Below are positions 1-64,000 of a stretch of 64,000 nt of DNA, piece after piece. Origin of the DNA: Halosimplex rubrum. GTDB taxonomy: Archaea; Halobacteriota; Halobacteria; Halobacteriales; Haloarculaceae. How positions within the stretch are numbered: the first letter of the stretch is position 1; the number at the start of each line of letters is the position of its first letter. A program made the translations under genes and the position numbers. The DNA is taken from positions 2,666,001 through 2,730,000 of the forward strand of contig NZ_CP058910.1 of the NCBI RefSeq assembly GCF_013415885.1. The letters are read 5' to 3'. The notes under the pieces were generated by a model that had not been told where the DNA came from, made no database searches, and saw only the letters and a program-made list of their open reading frames with translations.

Positions 1-163
1 TCGAACACCGTCGGGGATGTTTCCGTTTGGTTGTACGTAGTAGCGGGGTGCGTATGACAGTCGACGACGTATCCGGCGGGTCGCCGTCCTGCGATTACCG
101 GAGATCGGCCGTCTGACGGCTGTCTGACGCCGTTTAATGGTGGTGGAGGGTATACCGTTGTGT

Positions 164-394
164 ATGCGCGTACGGCAGCGCGACTTCGAACGCATCCGCT
201 CGGTGCTGGAGGAGGCCGACGCGGAGGAGCCGCTGACGGCCAGGGAGATCCTGGACCTCCTCGACGACCACGGCGAGGAGTTCGACAGCGCCCACCGCGT
301 GGCGACCGTCCTCGGGCGTCACGCCCAGTCCGGGGAGGTCGAGGTCATCCGCGACCAGCCTTACCGCTACGAGTTCACCGACCGTAGCAACTGA
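164..394 (+). CDS. Small acidic protein, possible winged-helix fold
   Basis: Encodes 76 residues that I do not recognise as a named family. The pattern of a helix rich in L/I (residues 4-16), a segment TAREILDLLDDHG, a further helix and a closing beta-like stretch (VEVIRDQPYRYEF) resembles a small winged-helix domain, but this is inference. I chose the ATG at 164 rather than the in-frame ATG at 137 because TTTAAT at 133-138 sits 26-31 bp before it, the usual TATA spacing for a leaderless haloarchaeal transcript; the upstream ATG overlaps that box. It stands alone in front of carB. Confidence 0.6.
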   Translation: MRVRQRDFERIRSVLEEADAEEPLTAREILDLLDDHGEEFDSAHRVATVLGRHAQSGEVEVIRDQPYRYEFTDRSN

Positions 395-661
395 GGCCGT
401 ACCGTCTGGGGCGGCGGCTGCGCCGCCGCCAGCCGCCGCCGTATCGCCGTCCATTTACGTCCCCTCGTCGTGACTCCGATAGACGCCCGGCCGTCGTCGA
501 TGCGGCGGCGTCCGGCCGGTTCGGCCCGTCCGTTCCGGCGCGTTCGCCGCGATCCGCCGGCGAAGCGCGACGCGGACGGACGGATACGATTTTCGAAACT
601 GCGTTTCGATTTCCGCATTCTTTCGCCGGGTTTATTACGACGAACGGACTCCCCCCGAGTA

Positions 662-3949
<3,288 letters not shown>

Positions 3950-4045
3950 GTCGGCGCCCGGACGGCGACGGCGTCGGCCCGGCCGGACGGCGGCCACTTC
4001 GCTCCGGCAGCAAGTTTCTTGCGACGTCCGCTTCTCCGTGTTCCC

Positions 4046-4322
4046 GTGTCCGCCGAAAGCGACCGCTGGGCCGCCGGGAGCGACGCGGAGGGCCGTTCGT
4101 AACGAGCGCCGTTCCGTCGGTCGTCTCGACCGGCGTCTTCAACGGCACGGCCCTCGGCGTGGTCCTCTTCGTCGACGCGCTGGCGCTGTTGCACGGCCCG
4201 CTCGGCGTCGACGTCGAAGGCCGCACCGTCGGCGCCCTGCTCGTCTTCAACCTCGTGTGGGGGGCGGGGTCGGTGCGCTGCTCGGCTTGCACCTCGCCGC
4301 GAGCTTCGGCCTGCTCGGGTGA
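4046..4322 (+). pseudogene. Decayed small membrane protein gene
   Basis: Three successive reading frames together read like one small membrane protein: a GTG start at 4046 giving VSAESDRWAAGSDAEG, then a hydrophobic stretch in the next frame (VVLFVDALALLHGPLG, then VGALLVFNLVWG), then GVGALLGLHLAASFGLLG ending at the TGA at 4320. The second shift falls at a run of six G around 4259-4264, where a one-base change, or a sequencing error, would be easy. A TTTCTT box about 30 bp before the GTG supports a former promoter. Family unknown. I read it as a frameshifted gene, but two base-call errors would give an intact one. Confidence 0.45.
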
Positions 4323-4358
4323 CCGGATACCTTTCAGTTCGGACCACCAACGGATCGC

Positions 4359-4505
4359 ATGGCCTACCGCACCACCCTCGGCTGGTCCCTGATCACCTCG
4401 GGCATCGTCACGCTGCTGCTCGGCGTCCTTCCCGGCGGCGACCTGCTGTGGGGGATCCTCCTCCTGCTGGCCGGGACCGCGACGCTGCTGTACCGCCAGA
4501 CCTGA
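4359..4505 (+). CDS. Very small membrane protein (48 aa)
   Basis: A 48-residue product with two hydrophobic segments: residues 8-22 (GWSLITSGIVTLLLG) and 28-42 (LLWGILLLLAGTATL), joined by a PGGD turn. It looks like a two-helix membrane hairpin of the kind common in haloarchaea. No function can be assigned. It follows the decayed membrane gene and converges with the SMR transporter gene on the other strand. Confidence 0.6.
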   Translation: MAYRTTLGWSLITSGIVTLLLGVLPGGDLLWGILLLLAGTATLLYRQT

Positions 4506-4529
4506 CTCGCTCGTTCCGACGGCCGCGAC

Positions 4530-4856
4530 TCACGACGCGCCGCTTGCGGTGAGGTTCAGGCCGACGATGCCGACCACGATGAGGCCGACGAACGCGACGC
4601 GAGCGGCGGAGAGCGGCTCGTCGAAGAGGGCGATCCCCAGCGCCGCGGTGCCGACGGCGCCGATGCCGGTCCAGACGGCGTAGGCGGTGCCGACCGGCAG
4701 TTGCTCGACGGCCTTCGCCAGCAGGACGACGCTGATCAGCATCGCGACGCCGGTCGCGGCGGTCGGGACCGGGCGGGTGAGCCCGTCGGAGTACTCCAGC
4801 CCGATGGCCCACGCGATCTCGAACAGGCCGGCGACGAAGAGGAGATACCACGCCAT
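4530..4856 (-). CDS. SMR-family multidrug/cation efflux protein
   Basis: A 108-residue, four-helix membrane protein of the small multidrug resistance family (EmrE/SugE type), which works as a dimer and exports cationic compounds or guanidinium in exchange for protons. The membrane-embedded Glu of TM1 is present (LFEIAWAIGLEYS, Glu13), followed by the typical GTAYAVWTGIGAVGT signature and the GLIVVGIVGLNL last helix. Length matches the family. The ATG at 4856 has AAAGGAG about 7 bases before it, a good ribosome-binding site. Whether it is nearer SugE/Gdx or EmrE cannot be settled here. Confidence 0.93.
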   Translation of the reverse strand: MAWYLLFVAGLFEIAWAIGLEYSDGLTRPVPTAATGVAMLISVVLLAKAVEQLPVGTAYAVWTGIGAVGTAALGIALFDEPLSAARVAFVGLIVVGIVGLNLTASGAS

Positions 4857-4997
4857 GAGACTCCTTTCGGGAGGGGTCGCCTGGGAGTTGCGGTTCGGAT
4901 CGCTCGACGGACGAACCGTGACGATGCGAAGCGTTTTCGCTTGACCGCTCTGCCGGGACCGCCGGTGTTTATACGCCCGATACGTGTAGTAGTGTCT

Positions 4998-5402
4998 ATG
5001 GAAGACATCTTCGTCGCGCGGTTGATGAGTTCGGACTTGGAGACGGTCGGCCCCGACACGCTCGTCGAGGACGCCGCCGAGCAGATGCGGGACAACGGGG
5101 TCGGGTCGCTGGTCGTCGTCGACGAGGACAACCGGCTGCTGGGCATCCTCACGACGACGGACTTCGTCGACATCGTCGCCAAGTCCAAGCCGAAGGCCCA
5201 GACGACCGTCGAGCGCTACATGACGACCGACGTGGTGACGACGACGGCCCAGACCTCCGTCGTCGACGCGGCCGACCTGATGATCGAACACAGCATCCAC
5301 CACCTCCCCGTGGTCGACGGCGAGGAGGGCGTCATCGGCATCATCTCGACGACGGACCTGACGGGCTACATCTCCAGCATCCAGACGCCGTCGCCGGCCT
5401 GA
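4998..5402 (+). CDS. Two-CBS-domain protein
   Basis: A 134-residue protein made only of a CBS-domain pair (a Bateman module), which usually binds adenine nucleotides and senses energy state. Each repeat shows the typical core: VGSLVVVDEDNRLLGILTTTDF near residue 35 and IHHLPVVDGEEGVIGIISTTDL near residue 100. No catalytic domain is attached, so it probably acts on a partner. A TTTATA box at 4967-4972 lies about 30 bp before the ATG, pointing to a leaderless transcript. Confidence 0.93.
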   Translation: MEDIFVARLMSSDLETVGPDTLVEDAAEQMRDNGVGSLVVVDEDNRLLGILTTTDFVDIVAKSKPKAQTTVERYMTTDVVTTTAQTSVVDAADLMIEHSIHHLPVVDGEEGVIGIISTTDLTGYISSIQTPSPA

Positions 5403-5629
5403 ACGCCGCCTCCTTCTCTCCGGGCATCCCGTCCGCCACTGTCGGCGACCGGACAGCGCGCCGTCGGGCCGCGAGCGGCGCGCCCGGCGGCGGCCGGTCG
5501 CGGTGTGCCAGTGGTCTCGAACTCGCAACCCGACCGCGCTATCGGGGTAGCAACCGCACGGCTACCGGCGCGTAGCCGACCGAAAGGTGGCAACTACACT
5601 TGTCCCGGGCGCTCCGCATTTCACAGTGT

Positions 5630-5944
5630 ATGGGACAGGAGCCGTTCGACGAGGCTGACGAGACGGGAGAGGAGCTCCCGGGGATCGTGCGAGCACAGAT
5701 CGAACCGCGGTCGGAGACGGCCGAGAACGAGTTTCTCGAGCTGATCGCACGACTCGAAGGGGTCGACGCGACGGAGTTGCCGTCGCTGTATCGCGAGGTC
5801 GACCACAGCGTCGAGAACCTCTTCAAGCGACCGCCGTCGCCCGAGGCGCAGATGGAGGTTGCCTTCTCCTACGCGGGGTACAGGGTCACGATCGACCAGC
5901 GGGGACACGTCAGGCTGGTCCGGGTCGGCGACACGGTCCCGTAG
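5630..5944 (+). CDS. HalOD1-domain protein
   Basis: A 104-residue protein whose second half matches the haloarchaeal output domain HalOD1: an ATELPSLYREVDHSVENLF segment followed by a beta-rich EVAFSYAGYRVTIDQRGHVRLV stretch. The domain is found in haloarchaea alone or fused to signalling proteins, and its biochemical role is not established. The first 30 residues are acidic and low in complexity. The ATG at 5630 is used because it starts the family-like length; a longer reading begins in non-conserved sequence. Confidence 0.85.
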   Translation: MGQEPFDEADETGEELPGIVRAQIEPRSETAENEFLELIARLEGVDATELPSLYREVDHSVENLFKRPPSPEAQMEVAFSYAGYRVTIDQRGHVRLVRVGDTVP

Positions 5945-6012
5945 CCCGCGAGCGGTCGAACCCGCGCGGCGACCGGTCAACGTATTTCCCGGTCGCCCTC
6001 CAACGGGGACAC

Positions 6013-6177
6013 ATGGCCCTTCCCAGCTACTCCGAGTACTGGAACGAGATCGAGCCGAGCCTGCTGATCCTGGTCGGATTCGTGCTGTTCGTCTTCCCCG
6101 AGCCGGCCACGTCCGTGCTCGGCGCGGGACTCCTGCTGCTCGGCGCGTCGTGGTGGTTCTACGAGTGGGAGCGGTGA
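6013..6177 (+). CDS. Very small membrane protein (54 aa)
   Basis: A 54-residue product with a polar head (ALPSYSEYWNEIEPS) followed by two short hydrophobic stretches, LLILVGFVLFVFPEP and VLGAGLLLLGASWWFYEW. This resembles a family of tiny haloarchaeal membrane proteins of unknown role. A CGTATTTCC box about 30 bp before the ATG supports the start. Confidence 0.7.
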   Translation: MALPSYSEYWNEIEPSLLILVGFVLFVFPEPATSVLGAGLLLLGASWWFYEWER

Positions 6178-6293
6178 CCTCCCCGCCGGCTCGGCGCGCC
6201 CTCCGCCACCCGATCGAGACGTATTAGGACGTACCCTGTCCACAAGGAATGGTAGGCGTATTCTGATAAGAACTGGGTGACAACGTTCAGGTG

Positions 6294-6338
6294 ATGAGCG
6301 CCGAGACGCGCGCGACGCCGCCCGGAGGGAGTCGATGA
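6294..6338 (+). CDS. Possible 14-residue leader peptide
   Basis: A mini reading frame MSAETRATPPGGSR begins at an ATG about 30 bp after TTCTGATAAG (6261-6270), where a leaderless transcript would start. Its TGA overlaps the ATG of the next gene (ATGA at 6335-6338), and GGAGGGA at 6323-6329 sits just before that ATG. The layout suggests that the downstream gene is translated by re-initiation after this short frame. It may instead be plain 5' leader; only the overlap and the spacing support it. Confidence 0.4.
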   Translation: MSAETRATPPGGSR

Positions 6339-7033
6339 GCGACGGGACCCCACTCGACAGGGCGATGACACTGGCGGAGATGGCACCCCACGCGTCCGTG
6401 ACCGTCGGCGTCCTCGCGGGACGCGAGGAGGCGTTCCCCGAGGGACGACTGCACCGTCCCCCCGTCGCGCGCCTCGACGGGACCGAGGCGCCGGCCTACG
6501 TCCTGACGAACGAGAAGCGCGGTATCGGCCTGGGGACCAAGCGCAACACGACGAAGCCGGCCGGCGACCGCGGAACCGTTATCGTCGTCACGGACCGTCG
6601 CACCCTCTGTCTGGTCGGCGGGGCCGAGGAAGACAGCGTGGTCGAGGTGCCACACGACGCGGTCGTCGCCGCCTCGTACCACACGGGCCTGCTCGCGAAT
6701 CGATTCGTCCTCCGGACGCCGCGCAAGCAGTACCACTGCTGGGCCAAGCGGTCGACGAACGAATCGCTGCTCGCGGCGGCCGCGGAGTACGTCGAGGAGC
6801 GCACGACGGAGGCGCCCGAGGAGATCGAGGCCGACGACGGCGCCAACCAGCTGACCTACCGTGGCCAGCCGATAAGCCGCGAGAACCACCCCGGTGTCCC
6901 CGACGAGCCGCCGGCGGAAGACGACGCCCCCGGGGACGGAACGGGTCGGACGGACGGCGCCGAGAGCGACGACGGACGCTCCGACTCGGCGATCCAGTAC
7001 CGCGGGAAACCGATCGATCGGTCCGGGGAGTGA
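6335..7033 (+). CDS. PH-like domain protein with YRGxPI tail motifs
   Basis: A 232-residue soluble protein. Residues about 50-160 (AYVLTNEKRGIGLGTK, then GTVIVVTDRRTLCLVGG and ASYHTGLLANRFVLRTP) resemble the bacterial/archaeal PH-like fold seen in YokE-type proteins. The acidic tail holds two copies of a short motif, TYRGQPIS near residue 172 and QYRGKPID near residue 225, likely a short peptide recognised by a partner. No enzyme residues are seen. A Shine-Dalgarno-like GGAGGGA precedes the start. Confidence 0.7.
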   Translation: MSDGTPLDRAMTLAEMAPHASVTVGVLAGREEAFPEGRLHRPPVARLDGTEAPAYVLTNEKRGIGLGTKRNTTKPAGDRGTVIVVTDRRTLCLVGGAEEDSVVEVPHDAVVAASYHTGLLANRFVLRTPRKQYHCWAKRSTNESLLAAAAEYVEERTTEAPEEIEADDGANQLTYRGQPISRENHPGVPDEPPAEDDAPGDGTGRTDGAESDDGRSDSAIQYRGKPIDRSGE

Positions 7034-7063
7034 CGCCGCAGACGGATCGGGCGGGCGTCGCCG

Positions 7064-8131
7064 TCAGTTCGTCGTCGCGACGGACTCCTCGTCGGCCATC
7101 GCCAGCACGTCGTCGAAGAAGCTCTTCGAGTCGTTGGGGCCGGGGTTGGCCTCAGGGTGGTACTGGCGGGTGATGATGTCGAGTTCGTCGTTCTCCAGAC
7201 CCTCGGGGGTGTCGTCGTTGACGTTGATCTGGGTGACTTCGAGGTTGTCGCCGGGGTCGGCGACGGTGTAGCCGTGGTTCTGGGTGGTCATGACCACGCG
7301 GTCGGTCCGCAGGTCGCGGACGGGCTGGTTGACGCCGCGGTGGCCGAACTCCATCTTCTCGGTCTCGCCGCCCAGCGCGTTGGCGACGACCTGCTGGCCG
7401 AGACAGATGCCCGCGATGGGCTTCTCGCCGACGAAGTCGTCGACGAGTTCGTTGGCCTCCTCGAAGTTCTCCGGGTCGCCCGGGCCGTTCGAGACGAAGA
7501 GCACGTCGGGGTCCAGCTCGGCGACCTCCTCCTCGGTGGTGTCGTGGGGCATGAGGTGGACCGTCGCGTCGCGCTCGACGAGCGAGGAGACGATCGAGCC
7601 CTTCGCGCCGCAGTCGATGAGCGCCACGTCGGGCCCGTCGCCGTCCTCGTTGTAGACGACGGTCTCGGGCGTGGTGACCTGGTCGCCGATCTCCGTGTGG
7701 TCGCTCATGTGCTCGCACTGCTCGAGCTCGTCGAGCGCGTCCTGCTCGGTCACGTCCTCGCCCGCGGCGATGCCGCACTTCATCGCGCCGGAGTCGCGGA
7801 TCTCCGTCACGAGGTCGCGGGTGTCGAGCTTGTCGACGGCCGGGACGCCCTCCTCCTCGAGCCACTCCACCACGTCCTCGGTCAGGTCGCGGGCGACGAC
7901 GCCGCGCGGGTGGACCCGGTCGGACTCGAAGCGCTCCTCTCGAACCCCGTAGTTGCCGATCAGCGGATAGGAGAACGTGAGGATCTGCTCCTCGTAGGAG
8001 GGGTCGGTGAGACTCTCCTCGTATCCGGTGTAGGCTGTCGTGAAGACCAGTTCCCCGCGAGTCGTGCCCGGAGAGCGCGCGCGCGCCTCGACGACGCGTC
8101 CGCCCTCCAGTGCCACGTAGGCGTCCGTCAT
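7064..8131 (-). CDS. carA: Carbamoyl-phosphate synthase small subunit
   Basis: Glutamine amidotransferase subunit that supplies ammonia to CarB. The 355-residue product has the CarA N-terminal domain (residues 1-150; GELVFTTAYTGYEESLTDPSY near 26) and a class I amidotransferase domain with the expected triad: Cys243 in GICLGQQ, His325 and Glu327 in YHPEANPGP. The SNGPGDP loop is intact. It is divergent from an Lrp-type gene, and the 103-bp gap contains a perfect palindrome. On the minus strand GGCTTATGC about 30 bp before the ATG is the likely TATA region. Confidence 0.97.
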   Translation of the reverse strand: MTDAYVALEGGRVVEARARSPGTTRGELVFTTAYTGYEESLTDPSYEEQILTFSYPLIGNYGVREERFESDRVHPRGVVARDLTEDVVEWLEEEGVPAVDKLDTRDLVTEIRDSGAMKCGIAAGEDVTEQDALDELEQCEHMSDHTEIGDQVTTPETVVYNEDGDGPDVALIDCGAKGSIVSSLVERDATVHLMPHDTTEEEVAELDPDVLFVSNGPGDPENFEEANELVDDFVGEKPIAGICLGQQVVANALGGETEKMEFGHRGVNQPVRDLRTDRVVMTTQNHGYTVADPGDNLEVTQINVNDDTPEGLENDELDIITRQYHPEANPGPNDSKSFFDDVLAMADEESVATTN

Positions 8132-8181
8132 TACGAGATGCGTATACCACCTCCGTGCATAAGCCTTGCTTTCGAAGCCAG

Positions 8182-8198
8182 GTTACGAAATTCGTAAC
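8182..8198. promoter_or_regulatory. Palindromic operator candidate between carA and lrp
   Basis: The 17-mer GTTACGAAATTCGTAAC is a perfect inverted repeat (8 + 1 + 8) in the middle of the divergent carA/lrp gap. It lies just upstream of the likely carA TATA region (about 8158-8165) and about 36 bp before the lrp start. Lrp/AsnC dimers bind sites of this sort, so autoregulation and control of carA is the natural reading. That is inference from position and symmetry. Confidence 0.6.
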
Positions 8199-8234
8199 GG
8201 TCAAGTGGGGTGGTGCGGAAGGTGGAGATATTCG

Positions 8235-8648
8235 ATGGACGACCTCGACCGGGAGATCCTGAACATCCTCCGCAGGGACGCGCGAACGCCGTACACGGAG
8301 ATCGCCGACGACGTGGGGACCTCCGAGGGGACGGTCCGCAACCGCGTGGAGTCGCTGGTCGACGACGGCGTCATCGAGCGCTTCACCGTGGCGACGCGGA
8401 CGGGGAACGTCAAGGCGATGATCGAGGTCGGGGTCGACGTGAGCGTCGACACCCACGACATCAGCGACCGCGTCGCCGACTGGACCGAGGTCGACTTCGT
8501 CTGGCAGGTCTCCGGCGAGGAGGACATCGTCTTCGTCGTCGACGCCCAAGACACCGAGCGCGTCAACGAGATCATCACGCAGACACGCGAACTGGACGAG
8601 GTCGTGAGTACGAAGACGAGACTGATCCTCGACGAGCGCGTCGGGTGA
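8235..8648 (+). CDS. Lrp/AsnC-family transcription regulator
   Basis: A 137-residue regulator with an N-terminal winged helix-turn-helix (LDREILNILRRDARTPYTEIA, then VGTSEGTVRNRVESLVDDGVI) and a C-terminal RAM/ligand-sensing domain (residues 60-137, VWQVSGEEDIVFVVDAQD). Length fits the family. It is divergent to carA, and a perfect palindrome lies between them, so it probably controls pyrimidine or arginine carbamoyl-phosphate supply and itself. The effector cannot be told from sequence. Confidence 0.93.
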   Translation: MDDLDREILNILRRDARTPYTEIADDVGTSEGTVRNRVESLVDDGVIERFTVATRTGNVKAMIEVGVDVSVDTHDISDRVADWTEVDFVWQVSGEEDIVFVVDAQDTERVNEIITQTRELDEVVSTKTRLILDERVG

Positions 8649-8748
8649 GCGCACCGTCACGCGTCGGGCGATCGGCTGGTCTCCGGCCCGCGGTCGCAAC
8701 CGACGGCGAGTCGAAGACTGTTTGAACCCGCTCTACCACGTGACTCCC

Positions 8749-9351
8749 ATGAGTACGGACGACGAGGGGGCTCCCGGAGACGGCAGTGGGCCGTCGGCCG
8801 ACGGAGCCGACGACTACCACGAGAACGCCGAGCAGTCGGTGATCGCCGTCGACGAGAACGACGAGGAACAGGGGCTGATCAACCGCCTCGACGCCCACAC
8901 CGGCGACGGCACCCGACACCGCGCGTTCACCTCGCTGCTGTTCGACGAGGACGACCGCATCCTGCTCGCCCAGCGCAGCCCGAAGAAACGGCTCTGGGAC
9001 ACCTACTGGGACGGCACCGTCGCCTCCCATCCGATCAAGGGCCAGACGCAGGTCGAGGCGACCCGCCAGCGACTCGAAGAGGAACTCGGCGTCACGCCCG
9101 ACCAGTACGACAACCTCCGGGTGACCGACCGCTTCGAGTACAAGCGCTACTACATGGACGAGGGCGTCGAACACGAGGTCTGCGCGGTGCTGAAGGCGAC
9201 GCTGCTGGACACGTCGCTCGACCCCGACCCCGAGGAGGTCGGCGGCTACATGTGGGTGCCCTACGAGCACCTGTACGAGCACCCGCGGTGGTACCGACAA
9301 CTGCGTCTCTGCCCCTGGTTCGAGATCGCGATGCGCCGGGACTTCGAGTAA
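8749..9351 (+). CDS. idi: Isopentenyl-diphosphate delta-isomerase, type I (Nudix fold)
   Basis: Interconverts isopentenyl and dimethylallyl diphosphate for archaeal lipid and carotenoid synthesis. The 200-residue product has the IDI-1 Nudix body: LLAQRSPKKRLWDTYWDGTVASHP, then EATRQRLEEELGV, then FEYKRYYMDEGVEHEVCAV. The Glu of EHEVC corresponds to the catalytic Glu116 of the E. coli enzyme. The position of its catalytic Cys67 (in CGHP) reads Ala here (TVASHP). The ATG at 8749 follows TTTGAA by about 28 bp; the first 30 residues are acidic, low-complexity and not part of the fold. Confidence 0.9.
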   Translation: MSTDDEGAPGDGSGPSADGADDYHENAEQSVIAVDENDEEQGLINRLDAHTGDGTRHRAFTSLLFDEDDRILLAQRSPKKRLWDTYWDGTVASHPIKGQTQVEATRQRLEEELGVTPDQYDNLRVTDRFEYKRYYMDEGVEHEVCAVLKATLLDTSLDPDPEEVGGYMWVPYEHLYEHPRWYRQLRLCPWFEIAMRRDFE

Positions 9352-9460
9352 CGCGGTCCGGCTCGCCCGTTTTCCTGTAGTCAGTCTCCGTCGCCGAGCC
9401 GGACGCTCCGTGTTCGGGATTCGGCCGCTCCCGGCGGAGTGCCATCCCCGTCGGCGGGCG

Positions 9461-11224
9461 TCAATCGTCGGCTTCGAGTTCCGTCCGGTCGCGGTCGTCG
9501 GCCGCGGCGGACTCGCCGCCCGAGTCGTCGAGACCGTCGCCGTCGACGGCGTCGGCCCGCTGGAGCCTGAGGACGACGGTGCAGCCGTCGCCGCCGTCGG
9601 TGAACTCGGCGGAGCCGCCGCACTCGCGGACGACCCAGTTGACGAGCCAGAGGCCGACGCCGCTGCCGTGTTCGAGCGCCGTCTCGCGGCCCGCCTCGAT
9701 CACGGTCCGCTCCTGGTCTTCGATCCCCGGACCGTCGTCGGCGACGCGGATCTCGACGAAACCGTCCGGACACTCGGCCGCTCGCACTTCGACGGTCGGG
9801 GTTTCGCCGGCGTGCTCGGCGGCGTTCTCCAGCAGTTCCTCGAAGGCCCGCTCCAGACAGGGGCCGCCGACCACGGTCAACCCGTCGGGGAGGTCGACGG
9901 TGACGGTCACGCCGTCGTATTCGGTCTCGACGCTGTCGGCGAGGCTGTCGACGCGCTCGGCGGCGGCGAACTCGCGGTCGCACTCCTCGTCGACCATCCG
10001 GGAGACGTGGCCGATCTTCTCGCTGCGGGCGACGACGCCGTCGACGGTCTCCTCGATGCGGTCGAGCCGACGGCGCACGTCGTCGGACCCCTCCACGTCC
10101 TGCCGGAGCAACTCGGCGTTGCCGGCGACGACGTTCAACTCGTTGCGGAGGTTGTGCCGGAGGACGCGGTTGAGCACGTCGAGACGCTGTTCGTGCTGGC
10201 GGCGGTCGGTCACGTCGCGGAAGCTGACGACGCGGCCGGCGACCCCGCCGTAACTGCGGTAGAGCCGCGAGACGCGCACGTCGTAGTAGCGCCGCCCGTC
10301 GGCCCCGCCGAGTTCGAGGTCGGCCTGGCCGGCCGACCCCGACTCGATCGCCGACGCGAGACGCGGCGCGGCGGTCCCGATCGGGGTCCCGACGACCGCC
10401 TGCGGGTCGACGTCGAGGAGCCGGGCGGCGGCGGGGTTCACGTCGACGACGCGGTCCTCGTCGTCGAGGATGACGATGCGGTCGTCCATCTCGCCGATGA
10501 CCGCCTCGCGACCGAGCTGTCGGGTCGCCGGCGTGATCGACAGCAGGCGACCGCGGAACAGGGCGGCGGTCATGACGAGGCCGCCGAAGACGAACCCGAA
10601 GCCGCCTAGGTCGTACTGCCGGGGCACGAGGCCGAACAGCGAGCTGGCCCACAGCGACGCGGCGACGAACATCGCGGCCAGCAGCGCCGTCCCCTGGCTA
10701 CGGAAGAAGTCCGTCGTCCGGAAGTTCAGCCGGACGAGTTCGAGCCCGCCGGCCGCGATCAGCAGGTAGGAGTAGCCGACGTGGGCCCACATCCCGAGGC
10801 CGAACTCTTCGGTCAGGTACGCGCCCGCGCCGGTCGTCTCGATCCACCGGTCGGCCCAGACGAGGTGGTGGGCGTCGTTGGTCCAGACGAGCGCGGCGAA
10901 GGCGAGGGGTTCGACGAGCAACAGCGCCAGCCGTCGGCGGCCGAGCGACCGGTCGCTCTCCGTGTACGCCAGGACCGTCGCCAGCCAGGCGGCCGGGAGG
11001 ACCACCGAGACCGTCGCGGCGACGCTCGACCACTGGAGCTTCCCGGCCAGCCCCGGCGACGCCAGCGCCATCCCCTGGGCGAGCGCGAACAGGCTCGCCC
11101 CGGCGACGAACGCCGACAGCGGCTTTGCGCCCGGCGTGTCGCGGAACACCCACACGAACGCGGCGACGCCGCTCCCGAGGATCGCCGCGAGCAGGACGAA
11201 GGGCGTGAACGGCGGCGTCACCAT
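9461..11224 (-). CDS. Membrane sensor histidine kinase (7TM, PAS, kinase)
   Basis: A 587-residue two-component sensor. About seven hydrophobic helices fill residues 1-225, matching the 7TM region of haloarchaeal histidine kinases; a PAS domain follows (about 235-340, VILDDEDRVVDVNPAAARLL). The kinase core has the H-box RHNLRNELNVV with phospho-acceptor His357, the N-box ELLENAAEH and the G-boxes DDGPGI and GSGVGLWLVNW. The tail is acidic. No response regulator lies beside it, so its partner is elsewhere. The stimulus is unknown. Confidence 0.93.
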   Translation of the reverse strand: MVTPPFTPFVLLAAILGSGVAAFVWVFRDTPGAKPLSAFVAGASLFALAQGMALASPGLAGKLQWSSVAATVSVVLPAAWLATVLAYTESDRSLGRRRLALLLVEPLAFAALVWTNDAHHLVWADRWIETTGAGAYLTEEFGLGMWAHVGYSYLLIAAGGLELVRLNFRTTDFFRSQGTALLAAMFVAASLWASSLFGLVPRQYDLGGFGFVFGGLVMTAALFRGRLLSITPATRQLGREAVIGEMDDRIVILDDEDRVVDVNPAAARLLDVDPQAVVGTPIGTAAPRLASAIESGSAGQADLELGGADGRRYYDVRVSRLYRSYGGVAGRVVSFRDVTDRRQHEQRLDVLNRVLRHNLRNELNVVAGNAELLRQDVEGSDDVRRRLDRIEETVDGVVARSEKIGHVSRMVDEECDREFAAAERVDSLADSVETEYDGVTVTVDLPDGLTVVGGPCLERAFEELLENAAEHAGETPTVEVRAAECPDGFVEIRVADDGPGIEDQERTVIEAGRETALEHGSGVGLWLVNWVVRECGGSAEFTDGGDGCTVVLRLQRADAVDGDGLDDSGGESAAADDRDRTELEADD

Positions 11225-11353
11225 CGATACGAGAGTCGTTTCGCCGTCCCGGAAATAAGTGTATATGGCCCGATATCAGAATTGGATCGGAGCGGTCGCG
11301 GGACGACTTCGGTCGGTGTGCCGTCGCGGGGTCGCCGGATCAGGGTCGCCGGA

Positions 11354-11683
11354 TCAGGGCCGCCGGTTCGCGAGCGCCGTCCAGACGCCGAGGGCGCCGA
11401 GGAAGACGGCGGGGACGAACGGCAGGACGAGGTAGGCGTCGCGATACCCCAGCGGGAGCGCTTCGAGGAGCCCCTGCGCCTGGGGGATCCCGATGATCGT
11501 CCAGGGGATCACGACGAGCGCGACCACCAGCGCGGCGACGAGCCCCCACCCGCGGACGCCGAACTCGCGCGATTCGGGGTCCGGCACGTCGTAGCCCCCC
11601 GGATCGACCGGGGGGACATCGTCGTCCGTGTCGGTTCCGCCCTCGCGGTCGGGGTCGCCGTCGGCGGCGGGCGTCTCAGTCAT
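11354..11683 (-). CDS. Two-helix membrane protein of unknown function
   Basis: A 109-residue protein with a disordered acidic Asp/Pro/Glu-rich first 45 residues and two hydrophobic segments, near 46-66 (WGLVAALVVALVVIPWTII) and 85-103 (YLVLPFVPAVFLGALGVWTAL). Its ATG overlaps the 3' end of the upstream dehydrogenase gene by 8 bp, so the two are co-transcribed and probably translationally coupled. I see no known family. Confidence 0.75.
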   Translation of the reverse strand: MTETPAADGDPDREGGTDTDDDVPPVDPGGYDVPDPESREFGVRGWGLVAALVVALVVIPWTIIGIPQAQGLLEALPLGYRDAYLVLPFVPAVFLGALGVWTALANRRP

Positions 11684-12722
11684 CGATCTCGCTGTCGGGG
11701 ACGACCACCACTTTCCCGAACCCCTCCCGGTCCTCCAGCAGTTCGTGGGCGCGGGCGGTCTCGCTCATCGGCAGGCGGTCGCGCACGCGCACCTCGAAGG
11801 TGCCGTCCCACACCTTCGCGAGGACGTCGTCGACCTCGCCCGGGGTGGCCATCGTCGAGCCGATAACCGACAGCTGGTTCCAGAACACCCGGTTGACGTT
11901 CGTCTGGGGGCGGCCACCGGCCGTCGCGCCGCAGGTGACCAGCCGGCCGCCCTTGGCGAGGCTCTTCAGCGAGTCGTCCCACGTCTCGCCGGCGACGTGG
12001 TCGACCACCACGTCGACGCCGCGTCCGTCGGTCAGCTCGCGGACCCGCGCGGCGAAGTCCTCGTCGGTGTAGTCGATGGCGTGGTCGGCGCCGATCTCCC
12101 GCGCGAAGTCGATCTTCTCGTCGGTGCTGGCCGTCGCGAACACCTCGGCGCCGGCGAAGTCGGCGATCTGGACGGCCGCGTGACCGACGCCGCCCGAGGC
12201 GCCGAGCACGAGCACGGATTCGCCGGGCTCGATATCGGCGCGGGTGACGAGCATCCGCCAGGCGGTCTGGAAGACCAGCGGCGCCGCGGCGGCGGTCGCC
12301 CAGTCGACGCCCTCGGGGACGGCGACGAGGTTGTCCTCGGGGACCGCGGCGAGTTCGCCGTGGACGCCGCTGACGTGTTCGCCGATGATGTGGAAGTCGA
12401 CGCACATCGACGCCTCGCCGTCGCGGCAGAACTCGCACTCGCCGCAGCTGACGCCCGCCGTGACCGCGACGCGGTCGCCGGGTTCGAAGCGGGTCACGTC
12501 TTCGCCGACCGACTCGACGACGCCAGCGGCGTCGCAGCCGGGGACGTGGGGCATCTCCAGGTCGACGCCGGGCAGGCCCTTCCGGGTCCACACGTCGAGG
12601 TGGTTCAGCGCGCCCGCCTTCACGTCGACGAGCACGTCCGCGCGACCAGCCTCGGGGTCGGGCCGCTCGGCGTACTCGACGACGTCGCGGTCGCCGTGGT
12701 CCGCGTACTGGACTGCGTACAT
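11676..12722 (-). CDS. Zinc-type alcohol dehydrogenase/quinone reductase family
   Basis: A 348-residue medium-chain dehydrogenase/reductase that uses NAD(P)H. The GroES-like N-terminal domain carries CGECEFCRDGEASMC, the four-cysteine structural-zinc loop. The Rossmann part has VLVLGASGGVGHAAVQIA near residue 165. Catalytic-zinc ligands are less clear than in true alcohol dehydrogenases, so substrate is open. I moved the start to the ATG at 12722 because the extra N-terminal residues of longer readings are not family-like. It leads a two-gene operon with the small membrane protein. Confidence 0.9.
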   Translation of the reverse strand: MYAVQYADHGDRDVVEYAERPDPEAGRADVLVDVKAGALNHLDVWTRKGLPGVDLEMPHVPGCDAAGVVESVGEDVTRFEPGDRVAVTAGVSCGECEFCRDGEASMCVDFHIIGEHVSGVHGELAAVPEDNLVAVPEGVDWATAAAAPLVFQTAWRMLVTRADIEPGESVLVLGASGGVGHAAVQIADFAGAEVFATASTDEKIDFAREIGADHAIDYTDEDFAARVRELTDGRGVDVVVDHVAGETWDDSLKSLAKGGRLVTCGATAGGRPQTNVNRVFWNQLSVIGSTMATPGEVDDVLAKVWDGTFEVRVRDRLPMSETARAHELLEDREGFGKVVVVPDSEIDD

Positions 12723-12892
12723 ACTCTTATCCACTCGCGGGGTGTGCAAAACGGTGACGAACCGGCCGAGCCGAGCGAGCCCGCCGGACCGACCGAGCCG
12801 AGCGAGCGGGTCACTCCCGTCCGTCCGAACCGATTCTCAGTTCGGATAACTCGGGGACAAGGTCATTATGGGGGTCGGACGGACGGTATCGT

Positions 12893-14074
12893 ATGTCAAC
12901 GGCCGTGGGCGGACAGCGCGAGATAGAGATCCACCACCACTTCGTGTGGGGGAGCGAGCAGGAGGCGATGGACGCGGTGCTCTCGGAGTACGCCGACCGA
13001 AACCCGAACGTGTCGTTCGCCGAGGAGCAGACGGCGATCAACGCGCTCCGCCTGATGATCAAGAGCCGGATCCTCCGCGAGGACCCGCCGGACGTGTGGG
13101 ACGAGTGGCCGGGTGCGAACCTCAGGCCCACGGTCGAGGTCGGCGCGACGGCGGATATCTCCGAGCTGTGGGAGCGGACGGGCATGGAACGGGCGTACTT
13201 CGACGGGATGGTCGACGTGGCCCGCTTCGACGGGGAGTTCCACGCCGTCCCGCTGGACATGCACCGGATCAGCAACCTCTACTACAACGTCGAGCTGTTC
13301 GAGGCGGCCGGCGTGGACCCGGCCCGCCTCTCGGGTCCCGACGAACTCGCGGAGGCGCTCCCGGCGCTGGCCGAGCACGCCGAACAGCCGATCGCCGTCT
13401 TCGGGCGGAACCCGTTCGGCCTCCTCCAGCTGTGGGAGACGCTCTTTCTCGCCCACGAGGGGCCGGACGGCTACGAGGAGGCGACCGGCGGCCGGCCGTC
13501 GCCCCATCGAGCGGGTATCCGCGCGGGGTTCGACACGCTCGAGACGTACCTTGCCGCCGGGCCGGACAACCCGGAGTTCATGGACTCCAGCGACCTCGAG
13601 TTCGCCTTCTCGGACGGCGAAGCGGCCTGTATGAACAACGGGTCGTGGTCGACGGGACACATGGCCGGGAGCGACATGGAGTTCGGCCGCGACTGGGACT
13701 GCGTCCCGTTCCCCGGCACCGACGGCACGCACATCGTCAACACGAACGCGGTCGTCCCGGCGGCTCACACTGAGGGCGACGACGCCGTCTCGGCGTTCGT
13801 CGAGTACCTCGGGTCCGCAGAGACCATCGAGCGGTTCAACGCCATCTGCGGGTCCGTCCCGCCGCGCAGCGACGTGTCGGTCGCCGAGTTGCACCCGATG
13901 AGCCGCGGGCTCCACGAGGCGTTCGACGGCCGTGCGACCCAGCTCCCGTCGATGTGTCACGGCCTGGCCGTCCGACCCGAACAGGTGGTCCAGCTCAAAG
14001 ACGCCGTCGCCACCTTCCTCCAGGACCGCGACGCCGACGCCGCCACCGACGCCGTCGTCGCGACGCTCTCCTGA
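12893..14074 (+). CDS. Extracellular-type solute-binding protein lacking a signal peptide
   Basis: A 393-residue protein of the family 1 ABC-transporter binding-protein fold: IHHHFVWGSEQEAMDAVLSEY opening, DVWDEWPGANLRP, VPLDMHRISNLYYNVELFEAAG and the late GEAACMNNGSWSTG segment are typical of sugar-binding members. Such proteins normally start with a Tat or Sec lipoprotein signal. This one starts straight in the fold, and CATTATG at 12863-12869, about 27 bp upstream, supports the ATG at 12893 as the real leaderless start. No permease or ATPase genes are nearby. It may be a cytoplasmic sugar sensor; that is inference. Confidence 0.85.
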   Translation: MSTAVGGQREIEIHHHFVWGSEQEAMDAVLSEYADRNPNVSFAEEQTAINALRLMIKSRILREDPPDVWDEWPGANLRPTVEVGATADISELWERTGMERAYFDGMVDVARFDGEFHAVPLDMHRISNLYYNVELFEAAGVDPARLSGPDELAEALPALAEHAEQPIAVFGRNPFGLLQLWETLFLAHEGPDGYEEATGGRPSPHRAGIRAGFDTLETYLAAGPDNPEFMDSSDLEFAFSDGEAACMNNGSWSTGHMAGSDMEFGRDWDCVPFPGTDGTHIVNTNAVVPAAHTEGDDAVSAFVEYLGSAETIERFNAICGSVPPRSDVSVAELHPMSRGLHEAFDGRATQLPSMCHGLAVRPEQVVQLKDAVATFLQDRDADAATDAVVATLS

Positions 14075-14123
14075 CCGCGGTCGGCATGCTGGCCTTTTTG
14101 GTTCGCTGTCGGGTAGCGATCCC

Positions 14124-15413
14124 ATGGTCGATTTCCAGTCCCGCGACACCAGCCGCGGGTACGGCGACGACGAGGACGAGGAGGCCGACGCCGAGGGGGG
14201 CGGGGCGGAAGCCGCCGAGGACGAGCCGGCGGACGAGCCGGTCGAGGGGGAACCGGAAGCGGGAGCGGAGCCGACCGAGCCGGAGCCCGCAGACGAACCG
14301 GCCGTCGAAACCGAGGGGGTCGACGCGGGCGAGTCCGAGAGCGGGGACGCCACCGGATCCGACCCGGGAGCGTCCGATGGCGAGAGCGATGCCGACGCGG
14401 CCGAATCGGGCGGGGACCCGCTCGCCGGTTCGTCCGGGGGCGCGAGCGGGGACCCGCTGGCCCCGGACACTGCCGCCGCCGGGGCGGCGTCCCCGGAGGC
14501 CGATACCGAGACGGATCCGTCGACCGACGACACCGAACCCGAAACGACCGACGACGGCCGCGGCGCCGACTCGCCGGCGGACGACCCGCTGTCGTCGTCG
14601 AGCGGATCGGTGCAGCCCTCCGAGGTAGCGGACGGTCCCGACGACCACCCGTTCGCCGACGACGAGACCGACGCGGAGGCCGCCGTCGAGACCGACGCGG
14701 AGACCGCCGTCGAGACCGATCCCGGCGCGGCGGCCGAGCACGCTCCGAGTGAGACCGACCGTCGGGAGGTCGAGAACAGCGGGGGCGCTCGCACGGACGA
14801 CCGTGCCGACTCCGGCGGTCACTCCCACGACACCGACGACCCCTCGCACGACTCTGGCAGTCACTCCCACGACACCGACGACCGCTCGCACGACTCGGCC
14901 GGTCACTCCCACGACCACGCCCACGGTGCCGAGGTGGGGCTACTCGGTGTCGCGGTCGTCACGGTCTCGTCGACGCGCACACGCGAGAACGATCCGAGCG
15001 GCGACGTGATCGAGGCGCTGATCGAGGCCGCCGACCACGAGGTCGTCACTCGCGAGATCCTCAGGGACGACCTCGACGGCGTCCAGACCGCGCTGTTGAA
15101 CCTCACGGGTCGCGACGACGTCGACGTGGTCGTCACGACCGGCGGGACGGGCGTCACGCCGGACGACGTGACCGTCGAGGGCGCCCGCCCGCTGTTCGAC
15201 CGCGAACTCCCGGGCTTCGGCGAACTGTTCCGCATCCTCTCCTACGAGGAGATCGGCACCCGCGCGATGGTCTCCCGCGCCACCGCGGGGATGGTCGACG
15301 GCGTCCCCGTGTTCTGCCTCCCCGGCAGCGAGGCCGCCGCCCGGCTGGGCACCGAGGAGCTCGTCGTCGAGGAGATGGCCCATCTCGTCTCGCTGGCGCG
15401 GCGCGACGACTGA
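14124..15413 (+). CDS. MoaB/MogA-type molybdopterin protein with long acidic and His-rich N-terminus
   Basis: A 429-residue fusion. The last 155 residues are a MoaB/MogA molybdenum-cofactor domain, which adenylates molybdopterin before metal insertion: VVTTGGTGVTPDDVTVEGARPLFDRELPGFGELFR and GVPVFCLPGSEAAARLGTEEL are diagnostic. Before it lie about 220 residues of Asp/Glu/Ala/Gly/Ser-rich disordered sequence and then three 14-residue repeats of the form HSHDTDDxSHDSxx ending in HSHDHAHG. The histidines could hold metal ions close to the enzyme. The ATG at 14124 follows CTTTTTG by about 27 bp. The MoaB call is firm; the tail's role is not. Confidence 0.9.
   Translation: MVDFQSRDTSRGYGDDEDEEADAEGGGAEAAEDEPADEPVEGEPEAGAEPTEPEPADEPAVETEGVDAGESESGDATGSDPGASDGESDADAAESGGDPLAGSSGGASGDPLAPDTAAAGAASPEADTETDPSTDDTEPETTDDGRGADSPADDPLSSSSGSVQPSEVADGPDDHPFADDETDAEAAVETDAETAVETDPGAAAEHAPSETDRREVENSGGARTDDRADSGGHSHDTDDPSHDSGSHSHDTDDRSHDSAGHSHDHAHGAEVGLLGVAVVTVSSTRTRENDPSGDVIEALIEAADHEVVTREILRDDLDGVQTALLNLTGRDDVDVVVTTGGTGVTPDDVTVEGARPLFDRELPGFGELFRILSYEEIGTRAMVSRATAGMVDGVPVFCLPGSEAAARLGTEELVVEEMAHLVSLARRDD
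14818..14943 (+). repeat. Three 42-bp in-frame repeats encoding His/Asp units
   Basis: GTCACTCCCACGAC recurs at 14818, 14860 and 14902, an exact 42-bp period. Each unit codes for 14 residues rich in His, Asp and Ser in the linker before the MoaB domain. The third copy changes after the first seven codons. Copy number is likely to vary between strains. Confidence 0.85.
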
Positions 15414-15722
15414 CTACCGAGTCGCCACCGCCACCACCCTCCGTCGCGCCCGTACCACAGTATTTCGGTACCCGACCGCCGCCGTGAGACGAACGTATTC
15501 GGGCCGCTCCGGGCCGCTCTCGCGGGAGCGTCTCTTTCACTTCAATCTTTCGTCGTTTCACGTCGGTTAAGTCGAGTTGGCGGCGGGCTCCGCTCGGACC
15601 GAAATCGGTCTGTTCGGCCGAACGAATACCGAGATATTCGGAGTTTCGGGCCGTTAAACGGCGTAAATCGGCGGTAAAGGCGACCCCCGATTAAGTGCAA
15701 CCGGTCGCATGTCCCGGATGCA
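15414..15722. other. Intergenic region with short palindromes
   Basis: No convincing gene lies in these 309 bases. The left part is G/C-rich; the right part is richer in A/T and holds GTTCGGCCGAAC (15612-15623), a perfect 12-bp palindrome, and GATTAAGTG about 30 bp before the next ATG, a likely TATA box. The palindrome could be an operator for the secreted propeller gene. Confidence 0.4.
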
Positions 15723-16682
15723 ATGTCCGAACGCACCGACACTCGACGCAACGTGCTGAAAGCAGCGGGCGCGGCGCTCGGCGCGGCGGCCGTCCCGTCC
15801 GTCGCGTCCGCGTCGTCCGCCGACTCGGAGTGGACCGCGGTGAAGTCCCCCGTCGGTGGCACCCTCTACGACGTCGAGGAGACGAGCGAGGGCGCGTACG
15901 CGGTGGGTGACGCGGGAGTCGTCCTCGAACGGACCGCGAAGGGCTGGCGGAAGATCCTCGACGGCGGCCCGACCGGCAACGGCAACAACCTCTACGGCGC
16001 GGACGTGACCGACGACGGCGAGCGCCTCTGGTTCGTCGGCTCCTCGGGCGCTATCGGCGAGTACGACGTGACGACCGGCAATCTCGTCGACCACTCGGCG
16101 CCGATGGACGTGACCAACAACTTCAACGACGTGTCGGTCACGGGCGAGGCCGGCGAGGCCAACGTCTACGTCGCCGGCGACTCCGGGAAGATGTACTACA
16201 GCTTCGAGAACGGCGCGACCCAGACCTGGGACTACGTCACGCCGGGGTCGGGCTCGGCCATCAACGCCGTCGACTTCTACGACGACCGCGAGGGCCACAT
16301 CGTCGACGGCAACAAGTCCGTCTTCTACACGGGCGACGGTTCGACCTGGGACAAGATCGGGCTGGCCGACGCCAACGTCAACTTCTACGGCGTCGACTCG
16401 GACGGGGCCGACGACGTGTGGGTCTCCGGCGGCGGCGGGATGGTCTTCCACTGGACCGGCTCGCGGTGGGTCCCGCGAGACACCGGCGACGCCGGCCTGC
16501 GCGACATCGAGGTCGAGGACGGCGTCGGCTACGCCGTCGGCGGCGGCGGCGCGGTCTACGACCGCGAGGACGAGGAGTGGAAGCCCGACGCCACCCCGAC
16601 CGGCCAGAACCTGAAGGCCGTCTGCCGCGAGAGCGAGGTCGAGATCGCCGTCGGCGCCGGCGGCACCATCCTCGAACACTGA
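15723..16682 (+). CDS. Tat-exported beta-propeller (BNR/YCF48-like) protein
   Basis: A 319-residue exported protein. The N-terminus DTRRNVLKAAGAALGAAAVP is a twin-arginine signal ending near SVASA. The rest is a series of about seven similar blades with YAVGDAGVVLERT-, WFVGSSGAIGEYD-, VYVAGDSGKMYYS-, WVSGGGGMVFHW-, YAVGGGGAVYDRE- and IAVGAGGTILEH-type strands, as in YCF48/BNR propellers. It probably works at the cell surface. Partner or ligand unknown. Confidence 0.88.
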   Translation: MSERTDTRRNVLKAAGAALGAAAVPSVASASSADSEWTAVKSPVGGTLYDVEETSEGAYAVGDAGVVLERTAKGWRKILDGGPTGNGNNLYGADVTDDGERLWFVGSSGAIGEYDVTTGNLVDHSAPMDVTNNFNDVSVTGEAGEANVYVAGDSGKMYYSFENGATQTWDYVTPGSGSAINAVDFYDDREGHIVDGNKSVFYTGDGSTWDKIGLADANVNFYGVDSDGADDVWVSGGGGMVFHWTGSRWVPRDTGDAGLRDIEVEDGVGYAVGGGGAVYDREDEEWKPDATPTGQNLKAVCRESEVEIAVGAGGTILEH

Positions 16683-16891
16683 CCGCCCCCGCCGGCGTCC
16701 ACCCGGCGTTCGACCCTCCACCGCTCCCATCCGTTGCTCCGTCGAACCCACCCGACCTCCGCTGTCGGGCTGGCCCCCGCTCTCGCGACCGCCCGTCCTG
16801 CTGTCGGGCACCCTCCTCGCCTCGGACGGTGACGGGACTTCGAAGGCTGTGGAAACGGTTAAGTCTGTCCTGACTGAACGTCCAATCAACG

Positions 16892-19072
16892 ATGACCGAT
16901 ACGGTCGACCGGCTCCTCTCGGAGCTCACACTGGCGGAGAAGGTACGACTCACGCACGGCGCGACGGACACCGAAGGGACGGCGACGGGGTTCGTCCCCG
17001 GCGTCGAGCGGCTGGACGTCCCGCCGGTCAGGTTCTCGGACGGGCCGCTGGGCGTCCGGACGGACGAACCGGCGACGGCGTTCCCCGCCTCAACGGCGCT
17101 GTCGGCGTCGTTCGACCCCGAACTCGCTCGCGAGTTCGGCCGGGCGCTGGGTCGCGAGGCGCTGGCGCGGGACCAGGACGTGCTGCTCGGTCCGGGGCTG
17201 AACCTGATCCGGGTGCCCCACTGCGGGCGTAACTTCGAGTACTACGCCGAGGACCCGGTCGTGACGGGGCGGTTCGCGGCGGGCGTCGTCGACGGTATCG
17301 AGTCGACCGGCGTTATCGCGACGCCGAAACACTTCGTCGCGAACAACCAGGAGACCGCCCGCGCGTCCGTCAGCGCCGAGGTCGACGAGCGCGTCCTCCG
17401 CGAGCTGTACCTGCCGGGCTTCCGCGACGCCGTCGACGCCGGTGCCGGCGCCGTGATGTCCTCGTACAACCGCGTGAACGGCACGTACACGAGCGAACAC
17501 GGGGAGTTGCTGACGGACACCCTCAAAGACGAGTGGGGCTTCGACGGCGTGGTCATGTCCGACTGGTTCGGCACCGAGAGCGTCGTCGGCACCGCCAACG
17601 GCGGGCTGGACCTGCAGATGCCCGGTATCTCGGCCGAGGAGCTGTTCGAGTCGATGGGCGCACCCGGCGATGACGGCGACGGGCACGGAGACGACCGGGA
17701 AGCGCAAGCGGCCGACGACGACGCCGGCCCCGACGACCCGACCGACGGGTTCGACTACGCCGACGGGATGCCGGACCCGACGACGGGCGGCCTCTACAGC
17801 GAGGAGTTGGCCGGCGCCGTCGAAGCCGGCGACGTGCCCGAGTCGCGGCTCGACGACATGGTCCGCCGGCTGCTCACCCAGTTGGACCGCCACGGCCTGC
17901 TCGGCGGGAGCGGTGACGCGGACGAACCCGAGGGCGCGGTCGACACGCCGGAACACCGCGACCTCGCCGAGCGGGTCGCGGTCCGCGGGACCGTCCTGCT
18001 GGACAACGACGGCGTCCTGCCGCTGGCCGACGGCGCCGACGTGGCCGTGGTCGGGCCGAACGTCGACGAGGCGATCCTCGGCGGTGGCGGCTCCTCGGAG
18101 ACGACGCCGTTCACCGAGACGAGCCCCGTCGAGGGGATCGAGGCCCGCGCCGAGGGGTCGGGCTCGGTCGCCCAGGGGGTCCCGCGGATCGAGGACATCT
18201 CACTGTTCGACGCGTTCGAGCCCGACGACGGGGGCGAGGAGGGCGACGAGGATGCGTCCGACGCGTCACTCGACGCGGCGGTCGCGGCCGCCGAGGACGC
18301 GGACGTGGCGCTGGTCTTCGTCCGCGACCAGGCGACGGAGGCCGCCGACCGCGAGACGCTCGCGCTCCCCGGCGACCAGGACGACCTGATCGAGGCGGTC
18401 GCGGCCGCGAACGACCGGACGGTCGTGGTCGCGAACACGAGCGGCCCCTTCGAGACGCCCTGGCGCGAGGACGTTGCGGCCGTCGTCGCCGGCTGGTACC
18501 CCGGCCAGTCCCACGGCTCCGCCGCCGCGGCCGTCCTCTACGGCGACAGCGACCCCGGCGGGAGGCTCCCCGTCACGTTCGCCCCCGAGGCGGCGTACCC
18601 CACCGCCGACGAGCGACGCTTCCCCGGCGTCGACGGCGAGGCACACTACGACGAGGGGCTGCTCGTCGGCTACCGGCACTTCGACGTGACCGACGCCGAG
18701 CCGACCTACCCGTTCGGTCACGGCCGCTCGTACGCGACCTTCGAGTACCGCGACGCCGAGGCGGTCGACGACTCGACGGTCGAACTGACCGTCGAGAACA
18801 CCGCCGACCGCTCCGGCCGGGCGGTCGTCCAGGCGTACGTCGACTCGCCGGCGGCGCCCGACGACCTCGACCGACCGCCGCGGGAGCTCGGCGGGTTCGC
18901 CTCGCTGGCGCTGGACGCCGGCGAGTCCCGTCGCGTCACCGTCGACCTCGACGAGCGCGCGTTCGGCCGCTACGACGCCGAGTCGGGCTGGACCGTGGAT
19001 TCGGGCGACCACGTCGTCTCGATCGGCCCGTCCTCGCGGGACCGCCCGCTCGACGTGACGATCGGACGGTAG
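16892..19072 (+). CDS. GH3 beta-glucosidase-type glycoside hydrolase
   Basis: A 726-residue family 3 glycoside hydrolase that removes terminal sugar units, probably beta-glucose or beta-xylose. The N-terminal barrel carries RFSDGPLGVR, KHFVANNQE (Lys146-His147) and the nucleophile Asp224 in GVVMSDWFG; the alpha/beta sandwich and a fibronectin-III-like C-terminal domain (GRAVVQAYV) follow. An acidic insert lies near residues 260-285. There is no signal peptide, so it acts on imported oligosaccharides or glycosides in the cytoplasm. The precise substrate is unknown. Confidence 0.94.
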   Translation: MTDTVDRLLSELTLAEKVRLTHGATDTEGTATGFVPGVERLDVPPVRFSDGPLGVRTDEPATAFPASTALSASFDPELAREFGRALGREALARDQDVLLGPGLNLIRVPHCGRNFEYYAEDPVVTGRFAAGVVDGIESTGVIATPKHFVANNQETARASVSAEVDERVLRELYLPGFRDAVDAGAGAVMSSYNRVNGTYTSEHGELLTDTLKDEWGFDGVVMSDWFGTESVVGTANGGLDLQMPGISAEELFESMGAPGDDGDGHGDDREAQAADDDAGPDDPTDGFDYADGMPDPTTGGLYSEELAGAVEAGDVPESRLDDMVRRLLTQLDRHGLLGGSGDADEPEGAVDTPEHRDLAERVAVRGTVLLDNDGVLPLADGADVAVVGPNVDEAILGGGGSSETTPFTETSPVEGIEARAEGSGSVAQGVPRIEDISLFDAFEPDDGGEEGDEDASDASLDAAVAAAEDADVALVFVRDQATEAADRETLALPGDQDDLIEAVAAANDRTVVVANTSGPFETPWREDVAAVVAGWYPGQSHGSAAAAVLYGDSDPGGRLPVTFAPEAAYPTADERRFPGVDGEAHYDEGLLVGYRHFDVTDAEPTYPFGHGRSYATFEYRDAEAVDDSTVELTVENTADRSGRAVVQAYVDSPAAPDDLDRPPRELGGFASLALDAGESRRVTVDLDERAFGRYDAESGWTVDSGDHVVSIGPSSRDRPLDVTIGR

Positions 19073-19141
19073 GGCCCGATTCGACGGTCGGTCTTCGGTC
19101 GCGACCGCCGGTTTATGCCCTCGACGACCGTACGCGGACGT

Positions 19142-19849
19142 ATGGTCACGAGACTCTCCGACGAGGTGTGGTGGATCGAACTCGGCGGCGTCAACGCGTA
19201 CCTCGTCGACGACGGGGGGACGCTGACGCTCGTCGACGCGGGGATGCCCTGGCACGGCGGTCGCGTGCTCGACGCCGTCGTCGACGCGGAGTTCGCGCTC
19301 GACGACCTCGACCGGGTGCTGGTCACCCACTACGACCTGGACCACGTCGGCGGCCTCGCGCGCCTCGACGGTCTCGACCTCACGATATACGCCGGTCGGG
19401 GGGACGCCCCGCTGGTGACGGGTCGCGAGGCGCCGCCGTTCTCGGTCCCCAAGGGCGCGTTCCAGCGACTGGTCGGCCCGCTGGTCACGCCACCGGAGAC
19501 CGAGGTCGTCCCGCTGGTCGACGGCGACGAAGTCGGCTCGTTCACCGCCTACGAGACGCCCGGCCACACCCCGGGTCACGTCGCCTACGTCAGCGAGGAG
19601 CTGGGGTTGGCGGCGCTGGGCGATCTGGTTCGCGAGTCCGACGGCGATCTGGACACGACGCCGTGGGTCATCACCGACGACACGGCGGCGGCCCGCGAGA
19701 GCGTGGCTCGGCTGGCGGCCGACGCGCCGGGGTTCGAAATCGCGGCGCCGGGCCACGGCGTGCCCTTCGAGCGCGGCGGGCGCGACCGGCTGGCCGCCCT
19801 CGCGGCGCGGTTCGGTCAGGTCCGCGAGCCCGCGCGGCCCCCGCAGTGA
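19142..19849 (+). CDS. Metallo-beta-lactamase-fold hydrolase
   Basis: A 235-residue protein of the MBL superfamily. The metal-binding motif reads THYDLDHVGG, so the first His-x-His is His-x-Asp; other metal ligands follow in TPGHTPGHVAY, ALGDLV and APGHGVPF. It is close to the glyoxalase-II-like branch in layout, but substrate is not predictable. TTTATG at 19111-19116 is about 26 bp before the ATG at 19142, which favours this start over a longer one. Confidence 0.9.
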   Translation: MVTRLSDEVWWIELGGVNAYLVDDGGTLTLVDAGMPWHGGRVLDAVVDAEFALDDLDRVLVTHYDLDHVGGLARLDGLDLTIYAGRGDAPLVTGREAPPFSVPKGAFQRLVGPLVTPPETEVVPLVDGDEVGSFTAYETPGHTPGHVAYVSEELGLAALGDLVRESDGDLDTTPWVITDDTAAARESVARLAADAPGFEIAAPGHGVPFERGGRDRLAALAARFGQVREPARPPQ

Positions 19850-19852
19850 CGG

Positions 19853-20533
19853 TCACCACCCGCCGTCGCTCATGTCGGTGGCCTCGTCGCTCCCGACGTT
19901 GGGCTCCGTGCCGCGCTCGTTCGACGCGTGGCCGGGCGAGTGACGGGCCGAGCCGCCGGTGAAGTCGGCGTCCCCGCCTCCCCCGCCGCCGGGGAACGTC
20001 CCGTTCTCGAAGTCGGTCGCGGTGACGCCGGACGGGCGGGCGTCCTCGGCGCGGGTCACCTCCGGCCCTTCGATCTCTTCCCCGGCGTGCAGCCGCTCGA
20101 CCAGATCGGGGTCCGTCACGACCGCCGAGCGGGGCAGCGGTTCGTCGTCGGGCCAGCGCCGCCAGGCGACCCGTCGCTGCTGGAGCGCCGCGCGGGCCTC
20201 CGCCTCGTCGACCACTTCGACCCGGTCCCGGGGCGCCGGCACCCGCCCGCCGAGCGCGCGCTCGACCCCGTCGGTGTCCGCGAGGTGATAGAGCCTGACC
20301 GTCGGCTCGCCGGAGCGGATCAGGTCGTAACTTCCGGCACCGAGCAGCCGGTCGAGCCGTCCGTCGCGGCGGACGACGAGATCGATCGCCGCGATGTCGA
20401 CGGTCTTCGGCCTCCCGACGAGGCCGCGCAGTCCGCCCGGGTCGTACTCCAGCCGGTCGCGATGGACGCGCAGCTCTGATCCGAGCGCGGGAACGGCGCC
20501 GGCGAACCGTTCGCTCGGGATCGGACCGGTCAT
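19853..20533 (-). CDS. PH-like domain protein, paralogue A
   Basis: A 226-residue soluble haloarchaeal protein. Residues 15-90 (ELRVHRDRLEYDPGGLRGL, then IDLVVRRDGRLDRLLGAGSYDLIRSGE) look like a small PH-like fold. Residues 95-155 contain RVPAPRDRVEVVDEAEARAALQQRRV and WPDDEPLPRSAVVTDPDLVERL, shared almost word for word with the neighbour at 20615-21397. The tail is Gly/Asp-rich with FENGTFPGG. Function unknown. CTTATATG about 30 bp before the ATG supports the start. Confidence 0.7.
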   Translation of the reverse strand: MTGPIPSERFAGAVPALGSELRVHRDRLEYDPGGLRGLVGRPKTVDIAAIDLVVRRDGRLDRLLGAGSYDLIRSGEPTVRLYHLADTDGVERALGGRVPAPRDRVEVVDEAEARAALQQRRVAWRRWPDDEPLPRSAVVTDPDLVERLHAGEEIEGPEVTRAEDARPSGVTATDFENGTFPGGGGGGDADFTGGSARHSPGHASNERGTEPNVGSDEATDMSDGGW

Positions 20534-20614
20534 CGCTCCAACTATTCGGGGGCCGCATATAAGCTTCGTGGCGCTGGGCCGACGGACGCCGCTCCGGTTC
20601 CGGTGTCACGGACG

Positions 20615-21397
20615 CTACTCGGCGACGCCGTCGCCCGCGGTCCCTCCGGTGAAGTTCTCGACCTCGCTACCACTTCCGTCGCGAGTGATCCCGTCGAGGG
20701 TGGCCGGTCGGTCCGGGCCGGGCGAGGAGCGACGCGGTCGTTCGTCGTCGTCTCCGCCTGTCGGCGTCACGTCCCCTTGTCCGTCGAGTTTTTCGACGAG
20801 CGCCTCGTCGCTCACGACCGCCGACCGGGGGAGCGACTCGTCGCTCGGCCAGCCCCGCCAGAAGACGCGGCTCCGCTGGAGCGCCTCGCGAACCGTCGCC
20901 TCGTCGACGGCGTCGATCCGCTCGCGGGGAGTCGGCACGCGGGCGTCGAGCGCGCGCTCGAACTCGTCGGGGTCGCGCAGGTTGCCGAGGAAACGGCTCG
21001 ACTCCCCCGACCGGGCCAGTTCGTAGCTCGCCGTCCCGATCCGTCGGTCGCCCGCCGTCTCACGGCGGATCGCGAGGTCGAGGTCGTCGTACTCGACGGC
21101 GGTCGAACCGGGTCGGAGTCCGCCCTCGACGGTGAGGGAGTCGCGGTCGAACCGGACGGTCCGCCGGGCCGCGCCGACCGCGATCAGGCCGAGGACGCAG
21201 ACGAGCGCAGCGAGGGCACCGCCGCCGACGAGCGCGGCCGTCGACGGTCCCGAGACGCCGTTGACCGCCAGCAGCGACCGGGCGACGGCCCCGAGCAGGG
21301 CGCCGCCGGCCAGCGCTCCAAGCCCCTCGCGCCAGGCCGAGAGGACCGCCGCGGCCGCCGACGCACTAGCCGTCGGGTCGGTCGACAGTTCGGTCAT
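20615..21397 (-). CDS. Membrane-anchored PH-like domain protein, paralogue B
   Basis: A 260-residue paralogue of the next gene. It adds two N-terminal membrane helices (about residues 26-46 and 55-78, ALVGGGALAALVCVLGLIAVG), then the PH-like region (VRFDRDSLTVEGGLRPG, IGTASYELARSGE) and the shared RVPTPRERIDAVDEATVREALQ and WPSDESLPRSAVVSDEALVEKL blocks. The tail ends with a similar VENFTGGT. The pair gives one membrane-bound and one soluble form of the same module. Confidence 0.7.
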   Translation of the reverse strand: MTELSTDPTASASAAAAVLSAWREGLGALAGGALLGAVARSLLAVNGVSGPSTAALVGGGALAALVCVLGLIAVGAARRTVRFDRDSLTVEGGLRPGSTAVEYDDLDLAIRRETAGDRRIGTASYELARSGESSRFLGNLRDPDEFERALDARVPTPRERIDAVDEATVREALQRSRVFWRGWPSDESLPRSAVVSDEALVEKLDGQGDVTPTGGDDDERPRRSSPGPDRPATLDGITRDGSGSEVENFTGGTAGDGVAE

Positions 21398-21489
21398 ACT
21401 GTGTGAATTTCGTCCCTGGGAACAATAGTGTTGCCCCGGGTCCGACGCGGTCGCGGCGGTCGGGGTGGTCGAGGTAGCCGGCCCGGGCG

Positions 21490-21828
21490 TCAGTCGTCCG
21501 CGTCGGCCTCCGCGGTCAGTTCCTCGGCGACGGTGTCGGCGTCGAACAGCGCGGGGTCCATCCCGAGGACCTGCTGGCCGCTGACGAACTCCGGCAGGGA
21601 GTCGTCGGTGTACGTGACGACCCGCACGTCGGGGTTGAGGTCGCGCGCGACGACGATGGAGGTCGCCTGGCCCACGTCGGTCAGGACGAACAGGTCGGCG
21701 TCGTGGACGCCCGCCTCTTCGAGTGCCGGCCGGTTGGCGACGCCGTCGACGACCGTCACCGTCGCCCCCCGGTCGCGCAACTCGTCGGCCAGCCCCTCGG
21801 TGTCGCTGCCTGCGAACACTGCGTTCAT
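21490..21828 (-). CDS. Small Rossmann-like (TrkA-N type) protein
   Basis: A 112-residue protein with the start of a nucleotide-binding fold, MNAVFAGSDTEGLADELRDRG, then ADLFVLTDVGQATSIVVARDLNPDVRVVTY, as in RCK/TrkA N-terminal domains; the glycine motif (GSDTEG) is weaker than usual. It ends in an acidic tail. It lies close to the pyrG/guaA operon but on its own transcript. The ATG at 21828 is taken because the extra N-terminal residues of a longer reading are not fold-like. Role unknown. Confidence 0.75.
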   Translation of the reverse strand: MNAVFAGSDTEGLADELRDRGATVTVVDGVANRPALEEAGVHDADLFVLTDVGQATSIVVARDLNPDVRVVTYTDDSLPEFVSGQQVLGMDPALFDADTVAEELTAEADADD

Positions 21829-21958
21829 ACGGACACGGACGACGCCCGGGGGCTTGTGTCTCACGTTTCCGGCGGGCGGCTCACCGCTCCGCGTTCCCGG
21901 GCGCTCGACCGGGACGGCTCCGGAACTGATACGTCGATATCGCGTCTCCGCTCGGACG

Positions 21959-22267
21959 ATGATCGAGTGGCTCGGCGGTCCGACGCACGTCGTCGATATC
22001 GCGATCCCCGCGTCGGGGCTGGTCCTGCTCCTCGTCCTCTCGAAGACGGCGGAGACGAACCGCAGCCGGCGGTACTTCGTCCCGGCCTTCGGCTGTTGGC
22101 TCGGCTCCGAACTCCTCCTCGGGCTCTACGCGGGGACCCTCCTCGCCGTTCCCCGCCCGGTCGGGATCGGCGGCGCGCTCGCGCTGCTGGTCGGGTTCCT
22201 CGGGCTGTTCGTCCAGGGGCTCCGATCCGTGTGGAACGCGCGGGGCTCGGCGTCCGCGTCGCCGTAG
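21959..22267 (+). CDS. Small membrane protein, three predicted helices
   Basis: A 102-residue product with hydrophobic segments near 11-28 (VVDIAIPASGLVLLLVLS), 42-62 (PAFGCWLGSELLLGLYAGTLL) and 70-88 (IGGALALLVGFLGLFVQGL). No family recognised. It converges with the guaA gene. Confidence 0.65.
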   Translation: MIEWLGGPTHVVDIAIPASGLVLLLVLSKTAETNRSRRYFVPAFGCWLGSELLLGLYAGTLLAVPRPVGIGGALALLVGFLGLFVQGLRSVWNARGSASASP

Positions 22268-22292
22268 ACCGGCGAGACGTCGCCGGCTGTGC

Positions 22293-23210
22293 TTACTCGT
22301 ACTCGATGGTCGCCGGCGGCTTGTGGGTCACGTCGTACAGCACTCGGGAGACGTTGTCGTTCTCGCCAGTGATTCTGGACTGAATGCGCTGGAGGGTGTC
22401 CCAGTCCACGTCTTGGGCGCGGGCGGTCATGCCGTCGCGGCTCTCGACCGAGCGGACGGCGACGACCCAGCCGTGGACGCGGTTGTCGCCCTTGACGCCG
22501 GTGGCCTTCCCCAGCACCGCGGCCAGCGCCTGCCACGGGTCGTGGTCTTCGAGTTCCTCCTCGACGACGTGGTTGGCCTCGCGGGCGACTTCGAGTTTCT
22601 CCTCGGTGACCTCGCCGATGATACGGACGGCGAGACCGGGCCCGGGGAACGGCATCCGCTCGGCGGTGATCTCCTCGAGGTCGAGCGCGCGGGCGACCTC
22701 GCGCACCTCGTCCTTGTAGAGGTCCCGCATCGGCTCGACGATGCCGTCGAAGTCGATGCGCTCGGGGAGCCCACCGACGTTGTGGTGGGACTTGATCGTC
22801 CCCTCGCTCTCGATGCGGTCGGGGTAGATGGTCCCCTGGACGAGGTAGTCGGCGTCGACCTCGCGGGCGACCTCCTCGAACTCCCGGATGAACTGCTCGC
22901 CGATGATGTGGCGTTTCTCCTCGGGGTCGGTCTCGCCTTCGAGCGCCTCGACGAAGCGGTCCTGGGCCTCGACGATACGCAGCGAGTCCATGTAGTCGAA
23001 GGTCTCGCGGATCTGGTCGGTCTCGCCCTTGCGCATGAGACCGGTGTCGACGTAGACGGCGGTGAGCTGGTCGCCGATGGCCTCGTAGGCCAGCGCCGCG
23101 GCCGTCGAGGAGTCGACGCCGCCCGAGAGCCCGATGACGGCGTTCGCGTCGCCGACCTCGGTCGCGATCTCGTCGAGCTTCTCGTCGATGAAGGAGTCGA
23201 CGTCGACCAT
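22293..23210 (-). CDS. guaAb: GMP synthase, ATP-pyrophosphatase subunit
   Basis: Converts XMP to GMP using ammonia from a separate glutaminase subunit, as in archaea where the two halves of GuaA are split. The 305-residue product has the N-type ATP-pyrophosphatase P-loop [15 protein letters not shown] near residue 27 and the C-terminal GMP-synthase dimer domain ([30 protein letters not shown]). Its ATG overlaps the pyrG stop by one base (TGATG), so translation is coupled. The glutaminase subunit is not in this window. Confidence 0.96.
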
Positions 23211-24880
23211 CAGGCCTCCACCTCCTCGGTGTCCGCCACGGCTTCATCGTCCGTCGACCCCTGCAGCTCCAGCGCCGCGTCGAGCAGGCCGACGAACGGC
23301 GGGCTGGCGCGGCCGGGTCGAGAGCGGAACTCGGGGTGGAACTGCGTCCCGACGAAGTAGGGGTGGTCGGGCAGTTCGAGGATCTCCATCCGGCGGCCGG
23401 ACTGTCCCGAGAAGCGCAGACCCGCGGCTTCCAGGTCGTCGATGTACTCCGGGTTGACCTCGTAGCGGTGGCGGTGGCGCTCCGTGCAGCTGTCGTCGTC
23501 GTAGATCTCGTGGGCGAGGGTGCCGTCCTCGATCTCGGTGACGTGGGCGCCCAGCCGCATCGTCCCGCCCATGTCGTCGACGCCCTCCTGCTCGGGCAGG
23601 ATGTCGATGACCGGGTAGGGGGTGTCCTCGTCGAGTTCCGCGGAGTGGGCGCCCTCCAGGCCGAGGACGTTGCGGGCGTACTCGACGACCGCGAGCTGGA
23701 AGCCCAGACAGAGACCGAGGTAGGGGAGGCCGTTCTCGCGGGCGTAGCGGATGGCTTCCATCTTGCCCTCGGTGCCTCGCGAACCGAAGCCGCCGGGGAC
23801 GACGACGGCGTCCATGCCGTCGAGTTGCCCGTCCGTGCCGTCGGCGAGTTCCTCGGCGTGGATCCACTCGGTCTCGACGTTGACGTTGTGGGCGAGGCCG
23901 GCGTGTTTCAGCGACTCGTAGATAGAGAGGTAGGCGTCTTCGAGCCCGTACTTGCCGACCAGCGCGACGTCGACGGTGCCCGTCTGCTCCTGGGTGACCA
24001 GCTTGCGCCAGCCGTTGTGCCGTTCGTCCTCGGGCAGGGCGTCGTCGGCCAGGTCGAGTCGCTCCATGACGTACTCGTCGAGGCCCTCGTCTTCGACCAT
24101 CAGCGGCACCTGATAGATGTCGGGCACGTCGGGGTTCGAGAAGACCGCTTCCGTGGGTACGTCGCAAAAGAGGGCGATCTTCTCCTTGGTCTCGGGGTCG
24201 AGCCGGTCGTCGGCGCGACCGACCAGGATGTCGGGCTGGAGGCCGATCGAGCGCAGTTCCTTGACGCTGTGCTGGGTCGGCTTGGTCTTCTGCTCGCCGT
24301 TTTTCGAGTAGGGGACCAGCGTGACGTGGACGAACTGGATGTCGTCCTCGTCTTCCTCGTGGGCGAACTGCCGGAGCGCTTCGAGGTAGGGCATCCCCTC
24401 GATGTCACCGACGGTGCCGCCGACTTCGATGATACAGACGTCGCTGCCCTCGGCGACCTCGCGGATGCGCCGCTTGATGTCGTCGGTGACGTGCGGGATG
24501 ACCTGGACGGTCTTGCCCAGGTAGTCGCCCGAGCGCTCCTTCTCGATGACGGACTGGTAGACCTTGCCCGTGGTCACGTTGTGCTTCGAGGTCATGTCGA
24601 TGTCGAGGAAGCGCTCGTAGTTCCCGAGATCGAGGTCGACCTCGCCGCCGTCCTTGAGGACGTACACCTCCCCGTGCTGGAAGGGGTTCATCGTCCCGGC
24701 GTCGACGTTGAGATACGGGTCGACCTTGACCGCGGTCACGTCGAAGCCGGCGTTCGAGAGGAGCCGGCCGGTGCTGGCGGCCGTGATACCCTTGCCCAGC
24801 CCGGACATGACGCCCCCGGTGACGAAAACGAACTTGTTCCCCAGAGTTTCGTCGTACTCTCGCTCCGGTTCCGTCGGCAT
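23210..24880 (-). CDS. pyrG: CTP synthase
   Basis: Aminates UTP to CTP with glutamine and ATP. The 556-residue enzyme has the N-terminal synthetase domain ([20 protein letters not shown], near residue 18; [20 protein letters not shown]) and a C-terminal class I amidotransferase domain with the Cys of LGLCLGFQL and the His-Glu of GTQFHPEF. The ATG at 24880 gives the family N-terminus. It is the first gene of the pyrG-guaAb operon, joining CTP and GMP supply. A GGTTTTC-type box lies about 30 bp upstream. Confidence 0.97.
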
Positions 24881-25005
24881 ACCGACCGTGCGCGGTGTGC
24901 CCTGAAAACCGTTTCGGGAGCCACTGCAAATCCGTGTGTTTGTCAACGTGTGACGGCCGTGGACCGCCGATCCGGTCGGTCCAGCGACCGGTGCGCGGTC
25001 CCGGC

Positions 25006-25629
25006 TCAGACGCGACCCGCGAGAAAGTCCGCGACGACCTGCGCGACCGTCTCGGTCTGCCCGACGAAGTGGTGGTCGGCCGCCAGTTCCGTCACCGAGA
25101 ACCCTCGTTCGCGCGCCCGCTCGACGATCGGCCGAGCGTCGACCGTGCCGTCGCGACTCCCGTAGACGACTTGGCCGGGGCAGTCGATCCGTTCGACGGC
25201 CGCGACGGCGTCGACCGCGTCCGCCCCGTCGCCGACCCGGGGAGCGGGCGCGAGGGCGGAGACGGCCGCGGGCGATGCCCCATCGTCGTCCGTCCCGTCG
25301 GCCGCCGCGGCGAACGCGAGACAGCCGCCGAAGCTGTAGCCGAACAGGCCGACCGCGTCGTAGCGCTCGTCCGCCCAGTCGAGCGCCCCGCCGATGTCGC
25401 GCAGTTCTCCGGGTCCGCCGCCCCACTCGCCGTAGTCGAATCGGAGCGCGGCGATCCCGCGGTCGGTCAGCGCGTCGGCGACCGCGGTCAGCCGGCGGTC
25501 CGAGCGCGACCCGCCCAGCTGCGGGTGGGGCGGACAGGCGACGACGCAGGCGGTCGGGTCGGTGCCGTCCGGTTCGTCCAGCGACCCGCGCACGTCGCGA
25601 CCGCCCGGGACCACCACTGGCTCGCTCAC
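25006..25629 (-). CDS. Alpha/beta hydrolase (dienelactone-hydrolase-like)
   Basis: A 207-residue hydrolase. The nucleophile elbow is [10 protein letters not shown], with Ser in G-x-S-x-G; the acid is Asp in YGSRDGTVD and the base His in [22 protein letters not shown] near the N-terminus suits the KANL/YSEM-type small esterases. The GTG at 25629 is the most likely start: an AAGCTT box lies about 30 bp before it and longer readings add a low-complexity head. Substrate unknown. Confidence 0.85.
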
Positions 25630-25705
25630 GTTCGAAACTGGTCGGTCGCCCCCTCGAAGCTTTCGGCGACCGGTCGGTCGGCCGGCGCTCTCGGTCGACA
25701 GTCGC

Positions 25706-27655
25706 TCACTCGACGGTCTCGACACCGGTGACCTCGAACCGCGCGCCGCCGGCGTCACTCTCGGTCACGTCGACGGTCCAGCCGTGAGCCTCGGCGATCC
25801 GTTCGACGATGGCCAGACCGAAGCCGGTGTTGTCCGCCCGCGTCGAGAATCCCGAGTCGAACACGTCGCCGCGCAGGTCCTCGGGGATCCCCAGCCCGTC
25901 GTCCTCGACGTAGAACCCGCCGTCGCAGTCGCCGACGCGGACGACCAGGCCGCCCTCGTCCGGCGCGCCCACTGCCGTGCGGTCGGTGGCGCCGTGCTCC
26001 ACCGAGTTGCCGAACAGGTTCTCCAGCAGTCGAGCGAGGCGCTCGGGGTCGGCCCGGACCGTCAGGTCGGTCTCGACGGCGAGCCGTTCGGCGTCGGTCT
26101 CGACGGTCCCCCAGGCGCGGCTGGCCGCCCGCGCGAGGTCGACCGGTTCCGGCTCGGAGATCGCTTCCCCGTGCCGGGACAGCGCGAGGAGGTTCTCGAT
26201 CATCGCGTCCATCCGGTCGACGGCGTTCCGGCAGCGCTCGAACTGTTCGGGGTCGCCGGTCGCCTCGGCCGCGTCGACCGCGCCGTTCAGCACCGTCAGC
26301 GGGTTCCGGAGGTCGTGGCTGACGACGCTCGTGAACTCCTCGAGGCGCTCGTTCTTCCGCTCGAGTTCGTCCCGCCGGCGTCGTAGTTCCGCCCGGCGCT
26401 CGGTGCGGTCGAGCGCGGCTTCGAGCGTCGTCGCCAGGATTTCGACGAGCACCTCGTCGGTCCCCGAGAAGGCGTGGGTCCGCTCGGCGGAGACGACGAA
26501 CACGCCGTGGTCGCCCATCGGATGGAAGATCACGCTCCGCGAGGGGGTCGGTTCGTCGACCCCCTCGTCGGCGGGGACGTCGTCGATCCGAACCGGATCG
26601 CCCCTCTCGAAGACATCCCAGACCAGCGCTGCTCGCGACCCCTCGGGGGCGTCACGCGGGTAGACCGGAACCTCGTCGAACGCCTCGCGGACCGCGTCGA
26701 CGACCGCGGTCGGTTCGAGCCGCTCGCCGGCGTCGTCGAGCAGGAAGACGCCGCTCAGGCGGGCTTCGAGGACGGCGTCGGCGGCCTCGGTCGCCACCTG
26801 CGCGGTCTCCTCGCGGGTCTCGGTGTGCATCAGCGCGCTGGTCCGGCGTTGCAGCCGTTCGAGCTTCCGCTCGCGGTCCGCTCGCTCGGTCACGTCGCGA
26901 GTCACGCCCAGCACCGCGCGCTCCTCGCTCTCCCCGATGTCGTAGGGGAACACCTGCGGCTCGAAGACGTGGTGCTCCCCCTCGGCATCGGTCACTTCGA
27001 CCCCCGAGAGTCGCTTCGGTTCCCCTGTCGCGATGACCGACCGGAAGTCCTGCAGGAACTGCGCGGCCGCCCGGTCGTCCAGGACCTCCTCGACGGTCGA
27101 CCCCTCGATCGCATCGACGGTGGTGCCGTGGAACGCCGCCAGCACCTGGTTGACCAGCCGGTAGGTGCCCGTCTCGTCGACGACGTAGACCAGGTGGGGC
27201 AGCGAGTCGACGATCTTCCGGAGGCGGCGCTCGCTGTGTTCGACCCGTCGGCGCGAGCGGGCGTGTTCGACCGCGTTCGCGATCCGGTTCGCCAGGACGG
27301 TGTACTGGTCGGTCCCGGTCTCCTTCTGGAGGTAGTCGGTCACGCCGGCGGAGATCGCCTCGCTCGCCACCGCCTCCGAGCCCTTCCCGGTGAAGAGGAT
27401 GAAGGGGAGCTCCGGGAACCGCTCTCGCACCCGTTCGAGGAACTCGATCCCGTCCGCTCCCGGCATCTCGTAGTCGGAGACGACACAGTCGAACGGGTAG
27501 CCGTCGAGGCGGTCCAGCCCCTCGGTGACGTCGGTGGCCGTCTCGACGCTAAACCGCTCGTCGGCCCGTTCCAGGAACGTGGCAGTCAGGTCGGACACGT
27601 CCGGGTCGTCGTCGACGTGGAGGACCCGAATCTCGTCCCGCGACACCGCGCTCAT
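25706..27655 (-). CDS. Hybrid sensor kinase: receiver, PAS, GAF, histidine kinase
   Basis: A 649-residue soluble signalling protein. An N-terminal receiver domain (VLHVDDDPDV; phospho-acceptor Asp61 in VVSDYEMPG) precedes a PAS domain (about 143-260, VYVVDETGTYRLVNQ), a GAF domain (about 270-415), a HisKA helix with His447 in VVSHDLRNPLT, and an ATPase domain with EDDGLGIPED and NTGFGLAIVERI. The ATG at 27655 follows GTTATTGC by about 30 bp; an in-frame TTG four codons earlier is less likely. It sits beside the hydrolase gene. Signal unknown. Confidence 0.93.
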   Translation of the reverse strand: MSAVSRDEIRVLHVDDDPDVSDLTATFLERADERFSVETATDVTEGLDRLDGYPFDCVVSDYEMPGADGIEFLERVRERFPELPFILFTGKGSEAVASEAISAGVTDYLQKETGTDQYTVLANRIANAVEHARSRRRVEHSERRLRKIVDSLPHLVYVVDETGTYRLVNQVLAAFHGTTVDAIEGSTVEEVLDDRAAAQFLQDFRSVIATGEPKRLSGVEVTDAEGEHHVFEPQVFPYDIGESEERAVLGVTRDVTERADRERKLERLQRRTSALMHTETREETAQVATEAADAVLEARLSGVFLLDDAGERLEPTAVVDAVREAFDEVPVYPRDAPEGSRAALVWDVFERGDPVRIDDVPADEGVDEPTPSRSVIFHPMGDHGVFVVSAERTHAFSGTDEVLVEILATTLEAALDRTERRAELRRRRDELERKNERLEEFTSVVSHDLRNPLTVLNGAVDAAEATGDPEQFERCRNAVDRMDAMIENLLALSRHGEAISEPEPVDLARAASRAWGTVETDAERLAVETDLTVRADPERLARLLENLFGNSVEHGATDRTAVGAPDEGGLVVRVGDCDGGFYVEDDGLGIPEDLRGDVFDSGFSTRADNTGFGLAIVERIAEAHGWTVDVTESDAGGARFEVTGVETVE

Positions 27656-27885
27656 GGTACTTTCCAACCGTCTCCGGGCAATAACAGTTGGGACGCGAGT
27701 ATCGCGCCTGAGAGTCGTCCTCCCGAACGGGACGGAATTTACACCGCTGTGACAACACGTCCGGTCGGCGGTCCCGCTCGCCGACTCCGGGGGAACAACC
27801 GGGGATTCGGCCCGGACGCCCAGGCCCGAAACGAGCCGCTGTGTGGCTGAAAAACAATTAAAGGCTCGGGCACAAAGCGGGGGGT

Positions 27886-28791
27886 ATGGGAATCATCTCG
27901 CGCGCCTCGTACGTCGTCCGGTCGAAGATCAACGCGGTCCTCAACCGGGCCGAAGACCCCTCCGAGACGCTCGACTACTCCTACGAGCAACTGCGCGACC
28001 AGCTGCAGGACGTCAAGCAGGGCATCGCCGACCTGACCACCCAGAAGAAGCGACTCGAGATCCAGAAGCGCCGGCTGGAGGAGAACGTCGAGAAGCACAA
28101 CGAACAGGCCCGCGAGGCCGTCCAGCAGGACCGCGACGACCTGGCGCGCAAGGCCCTGGAGAAGAAAAAGCAGAAGATGAGCCAGATCGAGGGGCTGGAG
28201 ACCCAGATCGCCGAGCTACAGAACCAGCAGGACCGGCTCGTCGAGCAGAAGAACACCCTCCAGAGCCGCATCGAGGAGTTCCGCACGAAAAAGGAGACGA
28301 TGAAGGCCCGCTACGAGGCGGCCGAGGCCAGCACCAAGGTCTCGGAGGCGATGACAGGCGCCGGCGACGAGTTCGATGACGTGGGTCGGGCCATCGAGCG
28401 CGCCGAGGAGCGCACGGAGGACATGGAGGCCCGCTCGCAGGCGATGGACGAACTGCAGGAGAGCGGCGCGTTCGACGACGTGCTCTCGGACAAGGACGAC
28501 ATCGACCGCGAGCTCGAACAGCTCAGCACCGACAGCTCCGTCGACGCCGAACTCGACACGCTGAAAGGGGAGATGGGCAAGGGGACGACTGAGACCAGCG
28601 AGGAGACCGCGAGCGCGAGCGCGTCGGGCGGCGGCTCCGACGGCGAGAGCGATTCGACCGAGACCGCGAGCGAGGACGCCGAGGTCGACATGGATGTCGA
28701 CACCGACGTGGACGCCAACGGCGAGGAGGCTTCCGTCGACGACTCGGAGGTCGAGGCCGAGCTGGAAGAGCTCAAGGAAGACGAGAAGTAG
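27886..28791 (+). CDS. pspA: PspA/IM30 (ESCRT-III-like) membrane-stress protein
   Basis: A 301-residue coiled-coil protein. MGIISRASYVVRSKINAVLNRAEDP is the typical amphipathic N-terminus that binds membranes, and residues 30-170 are almost unbroken coiled coil (KRLEIQKRRLEENVEKH). The last 70 residues are an acidic Ser/Glu/Asp tail added in haloarchaea. Family members form membrane-remodelling polymers under envelope or salt stress. CAATTAAAG about 30 bp before the ATG is a clear TATA box. Confidence 0.95.
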   Translation: MGIISRASYVVRSKINAVLNRAEDPSETLDYSYEQLRDQLQDVKQGIADLTTQKKRLEIQKRRLEENVEKHNEQAREAVQQDRDDLARKALEKKKQKMSQIEGLETQIAELQNQQDRLVEQKNTLQSRIEEFRTKKETMKARYEAAEASTKVSEAMTGAGDEFDDVGRAIERAEERTEDMEARSQAMDELQESGAFDDVLSDKDDIDRELEQLSTDSSVDAELDTLKGEMGKGTTETSEETASASASGGGSDGESDSTETASEDAEVDMDVDTDVDANGEEASVDDSEVEAELEELKEDEK

Positions 28792-28827
28792 CGCGGTCGG
28801 TCCGCGCGGCGGTCCCCGCAGGTGTTT

Positions 28828-30864
28828 TCAGGGCGGCCACATCGTCGCGATCGCGAGCGTCGTCACCACGGTCAGTAGCAACTGGAGGGGCGCGCCCACG
28901 CGGGCGTAATCGGTGAACTTGTAGCCGCCGGGGCCGTACACCATCAGGTTCGTCTGGTAGCCGATGGGGGTGACGAACGCGTTCGCGGCGGCGAACGTGG
29001 CCGCGATCAGGAAGGGGAACCCGTCGAACCCGAGCTGTTGCGCGGTACTCACCGCGATCGGGATCATCAGGACGACCGTGGCGACGGGCGTGATGATCGC
29101 GGCGACGACGGCGGTGAGGAGGTAGACGATCCCCAGCAGGACGACCGGGGGGAGCGCCTCGCCGGCGCCGACGAGCGCTCCCGCGATCGCGGCGGCGCCC
29201 CCCGTCGCCTGCATCGCGACGCCGAGCGGCAACAGGCCCGCGAGGAGGAAGACGACGCTCCAGTTGACGGCGTCGTAGGTCTGGTTGGCGGTGATCGTTC
29301 CGGTGGCCACGAGCGCGAAGACGCCGCCGAGCGCGCCGATCGTGATCGGGACGAGATCGGTGGCGGCCAGCGTGATGACGGTCGCGAGCACGCCGATAGC
29401 GACGGGTGCGCGGGGACCGAGCCCCGGGCCCGTCGCGTCGGCGGCCGGCGGTCCGGTTTCGCCGCCCGGGGCGACCGTCGCTTCGTCGTCCGGAGCGTCC
29501 GATCCCTCGGTCCCGTCGCCGTCCGCCGAGACTGCGCGTTCGGTGACGACGAGGTAGTCCGCCTCCTCGAAGTAGTCGACCGCGGTCGCGGTCGTCTGGA
29601 CCAGGAGGGCGTCGCCGGACTGGAGTTCGACCGCCTCGAGGTCCTCGCGCCTGAGGTCGTCGCCGCGCCGGAGCGCCAGGACGGTCGTGTCGAACCGCTC
29701 GCGCAACTGCAGGTCGCCGACCGTCCGGCCGGCGATACGGGACTCGGGGTGGACGACGGCCTCGACGAGCGTCGCGCCGTGGGGCGCGGCGGCGAGGCGC
29801 TGTTCGGTGACGTCCTCGCGGGACCGCTGGGCGAGCCCGTAGCGGTCCGCGAAGTCGTTGACGGCCTGGAGACTCCCGCGCACGGTGAGGAGGTCGCCGG
29901 CTGCGACCGCCTGGTCGCTCGCGCTGGCGACGTAGGCCTCGCCGTCGCGCTCGACCTGGAGCACGTCCACGTCGTCCGCGCGGTCGTCCCTCGCGTCGGC
30001 GTCGACCGCGGCCGCGGTCGCATCGGCCGGTTCCCGTCCCGATGCGGACGCCGCGTCGCCGGTCGCGTCGGCTTCGGCGATCGCTCCGTCGTCGCCGATA
30101 CCGTCCAGCGCCCCGTCATCGAGCGCCTCGGCGACGGTGCGGTCGATCAGTCGCGAGTCCTCGCGGACGACCAGCACGCTGAGGTGGCGGTCGAGGCCGA
30201 ACTCGTCGGTGAAGTCCGCGCCGGCGGGAACGCGCTCGGGGACGAGCCAGCGGCCGACGGTCATCAGGTACGCGAGGCCGACCGCGAGGACCACGACGCC
30301 GACCGGGGTGATCTCGAACATCGAGATGGGGCGGCCCAGGAGGTCCCGGGAGAGGTCGCTCGCGAGGAGCGTCGTCGACGTGCCGATGAGCGTCAGCGTC
30401 CCGCCGAGCATCGCCGCGAACGACAGCGGCATCAGCAGCTTCGACGGCGAGATGCCCGCTCGCTCGGAGAGGCCGGTGATCATCGGGATGAACACCGCGA
30501 CCACGGGCGTGTTGTTGACGATGCCCGCCGAGAGACCGGTCACGCCGACGGTCGCGCCGAGCAGGCGCGTCTCGTCGCCGCCGGTCACCTCCTCGAGGAC
30601 GGCGCCGAGGTAGTCGACGACGCCGGTGTGCTCGACGCCGGCGCTGAGAATGTACATCGCCAGAATCGTCACCGTCGCGCGGCTGGCGAAGCCCTGGATG
30701 GCCTCGCCCGCCGTGACGCCGGTGTACGGTTCGAGGACGGCCAGCGCGACGAGGACGCCGATAGCGGTGATGTCGGGCGGTAACCACTCGGAGACGAACA
30801 GCCCGAGCGCGACGGCGATCAGCGCGAAGACGACCAGCGCACCCGTCGACAGCCCGAGGACCAT
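28828..30864 (-). CDS. SLC13-family anion permease with RCK_C domains
   Basis: A 678-residue membrane transporter of the DASS/SLC13 type, usually carrying dicarboxylates, sulfate or other anions with sodium. About five N-terminal helices (GLSTGALVVFALIAVALGLFVSEW; SAGIVNNTPVVAVFIPMI, the family signature) are followed by a cytoplasmic stretch of about 300 residues with two RCK_C/TrkA-C-like units (DVLQVERDGEAYVASASDQ; HPESRIAGRTVGDLQLRERF) and then the second half of helices (AAIITPVATVVLMIPIAV). TTTTATGAG about 30 bp before the ATG at 30864 sets the start. Substrate unknown. Confidence 0.92.
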   Translation of the reverse strand: MVLGLSTGALVVFALIAVALGLFVSEWLPPDITAIGVLVALAVLEPYTGVTAGEAIQGFASRATVTILAMYILSAGVEHTGVVDYLGAVLEEVTGGDETRLLGATVGVTGLSAGIVNNTPVVAVFIPMITGLSERAGISPSKLLMPLSFAAMLGGTLTLIGTSTTLLASDLSRDLLGRPISMFEITPVGVVVLAVGLAYLMTVGRWLVPERVPAGADFTDEFGLDRHLSVLVVREDSRLIDRTVAEALDDGALDGIGDDGAIAEADATGDAASASGREPADATAAAVDADARDDRADDVDVLQVERDGEAYVASASDQAVAAGDLLTVRGSLQAVNDFADRYGLAQRSREDVTEQRLAAAPHGATLVEAVVHPESRIAGRTVGDLQLRERFDTTVLALRRGDDLRREDLEAVELQSGDALLVQTTATAVDYFEEADYLVVTERAVSADGDGTEGSDAPDDEATVAPGGETGPPAADATGPGLGPRAPVAIGVLATVITLAATDLVPITIGALGGVFALVATGTITANQTYDAVNWSVVFLLAGLLPLGVAMQATGGAAAIAGALVGAGEALPPVVLLGIVYLLTAVVAAIITPVATVVLMIPIAVSTAQQLGFDGFPFLIAATFAAANAFVTPIGYQTNLMVYGPGGYKFTDYARVGAPLQLLLTVVTTLAIATMWPP

Positions 30865-30995
30865 GTCACCCGACTCTCGCGGTCGCTCATAAAACGGGGT
30901 GACCGTCGCGGGATCGAGCGGGCACCGGGCGACCGCCGGGGGACTCGAAGTGATCCCGCCAGCACACTTTTGCCCGCAGGTCGCCACCGTTCGGT

Positions 30996-32864
30996 ATGCG
31001 ACTCCTGTTCGTCCACTCGGACCACCTGGAGTTCGAGGCCCGCGAGGAGGCCGGTCCCGACGACCTCGCGGAGACGGAGGGCGTCCCGATGGAGGGACGC
31101 ATGGAGGAGTGCGTGACGGCGTTCGTCAGCGTCGAGTCCGACGACGAGGCCGACCTCGACGGCGTCGTCGCGAACGCGACCGACGAACTCCGGGACGTGA
31201 CGGGACAACTCAACACGAACCGGGTGGTGCTGTACCCCTACGCCCACCTCAGCGACGACCTGGCGAGCCCCGACGCCGCCAAGGCCGTCATGCGGGATCT
31301 GGAGTCCGAACTCGAAGGCGAGGGCTACGAGGTCCTGCGGGCGCCGTTCGGCTGGTACAAGGCCTTCGAGGTGGCCTGCAAGGGCCACCCGCTCTCCGAA
31401 CTCTCCCGACACGTCTCGGCCCACCGAGACGAGGCCGGCGGTGCCGCCGGAGCGGGGGACGGCGAGGGAGAGCCCGACCGCGAACCCAGCGAGTGGCGGA
31501 TGCTGTGGCCCGACGGCACCGCGGAGGACGCGGTCGCGGCCAAGTCGGCGGTGAGCGAGGACATGCGGGCGTTCGTCGAGAGCGAGGTCGAGGGCGTGAC
31601 CGCTTCGCCCGGCGAGGAGCCGCCCCACGTCGAACTCATGCGCGAGAAGTCGCTGGCGGGCTACGACGAGCTGTCGGACGTGGGGAACCTGCGGTGGTAC
31701 CCCCGGGGGAAGCTGGTCCGGGACTCGCTCGTCGAGTACGTGAACGACCTCGTCGTCGACTACGGCGGGATGCCCGTCGAGACGCCGGTCATGTACGACC
31801 TGGGCGCCCGCGCCATCGACGAACACGCCGGGAAGTTCGGGGAACGCCAGTACCGCTTCGAGTCGGGCGACCGCCGGATGATGCTCCGGTTCGCGGCCTG
31901 CTTCGGCCAGTTCTCGATCATGCGGGACATGCACATCGCAGAGAGTGACCTGCCGCTGCGGATCTACGAGCTGTCGACCTACTCCTTCCGGCGCGAACAG
32001 AAGGGCGAGGTCACGGGGCTCAAGCGGCTGCGGTCGTTCACGATGCCGGACATGCACACCGCGACGGCGGATATGGACGGCGCTCGCCGGGAACTACTGC
32101 GGCAGGCGAAGCTCTCGCTGCGCACGAGCGACGACCTCGGGCTGGAGTACCAGCCCGCGCTGCGAGTGACCCGCGAGTTCTACGAAGCCAACGAGGCGTG
32201 GGTCGCCGAGGTCGTCGCCCAACTCGACAAGCCCACCCTCCTGGAGATCATCCCCGAGCGACACCACTACTGGTCGGCGAAGATCGACTTCGCGGCCATC
32301 GACGGGCTCGGCCGTCCCATCGAGAACCCGACCGTCCAGATCGACGTGGAGAGCGCCGAGCGGTTCGACATCACCTACACCGACGCCGAGGGGAGCCACC
32401 ATCCGCCGATCCTCCACTACTCGCCGTCGGGCGGGATCGAGCGGGTCGTCGCCGCGCTGCTGGAGGAGACGGCGACGATGGACACGCCGCGGTTGCCGAC
32501 GTGGCTCTCGCCGACGCAGGTCCGGTTCGTCCCGGTCGGCGAGGAACACGTCGACTACTGCGACGAACTGGTCGACGAGTTGGCGGCGGCGGACCTGCGG
32601 GCGGACGTGGACGACCGCTCGGAGACGGTCGGCAAGCGCATCGCTCGCGCCGAGACCGACTGGGTGCCCTACTACGCCGTCGTCGGCGACCGCGAGGTCG
32701 ACAGCGGGCGGTTAGACGTGAACGTCCGCGCCGACGATACCGAGGTCGAGCTGACGCCCGAGGCGCTGCGCGAGCGCGTCCGCGAGGAGACCGCGGGACT
32801 CCCCCGAAAGCGGCGCTACCTTCCGCAACACGTCGGCGACCACCCGAACTTCACGGGGCGGTGA
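30996..32864 (+). CDS. thrS: Threonyl-tRNA synthetase (archaeal type)
   Basis: Charges tRNA-Thr. The 622-residue enzyme starts with the archaeal editing domain (MRLLFVHSDHLEFEAREEAG, residues 1-140, ending with APFGWYKAFEVACKGHPLSE), which removes mischarged serine, followed by the class II catalytic core (motif 2 FRREQKGEVTGLKRLRSFTMPD; motif 3 SPSGGIERVVAALLEE) and an anticodon-binding C-terminus. An acidic insert lies near residues 148-165. The start has ACTTTTG about 30 bp upstream. Confidence 0.97.
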   Translation: MRLLFVHSDHLEFEAREEAGPDDLAETEGVPMEGRMEECVTAFVSVESDDEADLDGVVANATDELRDVTGQLNTNRVVLYPYAHLSDDLASPDAAKAVMRDLESELEGEGYEVLRAPFGWYKAFEVACKGHPLSELSRHVSAHRDEAGGAAGAGDGEGEPDREPSEWRMLWPDGTAEDAVAAKSAVSEDMRAFVESEVEGVTASPGEEPPHVELMREKSLAGYDELSDVGNLRWYPRGKLVRDSLVEYVNDLVVDYGGMPVETPVMYDLGARAIDEHAGKFGERQYRFESGDRRMMLRFAACFGQFSIMRDMHIAESDLPLRIYELSTYSFRREQKGEVTGLKRLRSFTMPDMHTATADMDGARRELLRQAKLSLRTSDDLGLEYQPALRVTREFYEANEAWVAEVVAQLDKPTLLEIIPERHHYWSAKIDFAAIDGLGRPIENPTVQIDVESAERFDITYTDAEGSHHPPILHYSPSGGIERVVAALLEETATMDTPRLPTWLSPTQVRFVPVGEEHVDYCDELVDELAAADLRADVDDRSETVGKRIARAETDWVPYYAVVGDREVDSGRLDVNVRADDTEVELTPEALRERVREETAGLPRKRRYLPQHVGDHPNFTGR

Positions 32865-32958
32865 GGCGTCGCCGACCGAGACCGCGGGAGCGCTCGGGCG
32901 TTTCCATCCGCGAGAACCGCCACCCACCACTATTTACCCCGGCGACTAACGCTCGCGT

Positions 32959-33393
32959 ATGTACGACGATATCCTGTTGCCGACGGACGGGAGCAAGGGG
33001 ACGACCGAGACGGTGGAACACGCGATCGCCATCGCGCGGGACAACGACGCGACGGTCCACGTCCTGTACGTCGTCGACAGCCGCCGCTACCGCGCGGCCG
33101 AGGCGGACACGAAAGACGAGATCGTCCGCTCGCTGGAGGTCGAGGGCGAGCGCGCCGTCGAGGACCTGGAGGTCGACCTCGAAGACGAGGGTCTCGCCGT
33201 CGAGACCGAGATGCGTGACGGCATCCCCCACCGCGAAATCGTCGAGTACGTCGACGAGGCGGGCATCGATCTCGTGGTGATGGGCACCCACGGCCGCACC
33301 GGCCGCGACCGCGTGCAGAACCTCGGGAGCGTCACCGACCGCGTCGTCGAGGACGTACACACGCCCGTTCTCGTCGTCGACATCGGCGACTGA
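32959..33393 (+). CDS. Universal stress protein (UspA family)
   Basis: A 144-residue single-domain UspA protein. It opens with DDILLPTDGSKGTTETVEHAI and ends with the nucleotide-binding region VVMGTHGRTGRDRVQNLGSVTDRVV. The loop between the second and third glycines is one residue longer than the classical G-x2-G-x9-G-S, so ATP binding is likely but not certain. It is co-transcribed with the CBS-domain gene 4 bp downstream. TATTTAC about 28 bp before the ATG points to a leaderless mRNA. Confidence 0.94.
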   Translation: MYDDILLPTDGSKGTTETVEHAIAIARDNDATVHVLYVVDSRRYRAAEADTKDEIVRSLEVEGERAVEDLEVDLEDEGLAVETEMRDGIPHREIVEYVDEAGIDLVVMGTHGRTGRDRVQNLGSVTDRVVEDVHTPVLVVDIGD

Positions 33394-33397
33394 GCCG

Positions 33398-33832
33398 ATG
33401 CTCGTTCGAGAGCTGATGACGTCCGACGTGGTGACCGTCGGCATCGACGCGACGCTCGACGACGCCGTGGGGAAACTCGTCACGGAAGGCGTCGGGAGCG
33501 TCGTCGTGGTCGACGGCGAGACGCCCACCGGGATCGTCACCGAGACGGACGCGCTCGAAGCGGCCCACGAGCGGGGGCAGTCCCTCGGCGAGATCGCCGT
33601 CCGCGACCTGGCCCATCCGCCGCTCGTGACGACCGACCCCGACCGGACCGTCCAGCGCGTCGCGCGGACGATGGCCGAGGAGGGAGTGAAGAAGGTGGTC
33701 GTGACCGAGGGGCTGTCGGTCGCCGGGATCGTCACACTGACCGACGTGGTGTATCACGTCGCCGACCTCCGGAAGGAGGCCGCCGCGGCCGCGGAGGACC
33801 TCGCCGACCGGGACTGGCAGCGCGGCGGCTGA
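33398..33832 (+). CDS. Two-CBS-domain protein
   Basis: A 144-residue Bateman module (VGSVVVVDGETPTGIVTETDA near residue 32; VKKVVVTEGLSVAGIVTLTDV near residue 95), with a short Ala/Glu helix at the end. It starts 4 bp after the uspA stop, so the pair is an operon, and both proteins probably sense adenine nucleotides. Confidence 0.93.
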   Translation: MLVRELMTSDVVTVGIDATLDDAVGKLVTEGVGSVVVVDGETPTGIVTETDALEAAHERGQSLGEIAVRDLAHPPLVTTDPDRTVQRVARTMAEEGVKKVVVTEGLSVAGIVTLTDVVYHVADLRKEAAAAAEDLADRDWQRGG

Positions 33833-33862
33833 GCCGGTTCGAGCGGCGGAGAGGCGAGACGG

Positions 33863-34522
33863 TTACTCCCCGTCGTCGGGGCCGCGGCCGGTCTCCAGAC
33901 TGCCCTGGCGTCCCTTCGTCTGGCGGTAGTCCGTCCCCAGCAGATCGGCGAAGTGCTCGACGAACGCCTCGGTCTGTTCGGGCGTCTGGTCGGACGGGTC
34001 GAGCATGGGGACGAGTTCGAAGCCGCGACCGCGCATCGTCGTCGCGTGCAGTTCCCGCACGTCCAGTTCGTCTTCGCTCTTGGTGGTGTACTGGAAGGCC
34101 AGCGCCTCGATGGCGCGCTGGCCGACGGGCACGATGATCTCGGGGTTGATCATCCGGAGCTCGCTGGAGCGATACGCCTCGCAGGCGGTGACCTCCTCGT
34201 CGGTGGCCGCCCGATCGGGCTGACGGCAGCGGGTCACGTAGGTGAGAAAGACCTCGTCCGGTTCGGGTTCGGCGGCGCCGGGGTCGCCCTCGACTAGACC
34301 GACGCGGTCGAGGATGTCCCACACGAGCGACCCCTCGCCGGCGAAGGGGACGCCGGTCTCGTCGGCCGCCGCGCTGGGCTGGTCGCCGATGACGACGAAG
34401 TCGGCGCCCACGTCGCCGTAGCCGTGGACGATCCGCTCGCGCGTCTCGACCAGTTTCGGGCAGTTCGTGCAGTCTTCGTCCATCCCGAAGGGGTTGGACA
34501 GTTCGTCCTGGCGCGCGTCCAT
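33863..34522 (-). CDS. Uracil-DNA glycosylase superfamily protein (family 4-like)
   Basis: A 219-residue protein with the family 4 UDG layout: an N-terminal CTNCPKL cysteine pair and later cysteines (TRCRQPD, TACEAY) suited to a 4Fe-4S cluster, and a motif-A region IGDQPSAAADETGVPFAGEGS. The usual motif-A start is GEAPG, and the C-terminal HPS motif reads LDPSD here, so specificity or activity may differ from known enzymes. It lies 31 bp after aroC on the same strand and is probably in its operon. Confidence 0.82.
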   Translation of the reverse strand: MDARQDELSNPFGMDEDCTNCPKLVETRERIVHGYGDVGADFVVIGDQPSAAADETGVPFAGEGSLVWDILDRVGLVEGDPGAAEPEPDEVFLTYVTRCRQPDRAATDEEVTACEAYRSSELRMINPEIIVPVGQRAIEALAFQYTTKSEDELDVRELHATTMRGRGFELVPMLDPSDQTPEQTEAFVEHFADLLGTDYRQTKGRQGSLETGRGPDDGE

Positions 34523-34553
34523 CAGTCGTCGCTCCCTAGTCGCTGGACCCGCA

Positions 34554-35780
34554 TCAGTCCTCGTCGACCGTCTCGGTCATCGTGTCGGCGTCGTCGGGGT
34601 CGTTCTGCGGGCTCTCCGGATGGTAGGCGGTGTCGTACTCACCTGGCCGGTCGTCGAGGCGGTCGGGGTTGATGCGGCCGCCGAGCAGCATGAAGTCGAG
34701 GATCGTCACGCGGAGCATCGCCTCGACGACGGGGACGGCGCGGGGCGGCAGGCTCGGGTCGTGGCGGCCGACGACCTGGGCCTCCTTCGTCTCGCCGGTC
34801 TCCCAGTCGACGGTCTCCTGTTTCTTCGGGATGGAGACGGGCGCGTGCCAGGTGACCTCGCCGTAGACGGGTTCGCCGGTGGTGATCCCGCCCTGGAGGC
34901 CGCCGTGGTCGTTGCCGACGGGGACGGGGTCGCCCGCCTCGCTGACCACGTCGTCGCGGGTGCCGTCGTCGAACTCCCAGTCCTCGTTGCGGTCGATGCC
35001 GCGAGTCTCGCGGGCCTCGCGGCCCTGACCGTACTCGACGGCCGTCGTCGCCGGGATGGAGAACATCGCCTTGCCCATCCGGGCGGCGAACGAGTCGAAG
35101 CGGGGGGCGCCCAGGCCGCGGGGGACGCCGCGACACTCGAAGTAGACCGAGCCGCCGATGGAGTCGCCCTCGTTCTGGTAGCGGTCGATGGCGTCGCGCA
35201 TCTCCTCGGCGACCTCGGGGTCGGCACAGCGGACCTCGTTCTCCTCGGTGTGTTCGAGCATGTCCGCCCAGGTCACGTCCTCGGCGGTGATATCGCCGAT
35301 CTGGTTGACGTGCGCCTTGACCTGCACGTCGTGGTCGGACTGGTCGAGAACCTGCTTGGCGACGGCGCCCGCGGCGACCCAGTTGACGGTCTCGCGGGCC
35401 GAGGAGCGACCGCCGCCGCCCCAGTTGCGCGTGCCGAACTTCGCGGAGTAGGTGTAGTCGCCGTGGGACGGACGGGGCGCCGTGATGAACGGCTCGTACT
35501 TGCCCGAGCGGGCGTCCTTGTTCTGGATGACCATGCCGATCGGCGTCCCGGTCGTGTAGCCCTCCAGGGTCCCCGACTTGATGGAGACCTCGTCGGGCTC
35601 GCCCCGGGAGGTCGTGATCATCGACTGGCCGGGTTTGCGCCGGTCGAGTTCCTTCTGTACCTCCTCCTCGGAGATCTCGACCCCAGCCGGACAGCCCGAC
35701 ACCGTACAGCCCATCGCCTCCCCGTGGCTCTCGCCGAACGTCGTGAACCGGAAGAGCCGGCCGAACTCGTTACCGTTCAT
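34554..35780 (-). CDS. aroC: Chorismate synthase
   Basis: Last step of the shikimate pathway: turns EPSP into chorismate with reduced FMN. The 408-residue enzyme carries all three family signatures: GESHGEAMGCTVSGCPAG near residue 16, GGGRSSARETVNWVAAGAVA near residue 120 and RHDPSLPPRAVPVVEAM near residue 340. ACTATATGCC about 30 bp before the ATG is a strong TATA box. aroA, for the preceding step, is at 39.3-40.6 kb on the same strand. Confidence 0.97.
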   Translation of the reverse strand: MNGNEFGRLFRFTTFGESHGEAMGCTVSGCPAGVEISEEEVQKELDRRKPGQSMITTSRGEPDEVSIKSGTLEGYTTGTPIGMVIQNKDARSGKYEPFITAPRPSHGDYTYSAKFGTRNWGGGGRSSARETVNWVAAGAVAKQVLDQSDHDVQVKAHVNQIGDITAEDVTWADMLEHTEENEVRCADPEVAEEMRDAIDRYQNEGDSIGGSVYFECRGVPRGLGAPRFDSFAARMGKAMFSIPATTAVEYGQGREARETRGIDRNEDWEFDDGTRDDVVSEAGDPVPVGNDHGGLQGGITTGEPVYGEVTWHAPVSIPKKQETVDWETGETKEAQVVGRHDPSLPPRAVPVVEAMLRVTILDFMLLGGRINPDRLDDRPGEYDTAYHPESPQNDPDDADTMTETVDED

Positions 35781-35870
35781 TACCTCGGGGTGAGTGACCC
35801 TGGCATATAGTTCTGAAGATGTGGGCGAGCGTGGCCGCGCCGTTCGCTGGCCGGGGCGACGCCGGGGCGG

Positions 35871-36809
35871 CTACTCGGCGTCGACTCGATACCAGGGGGA
35901 CTCCCCGGCGTCTCCCCCACCGAGAACGCTCTCCGCGGCGTAGCGGTCGGCCGCCGCCGCCGTCAGTTCGCTCGCCCAGGACGCTCGCTCGTCCGGATCC
36001 GCCGAACCGGGGCCGTCGTTCTCGTACTCGACGTACGTGGCGGTCTCCCGGGCTTCCGGGCGCGACCAGTCGTGCCAGCCGTCGGGGCGGACGTGCGACC
36101 CCAGGTGCGAGCGGATAACGGCGACGTGGGCGTGGTCCCGCCAGGGCCGGCCCAGGTACACCTCGGAGACGTCCGATTCGGCGGTGAACGCACAGTCGTC
36201 GAAGACGTAGCCGAACGGCTCGCGTCGCGGCGTCGAGGCCGCCGTGACGTACGAGTCGGCCTTCGAGCGGATCTCGCAGTCCTCGAAGACGGCGGTGGCG
36301 GCCCCGAACACGAAGTCGGTCGTCCCCTCGACGCGGCAGTCGCGGAAGTACTGTCGCGACCCCTCGCCGGCGGCGTAGACCGTGTCCTGGTTCCCCTCGA
36401 ATCGGCACCGCTCGAATGCGGCCCGGTCGGCCTCGACGTGGAGCGCGACGGCCTGGTCGGCGTCCGGCCCGGCCGCGTTCCGCACGGTCAGGTTCCGGGC
36501 GGTGAAGTCGTTCCCGTCGACCTTCAGCGTGTAGGTGAAGAACGTGCTGTTGCGCCCGCGGTCGATCCGGTCGAAGTGGTCGTCGTGCGTGAGTATCGTG
36601 CCCTCCGGGCTCTCGCCGACCAGGTCGACCTTCGTGTTCCAGGCGTGGACTCGCACCTTCTCCTCGTACACCCCGTCCCTGACGAAGATCGAGACGCGGT
36701 CGGACGGGAACGACTTCGCGCCGTCGATCGCCGCCTGCAGGCGTTCGTAGTCCCCGTTCCCGTCCGCGTCGACGACGTAGTCGTATCCCTCGGCTGCTTC
36801 GGAGGCCAT
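35871..36809 (-). CDS. Pectinesterase (CE8), no signal peptide
   Basis: A 312-residue right-handed beta-helix enzyme of carbohydrate esterase family 8, which removes methyl groups from pectin. Key motifs are intact: GNQDTVYA (Asp142), TTDFVFGAA (Asp165) and YLGRPWRDHAHV (Arg221, Trp223). It starts directly with the mature-type DYVVDADGNGDYERLQAAI strand, so no export signal is seen from the ATG at 36809; a longer reading adds no signal either. It would act on imported oligogalacturonides. It is divergent from msrA. Confidence 0.9.
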   Translation of the reverse strand: MASEAAEGYDYVVDADGNGDYERLQAAIDGAKSFPSDRVSIFVRDGVYEEKVRVHAWNTKVDLVGESPEGTILTHDDHFDRIDRGRNSTFFTYTLKVDGNDFTARNLTVRNAAGPDADQAVALHVEADRAAFERCRFEGNQDTVYAAGEGSRQYFRDCRVEGTTDFVFGAATAVFEDCEIRSKADSYVTAASTPRREPFGYVFDDCAFTAESDVSEVYLGRPWRDHAHVAVIRSHLGSHVRPDGWHDWSRPEARETATYVEYENDGPGSADPDERASWASELTAAAADRYAAESVLGGGDAGESPWYRVDAE

Positions 36810-36945
36810 ACACCCGACTACGCACCTCGCTCGCATGTATGTGCTTCGGCCCGGTCGGGACGGCTCCTCCCCGCGACCGCCGCGGTCGCGAGCAGTCGCG
36901 CGGGCCGTCGCTGGGTTCAAACGGTTCCGTCACGTATCCCCGACA

Positions 36946-37506
36946 ATGACCGACACGGAGACCGCGACACTGGCCGGCGGCTGTTTCTGGTGTATCGAGG
37001 CGGCGTTCGAGGAACTCGACGGCGTCGGCGACGTCACCTCCGGCTACGCCGGGGGGGACACCGAGGATCCCACCTACAGGCAGGTCTGCTCGGGCTCGAC
37101 GGGTCACGCCGAGGTCGTCCAGGTTGAGTACGATCCCGATACCATCGCCTACGAGGACCTGCTGGAGGTGTTCTTCCGCATCCACGACCCGACGACGGAG
37201 GACCGCCAGGGGCCGGACGTGGGGTCGCAGTACCGCTCGGCCGTCTACTACCACGACGACGAGCAGAAGGCGGTCGTCGAACGGTTCGTCCACAACCTCC
37301 AGAGCGGCGGCGAGTTCGACAGCTACGAGAACGACGAGATCGTCACCGAGATCGCGCCGCTGGACACCTTCTGGGTCGCCGAGGAGAAACACCAGAACTA
37401 CTACGAGAAGAACCCGGGCGACCGCTACTGCCAGTTCCACGCCGAGCCGAAGGTGAAGAAGGTCCGCGAGCAGTTCGGCTCGAAGGCCGCCCAGTCCGAC
37501 GACTGA
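36946..37506 (+). CDS. msrA: Peptide-methionine (S)-S-oxide reductase
   Basis: Repairs oxidised methionine in proteins. The 186-residue enzyme has the catalytic GCFWC motif at residues 12-16 (nucleophile Cys13) and the YAGG, GHAEVVQVEYDP and EKHQNYYEKNP blocks. A further cysteine in DRYCQFH may be the resolving cysteine. The ATG at 36946 gives a normal N-terminus. Divergent from the pectinesterase gene. Confidence 0.96.
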   Translation: MTDTETATLAGGCFWCIEAAFEELDGVGDVTSGYAGGDTEDPTYRQVCSGSTGHAEVVQVEYDPDTIAYEDLLEVFFRIHDPTTEDRQGPDVGSQYRSAVYYHDDEQKAVVERFVHNLQSGGEFDSYENDEIVTEIAPLDTFWVAEEKHQNYYEKNPGDRYCQFHAEPKVKKVREQFGSKAAQSDD

Positions 37507-37541
37507 GGTCCCGTTGGTAGCCGTTGCGCGATGCGCTGGCT

Positions 37542-38960
37542 CTACACCTGATGCAGCGTCGCTTCTTCGCCCTGGTACTCCTCCGGGCAGTCGCCGATGC
37601 CCCACCCTTCGGCGGTGGACTCGATGTACGAATACGTCCGTCCGTCGAGTTCCCAGTACCATCCTTCGGGCTCCTCCTGATAGATCCCACAGGCCATGTG
37701 ACCGGGTGGCTGGATGAGTATCATGTCGTAGTTGAACGGTTCCGCCTGGAGTATCGAGGCCAGCATGACCGCCGTGTCCTCGCAGTCGCCCGCCGCTTCG
37801 GTGAGCGTTTCGACGACGAACTTCGTGTAGTCGTCGAACCCCTTGCTCACGTCGTCGGTCACGTACGGGAGGCGCTGAACGTAGTCGATGACGAAGTCGA
37901 TTTTCTCCCGCGAGTCGGTGAACCCGTGTTCCTCCGCGTGCCCGTCGAGGAGATCCGCCAACTCGCCACCGATACCGTCAGTGAGTTCGAACGAGACGTA
38001 CTCGGACCGCGACCGCCCTCGGGAGCGCCCGACGCCCCGGACGTACGCTGCTTTCCAGATGATGAGCCCCGAAGACCAGTTTTCACCGGCCGTTCGTCCG
38101 GAAACCTCCAGTTGATAGGCGCCCTCGATCAGCGTCCGGTCGAAGGCGTCCCCCGAATCGGATTCCAGCCGTTCGGGGTGGGGGTCGCGGGACATCCCGT
38201 AATCGGGGCTCCGCAACGAGAACGGATCGGTCGACATGAGATACGCCACCTCGTCGTCCGATATCTCATCTTCGGGTTTGTCCGGAATCAGATACGCGGA
38301 GACCTCCAGCCGCGTCTCGGTGGGGAGCGCATCCCGCTCCACCGGCACCGTCAGTGCCGTCCCGTCGGTCGAGAGCGTGAACGGGTCGCTGCGTTCGCTC
38401 ACGACGGTCGTCTCCCGGGGGAACTCGTCTACGTCCATCACGACCCGTGCGTCGGAATAGTCGACCCCTACGTCGGACCCGAATACCTCGACGGTGACCT
38501 CGTCGACACCGTACTCGGTGACCGAAGAGACTCCCTGCCAGTATTCGTCGCTCACCTCGAACGAGTGGACGGGTTCCGAAAGCGTCGGCGTCGGTTCCGG
38601 CGTCGAAGTCGGAGTGGGGGTCGGTGTCGGCGTTCTCGTCGGGGTCGATGTCGGAGTGGCCGTCGGGGTCGATGTCGGCGTTCTCGTCGGGGACGCTGTC
38701 GGAGTCGGTCGCGGAGTCGAATCGCTCGGTGGCTCGGTTTCGGCCTCCGATCGGTCTCCGGATCCGGATTTCGCCGTCGATCCGTTAATATCGCTCTTCT
38801 GTTGAACGTCCGGATCGTTCGGTGCGTAGTCTTCGGAATCTATCACTCCGTCACCGTCGGAGTCACTGATGTCGTCCTCGTCGTCTCCGAGTGCGGAACA
38901 GCCCGCAACGGGGAGTGTCAGACCCGCGCAGAACGCCCCGAGATACTGGCGTCGATTCAT
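37542..38960 (-). CDS. Tat lipoprotein with Pro/Thr linker and transglutaminase-like domain
   Basis: A 472-residue surface protein. MNRRQYLGAFCAGLTLPVAGC has a twin arginine and a lipobox Cys at 21. Residues 30-52 (DSDGDGVIDSEDYAPNDPD) match a calcium-binding thrombospondin-type repeat. Residues 80-125 are a Pro/Thr/Ser linker. A beta-domain of unknown type follows, and the last 150 residues look like a transglutaminase/protease fold with Cys in AAGDCEDTAVMLASILQ, His in PGHMACGIY and a later acidic position. It may cleave or cross-link surface peptides, but no substrate is evident. Confidence 0.85.
   Translation of the reverse strand: MNRRQYLGAFCAGLTLPVAGCSALGDDEDDISDSDGDGVIDSEDYAPNDPDVQQKSDINGSTAKSGSGDRSEAETEPPSDSTPRPTPTASPTRTPTSTPTATPTSTPTRTPTPTPTPTSTPEPTPTLSEPVHSFEVSDEYWQGVSSVTEYGVDEVTVEVFGSDVGVDYSDARVVMDVDEFPRETTVVSERSDPFTLSTDGTALTVPVERDALPTETRLEVSAYLIPDKPEDEISDDEVAYLMSTDPFSLRSPDYGMSRDPHPERLESDSGDAFDRTLIEGAYQLEVSGRTAGENWSSGLIIWKAAYVRGVGRSRGRSRSEYVSFELTDGIGGELADLLDGHAEEHGFTDSREKIDFVIDYVQRLPYVTDDVSKGFDDYTKFVVETLTEAAGDCEDTAVMLASILQAEPFNYDMILIQPPGHMACGIYQEEPEGWYWELDGRTYSYIESTAEGWGIGDCPEEYQGEEATLHQV
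38590..38712 (-). repeat. Degenerate short repeats coding a Pro/Thr/Ser linker
   Basis: On the plus strand, blocks such as GTCGGGGTCGATGTCGG and GTCGGCGTTCTCGTCGG recur several times. On the coding (minus) strand they give the linker TPTSTPTATPTSTPTRTPT. Repeat number is likely to change by slippage. There are no spacers, so this is not a CRISPR array. Confidence 0.85.
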
Positions 38961-39319
38961 ACCTACCTAATACGTAATATCCTTGAAAAGTATTGCCCTT
39001 GGAGCCGTCACGGACCGACCGGACGCCGAGAGGTCTGCGACGGCACGTACAACTCCTGGTCCGTCTCTCCCCTGACGCGGTTGCGACGAGGCGGATGCGA
39101 TCGCGGGACTTCGACGGGACGACGGTCGCGGTGTCGGTCAACCCGGGGGGATCGAGCGCAGCGAGTACGAGCGGGCGACCGCGGCGCTTCCCCGACGACG
39201 CGGTGACCTTCGACGATGCGCGACATCGGAAGGGGCGGCGCGACGTGGGGTCGATACGCCCGGAACCGGGCGTGTCCGCGGACGGGCGGTCGGCGACCGG
39301 CCGGTCGACGGCGTGACCG
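38961..39319. other. Intergenic region, no clear gene
   Basis: These 359 bases separate the lipoprotein gene from the 3' end of aroA. An open stretch on the plus strand (38993-39316) gives an Arg/Gly/Ser-rich sequence with no fold-like pattern, so I do not call it. The A/T-rich stretch at about 38961-39000 holds the likely lipoprotein promoter. Confidence 0.5.
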
Positions 39320-40615
39320 TCAGTCGGAGTTCGAGACGATCGCGCCGAGGGATTCGAGCGTGTCGAAGAAGCCGGGGAAGGACACGTCGACGTCCTCGGC
39401 CTCGGTGATCGTCGTCTCGCCGTCGGCGACCAGGCCGGCGACGGCCAGCGACATGATGATCCGGTGGTCGTCGCGGCCCGGGAGCGTGGCGCCGCGGAGG
39501 TCGGTCTCGGCGCCGCGGATCGAGAGCCGGTCGCGTTCCTCGACGACGGCGGCGCCCATCTCCGTCAGCGAGTCGGCCATGACGCTGACGCGGTCGGTCT
39601 CCTTGTAGCGGACGTGTTCGCAGTCGACGATGGAGGTGGTGCCGTCGGCGGCCGCGCCGAGGACGGCGATGGTCGGGAGGAGGTCGGGCGTGTCGGCGAC
39701 GCTCACCTCGACGCCGGTCAGGTCGGACCGGGAGACCGCGATCTCGCCGGCCTCGCGGTCCCAGTCGATGTCGGCGCCCATCCGTTCGAGCACGTCGACG
39801 ATGGCGGCGTCGCCCTGTGCGCTGGGGTAGGCGCCCTCGATGACGAGGCCGTCGGGCGCGGCGAGCGCGCCGGCGGCGAGGAGATAGGACATCGAGGAGA
39901 AGTCGCCGGGGACGTGGTACTCGCCGCCCTCGGGCGCGTAGGTCTGGCCGCCCTCGACGCGGTACCCCGCTTCGGTCTCGGTGGCCTCGACGCCGAAGGC
40001 CTCCAGCACCTCGATCGTGATGTCGACGTACGGCGCGGACTTGAGTTCGGTCTCGAGGTCGACGGTGATCCCGTCCTCGGAGACGGCGCCGGCCATCAGC
40101 AGCGCGGTGACGAACTGCGAGGACACGTCGCCCGGAATGGCGGCCGTACCGCCGTCGACGGGACCGCCGATCACGAGCGGCGCCTGGCCGTTGGCGCGGG
40201 TGCTCTCCGCCCGCCCGCCGAGCTGTTCGATGGCGTCCAGCAGGGGGCGCTGGGGGCGCGAGCGCAGCGACCCGTCGCCGGTGAGGACGGTCAGGCCGTC
40301 GGCGAGGGCGGCCGTGGCGGTGGTGAGCCGCATCGTCGTCCCGCTGTTGGCGCAGTCGACCACGTCGGCGGGCACGTCGGGGAGTCCGTCGAATCCGGCG
40401 ACTTCGAGGGTCGACCGGTCCTCGGCGAGGGCGGTCTCGCCGCCGTAGGCCTCGACGGCGCGGCGCGTGGCCTGCGTGTCGGCGCTGACGAGCGGGTCCC
40501 GGACCGTGGCGTCGGTCCCGTAGCCCGCGGCGAGGATCGCCCGGTGCGTGTAGCTCTTCGACGGCGGGGCGCGCGCCCGGCCCTCGACCGTCGACCGCTC
40601 GATGGTAGCGTCCAT
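39320..40615 (-). CDS. aroA: EPSP synthase (3-phosphoshikimate 1-carboxyvinyltransferase)
   Basis: Sixth step of the shikimate pathway: joins phosphoenolpyruvate to shikimate 3-phosphate. The 431-residue enzyme has [17 protein letters not shown] near residue 18, [14 protein letters not shown] near residue 85 and [15 protein letters not shown] plus [17 protein letters not shown] toward the end. The start is the ATG at 40615 ([12 protein letters not shown]), nine codons inside a longer reading. Confidence 0.97.
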
Positions 40616-40785
40616 GTGACCCGGGTCGGTCCCCCGGTGCATCAGGCTACCGGAGGCGGCGAGGCTGGCGTCCCCTCGCGGGCCGTCTGTCGCGGGTCGC
40701 GACGCGCCCGCCGATCCGCGGCGCTGCTGTCGGATCGTTTGCAGGCGGCGTACCCTATTTACCCCGGGCGATGCTTTCTGGGGGT

Positions 40786-41958
40786 ATGGACCCGGATCTG
40801 TCCGCGCTCGACGAGTCCCTCGACGAACAGGGCGTCGACGGCTACCTCATCCACGCGGACTCGACGGACTCGACGCAGTACTACCTCTCGGGGTTCGACG
40901 CGCCGGACCCGTTCGTCACCCTCTACGACGGCGAGGTGCGGCTGTTCTTCGGGCGCAGCCTGGAGTTCGGCCGCGCCAAGCGCGAGGCCCGCGCCGCGAG
41001 CGTCGAGCGCGCCATCGACTACGACTACGGCGCCTACAGCGAGGAGTACGGCCCTCGCGAGGCCACGTACCGCTCGCTCGCGGACTTCCTCGAGGCCCAC
41101 GGCGTCGACAGCGTGGCCGCGCCGCCGCGGTTCCCGCTCCACACCGCCGACGGCCTGCGCGATCTCGGCGTCTCGGTGACCGTCGACCGCGAGGACACCG
41201 TCACCGGCATCCGCGCGGTCAAGACCGACGAGGAGATCGAGAACGTTCGAGAGGCGCAGAAAGCGAACGAAGCCGCGATGCACGCCGCCGAGGACCTGAT
41301 CGCCGGCGCCGACGTGGTCGACGGCACACTCCATCACGAGGGCGAACCGCTGACGAGCGAGGCCGTCAAGACGGAGATCGAGGTGACGCTGCTCCGACAC
41401 GGCTGTGCGCTCGACGAGACCATCGTCGCCTGTGGCACCGACGCCGCCGACCCCCACGACCGCGGCAGCGGCCCGCTGGCGGCCGACGAGCCGATCATTA
41501 TCGACATCTTCCCGCAGGACAAGGCGACGAAGTACCACGCCGACATGACCCGGACCTTCTGCAGGGGCGAGCCGACGGAGGCGGTCCGTGAGTGGTACGA
41601 CCTGACCGAGGACGCCTATCGCGCCGCCCTCGACGCCGTCGAACCCGGAGCCACTGGTGCGGACGTACACGCGGCCGCCTGCGACGTGTACGAGGACGCC
41701 GGCGAGCCGACGCTCCGCAGCGACGAGGGGACCGAGACGGGGTTCATCCACTCGACCGGCCACGGCGTCGGCCTCGACGTCCACGAGGGGCCGAGCCTGG
41801 CCCCCAGCGGGGAGGAGCTACAGCCGGGCCACGTCATCACGATCGAGCCGGGGCTGTACGACCCAGAAGTCGGCGGCGTCCGCATCGAGGACCTCGTGGT
41901 CGTCACCGAGGACGGCTACGAGAACCTGACCGACTACCGGGTCGAACTGGAGGTCTGA
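40786..41958 (+). CDS. M24-family aminopeptidase (Xaa-Pro type)
   Basis: A 390-residue metallopeptidase with a creatinase-like N-terminal domain (residues 1-150) and a pita-bread C-terminal domain. The five dinuclear-metal ligands are visible: Asp in IIDIFP, Asp in HADMTRTF, His in [15 protein letters not shown], Glu in [10 protein letters not shown] and Glu in RIEDLVVV. It probably removes N-terminal residues before proline. TATTTAC about 31 bp before the ATG at 40786 picks this start over one five codons upstream. Confidence 0.93.
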
Positions 41959-41992
41959 GACGGGCGGAGAGCCGGCGTTCGCCGGCCGCCGA

Positions 41993-42418
41993 TCACGCCG
42001 TCTCGCCCGCGAGCCGGTGGAAGGCGTAGCGGCTGGCGAGCCCGCTGAACAACAGGCCGAGGAGGGCGCCCGCGACGACCGCCGCGCCCTCGCCGCCGTC
42101 GAGCGCCAGCGTGAGCGCGACCACACCGGCCGTCACGACGGCGGTCGCGAGCGCCATCGCGGTCCCGACCTTCGCGGCGGTGCCCATCGGGACCTCGATC
42201 CGGATGCCGCGCCAGTAGCCGAGGCTCGGCCCGGCGGCGGTCGCGAACCAGACCGGGTAGAGCGCGGCGGCGCCGACGACGACCGCGGCGGCGAGGCCGA
42301 CGGGGATCGCCACCGCGACGGCGACCGCCGCGACCACGGTGTCGGCGGAGAACAGTTCCTCTTTCCAGCGCCGGACGATGTCCGCGCGGAGCGATTGGGG
42401 TTCGTCGTTGGAGGGCAT
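41993..42418 (-). CDS. Membrane protein of unknown function
   Basis: A 141-residue protein with a polar head (SNDEPQSLRADIVRRWKEELFSADT) and about four hydrophobic helices, including VAVAVAIPVGLAAAVVVGAAALY and AVVAGALLGLLFSGLASRY. No family recognised. It is the last gene with core-like composition before the accessory region. Confidence 0.7.
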   Translation of the reverse strand: MPSNDEPQSLRADIVRRWKEELFSADTVVAAVAVAVAIPVGLAAAVVVGAAALYPVWFATAAGPSLGYWRGIRIEVPMGTAAKVGTAMALATAVVTAGVVALTLALDGGEGAAVVAGALLGLLFSGLASRYAFHRLAGETA

Positions 42419-42585
42419 CGCTCGTCCGATTCGGCTGTGAGCGGTGTAGTTCTTGCGACGACGCGGTCGAGACGGGGATCGGTGCGTGTTGCGTATTGAT
42501 CATCAGAGTTTCTACCATTTCAGAAAGGTGTTCTAATAGCCGTACAAAATACATAGCGCGAGTGTATCCTGATACAACCAGCACA

Positions 42586-42620
42586 TTTTTTATCTATGCC
42601 GAGAATACTAAGGATAAGGA
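42586..42620 (+). promoter_or_regulatory. Promoter and ribosome-binding site of the orc operon
   Basis: CATTTTTTATCTATG (42583-42597) is an A/T-rich TATA-type box, and AAGGAG at about 42615-42620 is a Shine-Dalgarno sequence 10 bases before the ATG at 42631. This is unlike the leaderless promoters of the core genes to the left. The whole 42,490-42,630 stretch is visibly A/T-rich. Confidence 0.55.
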
Positions 42621-42630
42621 GTAGACCGCT

Positions 42631-42876
42631 ATGCCAACCGAATTCATCGTTTCACGGGACAAGCTAAAATCTTTCTTGCCTCTTCTGGGTGCTGAAGTCA
42701 CAGAAGACGACCATATTCGGGATATAGAATCGCAAGACCTTGTCGGCAATGATGATGAGGCCTTGACGACCGATGAAATTGGTTATCTAGGTGAGGGTTC
42801 AATTGAACCTGTTGAGGACGACTTCTCATCTATAGTTGCGCATCTCAGTGACCGCGATCTCCGAGATGAGGACTGA
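42631..42876 (+). CDS. Small acidic protein, first gene of orc operon
   Basis: An 81-residue acidic protein (FIVSRDKLKSFLPLLGAEVTED; DRDLRDED at the end) that I do not recognise. Its stop is 2 bp before the GTG of the next small gene, which in turn overlaps orc, so three genes form one operon. Its base composition is lower in G+C than the core genes. A role with the initiator or replicon is suggested only by position. Confidence 0.65.
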   Translation: MPTEFIVSRDKLKSFLPLLGAEVTEDDHIRDIESQDLVGNDDEALTTDEIGYLGEGSIEPVEDDFSSIVAHLSDRDLRDED

Positions 42877-42878
42877 CC

Positions 42879-43001
42879 GTGGACCGCGGGATGAAGGCGC
42901 TTGTAGAAGCACTTGGGAAACTTTCCGATGCTGCTTCTACCCACTTGGCTGAGATTACTGAGACGAAATACGGGGCAGTAGCGAAAAACGCGAAGAATCT
43001 T
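42879..43001 (+). pseudogene. 5' part of a small gene split by an ISH6-type element
   Basis: From a GTG at 42879 the frame reads VDRGMKALVEALGKLSDAA and on to AKNAKNL, then runs into the inverted repeat of the insertion at 43002. If the element and one copy of the 6-bp duplication AATCTT are removed, the frame continues without a shift into 44456-44524 and ends after 63 residues with NRRMRRWRLLARHK. The intact protein would have an amphipathic helical start and a basic tail. The disruption is direct to see; the function is unknown. Confidence 0.8.
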
Positions 43002-44449
43002 GGTCGCGTCGCAAAGCGGTCTAGAGTTTGCCTCTGGTGCTCTCAATTGAGAGGTCACAGCTCATTGCTGTTTTGGTCGATCGCTGGAGCAGTTCGTCGA
43101 GGAACGACTGGTAGTGCTCTGGATCGGCGTACTTCACCAGCCGAAGCTGGAGTATCGCCTCTAACCCCTCCGTTGTCCAGCGCATCCACTGGTTCTTGCA
43201 CCGCTTGCTGACTTCGCCCATCAGCCGTTCGACGGGGTTCGAGGTCCACGGCACCTCGAACCCCTCGACAGCCTGCTCGGCAAACGTCACGATCGACGGC
43301 AGCCACCGCTGTAGATACCCCGCAGCTTTCTCTGACCCGAACTGATCCAACTGCCACGCTGTCTTCTCGATACGCTCGGTCGTTCGCGCGATCCGCTCGC
43401 GGATCGCCGCGAACTCCTCGTTTGGACGGTGCTTGGCGACCGAATTCTTCAGATGGAACACCTCGTCGATCACCTCCGAGACGATCTCGTTCCGCCGATC
43501 CAAGGAGAACACGCCGTCGTCCCAGAGGTTGTAGTCCAGCGTTCGGCCGACGTGGACGAGATCAAGTTGATGATTACGGTTTTCGTCGGTAAATGCCGTG
43601 ACGATACCCTCATCAGCGTCACTGACGACCGTCGCGTCGTCAGTGACTGCGTCCATGTCATCGAGTTTGGCGGCTGTCTCGTCCCAGTCAGCGTTGATCG
43701 AGAGATCCAGCAGAGAGCGTGATTCCTTGGCAGTATCTTCGCCGAGCGTGGCCTGGACGGAGTGGTACGCGCGGTCGTCGTCTTGGCTGTGACACTTCGT
43801 GCCGTCAGGAATAACGGCGTCAGCGTCTGTGTCAGCGACACAGTCTGGAAGGAACTGCTTGAGCTTGTTGCCGTACTCTTTGGCGCGACGATTGATGGTG
43901 GTCGGCGACGGCATCTTCGAGAGGATGCCGTCGCCGTGGTCAGCAGCGTCACGATAGCTGACCGAAGTAGCGAGATCGACGCTCTTGGCGGCGATGTCCT
44001 GCTGATAGCGGTTTTGCCCGTCGAAGCTGAGAACATCTTCGACGGGCCGGAAGTAGCTGGATTCGTCGTGGTCAGCGGCGGTGTCTTCGACGTAGTGAAG
44101 GTCGAATTCGTGCTCACCGGCGGTTGTGACGGCTGTGCGGGTGTCAGTACCGGCGCGTTGGAATCGCTGATCACCATTGCCGTGAGCGTGTTTCTCACCA
44201 CAGAGCGCCTCGACGCGGCTCGCGTCGAGGCTCTCGACCATCGATTCGAGCAGTACAGATTCGACGTTCTGCTCGGTAACGAATTCGGCAAGCGTGGCGA
44301 GCGGTACCGTTTTGTCCTCGTCGATGCTAATCGTGAACCGCACGTCGATTGTGGCGTGCATGGGACACCTCTTGGGTGGACACCAGAGGCGTCCCGTTCC
44401 TCACGGGAGCCAGTTGCTACTGAACTCTAGAGGACTTTGCGACACGACC
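43002..44449. mobile_element. ISH6-type insertion sequence, 1,448 bp
   Basis: Terminal inverted repeats of 27 bp match at 23 positions: the left end begins GGTCGCGTCGCAAAG (43002) and ends TCTAGAGTT (43028); the right end (44423-44449) reads the same in reverse complement with changes at four positions. The flanks share AATCTT (42996-43001 and 44450-44455), a 6-bp target duplication; I recall 8 bp for this family, so this point deserves a check. Length and transposase fit ISH6 elements as I know them. It splits a small gene in the orc operon. Confidence 0.88.
43021..44361 (-). CDS. ISH6-family transposase
   Basis: A 446-residue transposase, apparently full length. Acidic residues that could form the catalytic set lie in AVIPDGTKCHSQDDDRAYHS, TVVSDADEGIVTAF and the C-terminal VPWTSNPVERLMGEVSKRCKNQWMRWT, a strongly conserved-looking block typical of this haloarchaeal group. 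The stop codon lies inside the left inverted repeat. No frameshift is seen, so the element may still be active. Confidence 0.88.
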   Translation of the reverse strand: MHATIDVRFTISIDEDKTVPLATLAEFVTEQNVESVLLESMVESLDASRVEALCGEKHAHGNGDQRFQRAGTDTRTAVTTAGEHEFDLHYVEDTAADHDESSYFRPVEDVLSFDGQNRYQQDIAAKSVDLATSVSYRDAADHGDGILSKMPSPTTINRRAKEYGNKLKQFLPDCVADTDADAVIPDGTKCHSQDDDRAYHSVQATLGEDTAKESRSLLDLSINADWDETAAKLDDMDAVTDDATVVSDADEGIVTAFTDENRNHQLDLVHVGRTLDYNLWDDGVFSLDRRNEIVSEVIDEVFHLKNSVAKHRPNEEFAAIRERIARTTERIEKTAWQLDQFGSEKAAGYLQRWLPSIVTFAEQAVEGFEVPWTSNPVERLMGEVSKRCKNQWMRWTTEGLEAILQLRLVKYADPEHYQSFLDELLQRSTKTAMSCDLSIESTRGKL

Positions 44450-44524
44450 AATCTTCTGCTGCTGATCCTGAAACACCTGAATCGACGGATGAGGAGGTGG
44501 CGTCTCCTGGCACGTCACAAATGA
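44450..44524 (+). pseudogene. 3' part of the small gene split by the ISH6-type element
   Basis: After the duplicated AATCTT the frame reads LLLILKHLNRRMRRWRLLARHK and stops at the TGA at 44522. The stop overlaps the orc ATG (ATGA at 44521-44524), the kind of overlap that couples translation. With the upstream half cut off, orc probably loses that coupling and depends on transcription through or from the element. Confidence 0.75.
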
Positions 44525-45891
44525 CCTTCGAAAACGGATCAGATTCCGCTGATTCGTCTCAAGAAGCAACTAATGGCGACGGTGGCGGCATCTCAATTCG
44601 TGATCGGCTCCAAACCGAGTCGTCCGGTGGCGTTTTCGCGAACAAAGACCTCGTCCGGTCAGATACCATCATCGACGAAGATCGTATCGTCGGTCGCGAC
44701 GACCAGCTAGGCCGTGTCGTCGACAACCTAAAACCAGTCCTCCAGAATGAGGGGATCCCCGATATGCTTCTGAGTGGTCCTTCTGGAACAGGGAAGTCGC
44801 TCATCATTCATGCGGTCTGCAAACAGATCGTCGAACTGTGTGAATCCCAAGGCAAGACCTTCGGGGTCATTTCAATCAACTGCGAGGGGCCGAAGACTGC
44901 AGATCGGGCTGTCTATCGGTTAGTCAAAGCTGCTGCCGACGACCTCGGCGTTGATCCTGGTGTTCCCCAAACCGGCGTCTCAACGGATCAGAAGCTGGAG
45001 CGACTGTACGAACTCATGCGAGAGTATTACGACGGTGTCCTCTTCATTCTCGATGAGATCGATATGCTCGAGGGACCGTATCAGGAAGCAGAGTACAATT
45101 CTCTCATCTACCAGCTTTCACGGGCTCGCAAACTCGCCGACTTTGATGGTCCCATCTCGCTCACGACGATCACGAACTACGCCGACTTTATGAAGGACCT
45201 CAACAGCCGCGCACAGAGCTCTTACAACCCTGACGACATCTTCTTCGACGATTACGATGCGAACCAGCTCCGTAGTATTCTCCGCAACCGGCGGGACGCC
45301 TTCAAGCCAGACTCACTTGCAGATGACGTTGTTCCGCTTGTTGCTGCGTTCGGTTCCCAAACGCACGGGGATGCGCGGAAAGCGATTGATCTCCTCAGAT
45401 GGGCTGGCGAATTAGCCGAGCGGCGTGGGGCTGACACGGTTATTGAGACTGATGTCCGTGATGCTCAGGAAAAATACACCGAAAACCGCAAGCTCCGCCA
45501 TATCAGCGGCATTTCGACTCAAAAGAAACTCTCCATCTACGCTGTGGCGGCCACTGCCCACTACGCAAGAGAACATCCTGAGTGGATCCCTGCTGGACCT
45601 GCGTTCAAGACGTATCAATTCATTGCCGATACGATGGATGCGGACCAGTACAGTCGCGAGACGTTCGTAAATCACGTCACAGAGCAGAGTACGTACGGTG
45701 TACTGGACTTCGAGCGTCGGGGCAAGGGGCGAGGCAGAGGAGTGCATATGTATTTCTCCCTCTCCGAAGATCCGGAAACGATCATGGAGACGATCCGTGA
45801 GGATTCCCGGTTCGAAGATCTAGCTCACGAAGAGGCGACTATCAGAGCGGTTGTCCGCGAACGGCTGAAGCAGTTCCGGAGTAAGAACTGA
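44521..45891 (+). CDS. orc: Orc1/Cdc6-type replication initiator
   Basis: A 456-residue AAA+ initiator that binds origin-recognition boxes and helps load the MCM helicase. Walker A GPSGTGKS is at residues 86-93, Walker B LFILDEID at 174-181, sensor-type residues lie in LTTITNYADFMKDLNSRAQSSY, and the C-terminal 100 residues form the winged helix (AVAATAHYAREHPEWI; TYGVLDFERRGKGRGRG). The first 45 residues are acidic and not conserved-looking. The ATG at 44521 is taken because it overlaps the upstream stop; an in-frame TTG lies inside the insertion repeat. Origin-type repeats follow immediately downstream. Confidence 0.95.
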   Translation: MTFENGSDSADSSQEATNGDGGGISIRDRLQTESSGGVFANKDLVRSDTIIDEDRIVGRDDQLGRVVDNLKPVLQNEGIPDMLLSGPSGTGKSLIIHAVCKQIVELCESQGKTFGVISINCEGPKTADRAVYRLVKAAADDLGVDPGVPQTGVSTDQKLERLYELMREYYDGVLFILDEIDMLEGPYQEAEYNSLIYQLSRARKLADFDGPISLTTITNYADFMKDLNSRAQSSYNPDDIFFDDYDANQLRSILRNRRDAFKPDSLADDVVPLVAAFGSQTHGDARKAIDLLRWAGELAERRGADTVIETDVRDAQEKYTENRKLRHISGISTQKKLSIYAVAATAHYAREHPEWIPAGPAFKTYQFIADTMDADQYSRETFVNHVTEQSTYGVLDFERRGKGRGRGVHMYFSLSEDPETIMETIREDSRFEDLAHEEATIRAVVRERLKQFRSKN

Positions 45892-45914
45892 TCTCGCCCG
45901 TATTCTCCCCGCAC

Positions 45915-46347
45915 TTACTACTCGAAAACGGGGGGTGTTCGTATCCCGCGTGATGTGTTACAACTCGAAAATGGGGAGTGTCATTCGTCGGGATGTCTCG
46001 TTACTACTCGAAAACGGGGGGTGGGTGAGCCAAGAGATTTGACGTGCCGGTCGATGTACTGTACTTTCCCCTTTCCCTCTCCCATTTACAACTCGAAAAC
46101 GGGGGGTGTGTCCTACGATTTCTTTGTCGTCGATACCATCGATGATGCGGAGACGGTGGAGAAACGACGGAAACGCGGGGGGTGTGGTCCCTTCGAAATT
46201 AGCTTCACCCCCTCCACCGACATCCAGTTACGACGGAAACGTGGGGTGGGTGACCCCCTCTTCGAGTTTTACTCGTCCGGGTTGACCGGACCCATTCACA
46301 CTGAGGGGTGTTGGGCAAATCGATCCCATTCACACTCTGGGGGGGTG
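45915..46347 (+). other. Candidate replication origin: array of ORB-like repeats
   Basis: Downstream of orc, ACTCGAAAACGGGGGGTG (or a close variant, each preceded by TTAC) occurs in boxes at 45915-45937, 45958-45980, 46001-46023 and 46086-46108, all in one direction. Two variants with CGACGGAAACG and a G-run lie at 46163-46184 and 46228-46248, and two CCCATTCACACT boxes followed by G-runs at 46291-46310 and 46325-46347. The first three are exactly 43 bp apart and the next about twice that. The G-string after a GAAAAC core is the haloarchaeal ORB form. No oppositely oriented copies or strong A/T-rich unwinding site is seen within the array. Confidence 0.8.
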
Positions 46348-46404
46348 TCATCTGCTACGCTACGAATCACGTTGAAACGAACATCAGGCTACGTTCCATC
46401 TTGT

Positions 46405-46728
46405 CTACTCGTCGGGATTCACCGGCCCTTTGTACTTCGACGTCACCGAATCTCCTTCCCGCCACTGCCAGTAGTAGTAGCGGTTGTCGTTGATTTCCTT
46501 GATCGTGATCGTCGCCTTCGCCGGCACGTCGTCCGGGAGGTCATCGGGGCGCTCCTCAACGTCGGCGTCATCCGCTTCTTCTTCGAGACGAGCTTCACGC
46601 TCCTTGTGTTCGGCCAACGCCTCGGAGTAGCTGGCAGCGTCCCGAAGATGCTCCGGTGTGGCTTCGTTGAGGGCGTCGACGATCTCCGTCGGGAGGTTTG
46701 CCGGTGGGGACGGTGGTTCGTAGGACAT
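46405..46728 (-). CDS. DUF6788-like small protein
   Basis: A 107-residue protein, acidic and helical for the first 65 residues and ending with TITIKEINDNRYYYWQWREGDSVTSKYKGPV, a pattern I associate with DUF6788 (a short aromatic beta domain common on haloarchaeal plasmids and phages). It lies between the origin-like array and an inverted repeat that begins 15 bp before its ATG. Confidence 0.7.
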   Translation of the reverse strand: MSYEPPSPPANLPTEIVDALNEATPEHLRDAASYSEALAEHKEREARLEEEADDADVEERPDDLPDDVPAKATITIKEINDNRYYYWQWREGDSVTSKYKGPVNPDE

Positions 46729-46742
46729 CGACTCTCTCCGTG

Positions 46743-46783
46743 TTAACCAACACGGCCCACGAATCCATAGTTTTGTTGGTTAA
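46743..46783. repeat. 41-bp inverted repeat, copy A
   Basis: TTAACCAACA (46743-46752) and TGTTGGTTAA (46774-46783) are perfect 10-bp arms with a 21-bp spacer. Two further copies lie at 53755 and 56673. Copy A is 15 bp upstream of the start of the DUF6788-like gene. On the minus strand the spacer begins AAACTA, a feature shared by the other copies read on the plus strand. Confidence 0.85.
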
Positions 46784-46866
46784 GATGATGGAGACGACTC
46801 TCGTGCCTGCTGACTGTAACACTACTCGAAACTTCTTTATATACAAGTTTCGTACTATGTTACATC

Positions 46867-47793
46867 GTGCTCCGGCGTATCGAACTCGAGGTCCTCGCCA
46901 CGGTCGACCGTGGCGACACGATCTCCGAACTCGCGACGAAGCTCGACCACAGCGAGAGTTACCTCTCTCGTGCCGTCGCCGACCTCGTCGAGAAGGGACT
47001 CGTCTACACGGAACGCGACGGCCGCCGAAAACGAGTCATCCCGTCAGACGCTCGTGCCGTCGAGCTCTACCAGGACCTCGTCCGCCAGCACTCCCACATC
47101 GACTTCCCCGAACTGCTGACCGGGAAGGCACTCGAGGTGCTGTACTACCTCGACCAGCCGCGAACCGTCTCCGAGATCGCCGACCGGAGCGACAACTACC
47201 GCAACACGGTCAACCGGGTCCTCAAGCGGTTTCGCGACCGTGGGCTCGTCGGGACGGCCGACGGCCACTACAAGTTCAACGCCGACTTCGACCGCCTCCA
47301 CGAGTTCGCCCGTGAACTCGCACACCATCTGCATCGCCAACGCCTCGAAGCCGTCGCCCCGAAGGGCACGATTCTCTGGGAGGACTACGACGAATTCCTC
47401 GCGCAGGCCGAGAAGGAGATCAACGCAGAGGGGTTCCACGAAACCGGCCTCGCACGGTTTGCGGCCTTCGACCTTCAGTTCCTGCTCACCGGCCACCGCT
47501 ACTATCTCTACTCCGAGGAGCTCGACGCAGTCTCGCCCGCGGAGCTGTGTTGTCACACGCTGCTAATCGACGACGGCAGCCGCCACCGCTCGTACTGTCT
47601 CCTCCTGCTCAGCCACGTTGACGTCGACGAGGAGGACCTCCGAGAGCGAGCGGCGAAGTATGACCTCGAAGACGAAATCGACGCCTTGCTCCGCTATCTC
47701 GAAACGCACGGAGAGGTCGACGACGACCGGCTCCCGGAGTGGGGCGAGTTCCAGGAGCTGGCGGCTGACTACGAGGTGCCACTACCACAATGA
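46867..47793 (+). CDS. Winged-helix regulator, AbiEi-like partner
   Basis: A 308-residue protein with two helix-turn-helix units, residues 1-55 (ISELATKLDHSESYLSRAVADLVEKGLVYTER) and about 80-140 (TVSEIADRSDNYRNTVNRVLKRFRDRGLV), and a larger C-terminal domain rich in Leu/His. It overlaps the nucleotidyltransferase gene by 4 bp (ATGA), so the two are coupled. This order, regulator then transferase, is that of AbiE-type toxin-antitoxin pairs. The GTG at 46867 follows TTTATATA by about 30 bp. The pairing is seen; the antitoxin role is inference. Confidence 0.8.
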   Translation: MLRRIELEVLATVDRGDTISELATKLDHSESYLSRAVADLVEKGLVYTERDGRRKRVIPSDARAVELYQDLVRQHSHIDFPELLTGKALEVLYYLDQPRTVSEIADRSDNYRNTVNRVLKRFRDRGLVGTADGHYKFNADFDRLHEFARELAHHLHRQRLEAVAPKGTILWEDYDEFLAQAEKEINAEGFHETGLARFAAFDLQFLLTGHRYYLYSEELDAVSPAELCCHTLLIDDGSRHRSYCLLLLSHVDVDEEDLRERAAKYDLEDEIDALLRYLETHGEVDDDRLPEWGEFQELAADYEVPLPQ

Positions 47794-48593
47794 GACCAAG
47801 ATTCGGACGCGAGTACATCGAGAACGAGTTCCAGCGCATCGCAGATGGCCTCTCAGCCCCGCTTACGGTCTACTTGATCGGTGGCGGCGCGATGTCGCTG
47901 CGCGACCTCAAGGGGGCGACGAAAGATATCGACCTGGTCGTCCCGGATGGCGACGCGTACGGTCAACTGTGGGCCGTCCTGATGGACCTCGGGTATGCGG
48001 AGGTCCAGTCGCTGGATCCAGATTACCGGGCGCTGGGGGCAACGAGCTGCGTCGAGAACGACGATGGGTGTCGCCTCGACATCTTCAACCAGCAGGTCGC
48101 GAACAAGCTCGTGCTCACCGACAGCATGCAAGAGCGCAGCGAGCCGTTCCTCGACACGGATCGACTGACGGTCCGGCTAGTCAGCAACGAGGATATCTTC
48201 CTGTTCAAGGCGATCGCAGGCCGCGACGACGACATCGAGGACATGAATATGCTCGTGCAGGCCGGCCTCGATTACGACGTCGTCCGGGATGAACTCGAAG
48301 CCCAGATCGAACGCCTGGGGGACGATCAGTTCGCCACGTTCGCGAACGAGGCCCTGGTCGAACTCGAGGAGCGGTACGGAGTGACCACGCCGATCGAGGG
48401 TCGCGTCCAAGAGCTCACGAATAGGTACTACCGGGGGCTCGAAGTCCTCCAGGCACTCGACAAGCCGATGACCGTCGATGAACTGGCCGCCGAACTGGAG
48501 TTGGATACTGACGAGGTTCACGACCGGCTCGCGTATCTCTCAACGTTCGACCGGGTCCAACGAGATGGCGACACAGTCCGTCTCGTGGAGTAG
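47790..48593 (+). CDS. Nucleotidyltransferase (AbiEii/DUF6036-like)
   Basis: A 267-residue protein with the nucleotidyltransferase core LIGGGAMSLRDLKGATKDIDLVV near residues 30-52: the GG motif and the Asp-x-Asp metal pair are intact. A C-terminal helix-turn-helix-like segment (TVDELAAELELDTDEVHDRLAYL) follows. In AbiE systems such enzymes modify tRNA or other targets and are held back by the partner regulator. The start overlaps the previous stop. Substrate unknown. Confidence 0.85.
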   Translation: MRPRFGREYIENEFQRIADGLSAPLTVYLIGGGAMSLRDLKGATKDIDLVVPDGDAYGQLWAVLMDLGYAEVQSLDPDYRALGATSCVENDDGCRLDIFNQQVANKLVLTDSMQERSEPFLDTDRLTVRLVSNEDIFLFKAIAGRDDDIEDMNMLVQAGLDYDVVRDELEAQIERLGDDQFATFANEALVELEERYGVTTPIEGRVQELTNRYYRGLEVLQALDKPMTVDELAAELELDTDEVHDRLAYLSTFDRVQRDGDTVRLVE

Positions 48594-48705
48594 GTTACTC
48601 CCAATATCGTTACTTAAAACGGCACCTGATGGCGGCTGTCGTCACCAGTTGATTCACGGGTTGCGTCAAGCAGGTTTTATCCAGCAAGCCCGAACGGCCG
48701 GTATC

Positions 48706-49473
48706 ATGCGGGAGTTCGTCTTCACAGTCGAATACGAGAAGGGGGCTGACGGGGTGATGGATCTCTTCATCGACAATCCGGATCTGTATGCCCGGTCGAT
48801 GGAGATCAGTGCGACCAACGAGGCGGTGTGGGGTATTGAGAAGATCGTCGGCCCCGCTGCTGTCCTCGACGAGGTCGAGGACGCACTGGAACGCGTCGCT
48901 GATTCTCCGGGCACAACCGGAATGTGTGGGGCACCCGTGACTGAATACGAATACACAATCCTCTCGTCGAATGCGGAATCACGGAAGATTCACTGGCTTC
49001 GCCGGGAAGGTGATGGTGCACGGTCGATTCCCTTGGTCGCGGCGAAGCACATCGGCGAGGGATTGATAATGCGCACGGAACGGCGTGGCGACCAATACCG
49101 GTGGCGGATGCTTATTGACGGGACAGTATCAGGGATTCACGAGGACGTCCGAGCGAACCTCCGAGAGGGGCTGTCGCTTACTGTTGAACGACTCGGCACG
49201 CCGCCGTGCTTGCTCGAAGACGGTCGCGTCCAGCAAACGCTTACGCCCGAACAGAAGGCAGCACTCGAGGCTGCAATCAAACGTGGGTACTACGAAGAGC
49301 CACGGCAGCAATCGGTAGCGGAAATCGCCGAAGATGTCGGTGTGTCACGTTCGACGTTCCAGTACCGTCTCAACCGAGCGGAGGCGTGGCTGGCACAACA
49401 GTTCGCCTCCGATTCGCTCGACGTCGACCTCGACGTAGATCTCGATCCTGAGGACATCGAGTTCATCCAGTAG
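48706..49473 (+). CDS. Bat-type (HTH_10) transcription regulator
   Basis: A 255-residue regulator. The C-terminal LTPEQKAALEAAIKRGYYEEPRQQSVAEIAEDVGVSRSTFQYRLNRAEAWLA is the bacterio-opsin-activator HTH_10 domain; the N-terminal 190 residues resemble the ligand- or protein-sensing region of this class (MREFVFTVEYEKGADGVMDLF). The ATG at 48706 has TTTTATCC about 30 bp before it. Target genes unknown; the next gene is a candidate. Confidence 0.88.
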   Translation: MREFVFTVEYEKGADGVMDLFIDNPDLYARSMEISATNEAVWGIEKIVGPAAVLDEVEDALERVADSPGTTGMCGAPVTEYEYTILSSNAESRKIHWLRREGDGARSIPLVAAKHIGEGLIMRTERRGDQYRWRMLIDGTVSGIHEDVRANLREGLSLTVERLGTPPCLLEDGRVQQTLTPEQKAALEAAIKRGYYEEPRQQSVAEIAEDVGVSRSTFQYRLNRAEAWLAQQFASDSLDVDLDVDLDPEDIEFIQ

Positions 49474-49548
49474 ACAGCACGTCGAACTCCTCGACGGTTG
49501 GAATATGTCGAAGTAAATCCCACCCCGATGTCTCTCGTAGGCCCGGGT

Positions 49549-50307
49549 ATGGCAACGACTGGTGCTAGTGTTCAGCTGATTCGTAACGCGACTATCCTCC
49601 TGGACGTCGGTGACACGACGTTCCTAGTGGATCCGATGTTCACGCCGGAGGGCGAGATGCCGACGGTGACAGACAACCCGGCAGTTCCAGAGTTCCTCAC
49701 CACGGCGAATCAGGACCGGAACCCGCTTGTTCCGCTGCCTGACGTTGATCTCACCTACGACGCTGTGGTAGTCACGCACCGTCACCCCGATCACTGGGAC
49801 GAGGCGGCCAGAGAGGAATTCGATGCCGGCGTTCCGCTGTTCTGTCAGCCCGAGGAGGCTGACGCCTTCACTGACGAGGGCTTCACTGACGTTCGGCCCG
49901 TCGACGACGAAACCTCCTTTGAAAGCATCACTATCCACCGGACGCCGGGCCAGCACGGGCACGGCGAACTCGCCGAGGGAATGGGCCCGGTCTCGGGCTT
50001 CGTCTTCGAGGCCGACGAGACAGTGTATGTCGCCGGGGACACGATCTGGTACGAGCCGGTCGAAGAGACACTCGACCAGTACGAACCCGATCTGGTCGTT
50101 CTCAACGGCGGCGAAGCGCAGTTCGATCAAGGCGAACCCATAACGATGGGTGTCGAGGACGTCACCGCGGTCCGCGAAGCCACTGATGCCGAGATAGTGG
50201 TCGTCCATATGGAGGCGATCAACCATTGCTTGCTGTCGCGCGAGGAACTGCGGGCAGAGACAGCGGATGTACACGTTCCCGAGGACGGCGGGCGGTTCAG
50301 TCTATAA
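49549..50307 (+). CDS. UlaG-like metal-dependent hydrolase (MBL fold)
   Basis: A 252-residue metallo-beta-lactamase-fold enzyme. VQLIRNATILLDVGDTTFLVDPMF is the typical opening, with VVVTHRHPDHWD and YVAGDTIWYEP supplying metal ligands, and HMEAINHCLLSREELRA closing the site. This branch includes L-ascorbate-6-phosphate lactonase relatives, but substrate is open. I use the ATG at 49549; the ATG at 49528 is also possible, with AATATG about 27 bp before it. Confidence 0.85.
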   Translation: MATTGASVQLIRNATILLDVGDTTFLVDPMFTPEGEMPTVTDNPAVPEFLTTANQDRNPLVPLPDVDLTYDAVVVTHRHPDHWDEAAREEFDAGVPLFCQPEEADAFTDEGFTDVRPVDDETSFESITIHRTPGQHGHGELAEGMGPVSGFVFEADETVYVAGDTIWYEPVEETLDQYEPDLVVLNGGEAQFDQGEPITMGVEDVTAVREATDAEIVVVHMEAINHCLLSREELRAETADVHVPEDGGRFSL

Positions 50308-50360
50308 CGTGGGACGCCCATCTGCAACTGTCCCGTGTCGTAACCACTGGTTCCGGGTGG

Positions 50361-50762
50361 TTACCTCGCTAGCTCAGCTGGGAGTCGGCCATCCGGACGC
50401 GGAACGCGACTCCGTTTGATCTCGTGATCGACGCGACGCAGGTGCTTGCAGCCGCCTTCGGGTGAACGCTGCTGCCAGTCGGGACAGGTACACGATTCGT
50501 CGACGACGTCGACTTCGTACCTGTTGCCGGACGCGGACTGCACCTCGTAGCGGCCACCTTTCGAGAGGAGTGAGACGTCCATCGCTTCGGCGACAGCACG
50601 CTTCGTGCGGGGCTCGAGATCGTCCTCCGACTGTGCGTTCTCGTCGACGACCAGTCGGTCGCGAACGTCGCCCGTTCGGCCACCGTCGGGAGCGACGGCT
50701 TCCGCAGGCCCCCTGAGCCGCTCGTGGAGCACTTCCTCCACCGGATGGCCTTCCGGCCACAG
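50361..50762 (-). pseudogene. 3' part of a SWIM-finger gene split by a TnpB element
   Basis: The frame enters from the insertion as LWPEGHPVEEVLHERLRGPAEAV and runs to a SWIM zinc finger, SCTCPDWQQRSPEGGCKHLRR (pattern C-x-C-x(n)-C-x-H), a DNA- or protein-binding module common in haloarchaeal mobile DNA. There is no ATG at its head, only a GTG at 50741. Joining it to 52330-52752 at the insertion point gives one open frame of about 270 residues (REVHLWPEGHP across the join). It therefore reads as the broken-off C-terminal half. Confidence 0.85.
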
Positions 50763-52329
50763 ATGACATCCTCCCGGGCGTGAATGCCGGGGTTTCCTCC
50801 GTGGGAGTCTCAGCCGGTCTAGGACTCGCCGGAGGCAACATTCCCGTCACGGTGGACGGTACTCGGGTTTGTGCGCTGTTCTTTGGGACTTTCGTGAGGG
50901 TGTGGTGTCCCCGACCAGTTGTGGTCGTCCCACTGGAACCGCACGGGCCGTGCCATCGACCTGACTGCCTGCTCTGTGTGCCGCTTCAAGAACGTCTCTG
51001 ACGCTGTGAGGTCGGCGTGCCCCTCGAATCCACACGGACACGTTAGTGTGTCCTGATGTCGTTTCGTTCGGTCTGTTGAACCGCACTGCGGGCACTCTTG
51101 GCTGGTCCACGCTTCCGACCGGACTTCGACCGAGATACCGTATTCCTCAGCAGTACATGTTAGCCGCTCAGTAAACTGCTTGAACGCCCAGAAGTTGTGG
51201 GTCTTGGCGTTGGTTTCGACCGACCAATGTGTGTCCAGCACGTCGGTCAGTCCACCGATATACACCGTGTCTACGCCGTCCTCATACAGCCGTTCGATTA
51301 GGTCACGACACAACGCTTCCTGTGCGTGGTCGCGGCGGCGGGTTCGCTTCCGATACAGCCGTCGGATACGCTCGCTACTGTATTGGCCGTCCTGTAGCTT
51401 GGACTGTAACCGGGCGATTTCTCGCGTTGTCTCACGGAAGCGGTTGAACAGGTCCCGACCTTCGTACAGGTATTGGTCGCCGGTCGTGGTGGTACAGGCG
51501 ACGAGATTGTTCGCACCAATATCCAGAGCGGCCTTCTCGTCGGCCAGTGGAGTCTCCCGTGCATCTGTAACAGTCACGGGTTGGGAAGCTCGGAAGATGC
51601 TGTCAGTCTCGTCATACCACAGGTCCAATCGTCCTTGTTTCTCGTAGTCGGGCCAATTCGGGTCGCCAGCGATTTCGAGTCGGAGACGCCCGGTGTGATC
51701 GTATCGGTCTTTCAACTCGCTCCCAACAAGTATCTCAAGCCGGGATCGCTCGCCCCACTCAACAGTGTATGCGTCGTTGCGAATGACGCCTTTGAGGACA
51801 CGCCCATCGTCTTTGTTACCACGGAAGCCCGGCGGTTCCGGGTGTTCCGTAACGGATGTGTTCGACTCGTCGTGATACGCCTTCTTTGTATCGAAGAACC
51901 CGCGCCACGCTTCGCTGTTTTTGCGTATTACCTGTTGGGCAGTGGATGCGCCGAGCACACCTTTGTACTTGCCTTCGAGACTGCCGGTGTCGGCGTTCCA
52001 CACGTCCTCGTCCTCAAAGCCGTCTTCGTCGTTGTAGCGCATGAGGCGCTGATAATTGACCTCATTCCAGAGAGCGGCGGAAGCGTCCAACAGGTCCCGT
52101 AGCAGTTGCTCTCCCGTATCGGAGAGGGAACGCACGGCGAACGTGTTGGTGCGCTTCATCAGCCATTTCCAGATATGTTCGTTTGGAACTTGAACGTCAG
52201 CCAACCACGGTGAAAGTAGAACCCAATCATCTCGTTGGAGACTCAAGACCAACATTGATGCAGTTATTCTCATCGGAGCTTACGTGATTCACGCCCGCCG
52301 TGAACGGCAGGACTCTCTCGCTGTCAAAG
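50763..52329 (-). mobile_element. IS200/IS605-type element carrying only tnpB, 1,567 bp
   Basis: The limits come from the broken gene: on the minus strand TTCAC (flank) meets the element at 52329, and the element ends GATGTCAT before the flank resumes CTGTGG at 50762. Removing it restores an open frame with no target duplication, as expected for this single-strand transposition family, and TTCAC is then the target/TAM candidate. The ends have small imperfect hairpin sequences (CACGCCCGGGAGG near the right end; CCGTTCACGGCGG near the left). No tnpA is present. Confidence 0.85.
50819..52159 (-). CDS. tnpB: TnpB, RNA-guided nuclease-family protein (possibly inactive)
   Basis: A 446-residue TnpB. 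The RuvC-I Asp is in ALDIGANNL (Asp213), the zinc ribbon CPQCG/CPCG spans Cys356-Cys376 and the RuvC-III Asp is in [10 protein letters not shown] (Asp383). The stretch that normally carries the RuvC-II Glu (as in IxxEdL) reads [10 protein letters not shown], with Gly302 at that place, so cleavage may be lost unless another Glu substitutes. The start at 52159 ([12 protein letters not shown]) is the family-like one; a longer in-frame reading exists. The guide RNA would come from the tnpB 3' end and the right end. Confidence 0.9.
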
Positions 52330-52752
52330 GTGAACCTCGCGGCGCTCGCGATGGTCGTAGGAGCCGCACGCCGCTGCGCTCCCGGTCCAGACGCGCCAGG
52401 CACCCAGCGCGGCCATCACGTCGACGATGTCACGGGGAACCGTCTGGTGGTCGTCCGGGAAGAACACCCGGAAGCGGGTACACGCCTCCTGCGGCGGGAC
52501 GGTCTCCCACCAGTCTTCGCTGGAGCCCCAGCTGTCGTACATCGCGTCGTCGCTCCCGTAGCCGACGGTCACGCCGTTGATCGGCGTCCAGTTTGCTGGG
52601 AGGTGGTCCGCTTCGCCTTCAAGCACCCGAAGAACGGCGTATCGGAGGTACTCGTGGGCTTGGTTGTCTGTCGTTCGGGCGACCTGGTCGTGTTGCTTGG
52701 CAACGTGCTCGGCTTCCTCGAGGACCGTCGTGAGATTGGGTTCAGTCATCAT
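52330..52752 (-). pseudogene. 5' part of the SWIM-finger gene split by the TnpB element
   Basis: From ATG at 52752 (or the adjacent one at 52749) the frame gives about 141 residues, TEPNLTTVLEEAEHVAKQHDQ and later FFPDDHQTVPRDIVDVMAALGAWRVWTGS, then passes two codons into the element and stops. Its last native codons, REVH, join in frame to LWPEGHP of 50361-50762. I do not know the N-terminal domain; it is acidic with many Trp. A CCCC/GGGG motif lies about 20 bp before the start. Confidence 0.8.
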
Positions 52753-52770
52753 TCGACGGAGGTCTGAATG

Positions 52771-52801
52771 CGCCTCCGCCCCTCCGCGGGCGCTGAAAAA
52801 C
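52771..52801 (-). promoter_or_regulatory. Shared T-tract/GC-palindrome element, copy 1
   Basis: On the minus strand GTTTTTC is followed by CCCGCGGAGGGGCGG. It is one of seven like-oriented elements (others at 54787, 55204, 56629, 56953, 60184, 63835). It lies about 20 bp before the SWIM-gene start. Confidence 0.6.
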
Positions 52802-52919
52802 TCCCAGTAGCTGATGGATTGGCTTTCACCCACAATGACTGGAGACCGGTGATTGACACGAAGGATGTAGCGTTCGCGTCGGCGGTGCTATTTACAGATA
52901 TGGGGACGCTACACTAGGT

Positions 52920-53678
52920 ATGGTTGCCACGTACTCAATACTGTCACTACTGATCATCTTCGCGCTGTCGTTGTTGATTGTTCGTACCGGCTCGATTGCG
53001 CTGGAGATGACGGGCCTTTCACCAGATGTGGCCTCCTTCCAAGCCACGTCTGCGTTCTCTGGAGCCGGATATACGACCGAAGAGGCAGAACAGGCTATCA
53101 CCACCGTCGGCCGCCGAAAAACCGTGAAGGCGCTCATTCGGCTCGGCAGTATTGGACTGCTCGGTGCGATTTCGTCACTTATCCTTTCGTTCACGCGAAC
53201 TGGTGGCGACGACCTATTGAACTTGCTGTATATTCTCGGGGGCGCCGGTGTGATCATTCTGTTCGCACGAAGTCGGTGGTTCAACCGCCTCGTGACGCCG
53301 CTTATTGAGTGGGCGCTGAGTGAGACGACAGAGCTGGAGATCTCGGATTACGCCCAGTTACTCGGTCTGCAACGCGAATATCGTGTGGCGGAGGTGGAAA
53401 TCAGCGCGGGTGATTGGTTGGCAGGGGAGTCGATTTCGGAGCTGGATTTACCACGCGAAGGGGTGTTGATACTCGGCATCTGTCGTGGTGATTCATATAT
53501 TGGTGCGCCACAACCAGATACGGAGACGAAACCGGACGACACGCTCGTCCTCTATGGGAAACAAGACCGTCTCAAAGAATTGTCAGACCGGCTCAGTGAT
53601 GATGCTGAGGCTCGAGAAGATGCTGTTGAAGACCACGAGGAAACGCTCGAAGAGCAAAAACAGCTCATTGAACAATAA
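52920..53678 (+). CDS. Membrane protein with cytoplasmic TrkA-C (RCK_C) domain
   Basis: A 252-residue protein. Three membrane helices (about 5-25, 78-98 and 103-120, with a TGLSPDVASFQATSAFSGAGYTT loop between the first two) precede a TrkA-C domain (residues 155-225, EYRVAEVEISAGDWLAGESI, PDDTLVLYGKQDRLKEL) and an acidic coiled tail. RCK_C domains bind small ligands such as c-di-AMP, so it may sense or gate ions. TATTTAC about 30 bp before the ATG supports the start. No transporter gene is adjacent. Confidence 0.85.
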   Translation: MVATYSILSLLIIFALSLLIVRTGSIALEMTGLSPDVASFQATSAFSGAGYTTEEAEQAITTVGRRKTVKALIRLGSIGLLGAISSLILSFTRTGGDDLLNLLYILGGAGVIILFARSRWFNRLVTPLIEWALSETTELEISDYAQLLGLQREYRVAEVEISAGDWLAGESISELDLPREGVLILGICRGDSYIGAPQPDTETKPDDTLVLYGKQDRLKELSDRLSDDAEAREDAVEDHEETLEEQKQLIEQ

Positions 53679-53754
53679 TAGGAATCACACCCCGAATTTG
53701 ACCTCCTGATTAGGACGTAGAATTGACTGAAAGAGTGGCGACATCACATTCGGA

Positions 53755-53795
53755 TTAACCAACAATACAAAACTACGCATCCCTCTGTTGGTTAA
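53755..53795. repeat. 41-bp inverted repeat, copy B
   Basis: TTAACCAACA (53755-53764) and TGTTGGTTAA (53786-53795), perfect arms with a 21-bp spacer containing AAACTACGC. It lies 17 bp past the stop codon of the metalloprotease gene, in a convergent gap. Confidence 0.85.
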
Positions 53796-53812
53796 TCGAA
53801 TGGGCGAGAGAA

Positions 53813-54739
53813 TTATTCCTCGAGCACGTCGATGAGCTCTTCTGCTGTGGAACTGATCCGGCCGAGTCGGTCGCGAACGACCTCGGGATCGTCCGACTCC
53901 CACGTAGCGAGGTAGAACGCCGACCCACTAGTGTCGATCCCGCAGTACCGCCCGACGACGTACGCGACGGCTTCGGCCTCAACTTCGCGTTTCGCCCGCT
54001 CGGTGTCGTCGTCGACGTCGAAGTGGAGCAGAGCGTGGGCATACTCGTGAATTAGCGTCCGCGCGAGGTCGGCCTCGTTCTCCCGATCACGCACCTCGAC
54101 GAGCGGCTGGACGTCGACGAGGCTCAGCTGCTCGCAGATGCCTTTCGCCTCGCCGTGGGTCCACGCCTCGGCTGGAACGATCCGCACCGTCACGCCGAGG
54201 TCGTCAGCGGCGGCAGTCAACCGCTCGACGAGGTCGCCGGCGTCCCCGGTTGCTTCTGTGTCCAGGTCGGGAAGCGGCTCGCCCTCGGTCTGGGCGACGT
54301 CGAACACCGGCGCGGGCTTGAACCCGACAAGGCCCTCGGACCACTCCTCGGGCGGCGTCTCGTCGTACTCACAGTCGCTGTCCTCATGGTAGCTCGGCGA
54401 GTTCTCGCACTCCGGGCACTGCATGGTGATGATTGGTGCCCAGATCCAGATGGCCGACTCGCCCTCCTTGACATGGCGGTCGAACTCCTCCTGCCACGTC
54501 CGGTAGCCCGCCACCCGGCTCGCCTCGGGACACTGCCGCTTGATGAGGAGCGTGTTCCGGTAGGAGTAGTCGTGGAAACGACTCTGGACGTCCAGCCACT
54601 CCTGGAACTCCGCGCTGGCTTGCGCGTCGTCGACGCCGGCGACGAGCTCGTCGATCCACTGTTCGATGGTACTGTTCATCTCGTCTGATCGCGTGTCGGT
54701 CTCCTCGAAGGAGACCGACGAGTCTCTGGTCGTAGACAT
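53813..54739 (-). CDS. ArdC-like/ImmA-IrrE metalloprotease fusion
   Basis: A 308-residue protein. The N-terminal 130 residues look like an ArdC-type antirestriction/ssDNA-binding domain (FQEWLDVQSRFHDYSYRNTLLIKRQ; VAGYRTWQEEFDRHVKEGESAIWIWAPI), with a cysteine group inserted (CPEC at 108-111, DC at about 123). The second half is an M78/IrrE peptidase with HEYAH (231-235, zinc and catalytic Glu232). Such fusions protect incoming plasmids or phages, or cut regulators. The ATG at 54739 gives the family start. Confidence 0.85.
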   Translation of the reverse strand: MSTTRDSSVSFEETDTRSDEMNSTIEQWIDELVAGVDDAQASAEFQEWLDVQSRFHDYSYRNTLLIKRQCPEASRVAGYRTWQEEFDRHVKEGESAIWIWAPIITMQCPECENSPSYHEDSDCEYDETPPEEWSEGLVGFKPAPVFDVAQTEGEPLPDLDTEATGDAGDLVERLTAAADDLGVTVRIVPAEAWTHGEAKGICEQLSLVDVQPLVEVRDRENEADLARTLIHEYAHALLHFDVDDDTERAKREVEAEAVAYVVGRYCGIDTSGSAFYLATWESDDPEVVRDRLGRISSTAEELIDVLEE

Positions 54740-54786
54740 CGTGTTCACCGAATCGAGTTCACGGCGACTGCGTCTGTTCAGATCGC

Positions 54787-54815
54787 GCCGCACCCCTCCG
54801 GGGCGTTCAAAAACC
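54787..54815 (-). promoter_or_regulatory. Shared T-tract/GC-palindrome element, copy 2
   Basis: Minus strand: GGTTTTTGAACG, then CCCCGGAGGGGTGCGG. This is the cleanest copy of the palindrome. It lies 48 bp before the metalloprotease start. Confidence 0.6.
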
Positions 54816-54825
54816 GCTCTGTCGG

Positions 54826-55173
54826 TCAGCGGAGCTCGTGGCGTTCGTCCGCGAAGCCGACCGTGACGAGGTACTCGAGGAACTCGTCGAACCGCTCGAC
54901 GTCACTGGGCGTGTCGGTCGCAAGGTGACGTGCCCACTCGATGGCCCACTGGAAGGCGGGATCCGTGCCGCCCTTGCCGTGAATGTACCACCACCGGGCC
55001 GCCTTGAGAACCACTATGGGATTCGTCGGCGGCTGCTCACCGGCGAGCCCACGGGTGATGGATTCGATTTCGTCGGGGACGTCGGCGGGATCGACCTCCG
55101 CTGATTGCGTGTTGTCGATATCGACCGGGATCTCGTCGATCGAGACGTTGACGGGACTCTGTTGTTGACTCAC
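54826..55173 (-). CDS. Haloarchaeal small protein of unknown function
   Basis: A 115-residue acidic protein from a GTG at 55173 (SQQQSPVNVSIDEIPVDIDN), with a conserved-looking middle, NPIVVLKAARWWYIHGKGGTDPAFQWAIEWARHLA. I do not know its role. It precedes the metalloprotease gene on the same strand by about 86 bp, but each has its own upstream palindrome element. Confidence 0.7.
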   Translation of the reverse strand: MSQQQSPVNVSIDEIPVDIDNTQSAEVDPADVPDEIESITRGLAGEQPPTNPIVVLKAARWWYIHGKGGTDPAFQWAIEWARHLATDTPSDVERFDEFLEYLVTVGFADERHELR

Positions 55174-55203
55174 TGGAAGTCACCTCTGAGAGCTTTCGAA
55201 GGA

Positions 55204-55234
55204 GCCCTCGCCCTCTCTGGGGGCACGAAAAACA
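55204..55234 (-). promoter_or_regulatory. Shared T-tract/GC-palindrome element, copy 3
   Basis: Minus strand: CTGTTTTTCGTG, then CCCCCAGAGAGGGCGAGGG, 31 bp before the GTG of the small gene at 54826-55173. Confidence 0.6.
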
Positions 55235-55314
55235 GGTCGCGAAGTCACGCCGGCGGGAGGTAGACGCTCTGCTCGCCGGCAGATACCTTTGTGCTGAACG
55301 TGGGACTTCGCTTG

Positions 55315-56532
55315 TTAGTCAACTACTGGTTGGACTGGCAGCCGTTCGAGTCGGCGATGGCACGGGATACAGAGAGTCAGCAGGTTACTCGGTACATCTG
55401 CATCGTCGACCGACTGGTCTGGGTCGTCGTAGAACCGGCGTCGAGGAATCCGGTGGTGAACCGGGAGATCACGTCCGAATTTCTCGCGGTGACCTTCGCG
55501 GTCCATACCGCAGCGCAGGCAGGACTCGTTGTCACGGGTGATGATCACCTCACGAATCTGTGGCCAGTTCGAGCCAAACGGAACTGTCTCAGTATCTGAC
55601 TGACGGTAGTTTTCTAGATAGTCCGGGTCGGCCGCTTGAAGGGCCGTTCGCCACGTTCCGAATTCACGCTGATACGGATCGATGGTAAACTTCCCGTGTT
55701 CGTTTATTTCCGTTGTTGTCGGTGGGTGGCCCAGATCATCCGCGACAGCCCGCAGTTCGGCTAATAACTCCTCCCGTGGGATTCGCCACCGCTGATTCGG
55801 CTCGAAGCCGGCAGCTCGGAGAGCTTCATTCCACGAACCGAATCGCTCCTGATAGACTGCTGCACTCCATTTCCCTTGGTTCCGCATCTCATCCTTCCGA
55901 GGGACATGGCCTAGCTCTTCGGCGAGACTGTTGAGTTCGGATATCAGATCCTCCTCGCTCACATCCCATACGGAGTGGACTTCCAACCCCGCCTGTCGAA
56001 GCGCACGATTCCAGGTTCCAAACGCTCGCTTGTACGAATTCGAGGTGTAGGGGCCACTCCGGTCCATTTCATCTGTTGTGGGCGGTCGACCCAGTTTCTC
56101 AGCGAACCCCTGTAAGGCAGTAAGGAGTTTCCCCTGGGAGAGGTTCATCTCGACGTTCGGTTCAAAACCGGCCGCCCGTAGTGCTGAATTCCACCCTCCA
56201 AATCGCTTGCAGTATGTCTTTACCGAATACTCTCCGTGAGTACTGTATTCACGCTCTGATGGGGTTCCTCCCACGATGTCGGCAACTGATTTGAGATCAG
56301 TAAGAAGGTCCTCTTCAGGCGTCACTGGTCGTCCATTTGGATCGTTCGTACCGGTTTGAAGTCCGGCAGCCTGGAGTGCATTATTCCACGACCCGAACCG
56401 ATTTCCGTACGTCTTCGAAGCGTGAGGTCCTGAATCGTCCATCTCACTCTGCGACGGGGGACGACCGAGTTTCTCAGCGAACTTCCGGAGCCGGTTGAGG
56501 AGTTCATCATTTGAGTACAGCTTCTTTCCCAT
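55315..56532 (-). CDS. HNH nuclease with five homing-endonuclease-associated repeats
   Basis: A 405-residue protein. Five copies of a roughly 48-residue unit (about 10-57, 75-122, 136-182, 194-242, 255-301) follow the pattern of a helix, LGRPPSxxEM, then YxxRFGSWNxALRAAGF; this is the homing-endonuclease-associated DNA-binding repeat. The C-terminus is an HNH nuclease with CxxC (Cys338, Cys341), His359-His360 and CxxCH (388-392). It probably cuts or binds specific DNA. An upstream element and an inverted repeat lie within 185 bp of the start. Confidence 0.92.
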   Translation of the reverse strand: MGKKLYSNDELLNRLRKFAEKLGRPPSQSEMDDSGPHASKTYGNRFGSWNNALQAAGLQTGTNDPNGRPVTPEEDLLTDLKSVADIVGGTPSEREYSTHGEYSVKTYCKRFGGWNSALRAAGFEPNVEMNLSQGKLLTALQGFAEKLGRPPTTDEMDRSGPYTSNSYKRAFGTWNRALRQAGLEVHSVWDVSEEDLISELNSLAEELGHVPRKDEMRNQGKWSAAVYQERFGSWNEALRAAGFEPNQRWRIPREELLAELRAVADDLGHPPTTTEINEHGKFTIDPYQREFGTWRTALQAADPDYLENYRQSDTETVPFGSNWPQIREVIITRDNESCLRCGMDREGHREKFGRDLPVHHRIPRRRFYDDPDQSVDDADVPSNLLTLCIPCHRRLERLPVQPVVD

Positions 56533-56628
56533 GATTTCTGAGTAGTTGAGTCACTCAGTTTGGTCCCGGTTCGGTATTTGAATGTCCGTTCTAAGGTCTG
56601 CGATGCGTCATCCTATCGATGCTGGCTG

Positions 56629-56657
56629 CCCCGCACCCGTTCAGGGATCCGAAAAAC
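56629..56657 (-). promoter_or_regulatory. Shared T-tract/GC-palindrome element, copy 4
   Basis: Minus strand: GGTTTTTCGGAT, then CCCTGAACGGGTGCGGGG, 97 bp before the HNH gene start. Confidence 0.55.
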
Positions 56658-56672
56658 CGAGGCACAGGGAGA

Positions 56673-56714
56673 TTAACCAACATTAGGGAAACTCACGCGG
56701 AACCTGTTGGTTAA
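56673..56714. repeat. 42-bp inverted repeat, copy C
   Basis: TTAACCAACA (56673-56682) and TGTTGGTTAA (56705-56714), with a 22-bp spacer containing AAACTCACGC, one base longer than in copies A and B. It starts 9 bp past the stop of the small gene at 56724-56945. Confidence 0.85.
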
Positions 56715-56723
56715 GAATGGGGC

Positions 56724-56945
56724 TTACTCTTCGTTCTCACGCAGCTCTTCAGCCTTCCACTTGAGCCGGCGCAGAATCTGCGTTCGGTTCTGGTGGGTGT
56801 TCTCGTAGGCGACACACTCCTGAAGAGTCTCCATATCGGGAATCGTCACGATACCGGCCTCGACCAGTCGGTAATTCGATGCTTCGAGACGCATTTCGGG
56901 TGGGAATTCGTCGTCACTCCCGTCGCTGATCGTGGATTGTTCCAT
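56724..56945 (-). CDS. Small protein of unknown function (73 aa)
   Basis: A 73-residue acidic protein (EQSTISDGSDDEFPPEMRLEA) with a likely helical C-terminus (QNRTQILRRLKWKAEELRENEE). No family known. Its stop is followed closely by the 42-bp inverted repeat, and a diverged copy of the palindrome element precedes its start. Confidence 0.6.
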   Translation of the reverse strand: MEQSTISDGSDDEFPPEMRLEASNYRLVEAGIVTIPDMETLQECVAYENTHQNRTQILRRLKWKAEELRENEE

Positions 56946-56952
56946 CTCTATA

Positions 56953-56981
56953 GCCCTCCACCCGTCGAGGGCGAGAAAGAC
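56953..56981 (-). promoter_or_regulatory. Shared T-tract/GC-palindrome element, copy 5 (diverged)
   Basis: Minus strand: GTCTTTCTCG, then CCCTCGACGGGTGGAGGG, 8 bp before the ATG at 56945. It keeps the layout but not the full T-tract, so it is the least certain copy. Confidence 0.4.
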
Positions 56982-57011
56982 AGAACAGATGACTACGTCG
57001 CCGACGCGGCG

Positions 57012-57173
57012 TCAAGCCATCGCGTCTGGGAACCGATCTCGGAGTGTACCCTCTCGCTCTTCGACCCGCTCGACTTTCTCCCGCAGCTCGTCGCTGACAC
57101 GCTCAATACTTGCCAGCGCTCGCTCGCCGCCTAACGAACCTTGTGAATCGTCGTCGCTGTCAGCTTCCAGCTG
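57012..57173 (-). pseudogene. 3' remnant of a coiled-coil gene at an insert boundary
   Basis: On the minus strand an open frame of 53 codons, QLEADSDDDSQGSLGGERAL then ASIERVSDELREKVERVEER, ends at TGA (57012-57014) but has a stop just before it (TAA at 57174-57176) and no ATG or GTG start. The codon pattern and helical sequence look real. It ends where the sequence turns A/T-rich, so it is likely the tail of a gene whose 5' end was lost when the Mrr-like gene came in. Confidence 0.5.
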
Positions 57174-57236
57174 TTACTATAGTATTTGGAACAATAGGCT
57201 CGAACAGATACTCTCCTCTTCCCAAAAAGAGAGAAA

Positions 57237-59282
57237 TTACGTCGGATTTGGAATTTGACTCTCTGAGAGTTTTTGTATTACATCACGTCCGGATAGTAGC
57301 TGTACCTCTACACCCTCTGTTTCCATAGCAGCTCGCCTCGCGTCCTGCGTAAATCCAGACGATGTTGCGACAACACAGACATCTGCGCCCTCTTGTACTG
57401 TCGAGCCGATTGCGTTTCGGACTTCTGGACCAGACACGTTGCCAGCTCCATTAGGATCGTAGCGTTTGGCCTGAATAGCGATTGTTCGCTGGCCCTTACG
57501 TGCAATAGCGTCAATTCCCCGATCTCCCGATTGCTGTGTAACTTGGACGTCGTATCCTTTCTTTTGATAGAGCTGCCCCAGAACCTCTTCAAACTGCGTT
57601 GGCGTTAACGAAAGCAGATCCGATGGCTGCCACGTCGAATCAAGTTGAGCCATTACTTCATCTCTGATAGATTTGATGTGAGTGTAGTCGTCAGTGGCGC
57701 GGGCTTGGTCGAGACGATTCTGCACCTCAGTCGGATCGATAGAACTGTGCGTCAGGTCAGTAGTTGTGAACGTCTCTGCTAATTCCTGCTCGGCGACCCA
57801 CGCTTCGGCCTTCACCATCGCCTTCTCGATGCCATCTATATCTGCTTCCTGAACCGCATTACGGGCGTTCTCGATGGTTGTCGCCTGGGCTTGGCCAGCT
57901 GATAAGGGATGAGACGACCCACTGTTGCTTCGAAGTGGTTCGGTCTGGGCTGCGAAATCTTCAACCGCCTTTGCTTGCTCGCAGAATTGATTGAGAGTTC
58001 CTACAGTCAAGATGGTATCAAGACGTTCCCAGATCGCTGTTGGCTCAACCACTTGGCTATCGACACGAACAGCCAGCTTACTTTTCCCCGAATCTGGCGG
58101 ATTACTACTGGGCTGACTCCATCGTTCGACGGTGGTTCGTGCTTCCTCAAATCGATTAATCTCTGTAGCAGCCTGTTCAAGCTGGTCGTCTTTCGAGGAT
58201 GGGAAGTTAGCAAGGGGTTTGTCAAGCAGCTTGGCTCCATCATAGCTTTGGCCACGAATTCTAACATCAAAGCCGCTGTCAATCCCCGTAAGCACGTCAT
58301 TTAGGTCGTTTGCGGTTGCGGTATCGTTGTCAGTCCACGTCTGGGCTGCGAGTGATTGAACCTCTGTTCTTGTAACCGGTAACTCCCCAAAGGATAATCT
58401 CGAGAGCGTTTGGTTCAATACCGCGAACTGTTCAAGCCGTTGGCTCCAATCCTGGAGATTCTCACGTTGGGCTGTTTGAATAGACTGTACAACTGGTGAT
58501 TCTCCCTCGGCTGAAGCATCTATGTCGAACTCGTTGTCGAGCGTCTGTGCTCTTGAACAGAGATCTTGGCGCCATTGTCGATCAGCGTAGCTTTTCACCG
58601 GTTCAGCGAGACGATTACGAACCGGCTGGCTGAACGTCGGTAGTGTTGTACCTAAGAGAACTATTGCGGCGAACAATCCCCATGCCCGTGGCCGTTCCCA
58701 GAATGGTCGATAGACGGTGTAGGTCCGAAGTGTTTCAAAACGAGTGGTTCCGGCATTTGACGCCGCGTAATAGTATAACGTCGCCTCCGTAGGTCCAATC
58801 CCGTTCGGTGCGATTGACGCTGGCAAGTCTAGAACTCGTTCGAACGTCGCATATTCTCCTTGGTCGTATGTGGAACTGTTCGCAAAGAGGACTGTCCCCT
58901 CTCTAGCCGCCCGTTCGGGCCGCCAAGATGTAGGTGCGGCGACAACGGCGACCTCAAGTGGCGCCCTTGGTGGGCTCTCTGTGTTGGCATATGGATTCCC
59001 CCAACCGGTCTGCATCCGTATCCGGACGCTTCCGTTTGTGGCAATGCCAGTTGTTGGAGTCGTGATTTGGATATCGAAAGCGCCGTACTCCGTTTCACCA
59101 CCTGTAGTCGTATACTCTAGCGGCACTGTCGTTGAACGCGTTACAGGATCGACTTGGTCGAACGCTCCTGTGACAGGAACTGAATAGACAAGTAGACATA
59201 CTCCGAGGATGACGAGGATGGCCCGTGTCGCTTTGAAAGGAAAATCGGGTAGGTATTCGGAACGGTCCGTGGGGATCTCCAT
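57237..59282 (-). CDS. Membrane-anchored Mrr-type restriction endonuclease
   Basis: A 681-residue protein. A first membrane helix lies at about 19-40 (ATRAILVILGVCLLVYSV), an outside domain at about 41-197 rich in beta-type Thr/Ser sequence, a second helix at about 199-217 (AWGLFAAIVLLGTTLPTF), a long cytoplasmic helical region at 220-555, and a C-terminal Mrr-cat domain at 559-681: LTPTQFEEVLGQLYQKKGYDV, GDRGIDAIARKG (Asp591), IAIQAKRYDPNG (Gln604-Lys606). The catalytic PD-(D/E)xK residues look intact. Coding DNA is A/T-richer than the neighbours. Mrr nucleases cut methylated or foreign DNA; the membrane-and-outside layout suggests a sensor at the envelope. Confidence 0.88.
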   Translation of the reverse strand: MEIPTDRSEYLPDFPFKATRAILVILGVCLLVYSVPVTGAFDQVDPVTRSTTVPLEYTTTGGETEYGAFDIQITTPTTGIATNGSVRIRMQTGWGNPYANTESPPRAPLEVAVVAAPTSWRPERAAREGTVLFANSSTYDQGEYATFERVLDLPASIAPNGIGPTEATLYYYAASNAGTTRFETLRTYTVYRPFWERPRAWGLFAAIVLLGTTLPTFSQPVRNRLAEPVKSYADRQWRQDLCSRAQTLDNEFDIDASAEGESPVVQSIQTAQRENLQDWSQRLEQFAVLNQTLSRLSFGELPVTRTEVQSLAAQTWTDNDTATANDLNDVLTGIDSGFDVRIRGQSYDGAKLLDKPLANFPSSKDDQLEQAATEINRFEEARTTVERWSQPSSNPPDSGKSKLAVRVDSQVVEPTAIWERLDTILTVGTLNQFCEQAKAVEDFAAQTEPLRSNSGSSHPLSAGQAQATTIENARNAVQEADIDGIEKAMVKAEAWVAEQELAETFTTTDLTHSSIDPTEVQNRLDQARATDDYTHIKSIRDEVMAQLDSTWQPSDLLSLTPTQFEEVLGQLYQKKGYDVQVTQQSGDRGIDAIARKGQRTIAIQAKRYDPNGAGNVSGPEVRNAIGSTVQEGADVCVVATSSGFTQDARRAAMETEGVEVQLLSGRDVIQKLSESQIPNPT

Positions 59283-59299
59283 ATTAGATTGCTATTTGA

Positions 59300-59319
59300 T
59301 TACCAGAACAGTCTGGTAA
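59300..59319. promoter_or_regulatory. Palindromic operator candidate for the Mrr-like gene
   Basis: TTACCAGA, a 4-bp spacer, and TCTGGTAA form a perfect inverted repeat that ends 17 bp before the ATG at 59282, where the promoter of a leaderless or short-leader transcript would lie. A repressor or activator bound here would control the nuclease. The regulator is not identified; the bat-type protein at 60363-61040 is a nearby candidate only by position. Confidence 0.65.
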
Positions 59320-59342
59320 TTCTGACGGTTACTGTGTTGGGG

Positions 59343-59474
59343 TCACGAGTCGGTGTCGTCGGTGCGCTCCTGTCGGTCGTTGTATCGCTCCAGTTCACGC
59401 CCGATTTTCTCGAGCGCCTCGACACCTCGTTCGAGGAGCTGGTGGGTGGCTCGCGCCAGCCGAAGTGTCTCCAT
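59343..59474 (-). CDS. Very small charged protein (43 aa)
   Basis: A 43-residue helical protein, METLRLARATHQLLERGVEA to DRQERTDDTDS. Its ATG overlaps the stop of the DUF6166 gene by one base (TGATG), which is good evidence for a real coupled gene. Unknown function. Confidence 0.6.
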   Translation of the reverse strand: METLRLARATHQLLERGVEALEKIGRELERYNDRQERTDDTDS

Positions 59475-60160
59475 CAGTGCTCCCCCTCCCGGGGCTCGAT
59501 GAGGCCGTTGCTTTCTTCGGCGAGTTCCCGGATTACCCGTTCCACGTCAGCCTCTTCGGCAACCGTCCGATGTGCGAGCGGGGCATGATATGCCCGGTCG
59601 CCTTGGCTGCAGAGTACGACCAGCCACTCGTCGCTCCCATCCCCGAGTACGATGTAGTGGTCGCGATCAGCGCGCTGGAAGACCCGCCGGTCCGGGCGAG
59701 AGACGGCTCGCCAGTTCTCGGGGAGCGTCGGTGACGGCCGTCCACCGTCGGCGAGGGCGACGACGTCGTCGGTAAGGGTCGCCATCGCGGCGTCGATCTC
59801 CTCGCCGGGGAGGTGCCAGCACGCCGCGGCACCGTCGCACTCCAGCTGCGAAACCACCTGATTCCGGAACGCGATGTAGTGCTCACGGGCGAACTGCTCA
59901 TCGTCGTAGTAGTCGAGGAGGAGCGCGCACGCGAGCTGGGCGGGCCCGCTACCACTGTACCCCCACTCGAATCCGCTTGGACTGTGGTTAACGAGGTCGA
60001 GACTGCGCTCGAGGGAGAGTCGCCGATGCTCCGAGAGGTTCAGCACGACGGCTTGGCCGTCGACGCGGAAGCCGACGTATTCGACTGCGTCTCGGTGAGC
60101 CTGACCTGGCGATGCGACTGAAACGGATTCCGAACTGGCCATAGGTACATTCCCGTTCAT
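59474..60160 (-). CDS. DUF6166-family protein
   Basis: A 228-residue protein. AVEYVGFRVDGQAVVLNLSEH, HSPSGFEWGYSGSGPAQLACALLLDYYDD and FRNQVVSQLE are the DUF6166 signature, a family found on plasmids and phages in bacteria and archaea. The second half (ADGGRPSPTLPENWRAVSRPD onward) is extra and unplaced. Start at ATG 60160; an in-frame ATG at 60142 is equally possible. A palindrome element lies 24 bp before 60160. Confidence 0.82.
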   Translation of the reverse strand: MNGNVPMASSESVSVASPGQAHRDAVEYVGFRVDGQAVVLNLSEHRRLSLERSLDLVNHSPSGFEWGYSGSGPAQLACALLLDYYDDEQFAREHYIAFRNQVVSQLECDGAAACWHLPGEEIDAAMATLTDDVVALADGGRPSPTLPENWRAVSRPDRRVFQRADRDHYIVLGDGSDEWLVVLCSQGDRAYHAPLAHRTVAEEADVERVIRELAEESNGLIEPREGEH

Positions 60161-60183
60161 CGTTGCTCGCGGGTGGTTCGGTG

Positions 60184-60214
60184 ACCCCCGCACCCCCTCT
60201 CGGGGGTAATAAAC
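60184..60214 (-). promoter_or_regulatory. Shared T-tract/GC-palindrome element, copy 6
   Basis: Minus strand: GGTGTTTATTAC, then CCCCCGAGAGGGGGTGCGG. The T-tract here is a good TATA box (TTTATTA), suggesting that the palindrome lies between TATA box and transcription start. Confidence 0.6.
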
Positions 60215-60362
60215 ACCACCAGCCCAGAATTGTCCTTGAGTTACAACGGATCCGCTGATTTGCTCTACGAGGGTGGAGCTGCTCAGACCATCTCCTGTTG
60301 GAGTAATCCCTGTAAACACGGGAGTCCCGAACGTTAACTACCGGGGAAGCATACGTCTATGT

Positions 60363-61040
60363 ATGACAATTACGACTGAGTTTTCCCTCAGTTCACCGTC
60401 TCTCCCGCTGGTCAGTATTACTGAGAGACTCCCACCGGACCAAATTGAGTGCGTCCATGGGCTCTGTTTCGAACAGGACGCCCGGATGTTCATCGTCAAA
60501 ATCGATTCCGAAGTCAACGTTTCAGAAGCCGACTTGGAATCGCTGGACGAAGTCCAAGAGGCGACAACGATCGGCTACGCGGGCGAGCAAACCGTCCACA
60601 ACCTTACGATAGACCTCGACGACGCGATCTCGGACGTATTCAGTGGGGGCAGTTCCGTAGCCGCAAAGCTCGAACCGACCGTCGTCACACCGGACGGATG
60701 GTACGAGAGGAAAGTGTACAAGGATCGTGATGCGTTCATGGAGTCCCGGACTCGCTGTGAGAACCACGGGATCTCGCTCGACCTTATCTCGATGACCTCC
60801 ACTTCCGCTGCATCGGACGATTCTATCCCGTTTGGGTTGACTGAACGGCAATACGAGGCGCTGACACTCGCGCTCTCTCGTGGCTACTACGAGAGCCCAC
60901 GCCAGACCTCGACTGAGGAGCTCGCTACGGAACTCGGCATCTCACAACCCTCGCTCTCGAGACTCCTCAGGCGGGGTGAGCGTCAGCTACTCTCTTCGGC
61001 ACTCCAAACACAGGAGCACTTAAACACAGTTTCCAATTAG
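60363..61040 (+). CDS. Bat-type (HTH_10) transcription regulator
   Basis: A 225-residue regulator. The C-terminal LTERQYEALTLALSRGYYESPRQTSTEELATELGISQPSLSRLLRRGERQLL is an HTH_10 domain; the N-terminal 140 residues form the sensing part common to this class. The ATG at 60363 (MTITTEFSLSSPSLPL) is the family-like start. It is followed 52 bp later by two aldo/keto reductase genes, which it may control. Confidence 0.88.
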   Translation: MTITTEFSLSSPSLPLVSITERLPPDQIECVHGLCFEQDARMFIVKIDSEVNVSEADLESLDEVQEATTIGYAGEQTVHNLTIDLDDAISDVFSGGSSVAAKLEPTVVTPDGWYERKVYKDRDAFMESRTRCENHGISLDLISMTSTSAASDDSIPFGLTERQYEALTLALSRGYYESPRQTSTEELATELGISQPSLSRLLRRGERQLLSSALQTQEHLNTVSN

Positions 61041-61092
61041 CACCGTCACTATCTGACCGTAGGCCCTCGGATTTGGTAGACAGAGACCTACG

Positions 61093-61944
61093 ATGAAGAC
61101 AGTTGAACTCAACAACGGTGTGGAGATGCCGATTCTCGGATTCGGCACGTATCAAATCGAGGACCTCGACGAGTGCGAACGAAGTGTCTCGGAAGCCCTC
61201 GAAACAGGGTATCGACTCATCGATACTGCGGCGTCGTATGAGAACGAGGAGGCGGTCGGGCGGGCAATCGAAAAGAGCGACGTGCCGCGAGACGAGGTGT
61301 TCGTGACGTCAAAACTCTGGGTACAGGACACCGGCTACGAGGCTACGTTGGACGCGTTCGAGCGGTCGTTGGACCGACTGGGCCTCGACTACCTCGACCT
61401 GTTTCTGATTCATCAGCCCTACGGCGACGTCCACTGTTCGTGGCAGGCTATGGAAGACCTCTACGAGGACGGCAAAATCAGGGCCATTGGGGTCAGCAAC
61501 TTCCACCCCAACCGGGTGATGGACCTCATGGTCCACAACGACGTCGTCCCGGCAGTGAATCAGATCGAGACGCATCCCTTCTACCAGCGAACCGAGGATG
61601 CAGCATTCCTCGAGGAACACGGCATCCAACACGAGTCGTGGGGGCCGTTCGCCGAAGGCCAGAACAACATCTTCGAGCACGACGTGCTGACCACGATTGG
61701 GGACCGCCACGGTAAATCCGCTGCACAGGTGACACTGCGATGGCTCATTCAGCGCGACATCGTCGCTATTCCGAAGTCGGTCCACGCCGACCGGATCGCC
61801 GAGAACTTCGAGGTCTTCGACTTCGAACTCACCGACGATGAAATGGAGACGATCGCCGAACTAAACGAGGGCGAAAGCCAGTTCTTCGACCACCGAGATC
61901 CGGAGATGGTGAAGTGGCTGGGGGAAGCTGAGCGCGAGACCTAA
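61093..61944 (+). CDS. Aldo/keto reductase
   Basis: A 283-residue NAD(P)H-dependent oxidoreductase of the 2,5-diketo-gluconate-reductase-like branch: [36 protein letters not shown] (Asp, Tyr), [12 protein letters not shown] (Lys), [13 protein letters not shown] (His) and the cofactor end [19 protein letters not shown]. Active-site residues are present. Substrate unknown. Confidence 0.93.
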
Positions 61945-62082
61945 GTCTCGATTACAGAGCGATTCCCTTCGGCCAGAACTAAACATGACTGCGGTACGCG
62001 TCGGTCACAGTTACTTAAACGCGGTATTTCGTTAGCATCACACCCAAGCGATTCACGTCCTTTGTTCAAACCGAGTACGACG

Positions 62083-63096
62083 ATGGAATACACGACTCTT
62101 GGTTCGACCGGAATGGAGGTCAGCCGCATCTGTCTCGGCGGGATGAGTTTTGGCGTGAGCGACTTGCACGACTGGACGCTCGACGAGGAGGGCTCGCGCG
62201 AGATCATCGAACGCGCGATTGATCTCGGTATCAACTTCTTCGACACGGCGAACGCGTACTCGAACGGGGAGTCCGAGGAGATCATCGGGGACGTTCTCGG
62301 AGAGTACGACCGCGACGAACACGTCGTCGCCACGAAATGCTATTTCCCCACGAACCTCTTCTCCGATGCGGACGAACCACACCCGAACGCGTCGGGACTC
62401 TCCCGGAAGACTATCGAACAGGAACTGGAGAATTCGCTAGACCGACTGGGGATGGATACCGTTGACCTCTACCAGATCCACCGGTGGGACTACGAGACAC
62501 CCATCGAGCAAACGCTGCGTGCCCTTGATGACGCAGTACGACGCGGGAAGGTTCGATACATCGGCGCGTCGTCGATGTGGACTCACCAGTTCGCCGAGGC
62601 ACTGTACACCAGCGAGCACCTAGATATTGAACAGTTCGTGACGATGCAGGACCACTACAACCTCGTCTACCGCGAAGGCGAGCGGGAGATGTTCCCCTTC
62701 TGCGAGAAAGAAGACATCGGCGTCATCCCGTGGAGTCCGCTCGCACAAGGATACCTCACCCGCCCCCACGAAGAGATGACGGCAACGACCCGCGGCGAAG
62801 AACTCACCGAGACGCACGAGGAATACCGGATGGGCGGCGGACCGGCCGTCAACGAGCGAGTTGAGGAACTCGCTGCGGAGAAGGGGGTGACGATGGCACA
62901 GCTCTCGCTGGCGTGGTTACTCCACCAGGACGTCGTTGATGCGCCGATCGTCGGCACCACGAGCGTCGAACATCTCGAACAAGCCGTCGAAGCACTCGAT
63001 ATCGACCTGACGGATTCAGAGCTAGAGTACTTGGAAGAACCGTACGAGCCCCTGCCGATTGCTGGCGCTCCTGTCCCTGGGTCGGAAGCCAACTAG
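62083..63096 (+). CDS. Aldo/keto reductase (YajO/Tas-like branch)
   Basis: A 337-residue oxidoreductase: MEYTTLGSTGMEVSRICLGGMSFG, FFDTANAYSNGESEEIIG (Asp, Tyr), VVATKCYFP (Lys), DLYQIHRWDYETP (His), PWSPLAQGYLTRP and the cofactor loop VGTTSVEHLEQAVEAL. It is a different subfamily from the previous gene. It starts at the ATG at 62083. The three genes 60.3-63.1 kb run the same way. Confidence 0.93.
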   Translation: MEYTTLGSTGMEVSRICLGGMSFGVSDLHDWTLDEEGSREIIERAIDLGINFFDTANAYSNGESEEIIGDVLGEYDRDEHVVATKCYFPTNLFSDADEPHPNASGLSRKTIEQELENSLDRLGMDTVDLYQIHRWDYETPIEQTLRALDDAVRRGKVRYIGASSMWTHQFAEALYTSEHLDIEQFVTMQDHYNLVYREGEREMFPFCEKEDIGVIPWSPLAQGYLTRPHEEMTATTRGEELTETHEEYRMGGGPAVNERVEELAAEKGVTMAQLSLAWLLHQDVVDAPIVGTTSVEHLEQAVEALDIDLTDSELEYLEEPYEPLPIAGAPVPGSEAN

Positions 63097-63130
63097 CGCC
63101 TCAGTAATCTGAGGACTCAGTCACTCCACA

Positions 63131-63814
63131 ATGAGAGAGAATACCCTAAGCACTTCGAACGATTCAGAGATCGATAGAACGAGTCGGCGTAAACTGCTAG
63201 GGGCAGCTGCAGTGGCAGGAGGGGGCTTCCTTGCGGGATGTATACACCAGAGCGGGTCCGAGACGGAAGAGCAGAATACCCCCTCCCAAACTGCGGATGA
63301 GGACAGCGTACTGATCGTGTTTTTCTCTCGTACGGAAAACACCCAAGCTGTCGCTGAAATCATTCAGCAAGAAGTGGGTGGAGAGCTGTTCAAAGTGTTG
63401 CCGGCAGACCCGTACCCCGTCGATTACGACACGCTCGTCTCACAGGTAGACCAAGAAAACGAAGAGGGCTACACCCCGCCTCTCCAATGTAACGTGGAGA
63501 ATATCGAGGCGTATGACACCGTATTTTTCGGTGCCCCGACGTGGGATATGCAGTTGCCACCGCCGATGAAGACCTTTCTGAGTGAACACGATTTGGGCGG
63601 GAAGACTGTGGTCCCGTTCAATACGAATGGTGGGTATGGCGTCGGGAGTAGCTTTCAAACGATAGAAGACCGCTGTCCAGATGCCGACGTACGGGAGGGC
63701 TTCTCCACGAGGGGTGGGTTGGAGAGAGATGGTGTCTACCTGGCGATCAAGGATGATCGGAGAGCGGAGGTCAGGGCCGAAGTGACTGACTGGTTGCAGA
63801 GAATTCAGATGTAA
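63131..63814 (+). CDS. Tat lipoprotein flavodoxin
   Basis: A 227-residue protein. DRTSRRKLLGAAAVAGGGFLAGC is a twin-arginine signal with a lipobox cysteine, so the protein is anchored outside the membrane. The rest is a flavodoxin fold with the FMN-phosphate loop FFSRTENTQAVAEIIQ, the FGAPTWDMQLPPPMKTFLSEH segment and a closing helix. An external flavodoxin implies surface electron transfer with an unknown donor. It begins 34 bp after the second reductase gene. Confidence 0.92.
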   Translation: MRENTLSTSNDSEIDRTSRRKLLGAAAVAGGGFLAGCIHQSGSETEEQNTPSQTADEDSVLIVFFSRTENTQAVAEIIQQEVGGELFKVLPADPYPVDYDTLVSQVDQENEEGYTPPLQCNVENIEAYDTVFFGAPTWDMQLPPPMKTFLSEHDLGGKTVVPFNTNGGYGVGSSFQTIEDRCPDADVREGFSTRGGLERDGVYLAIKDDRRAEVRAEVTDWLQRIQM

Positions 63815-63834
63815 GCTCAGTCTTGCCAGTGTTG

Positions 63835-63867
63835 CGGCCGCACCCTCTCAGGGATTCACCAAACAGG
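63835..63867 (-). promoter_or_regulatory. Shared T-tract/GC-palindrome element, copy 7 (orphan)
   Basis: Minus strand: CCTGTTTGGTGAAT, then CCCTGAGAGGGTGCGG. It faces left, but the gene to its left runs the other way, so its gene is missing. It could mark the place where the reductase/flavodoxin cassette was inserted. Confidence 0.5.
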
Positions 63868-63927
63868 ACGGCGTAGCGTTCGGCAACGTATTTGGCAGTT
63901 GCAACGTACTGTCCACATAATTGAGGA

Positions 63928-64000
63928 TGGCTGTACTGGACGATCTCTCGGGGTTCGAGTTCGAGGACGTGATGGAGGACGTGTTCCGCAACCTCGGCTA
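63928..64000 (+). CDS. Start of an Mrr-like restriction endonuclease (partial)
   Basis: The window ends inside a gene beginning MAVLDDLSGFEFEDVMEDVF and then RNLGY. This matches the opening of a haloarchaeal Mrr-like nuclease family as I know it (the F-E-x-x-x-x-x-x-F-x-x-L-G-Y helix that comes before the catalytic strand). Only 24 codons are available, so the call is tentative. Confidence 0.6.

Follow-up and report, generated by a model that had tools for sequence, protein, structure and literature searches.

A predicted membrane-anchored Mrr nuclease with an outside domain, carried in the variable slot of a plasmid-type element of haloarchaea

Why would a cell fix a restriction-type nuclease in its membrane and join it to a domain on the outside? 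This question is raised by a gene of Halosimplex rubrum that lies near the end of the 64,000-nucleotide stretch analysed here (contig NZ_CP058910.1, positions 2,666,001 to 2,730,000; hereafter the window, whose own positions are used below). A preliminary description had read the gene product as a membrane nuclease that might serve defence, and we examined its architecture, selection, genomic setting and relatives.

Architecture and constraint of the 681-residue protein

The coding strand of 57237-59282 is the minus strand, a detail left out of the preliminary description, and it holds a single open reading frame of 681 residues with the following parts:

57237..59282, minus strand: gene for the predicted membrane-anchored Mrr nuclease, 681 aa (open reading frame and near-identical copies)
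59166..59222, minus strand: predicted transmembrane helix 1 or signal-anchor, residues 21-39 (hydropathy 2.33 over 22-40)
58689..59165, minus strand: outside domain, residues 40-198, predicted beta-sandwich (low-confidence model; dN/dS 0.08)
58632..58688, minus strand: predicted transmembrane helix 2, residues 199-217 (hydropathy 1.51 over 200-218, moderate; charges)
57633..58631, minus strand: predicted cytoplasmic helical linker, residues 218-550 (structure model; dN/dS 0.26-0.28)
57273..57614, minus strand: Mrr_cat nuclease domain, residues 557-670, with D591, Q604 and K606 (Pfam; Foldseek)

Because basic residues precede helix 1 and follow helix 2 (R222, R224 and K230), the protein fits a topology in which both termini are cytoplasmic and the loop between the helices lies outside, membrane anchoring being predicted here by hydropathy and charge alone. 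Alternatively, helix 1 could be removed as a signal peptide (VTG-A); the protein would then have a single anchor, with its nuclease still in the cytoplasm. The C-terminal domain matches the Pfam family Mrr_cat (PF04471; E=1.7e-25, 89.8 bits against a cut-off of 21), and no Pfam match was obtained elsewhere in the protein. D591 closes the motif GDRGID and is followed by Q604-A-K606, and these D...QxK catalytic residues are invariant across the homologues checked. The best Foldseek match of the nuclease domain was the restriction enzyme MspJI (E=1.2e-4).

AlphaFold2 models built on a shallow alignment had mean pLDDT values of 46.6 and 53 and, at this poor confidence, were beta-rich at residues 47-190 and helical at 219-548, with eight beta-strands predicted in the outside domain (about 40-198), again at low confidence. 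Structure comparison of the outside domain placed beta-sandwich folds first, among them the FnIII fold of RbmA at Z 8.1, a value within the tool's stated noise range, since a Z of about 8 can reflect merely a common arrangement. Given the low-confidence model and a score inside the noise, an RbmA FnIII-type fold was not accepted and we claim no fold for this domain. A search by sequence found no solved structure matching the protein.

The membrane half is genuinely coding, because residues 1-228, compared between the window and the copy at L014, differ by 14, 5 and 53 substitutions at codon positions 1, 2 and 3, and because dN/dS is low; together these rule out a spurious N-terminus. By the same measure, the outside domain is under constraint equal to that of the nuclease (dN/dS of 0.06-0.07 for the latter), while the linker drifts. 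In a homologue from Halorientalis marina (L018:15685-17046, NZ_CP095490.1, WP_246989573.1), RefSeq places the start at about residue 229, and both helices and the outside domain are therefore missed. The architecture given in the preliminary description thus held up closely: two helices were recovered, the second a moderate one, its outside domain of roughly 155 residues came out at about 158, beta-rich and conserved, the long cytoplasmic part was modelled as helical, if poorly, and the intact Asp591 and Gln604-Lys606 were found at exactly those positions.

Relatives, cassette and carrier element

Seven copies of the gene, 85-100% identical and one of them frameshifted, were found in six genomes from at least four families. 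The protein is 100% identical in Haloferax marisrubri and 88% in Halarchaeum rubridurum; Halorientalis marina has two copies at 87%, Natrinema gari has one at 95% with a one-base frameshift near residue 136, and a further copy is present in genome G035. The gene is sporadic, occurring in about 1% of the sampled genomes, and the identical protein in Haloferax, together with 85-95% identity in further families, indicates that it has been transferred recently between haloarchaea. A profile search with residues 1-550 in 392 genomes from the order and 393 from the phylum returned no other convincing relative, and a wider family for the N-terminal part was rejected, the remaining matches being weak and at chance level. 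No viral contig in IMG/VR or the phage records carries the gene, so that it is tied to no particular virus; a viral origin was likewise set aside, as no relative extends past the Mrr domain in these collections.

The preliminary description had taken known Mrr enzymes to be soluble, a premise that fails in haloarchaea: of 94 Mrr_cat open reading frames sampled from haloarchaea of the same order, 52 are predicted to contain one or more membrane helices, in a sample that leans to high-scoring matches and with helices called by a simple hydropathy rule. The membrane type makes up 5 of the 15 sequence clusters in this sample. Nearly all of these proteins have the nuclease at the N-terminus and the helices at the C-terminus. 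N-terminal helices occur elsewhere in Salinibaculum (one helix, 180 aa) and in Natronococcus occultus (about six helices, 749 aa, nuclease C-terminal; L020:3408-5657). The domain-order search proposed earlier thus found the helix-ectodomain-helix front to be, as far as prediction goes, a rare feature limited to the 681-residue family among the sampled open reading frames. The haloarchaeal membrane Mrr proteins point to a broader stock that is annotated simply as "restriction endonuclease", one annotation lacking the membrane half altogether, and we found no description of membrane-anchored archaeal Mrr proteins in the open-licence literature.

The gene sits in a slot bounded by conserved neighbours:

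56729..56947 (approximate), minus strand: 73-aa open reading frame flanking the slot, conserved in relatives
57017..57173, minus strand: 3' remnant, about 52 codons, of the slot gene of sister elements (phrog_13083 family; by similarity)
57174..59332, no strand assigned: exchangeable cassette made up of just the gene and its promoter (break points of DNA homology)
59299..59320, no strand assigned: inverted repeat with perfect 9-bp arms around a 4-nt spacer, likely operator (sequence, all copies)
59474..60319, minus strand: DUF6166 gene, conserved and bordering the slot on its upstream side (Pfam; relatives)
63927..64000, plus strand: 5' end of the second Mrr gene, which codes for 454-456 aa and runs past the window end, with N-terminal Mrr_cat and C-terminal transmembrane helix

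DNA homology to sister elements without the gene ends at 57173 and resumes at 59333, leaving a cassette of 2,159 bp (2.16 kb) that contains the nuclease gene, its promoter palindrome and nothing else. This palindrome, ATTACCAGA-ACAG-TCTGGTAAT, lies 17-38 nt upstream of the ATG and recurs in every gene copy, where the arms are kept and the spacer and flanks vary; no second copy exists in the 4.48-Mb genome with two mismatches allowed. It is likely the operator of the nuclease gene. The remnant at 57017-57173 reads DSQGSLGGERALASIERVSDELREKVERVEEREGTLRDRFPDAMA-stop and matches the end of the 386-401-aa phrog_13083-family gene that fills the slot in sister elements, indicating that the cassette displaced an earlier gene. 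Other sister elements hold a TnpB-like gene or HTH genes in the slot, and the sister plasmids mostly lack the nuclease gene. The GC content of the cassette, 0.516, is the lowest in the 96-kb stretch scanned, against 0.59 for the element and 0.70 on the chromosome side, and its GC3 is 0.49 against 0.84 in the nearby ArdC gene. A promoter palindrome and DNA richer in A/T than its surroundings had both been noted before and were borne out.

The carrier is a haloarchaeal conjugative-type plasmid with the nuclease gene in its variable slot. The H. marina carrier plasmid (NZ_CP095490.1) encodes VirB4, TrbL/VirB6, a T4CP-like ATPase, primase, PolB, Cdc6 and ArdC, and holds near-identical copies of the nuclease region at about 239400-273000 and 352700-386300, 113 kb apart. 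In H. rubrum the element sits within the single 4.48-Mb contig and retains PolB, Cdc6, TFB, ArdC and DUF6166, the ArdC antirestriction gene lying a few kb from the nuclease gene; the 182 kb examined here contained none of the transfer genes seen on the H. marina plasmid.

Several other features of the element were recorded. A complete CBASS operon lies on the same island beside the element's Cdc6 gene, outside the window (L161:10701-15414; genome 2798701-2803414), and encodes a SMODS cyclase (PDLC00822, E=1e-139), an E1-E2/JAB fusion and a TIR-SAVED effector. In a sister element, a PD-Lambda-4-like NTPase of 1233 aa adjoins the same cargo slot (L145:5177-8878). The family of the second Mrr gene (63927-64000; L004:921-2291) is widespread and highly similar on haloarchaeal mobile elements, often adjoining DUF6166; in the window, an insertion of about 3.6 kb that is absent in relatives (60216-63837: an HTH_10 regulator, two aldo/keto reductases and a flavodoxin-like protein) separates the two. 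A TnpB-like (OrfB_IS605) gene at 50819-52273 separates element segments that are adjacent in relatives. Two HNH proteins of the element, about 43% alike (55315-56532 and L004:2939-4159), carry repeated homing-endonuclease-associated domains, five in the former. Two 446-aa open reading frames (43021-44361, minus strand, and genome 2767646-2768986, plus strand) share their first 30 residues and lie inverted about 58 kb apart; they could be insertion-element copies or island repeats.

Proposed role and competing explanations

We favour, by a modest degree, a membrane-held DNase against invading DNA, resembling SNIPE and ShdA with an added ectodomain. In this model, a cargo-gene enzyme would be fixed in the cytoplasmic membrane by two helices, or by one after removal of a signal peptide, with the beta-domain outside and the Mrr nuclease in the cytoplasm at the end of a helical stalk. 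The nuclease would cut foreign DNA, of a virus or a rival plasmid, during its passage through the membrane or its release from it. The tether would hold the enzyme away from the host's own chromosome, and docking on, or sensing of, an entry site or receptor would fall to the outside domain. By analogy with SNIPE and ShdA, location would supply the discrimination of self from non-self, and the enzyme would owe its placement or its triggering to the outside domain. The DNase activity, its target and its activation are parts of the model that we infer, as are phage as the target and the sensor role of the outside domain, the last being the least certain.

The model is favoured because the Mrr_cat domain keeps all its catalytic residues with MspJI as its best fold match, because the outside and nuclease domains are equally constrained, and because the gene is a recently transferred, stand-alone cassette with its own promoter that replaced an earlier gene in a variable slot. 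It also draws on the CBASS operon of the island, the PD-Lambda-4-like NTPase of the sister element, the nearby ArdC gene, and the order of membrane anchor, coiled coil and nuclease shared by SNIPE and ShdA. Counting against it are the poor structure models, the N-terminal 550 residues without informative relatives, the lack of a viral carrier and the frameshifted N. gari copy. The earlier defence reading is thus supported in part: the data bear out the membrane anchoring, the intact catalytic residues, the external domain and a mobile setting rich in defence genes, and the experimentally studied anti-phage nucleases SNIPE and ShdA lend it plausibility, while its premise of soluble Mrr enzymes has to be given up. 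The protein likely serves defence or plasmid exclusion, and exclusion of plasmids, or an attack on whatever DNA comes in, suits the data no less than a phage trigger does.

The outside domain may, somewhat doubtfully, be the receptor of a restriction nuclease. On recognising a virus, a mating partner or a transfer apparatus, it would signal through membrane and stalk so that Mrr is activated at the point of DNA entry. In plasmid exclusion or competition, the protein would instead guard the element that carries it, keeping out mating partners or related conjugative plasmids and not viruses, with the outside domain recognising transfer apparatus or mating contact; this is rather unlikely, for the gene lies in a cargo slot outside the transfer region and is missing from most sister plasmids, unlike a core exclusion gene, even though the carrier plasmid type has VirB4, TrbL/VirB6, a T4CP-like ATPase, PolB and Cdc6, ArdC is a few kb away, and ShdA also lowers transformation (PMC10270631). 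A tethered type IV restriction enzyme, cleaving modified DNA like MspJI or Mrr, would use its membrane part for localisation alone, and its outside domain would be structural. The top fold match to MspJI, the matches of the Mrr domain to the PADLOC models mREase_IV and PDC-S02, and the fact that most haloarchaeal membrane Mrr proteins carry helices without an N-terminal ectodomain speak for such an enzyme, yet no modified-base reader domain was recognised in the linker and selection on the outside domain is as strong as on the nuclease, exceeding the needs of a spacer, so we regard it with some scepticism.

Two further roles seem remoter. Membrane nucleases of DNA uptake exist, and the protein might similarly process nutrient DNA or cell-fusion DNA, or act in envelope stress; a sporadic, mobile gene in the cargo slot of a defence-bearing element, with no uptake genes beside it, makes such housekeeping highly improbable. 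A toxin or abortive-infection effector, in which damage sensed by the outside or membrane part would release the nuclease to kill the infected cell, would suit a single-gene cassette with a possible operator and the toxicity of anchor-less nuclease parts in SNIPE and ShdA (PMC13190303, PMC10270631); the cassette holds no antitoxin-like partner, and we consider this role improbable.

Comparison with known systems

The 681-residue protein has the nuclease domain and catalytic residues common to Mrr/type IV enzymes (PF04471) and MspJI, and the studied members of that group are not known to be membrane-anchored with an outside domain. Against PADLOC-DB, no system matched over the full length of the protein, the Mrr end alone matching ZorD, PDC-S02 and mREase_IV. 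The tail-anchored haloarchaeal Mrr of the 456-aa type (L004:921-2291), encoded by a neighbouring gene in the same plasmid family, also combines Mrr_cat with a helix, but has the nuclease first, the helix last and no outside domain. The predicted membrane nucleases of COG4741, earlier guessed to guard against foreign DNA (PMC1189080), share an N-terminal helix and a cytosolic PD-(D/E)XK domain, but are YraN-like minimal nucleases with no ectodomain and no long linker.

The closest likenesses are to two bacterial defence proteins. SNIPE (PD-lambda-1; DUF4041 and GIY-YIG) is held by a membrane anchor and cleaves phage DNA while this is being injected; with the anchor removed, its nuclease makes it toxic (Saxton et al. 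2026, PMC13190303). Like the present protein, it is a single gene product with a membrane anchor near the N-terminus, a central coiled coil and a C-terminal cytoplasmic nuclease; it differs in having GIY-YIG rather than Mrr, DUF4041, and one anchor with a short outside N-terminus in place of the roughly 158-residue domain between two helices. ShdA of Shield, from Pseudomonas, is an RmuC nuclease bound to the membrane, and a form lacking the anchor could not be cloned (PMC10270631); it shares the N-terminal anchor, helical middle and cytoplasmic PD-(D/E)XK-type nuclease and can act alone, but has an RmuC domain and no reported large outside domain. Pfam detected neither DUF4041 nor GIY-YIG nor RmuC (PF02646) in the 681-residue protein, its nuclease being Mrr_cat, and we therefore do not assign it to SNIPE or Shield. 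Membrane-held nucleases that discriminate self from non-self by location and not by sequence were demonstrated only recently, and in bacteria; the present protein would extend them to an archaeon, with another type of nuclease and a large domain exposed outside.
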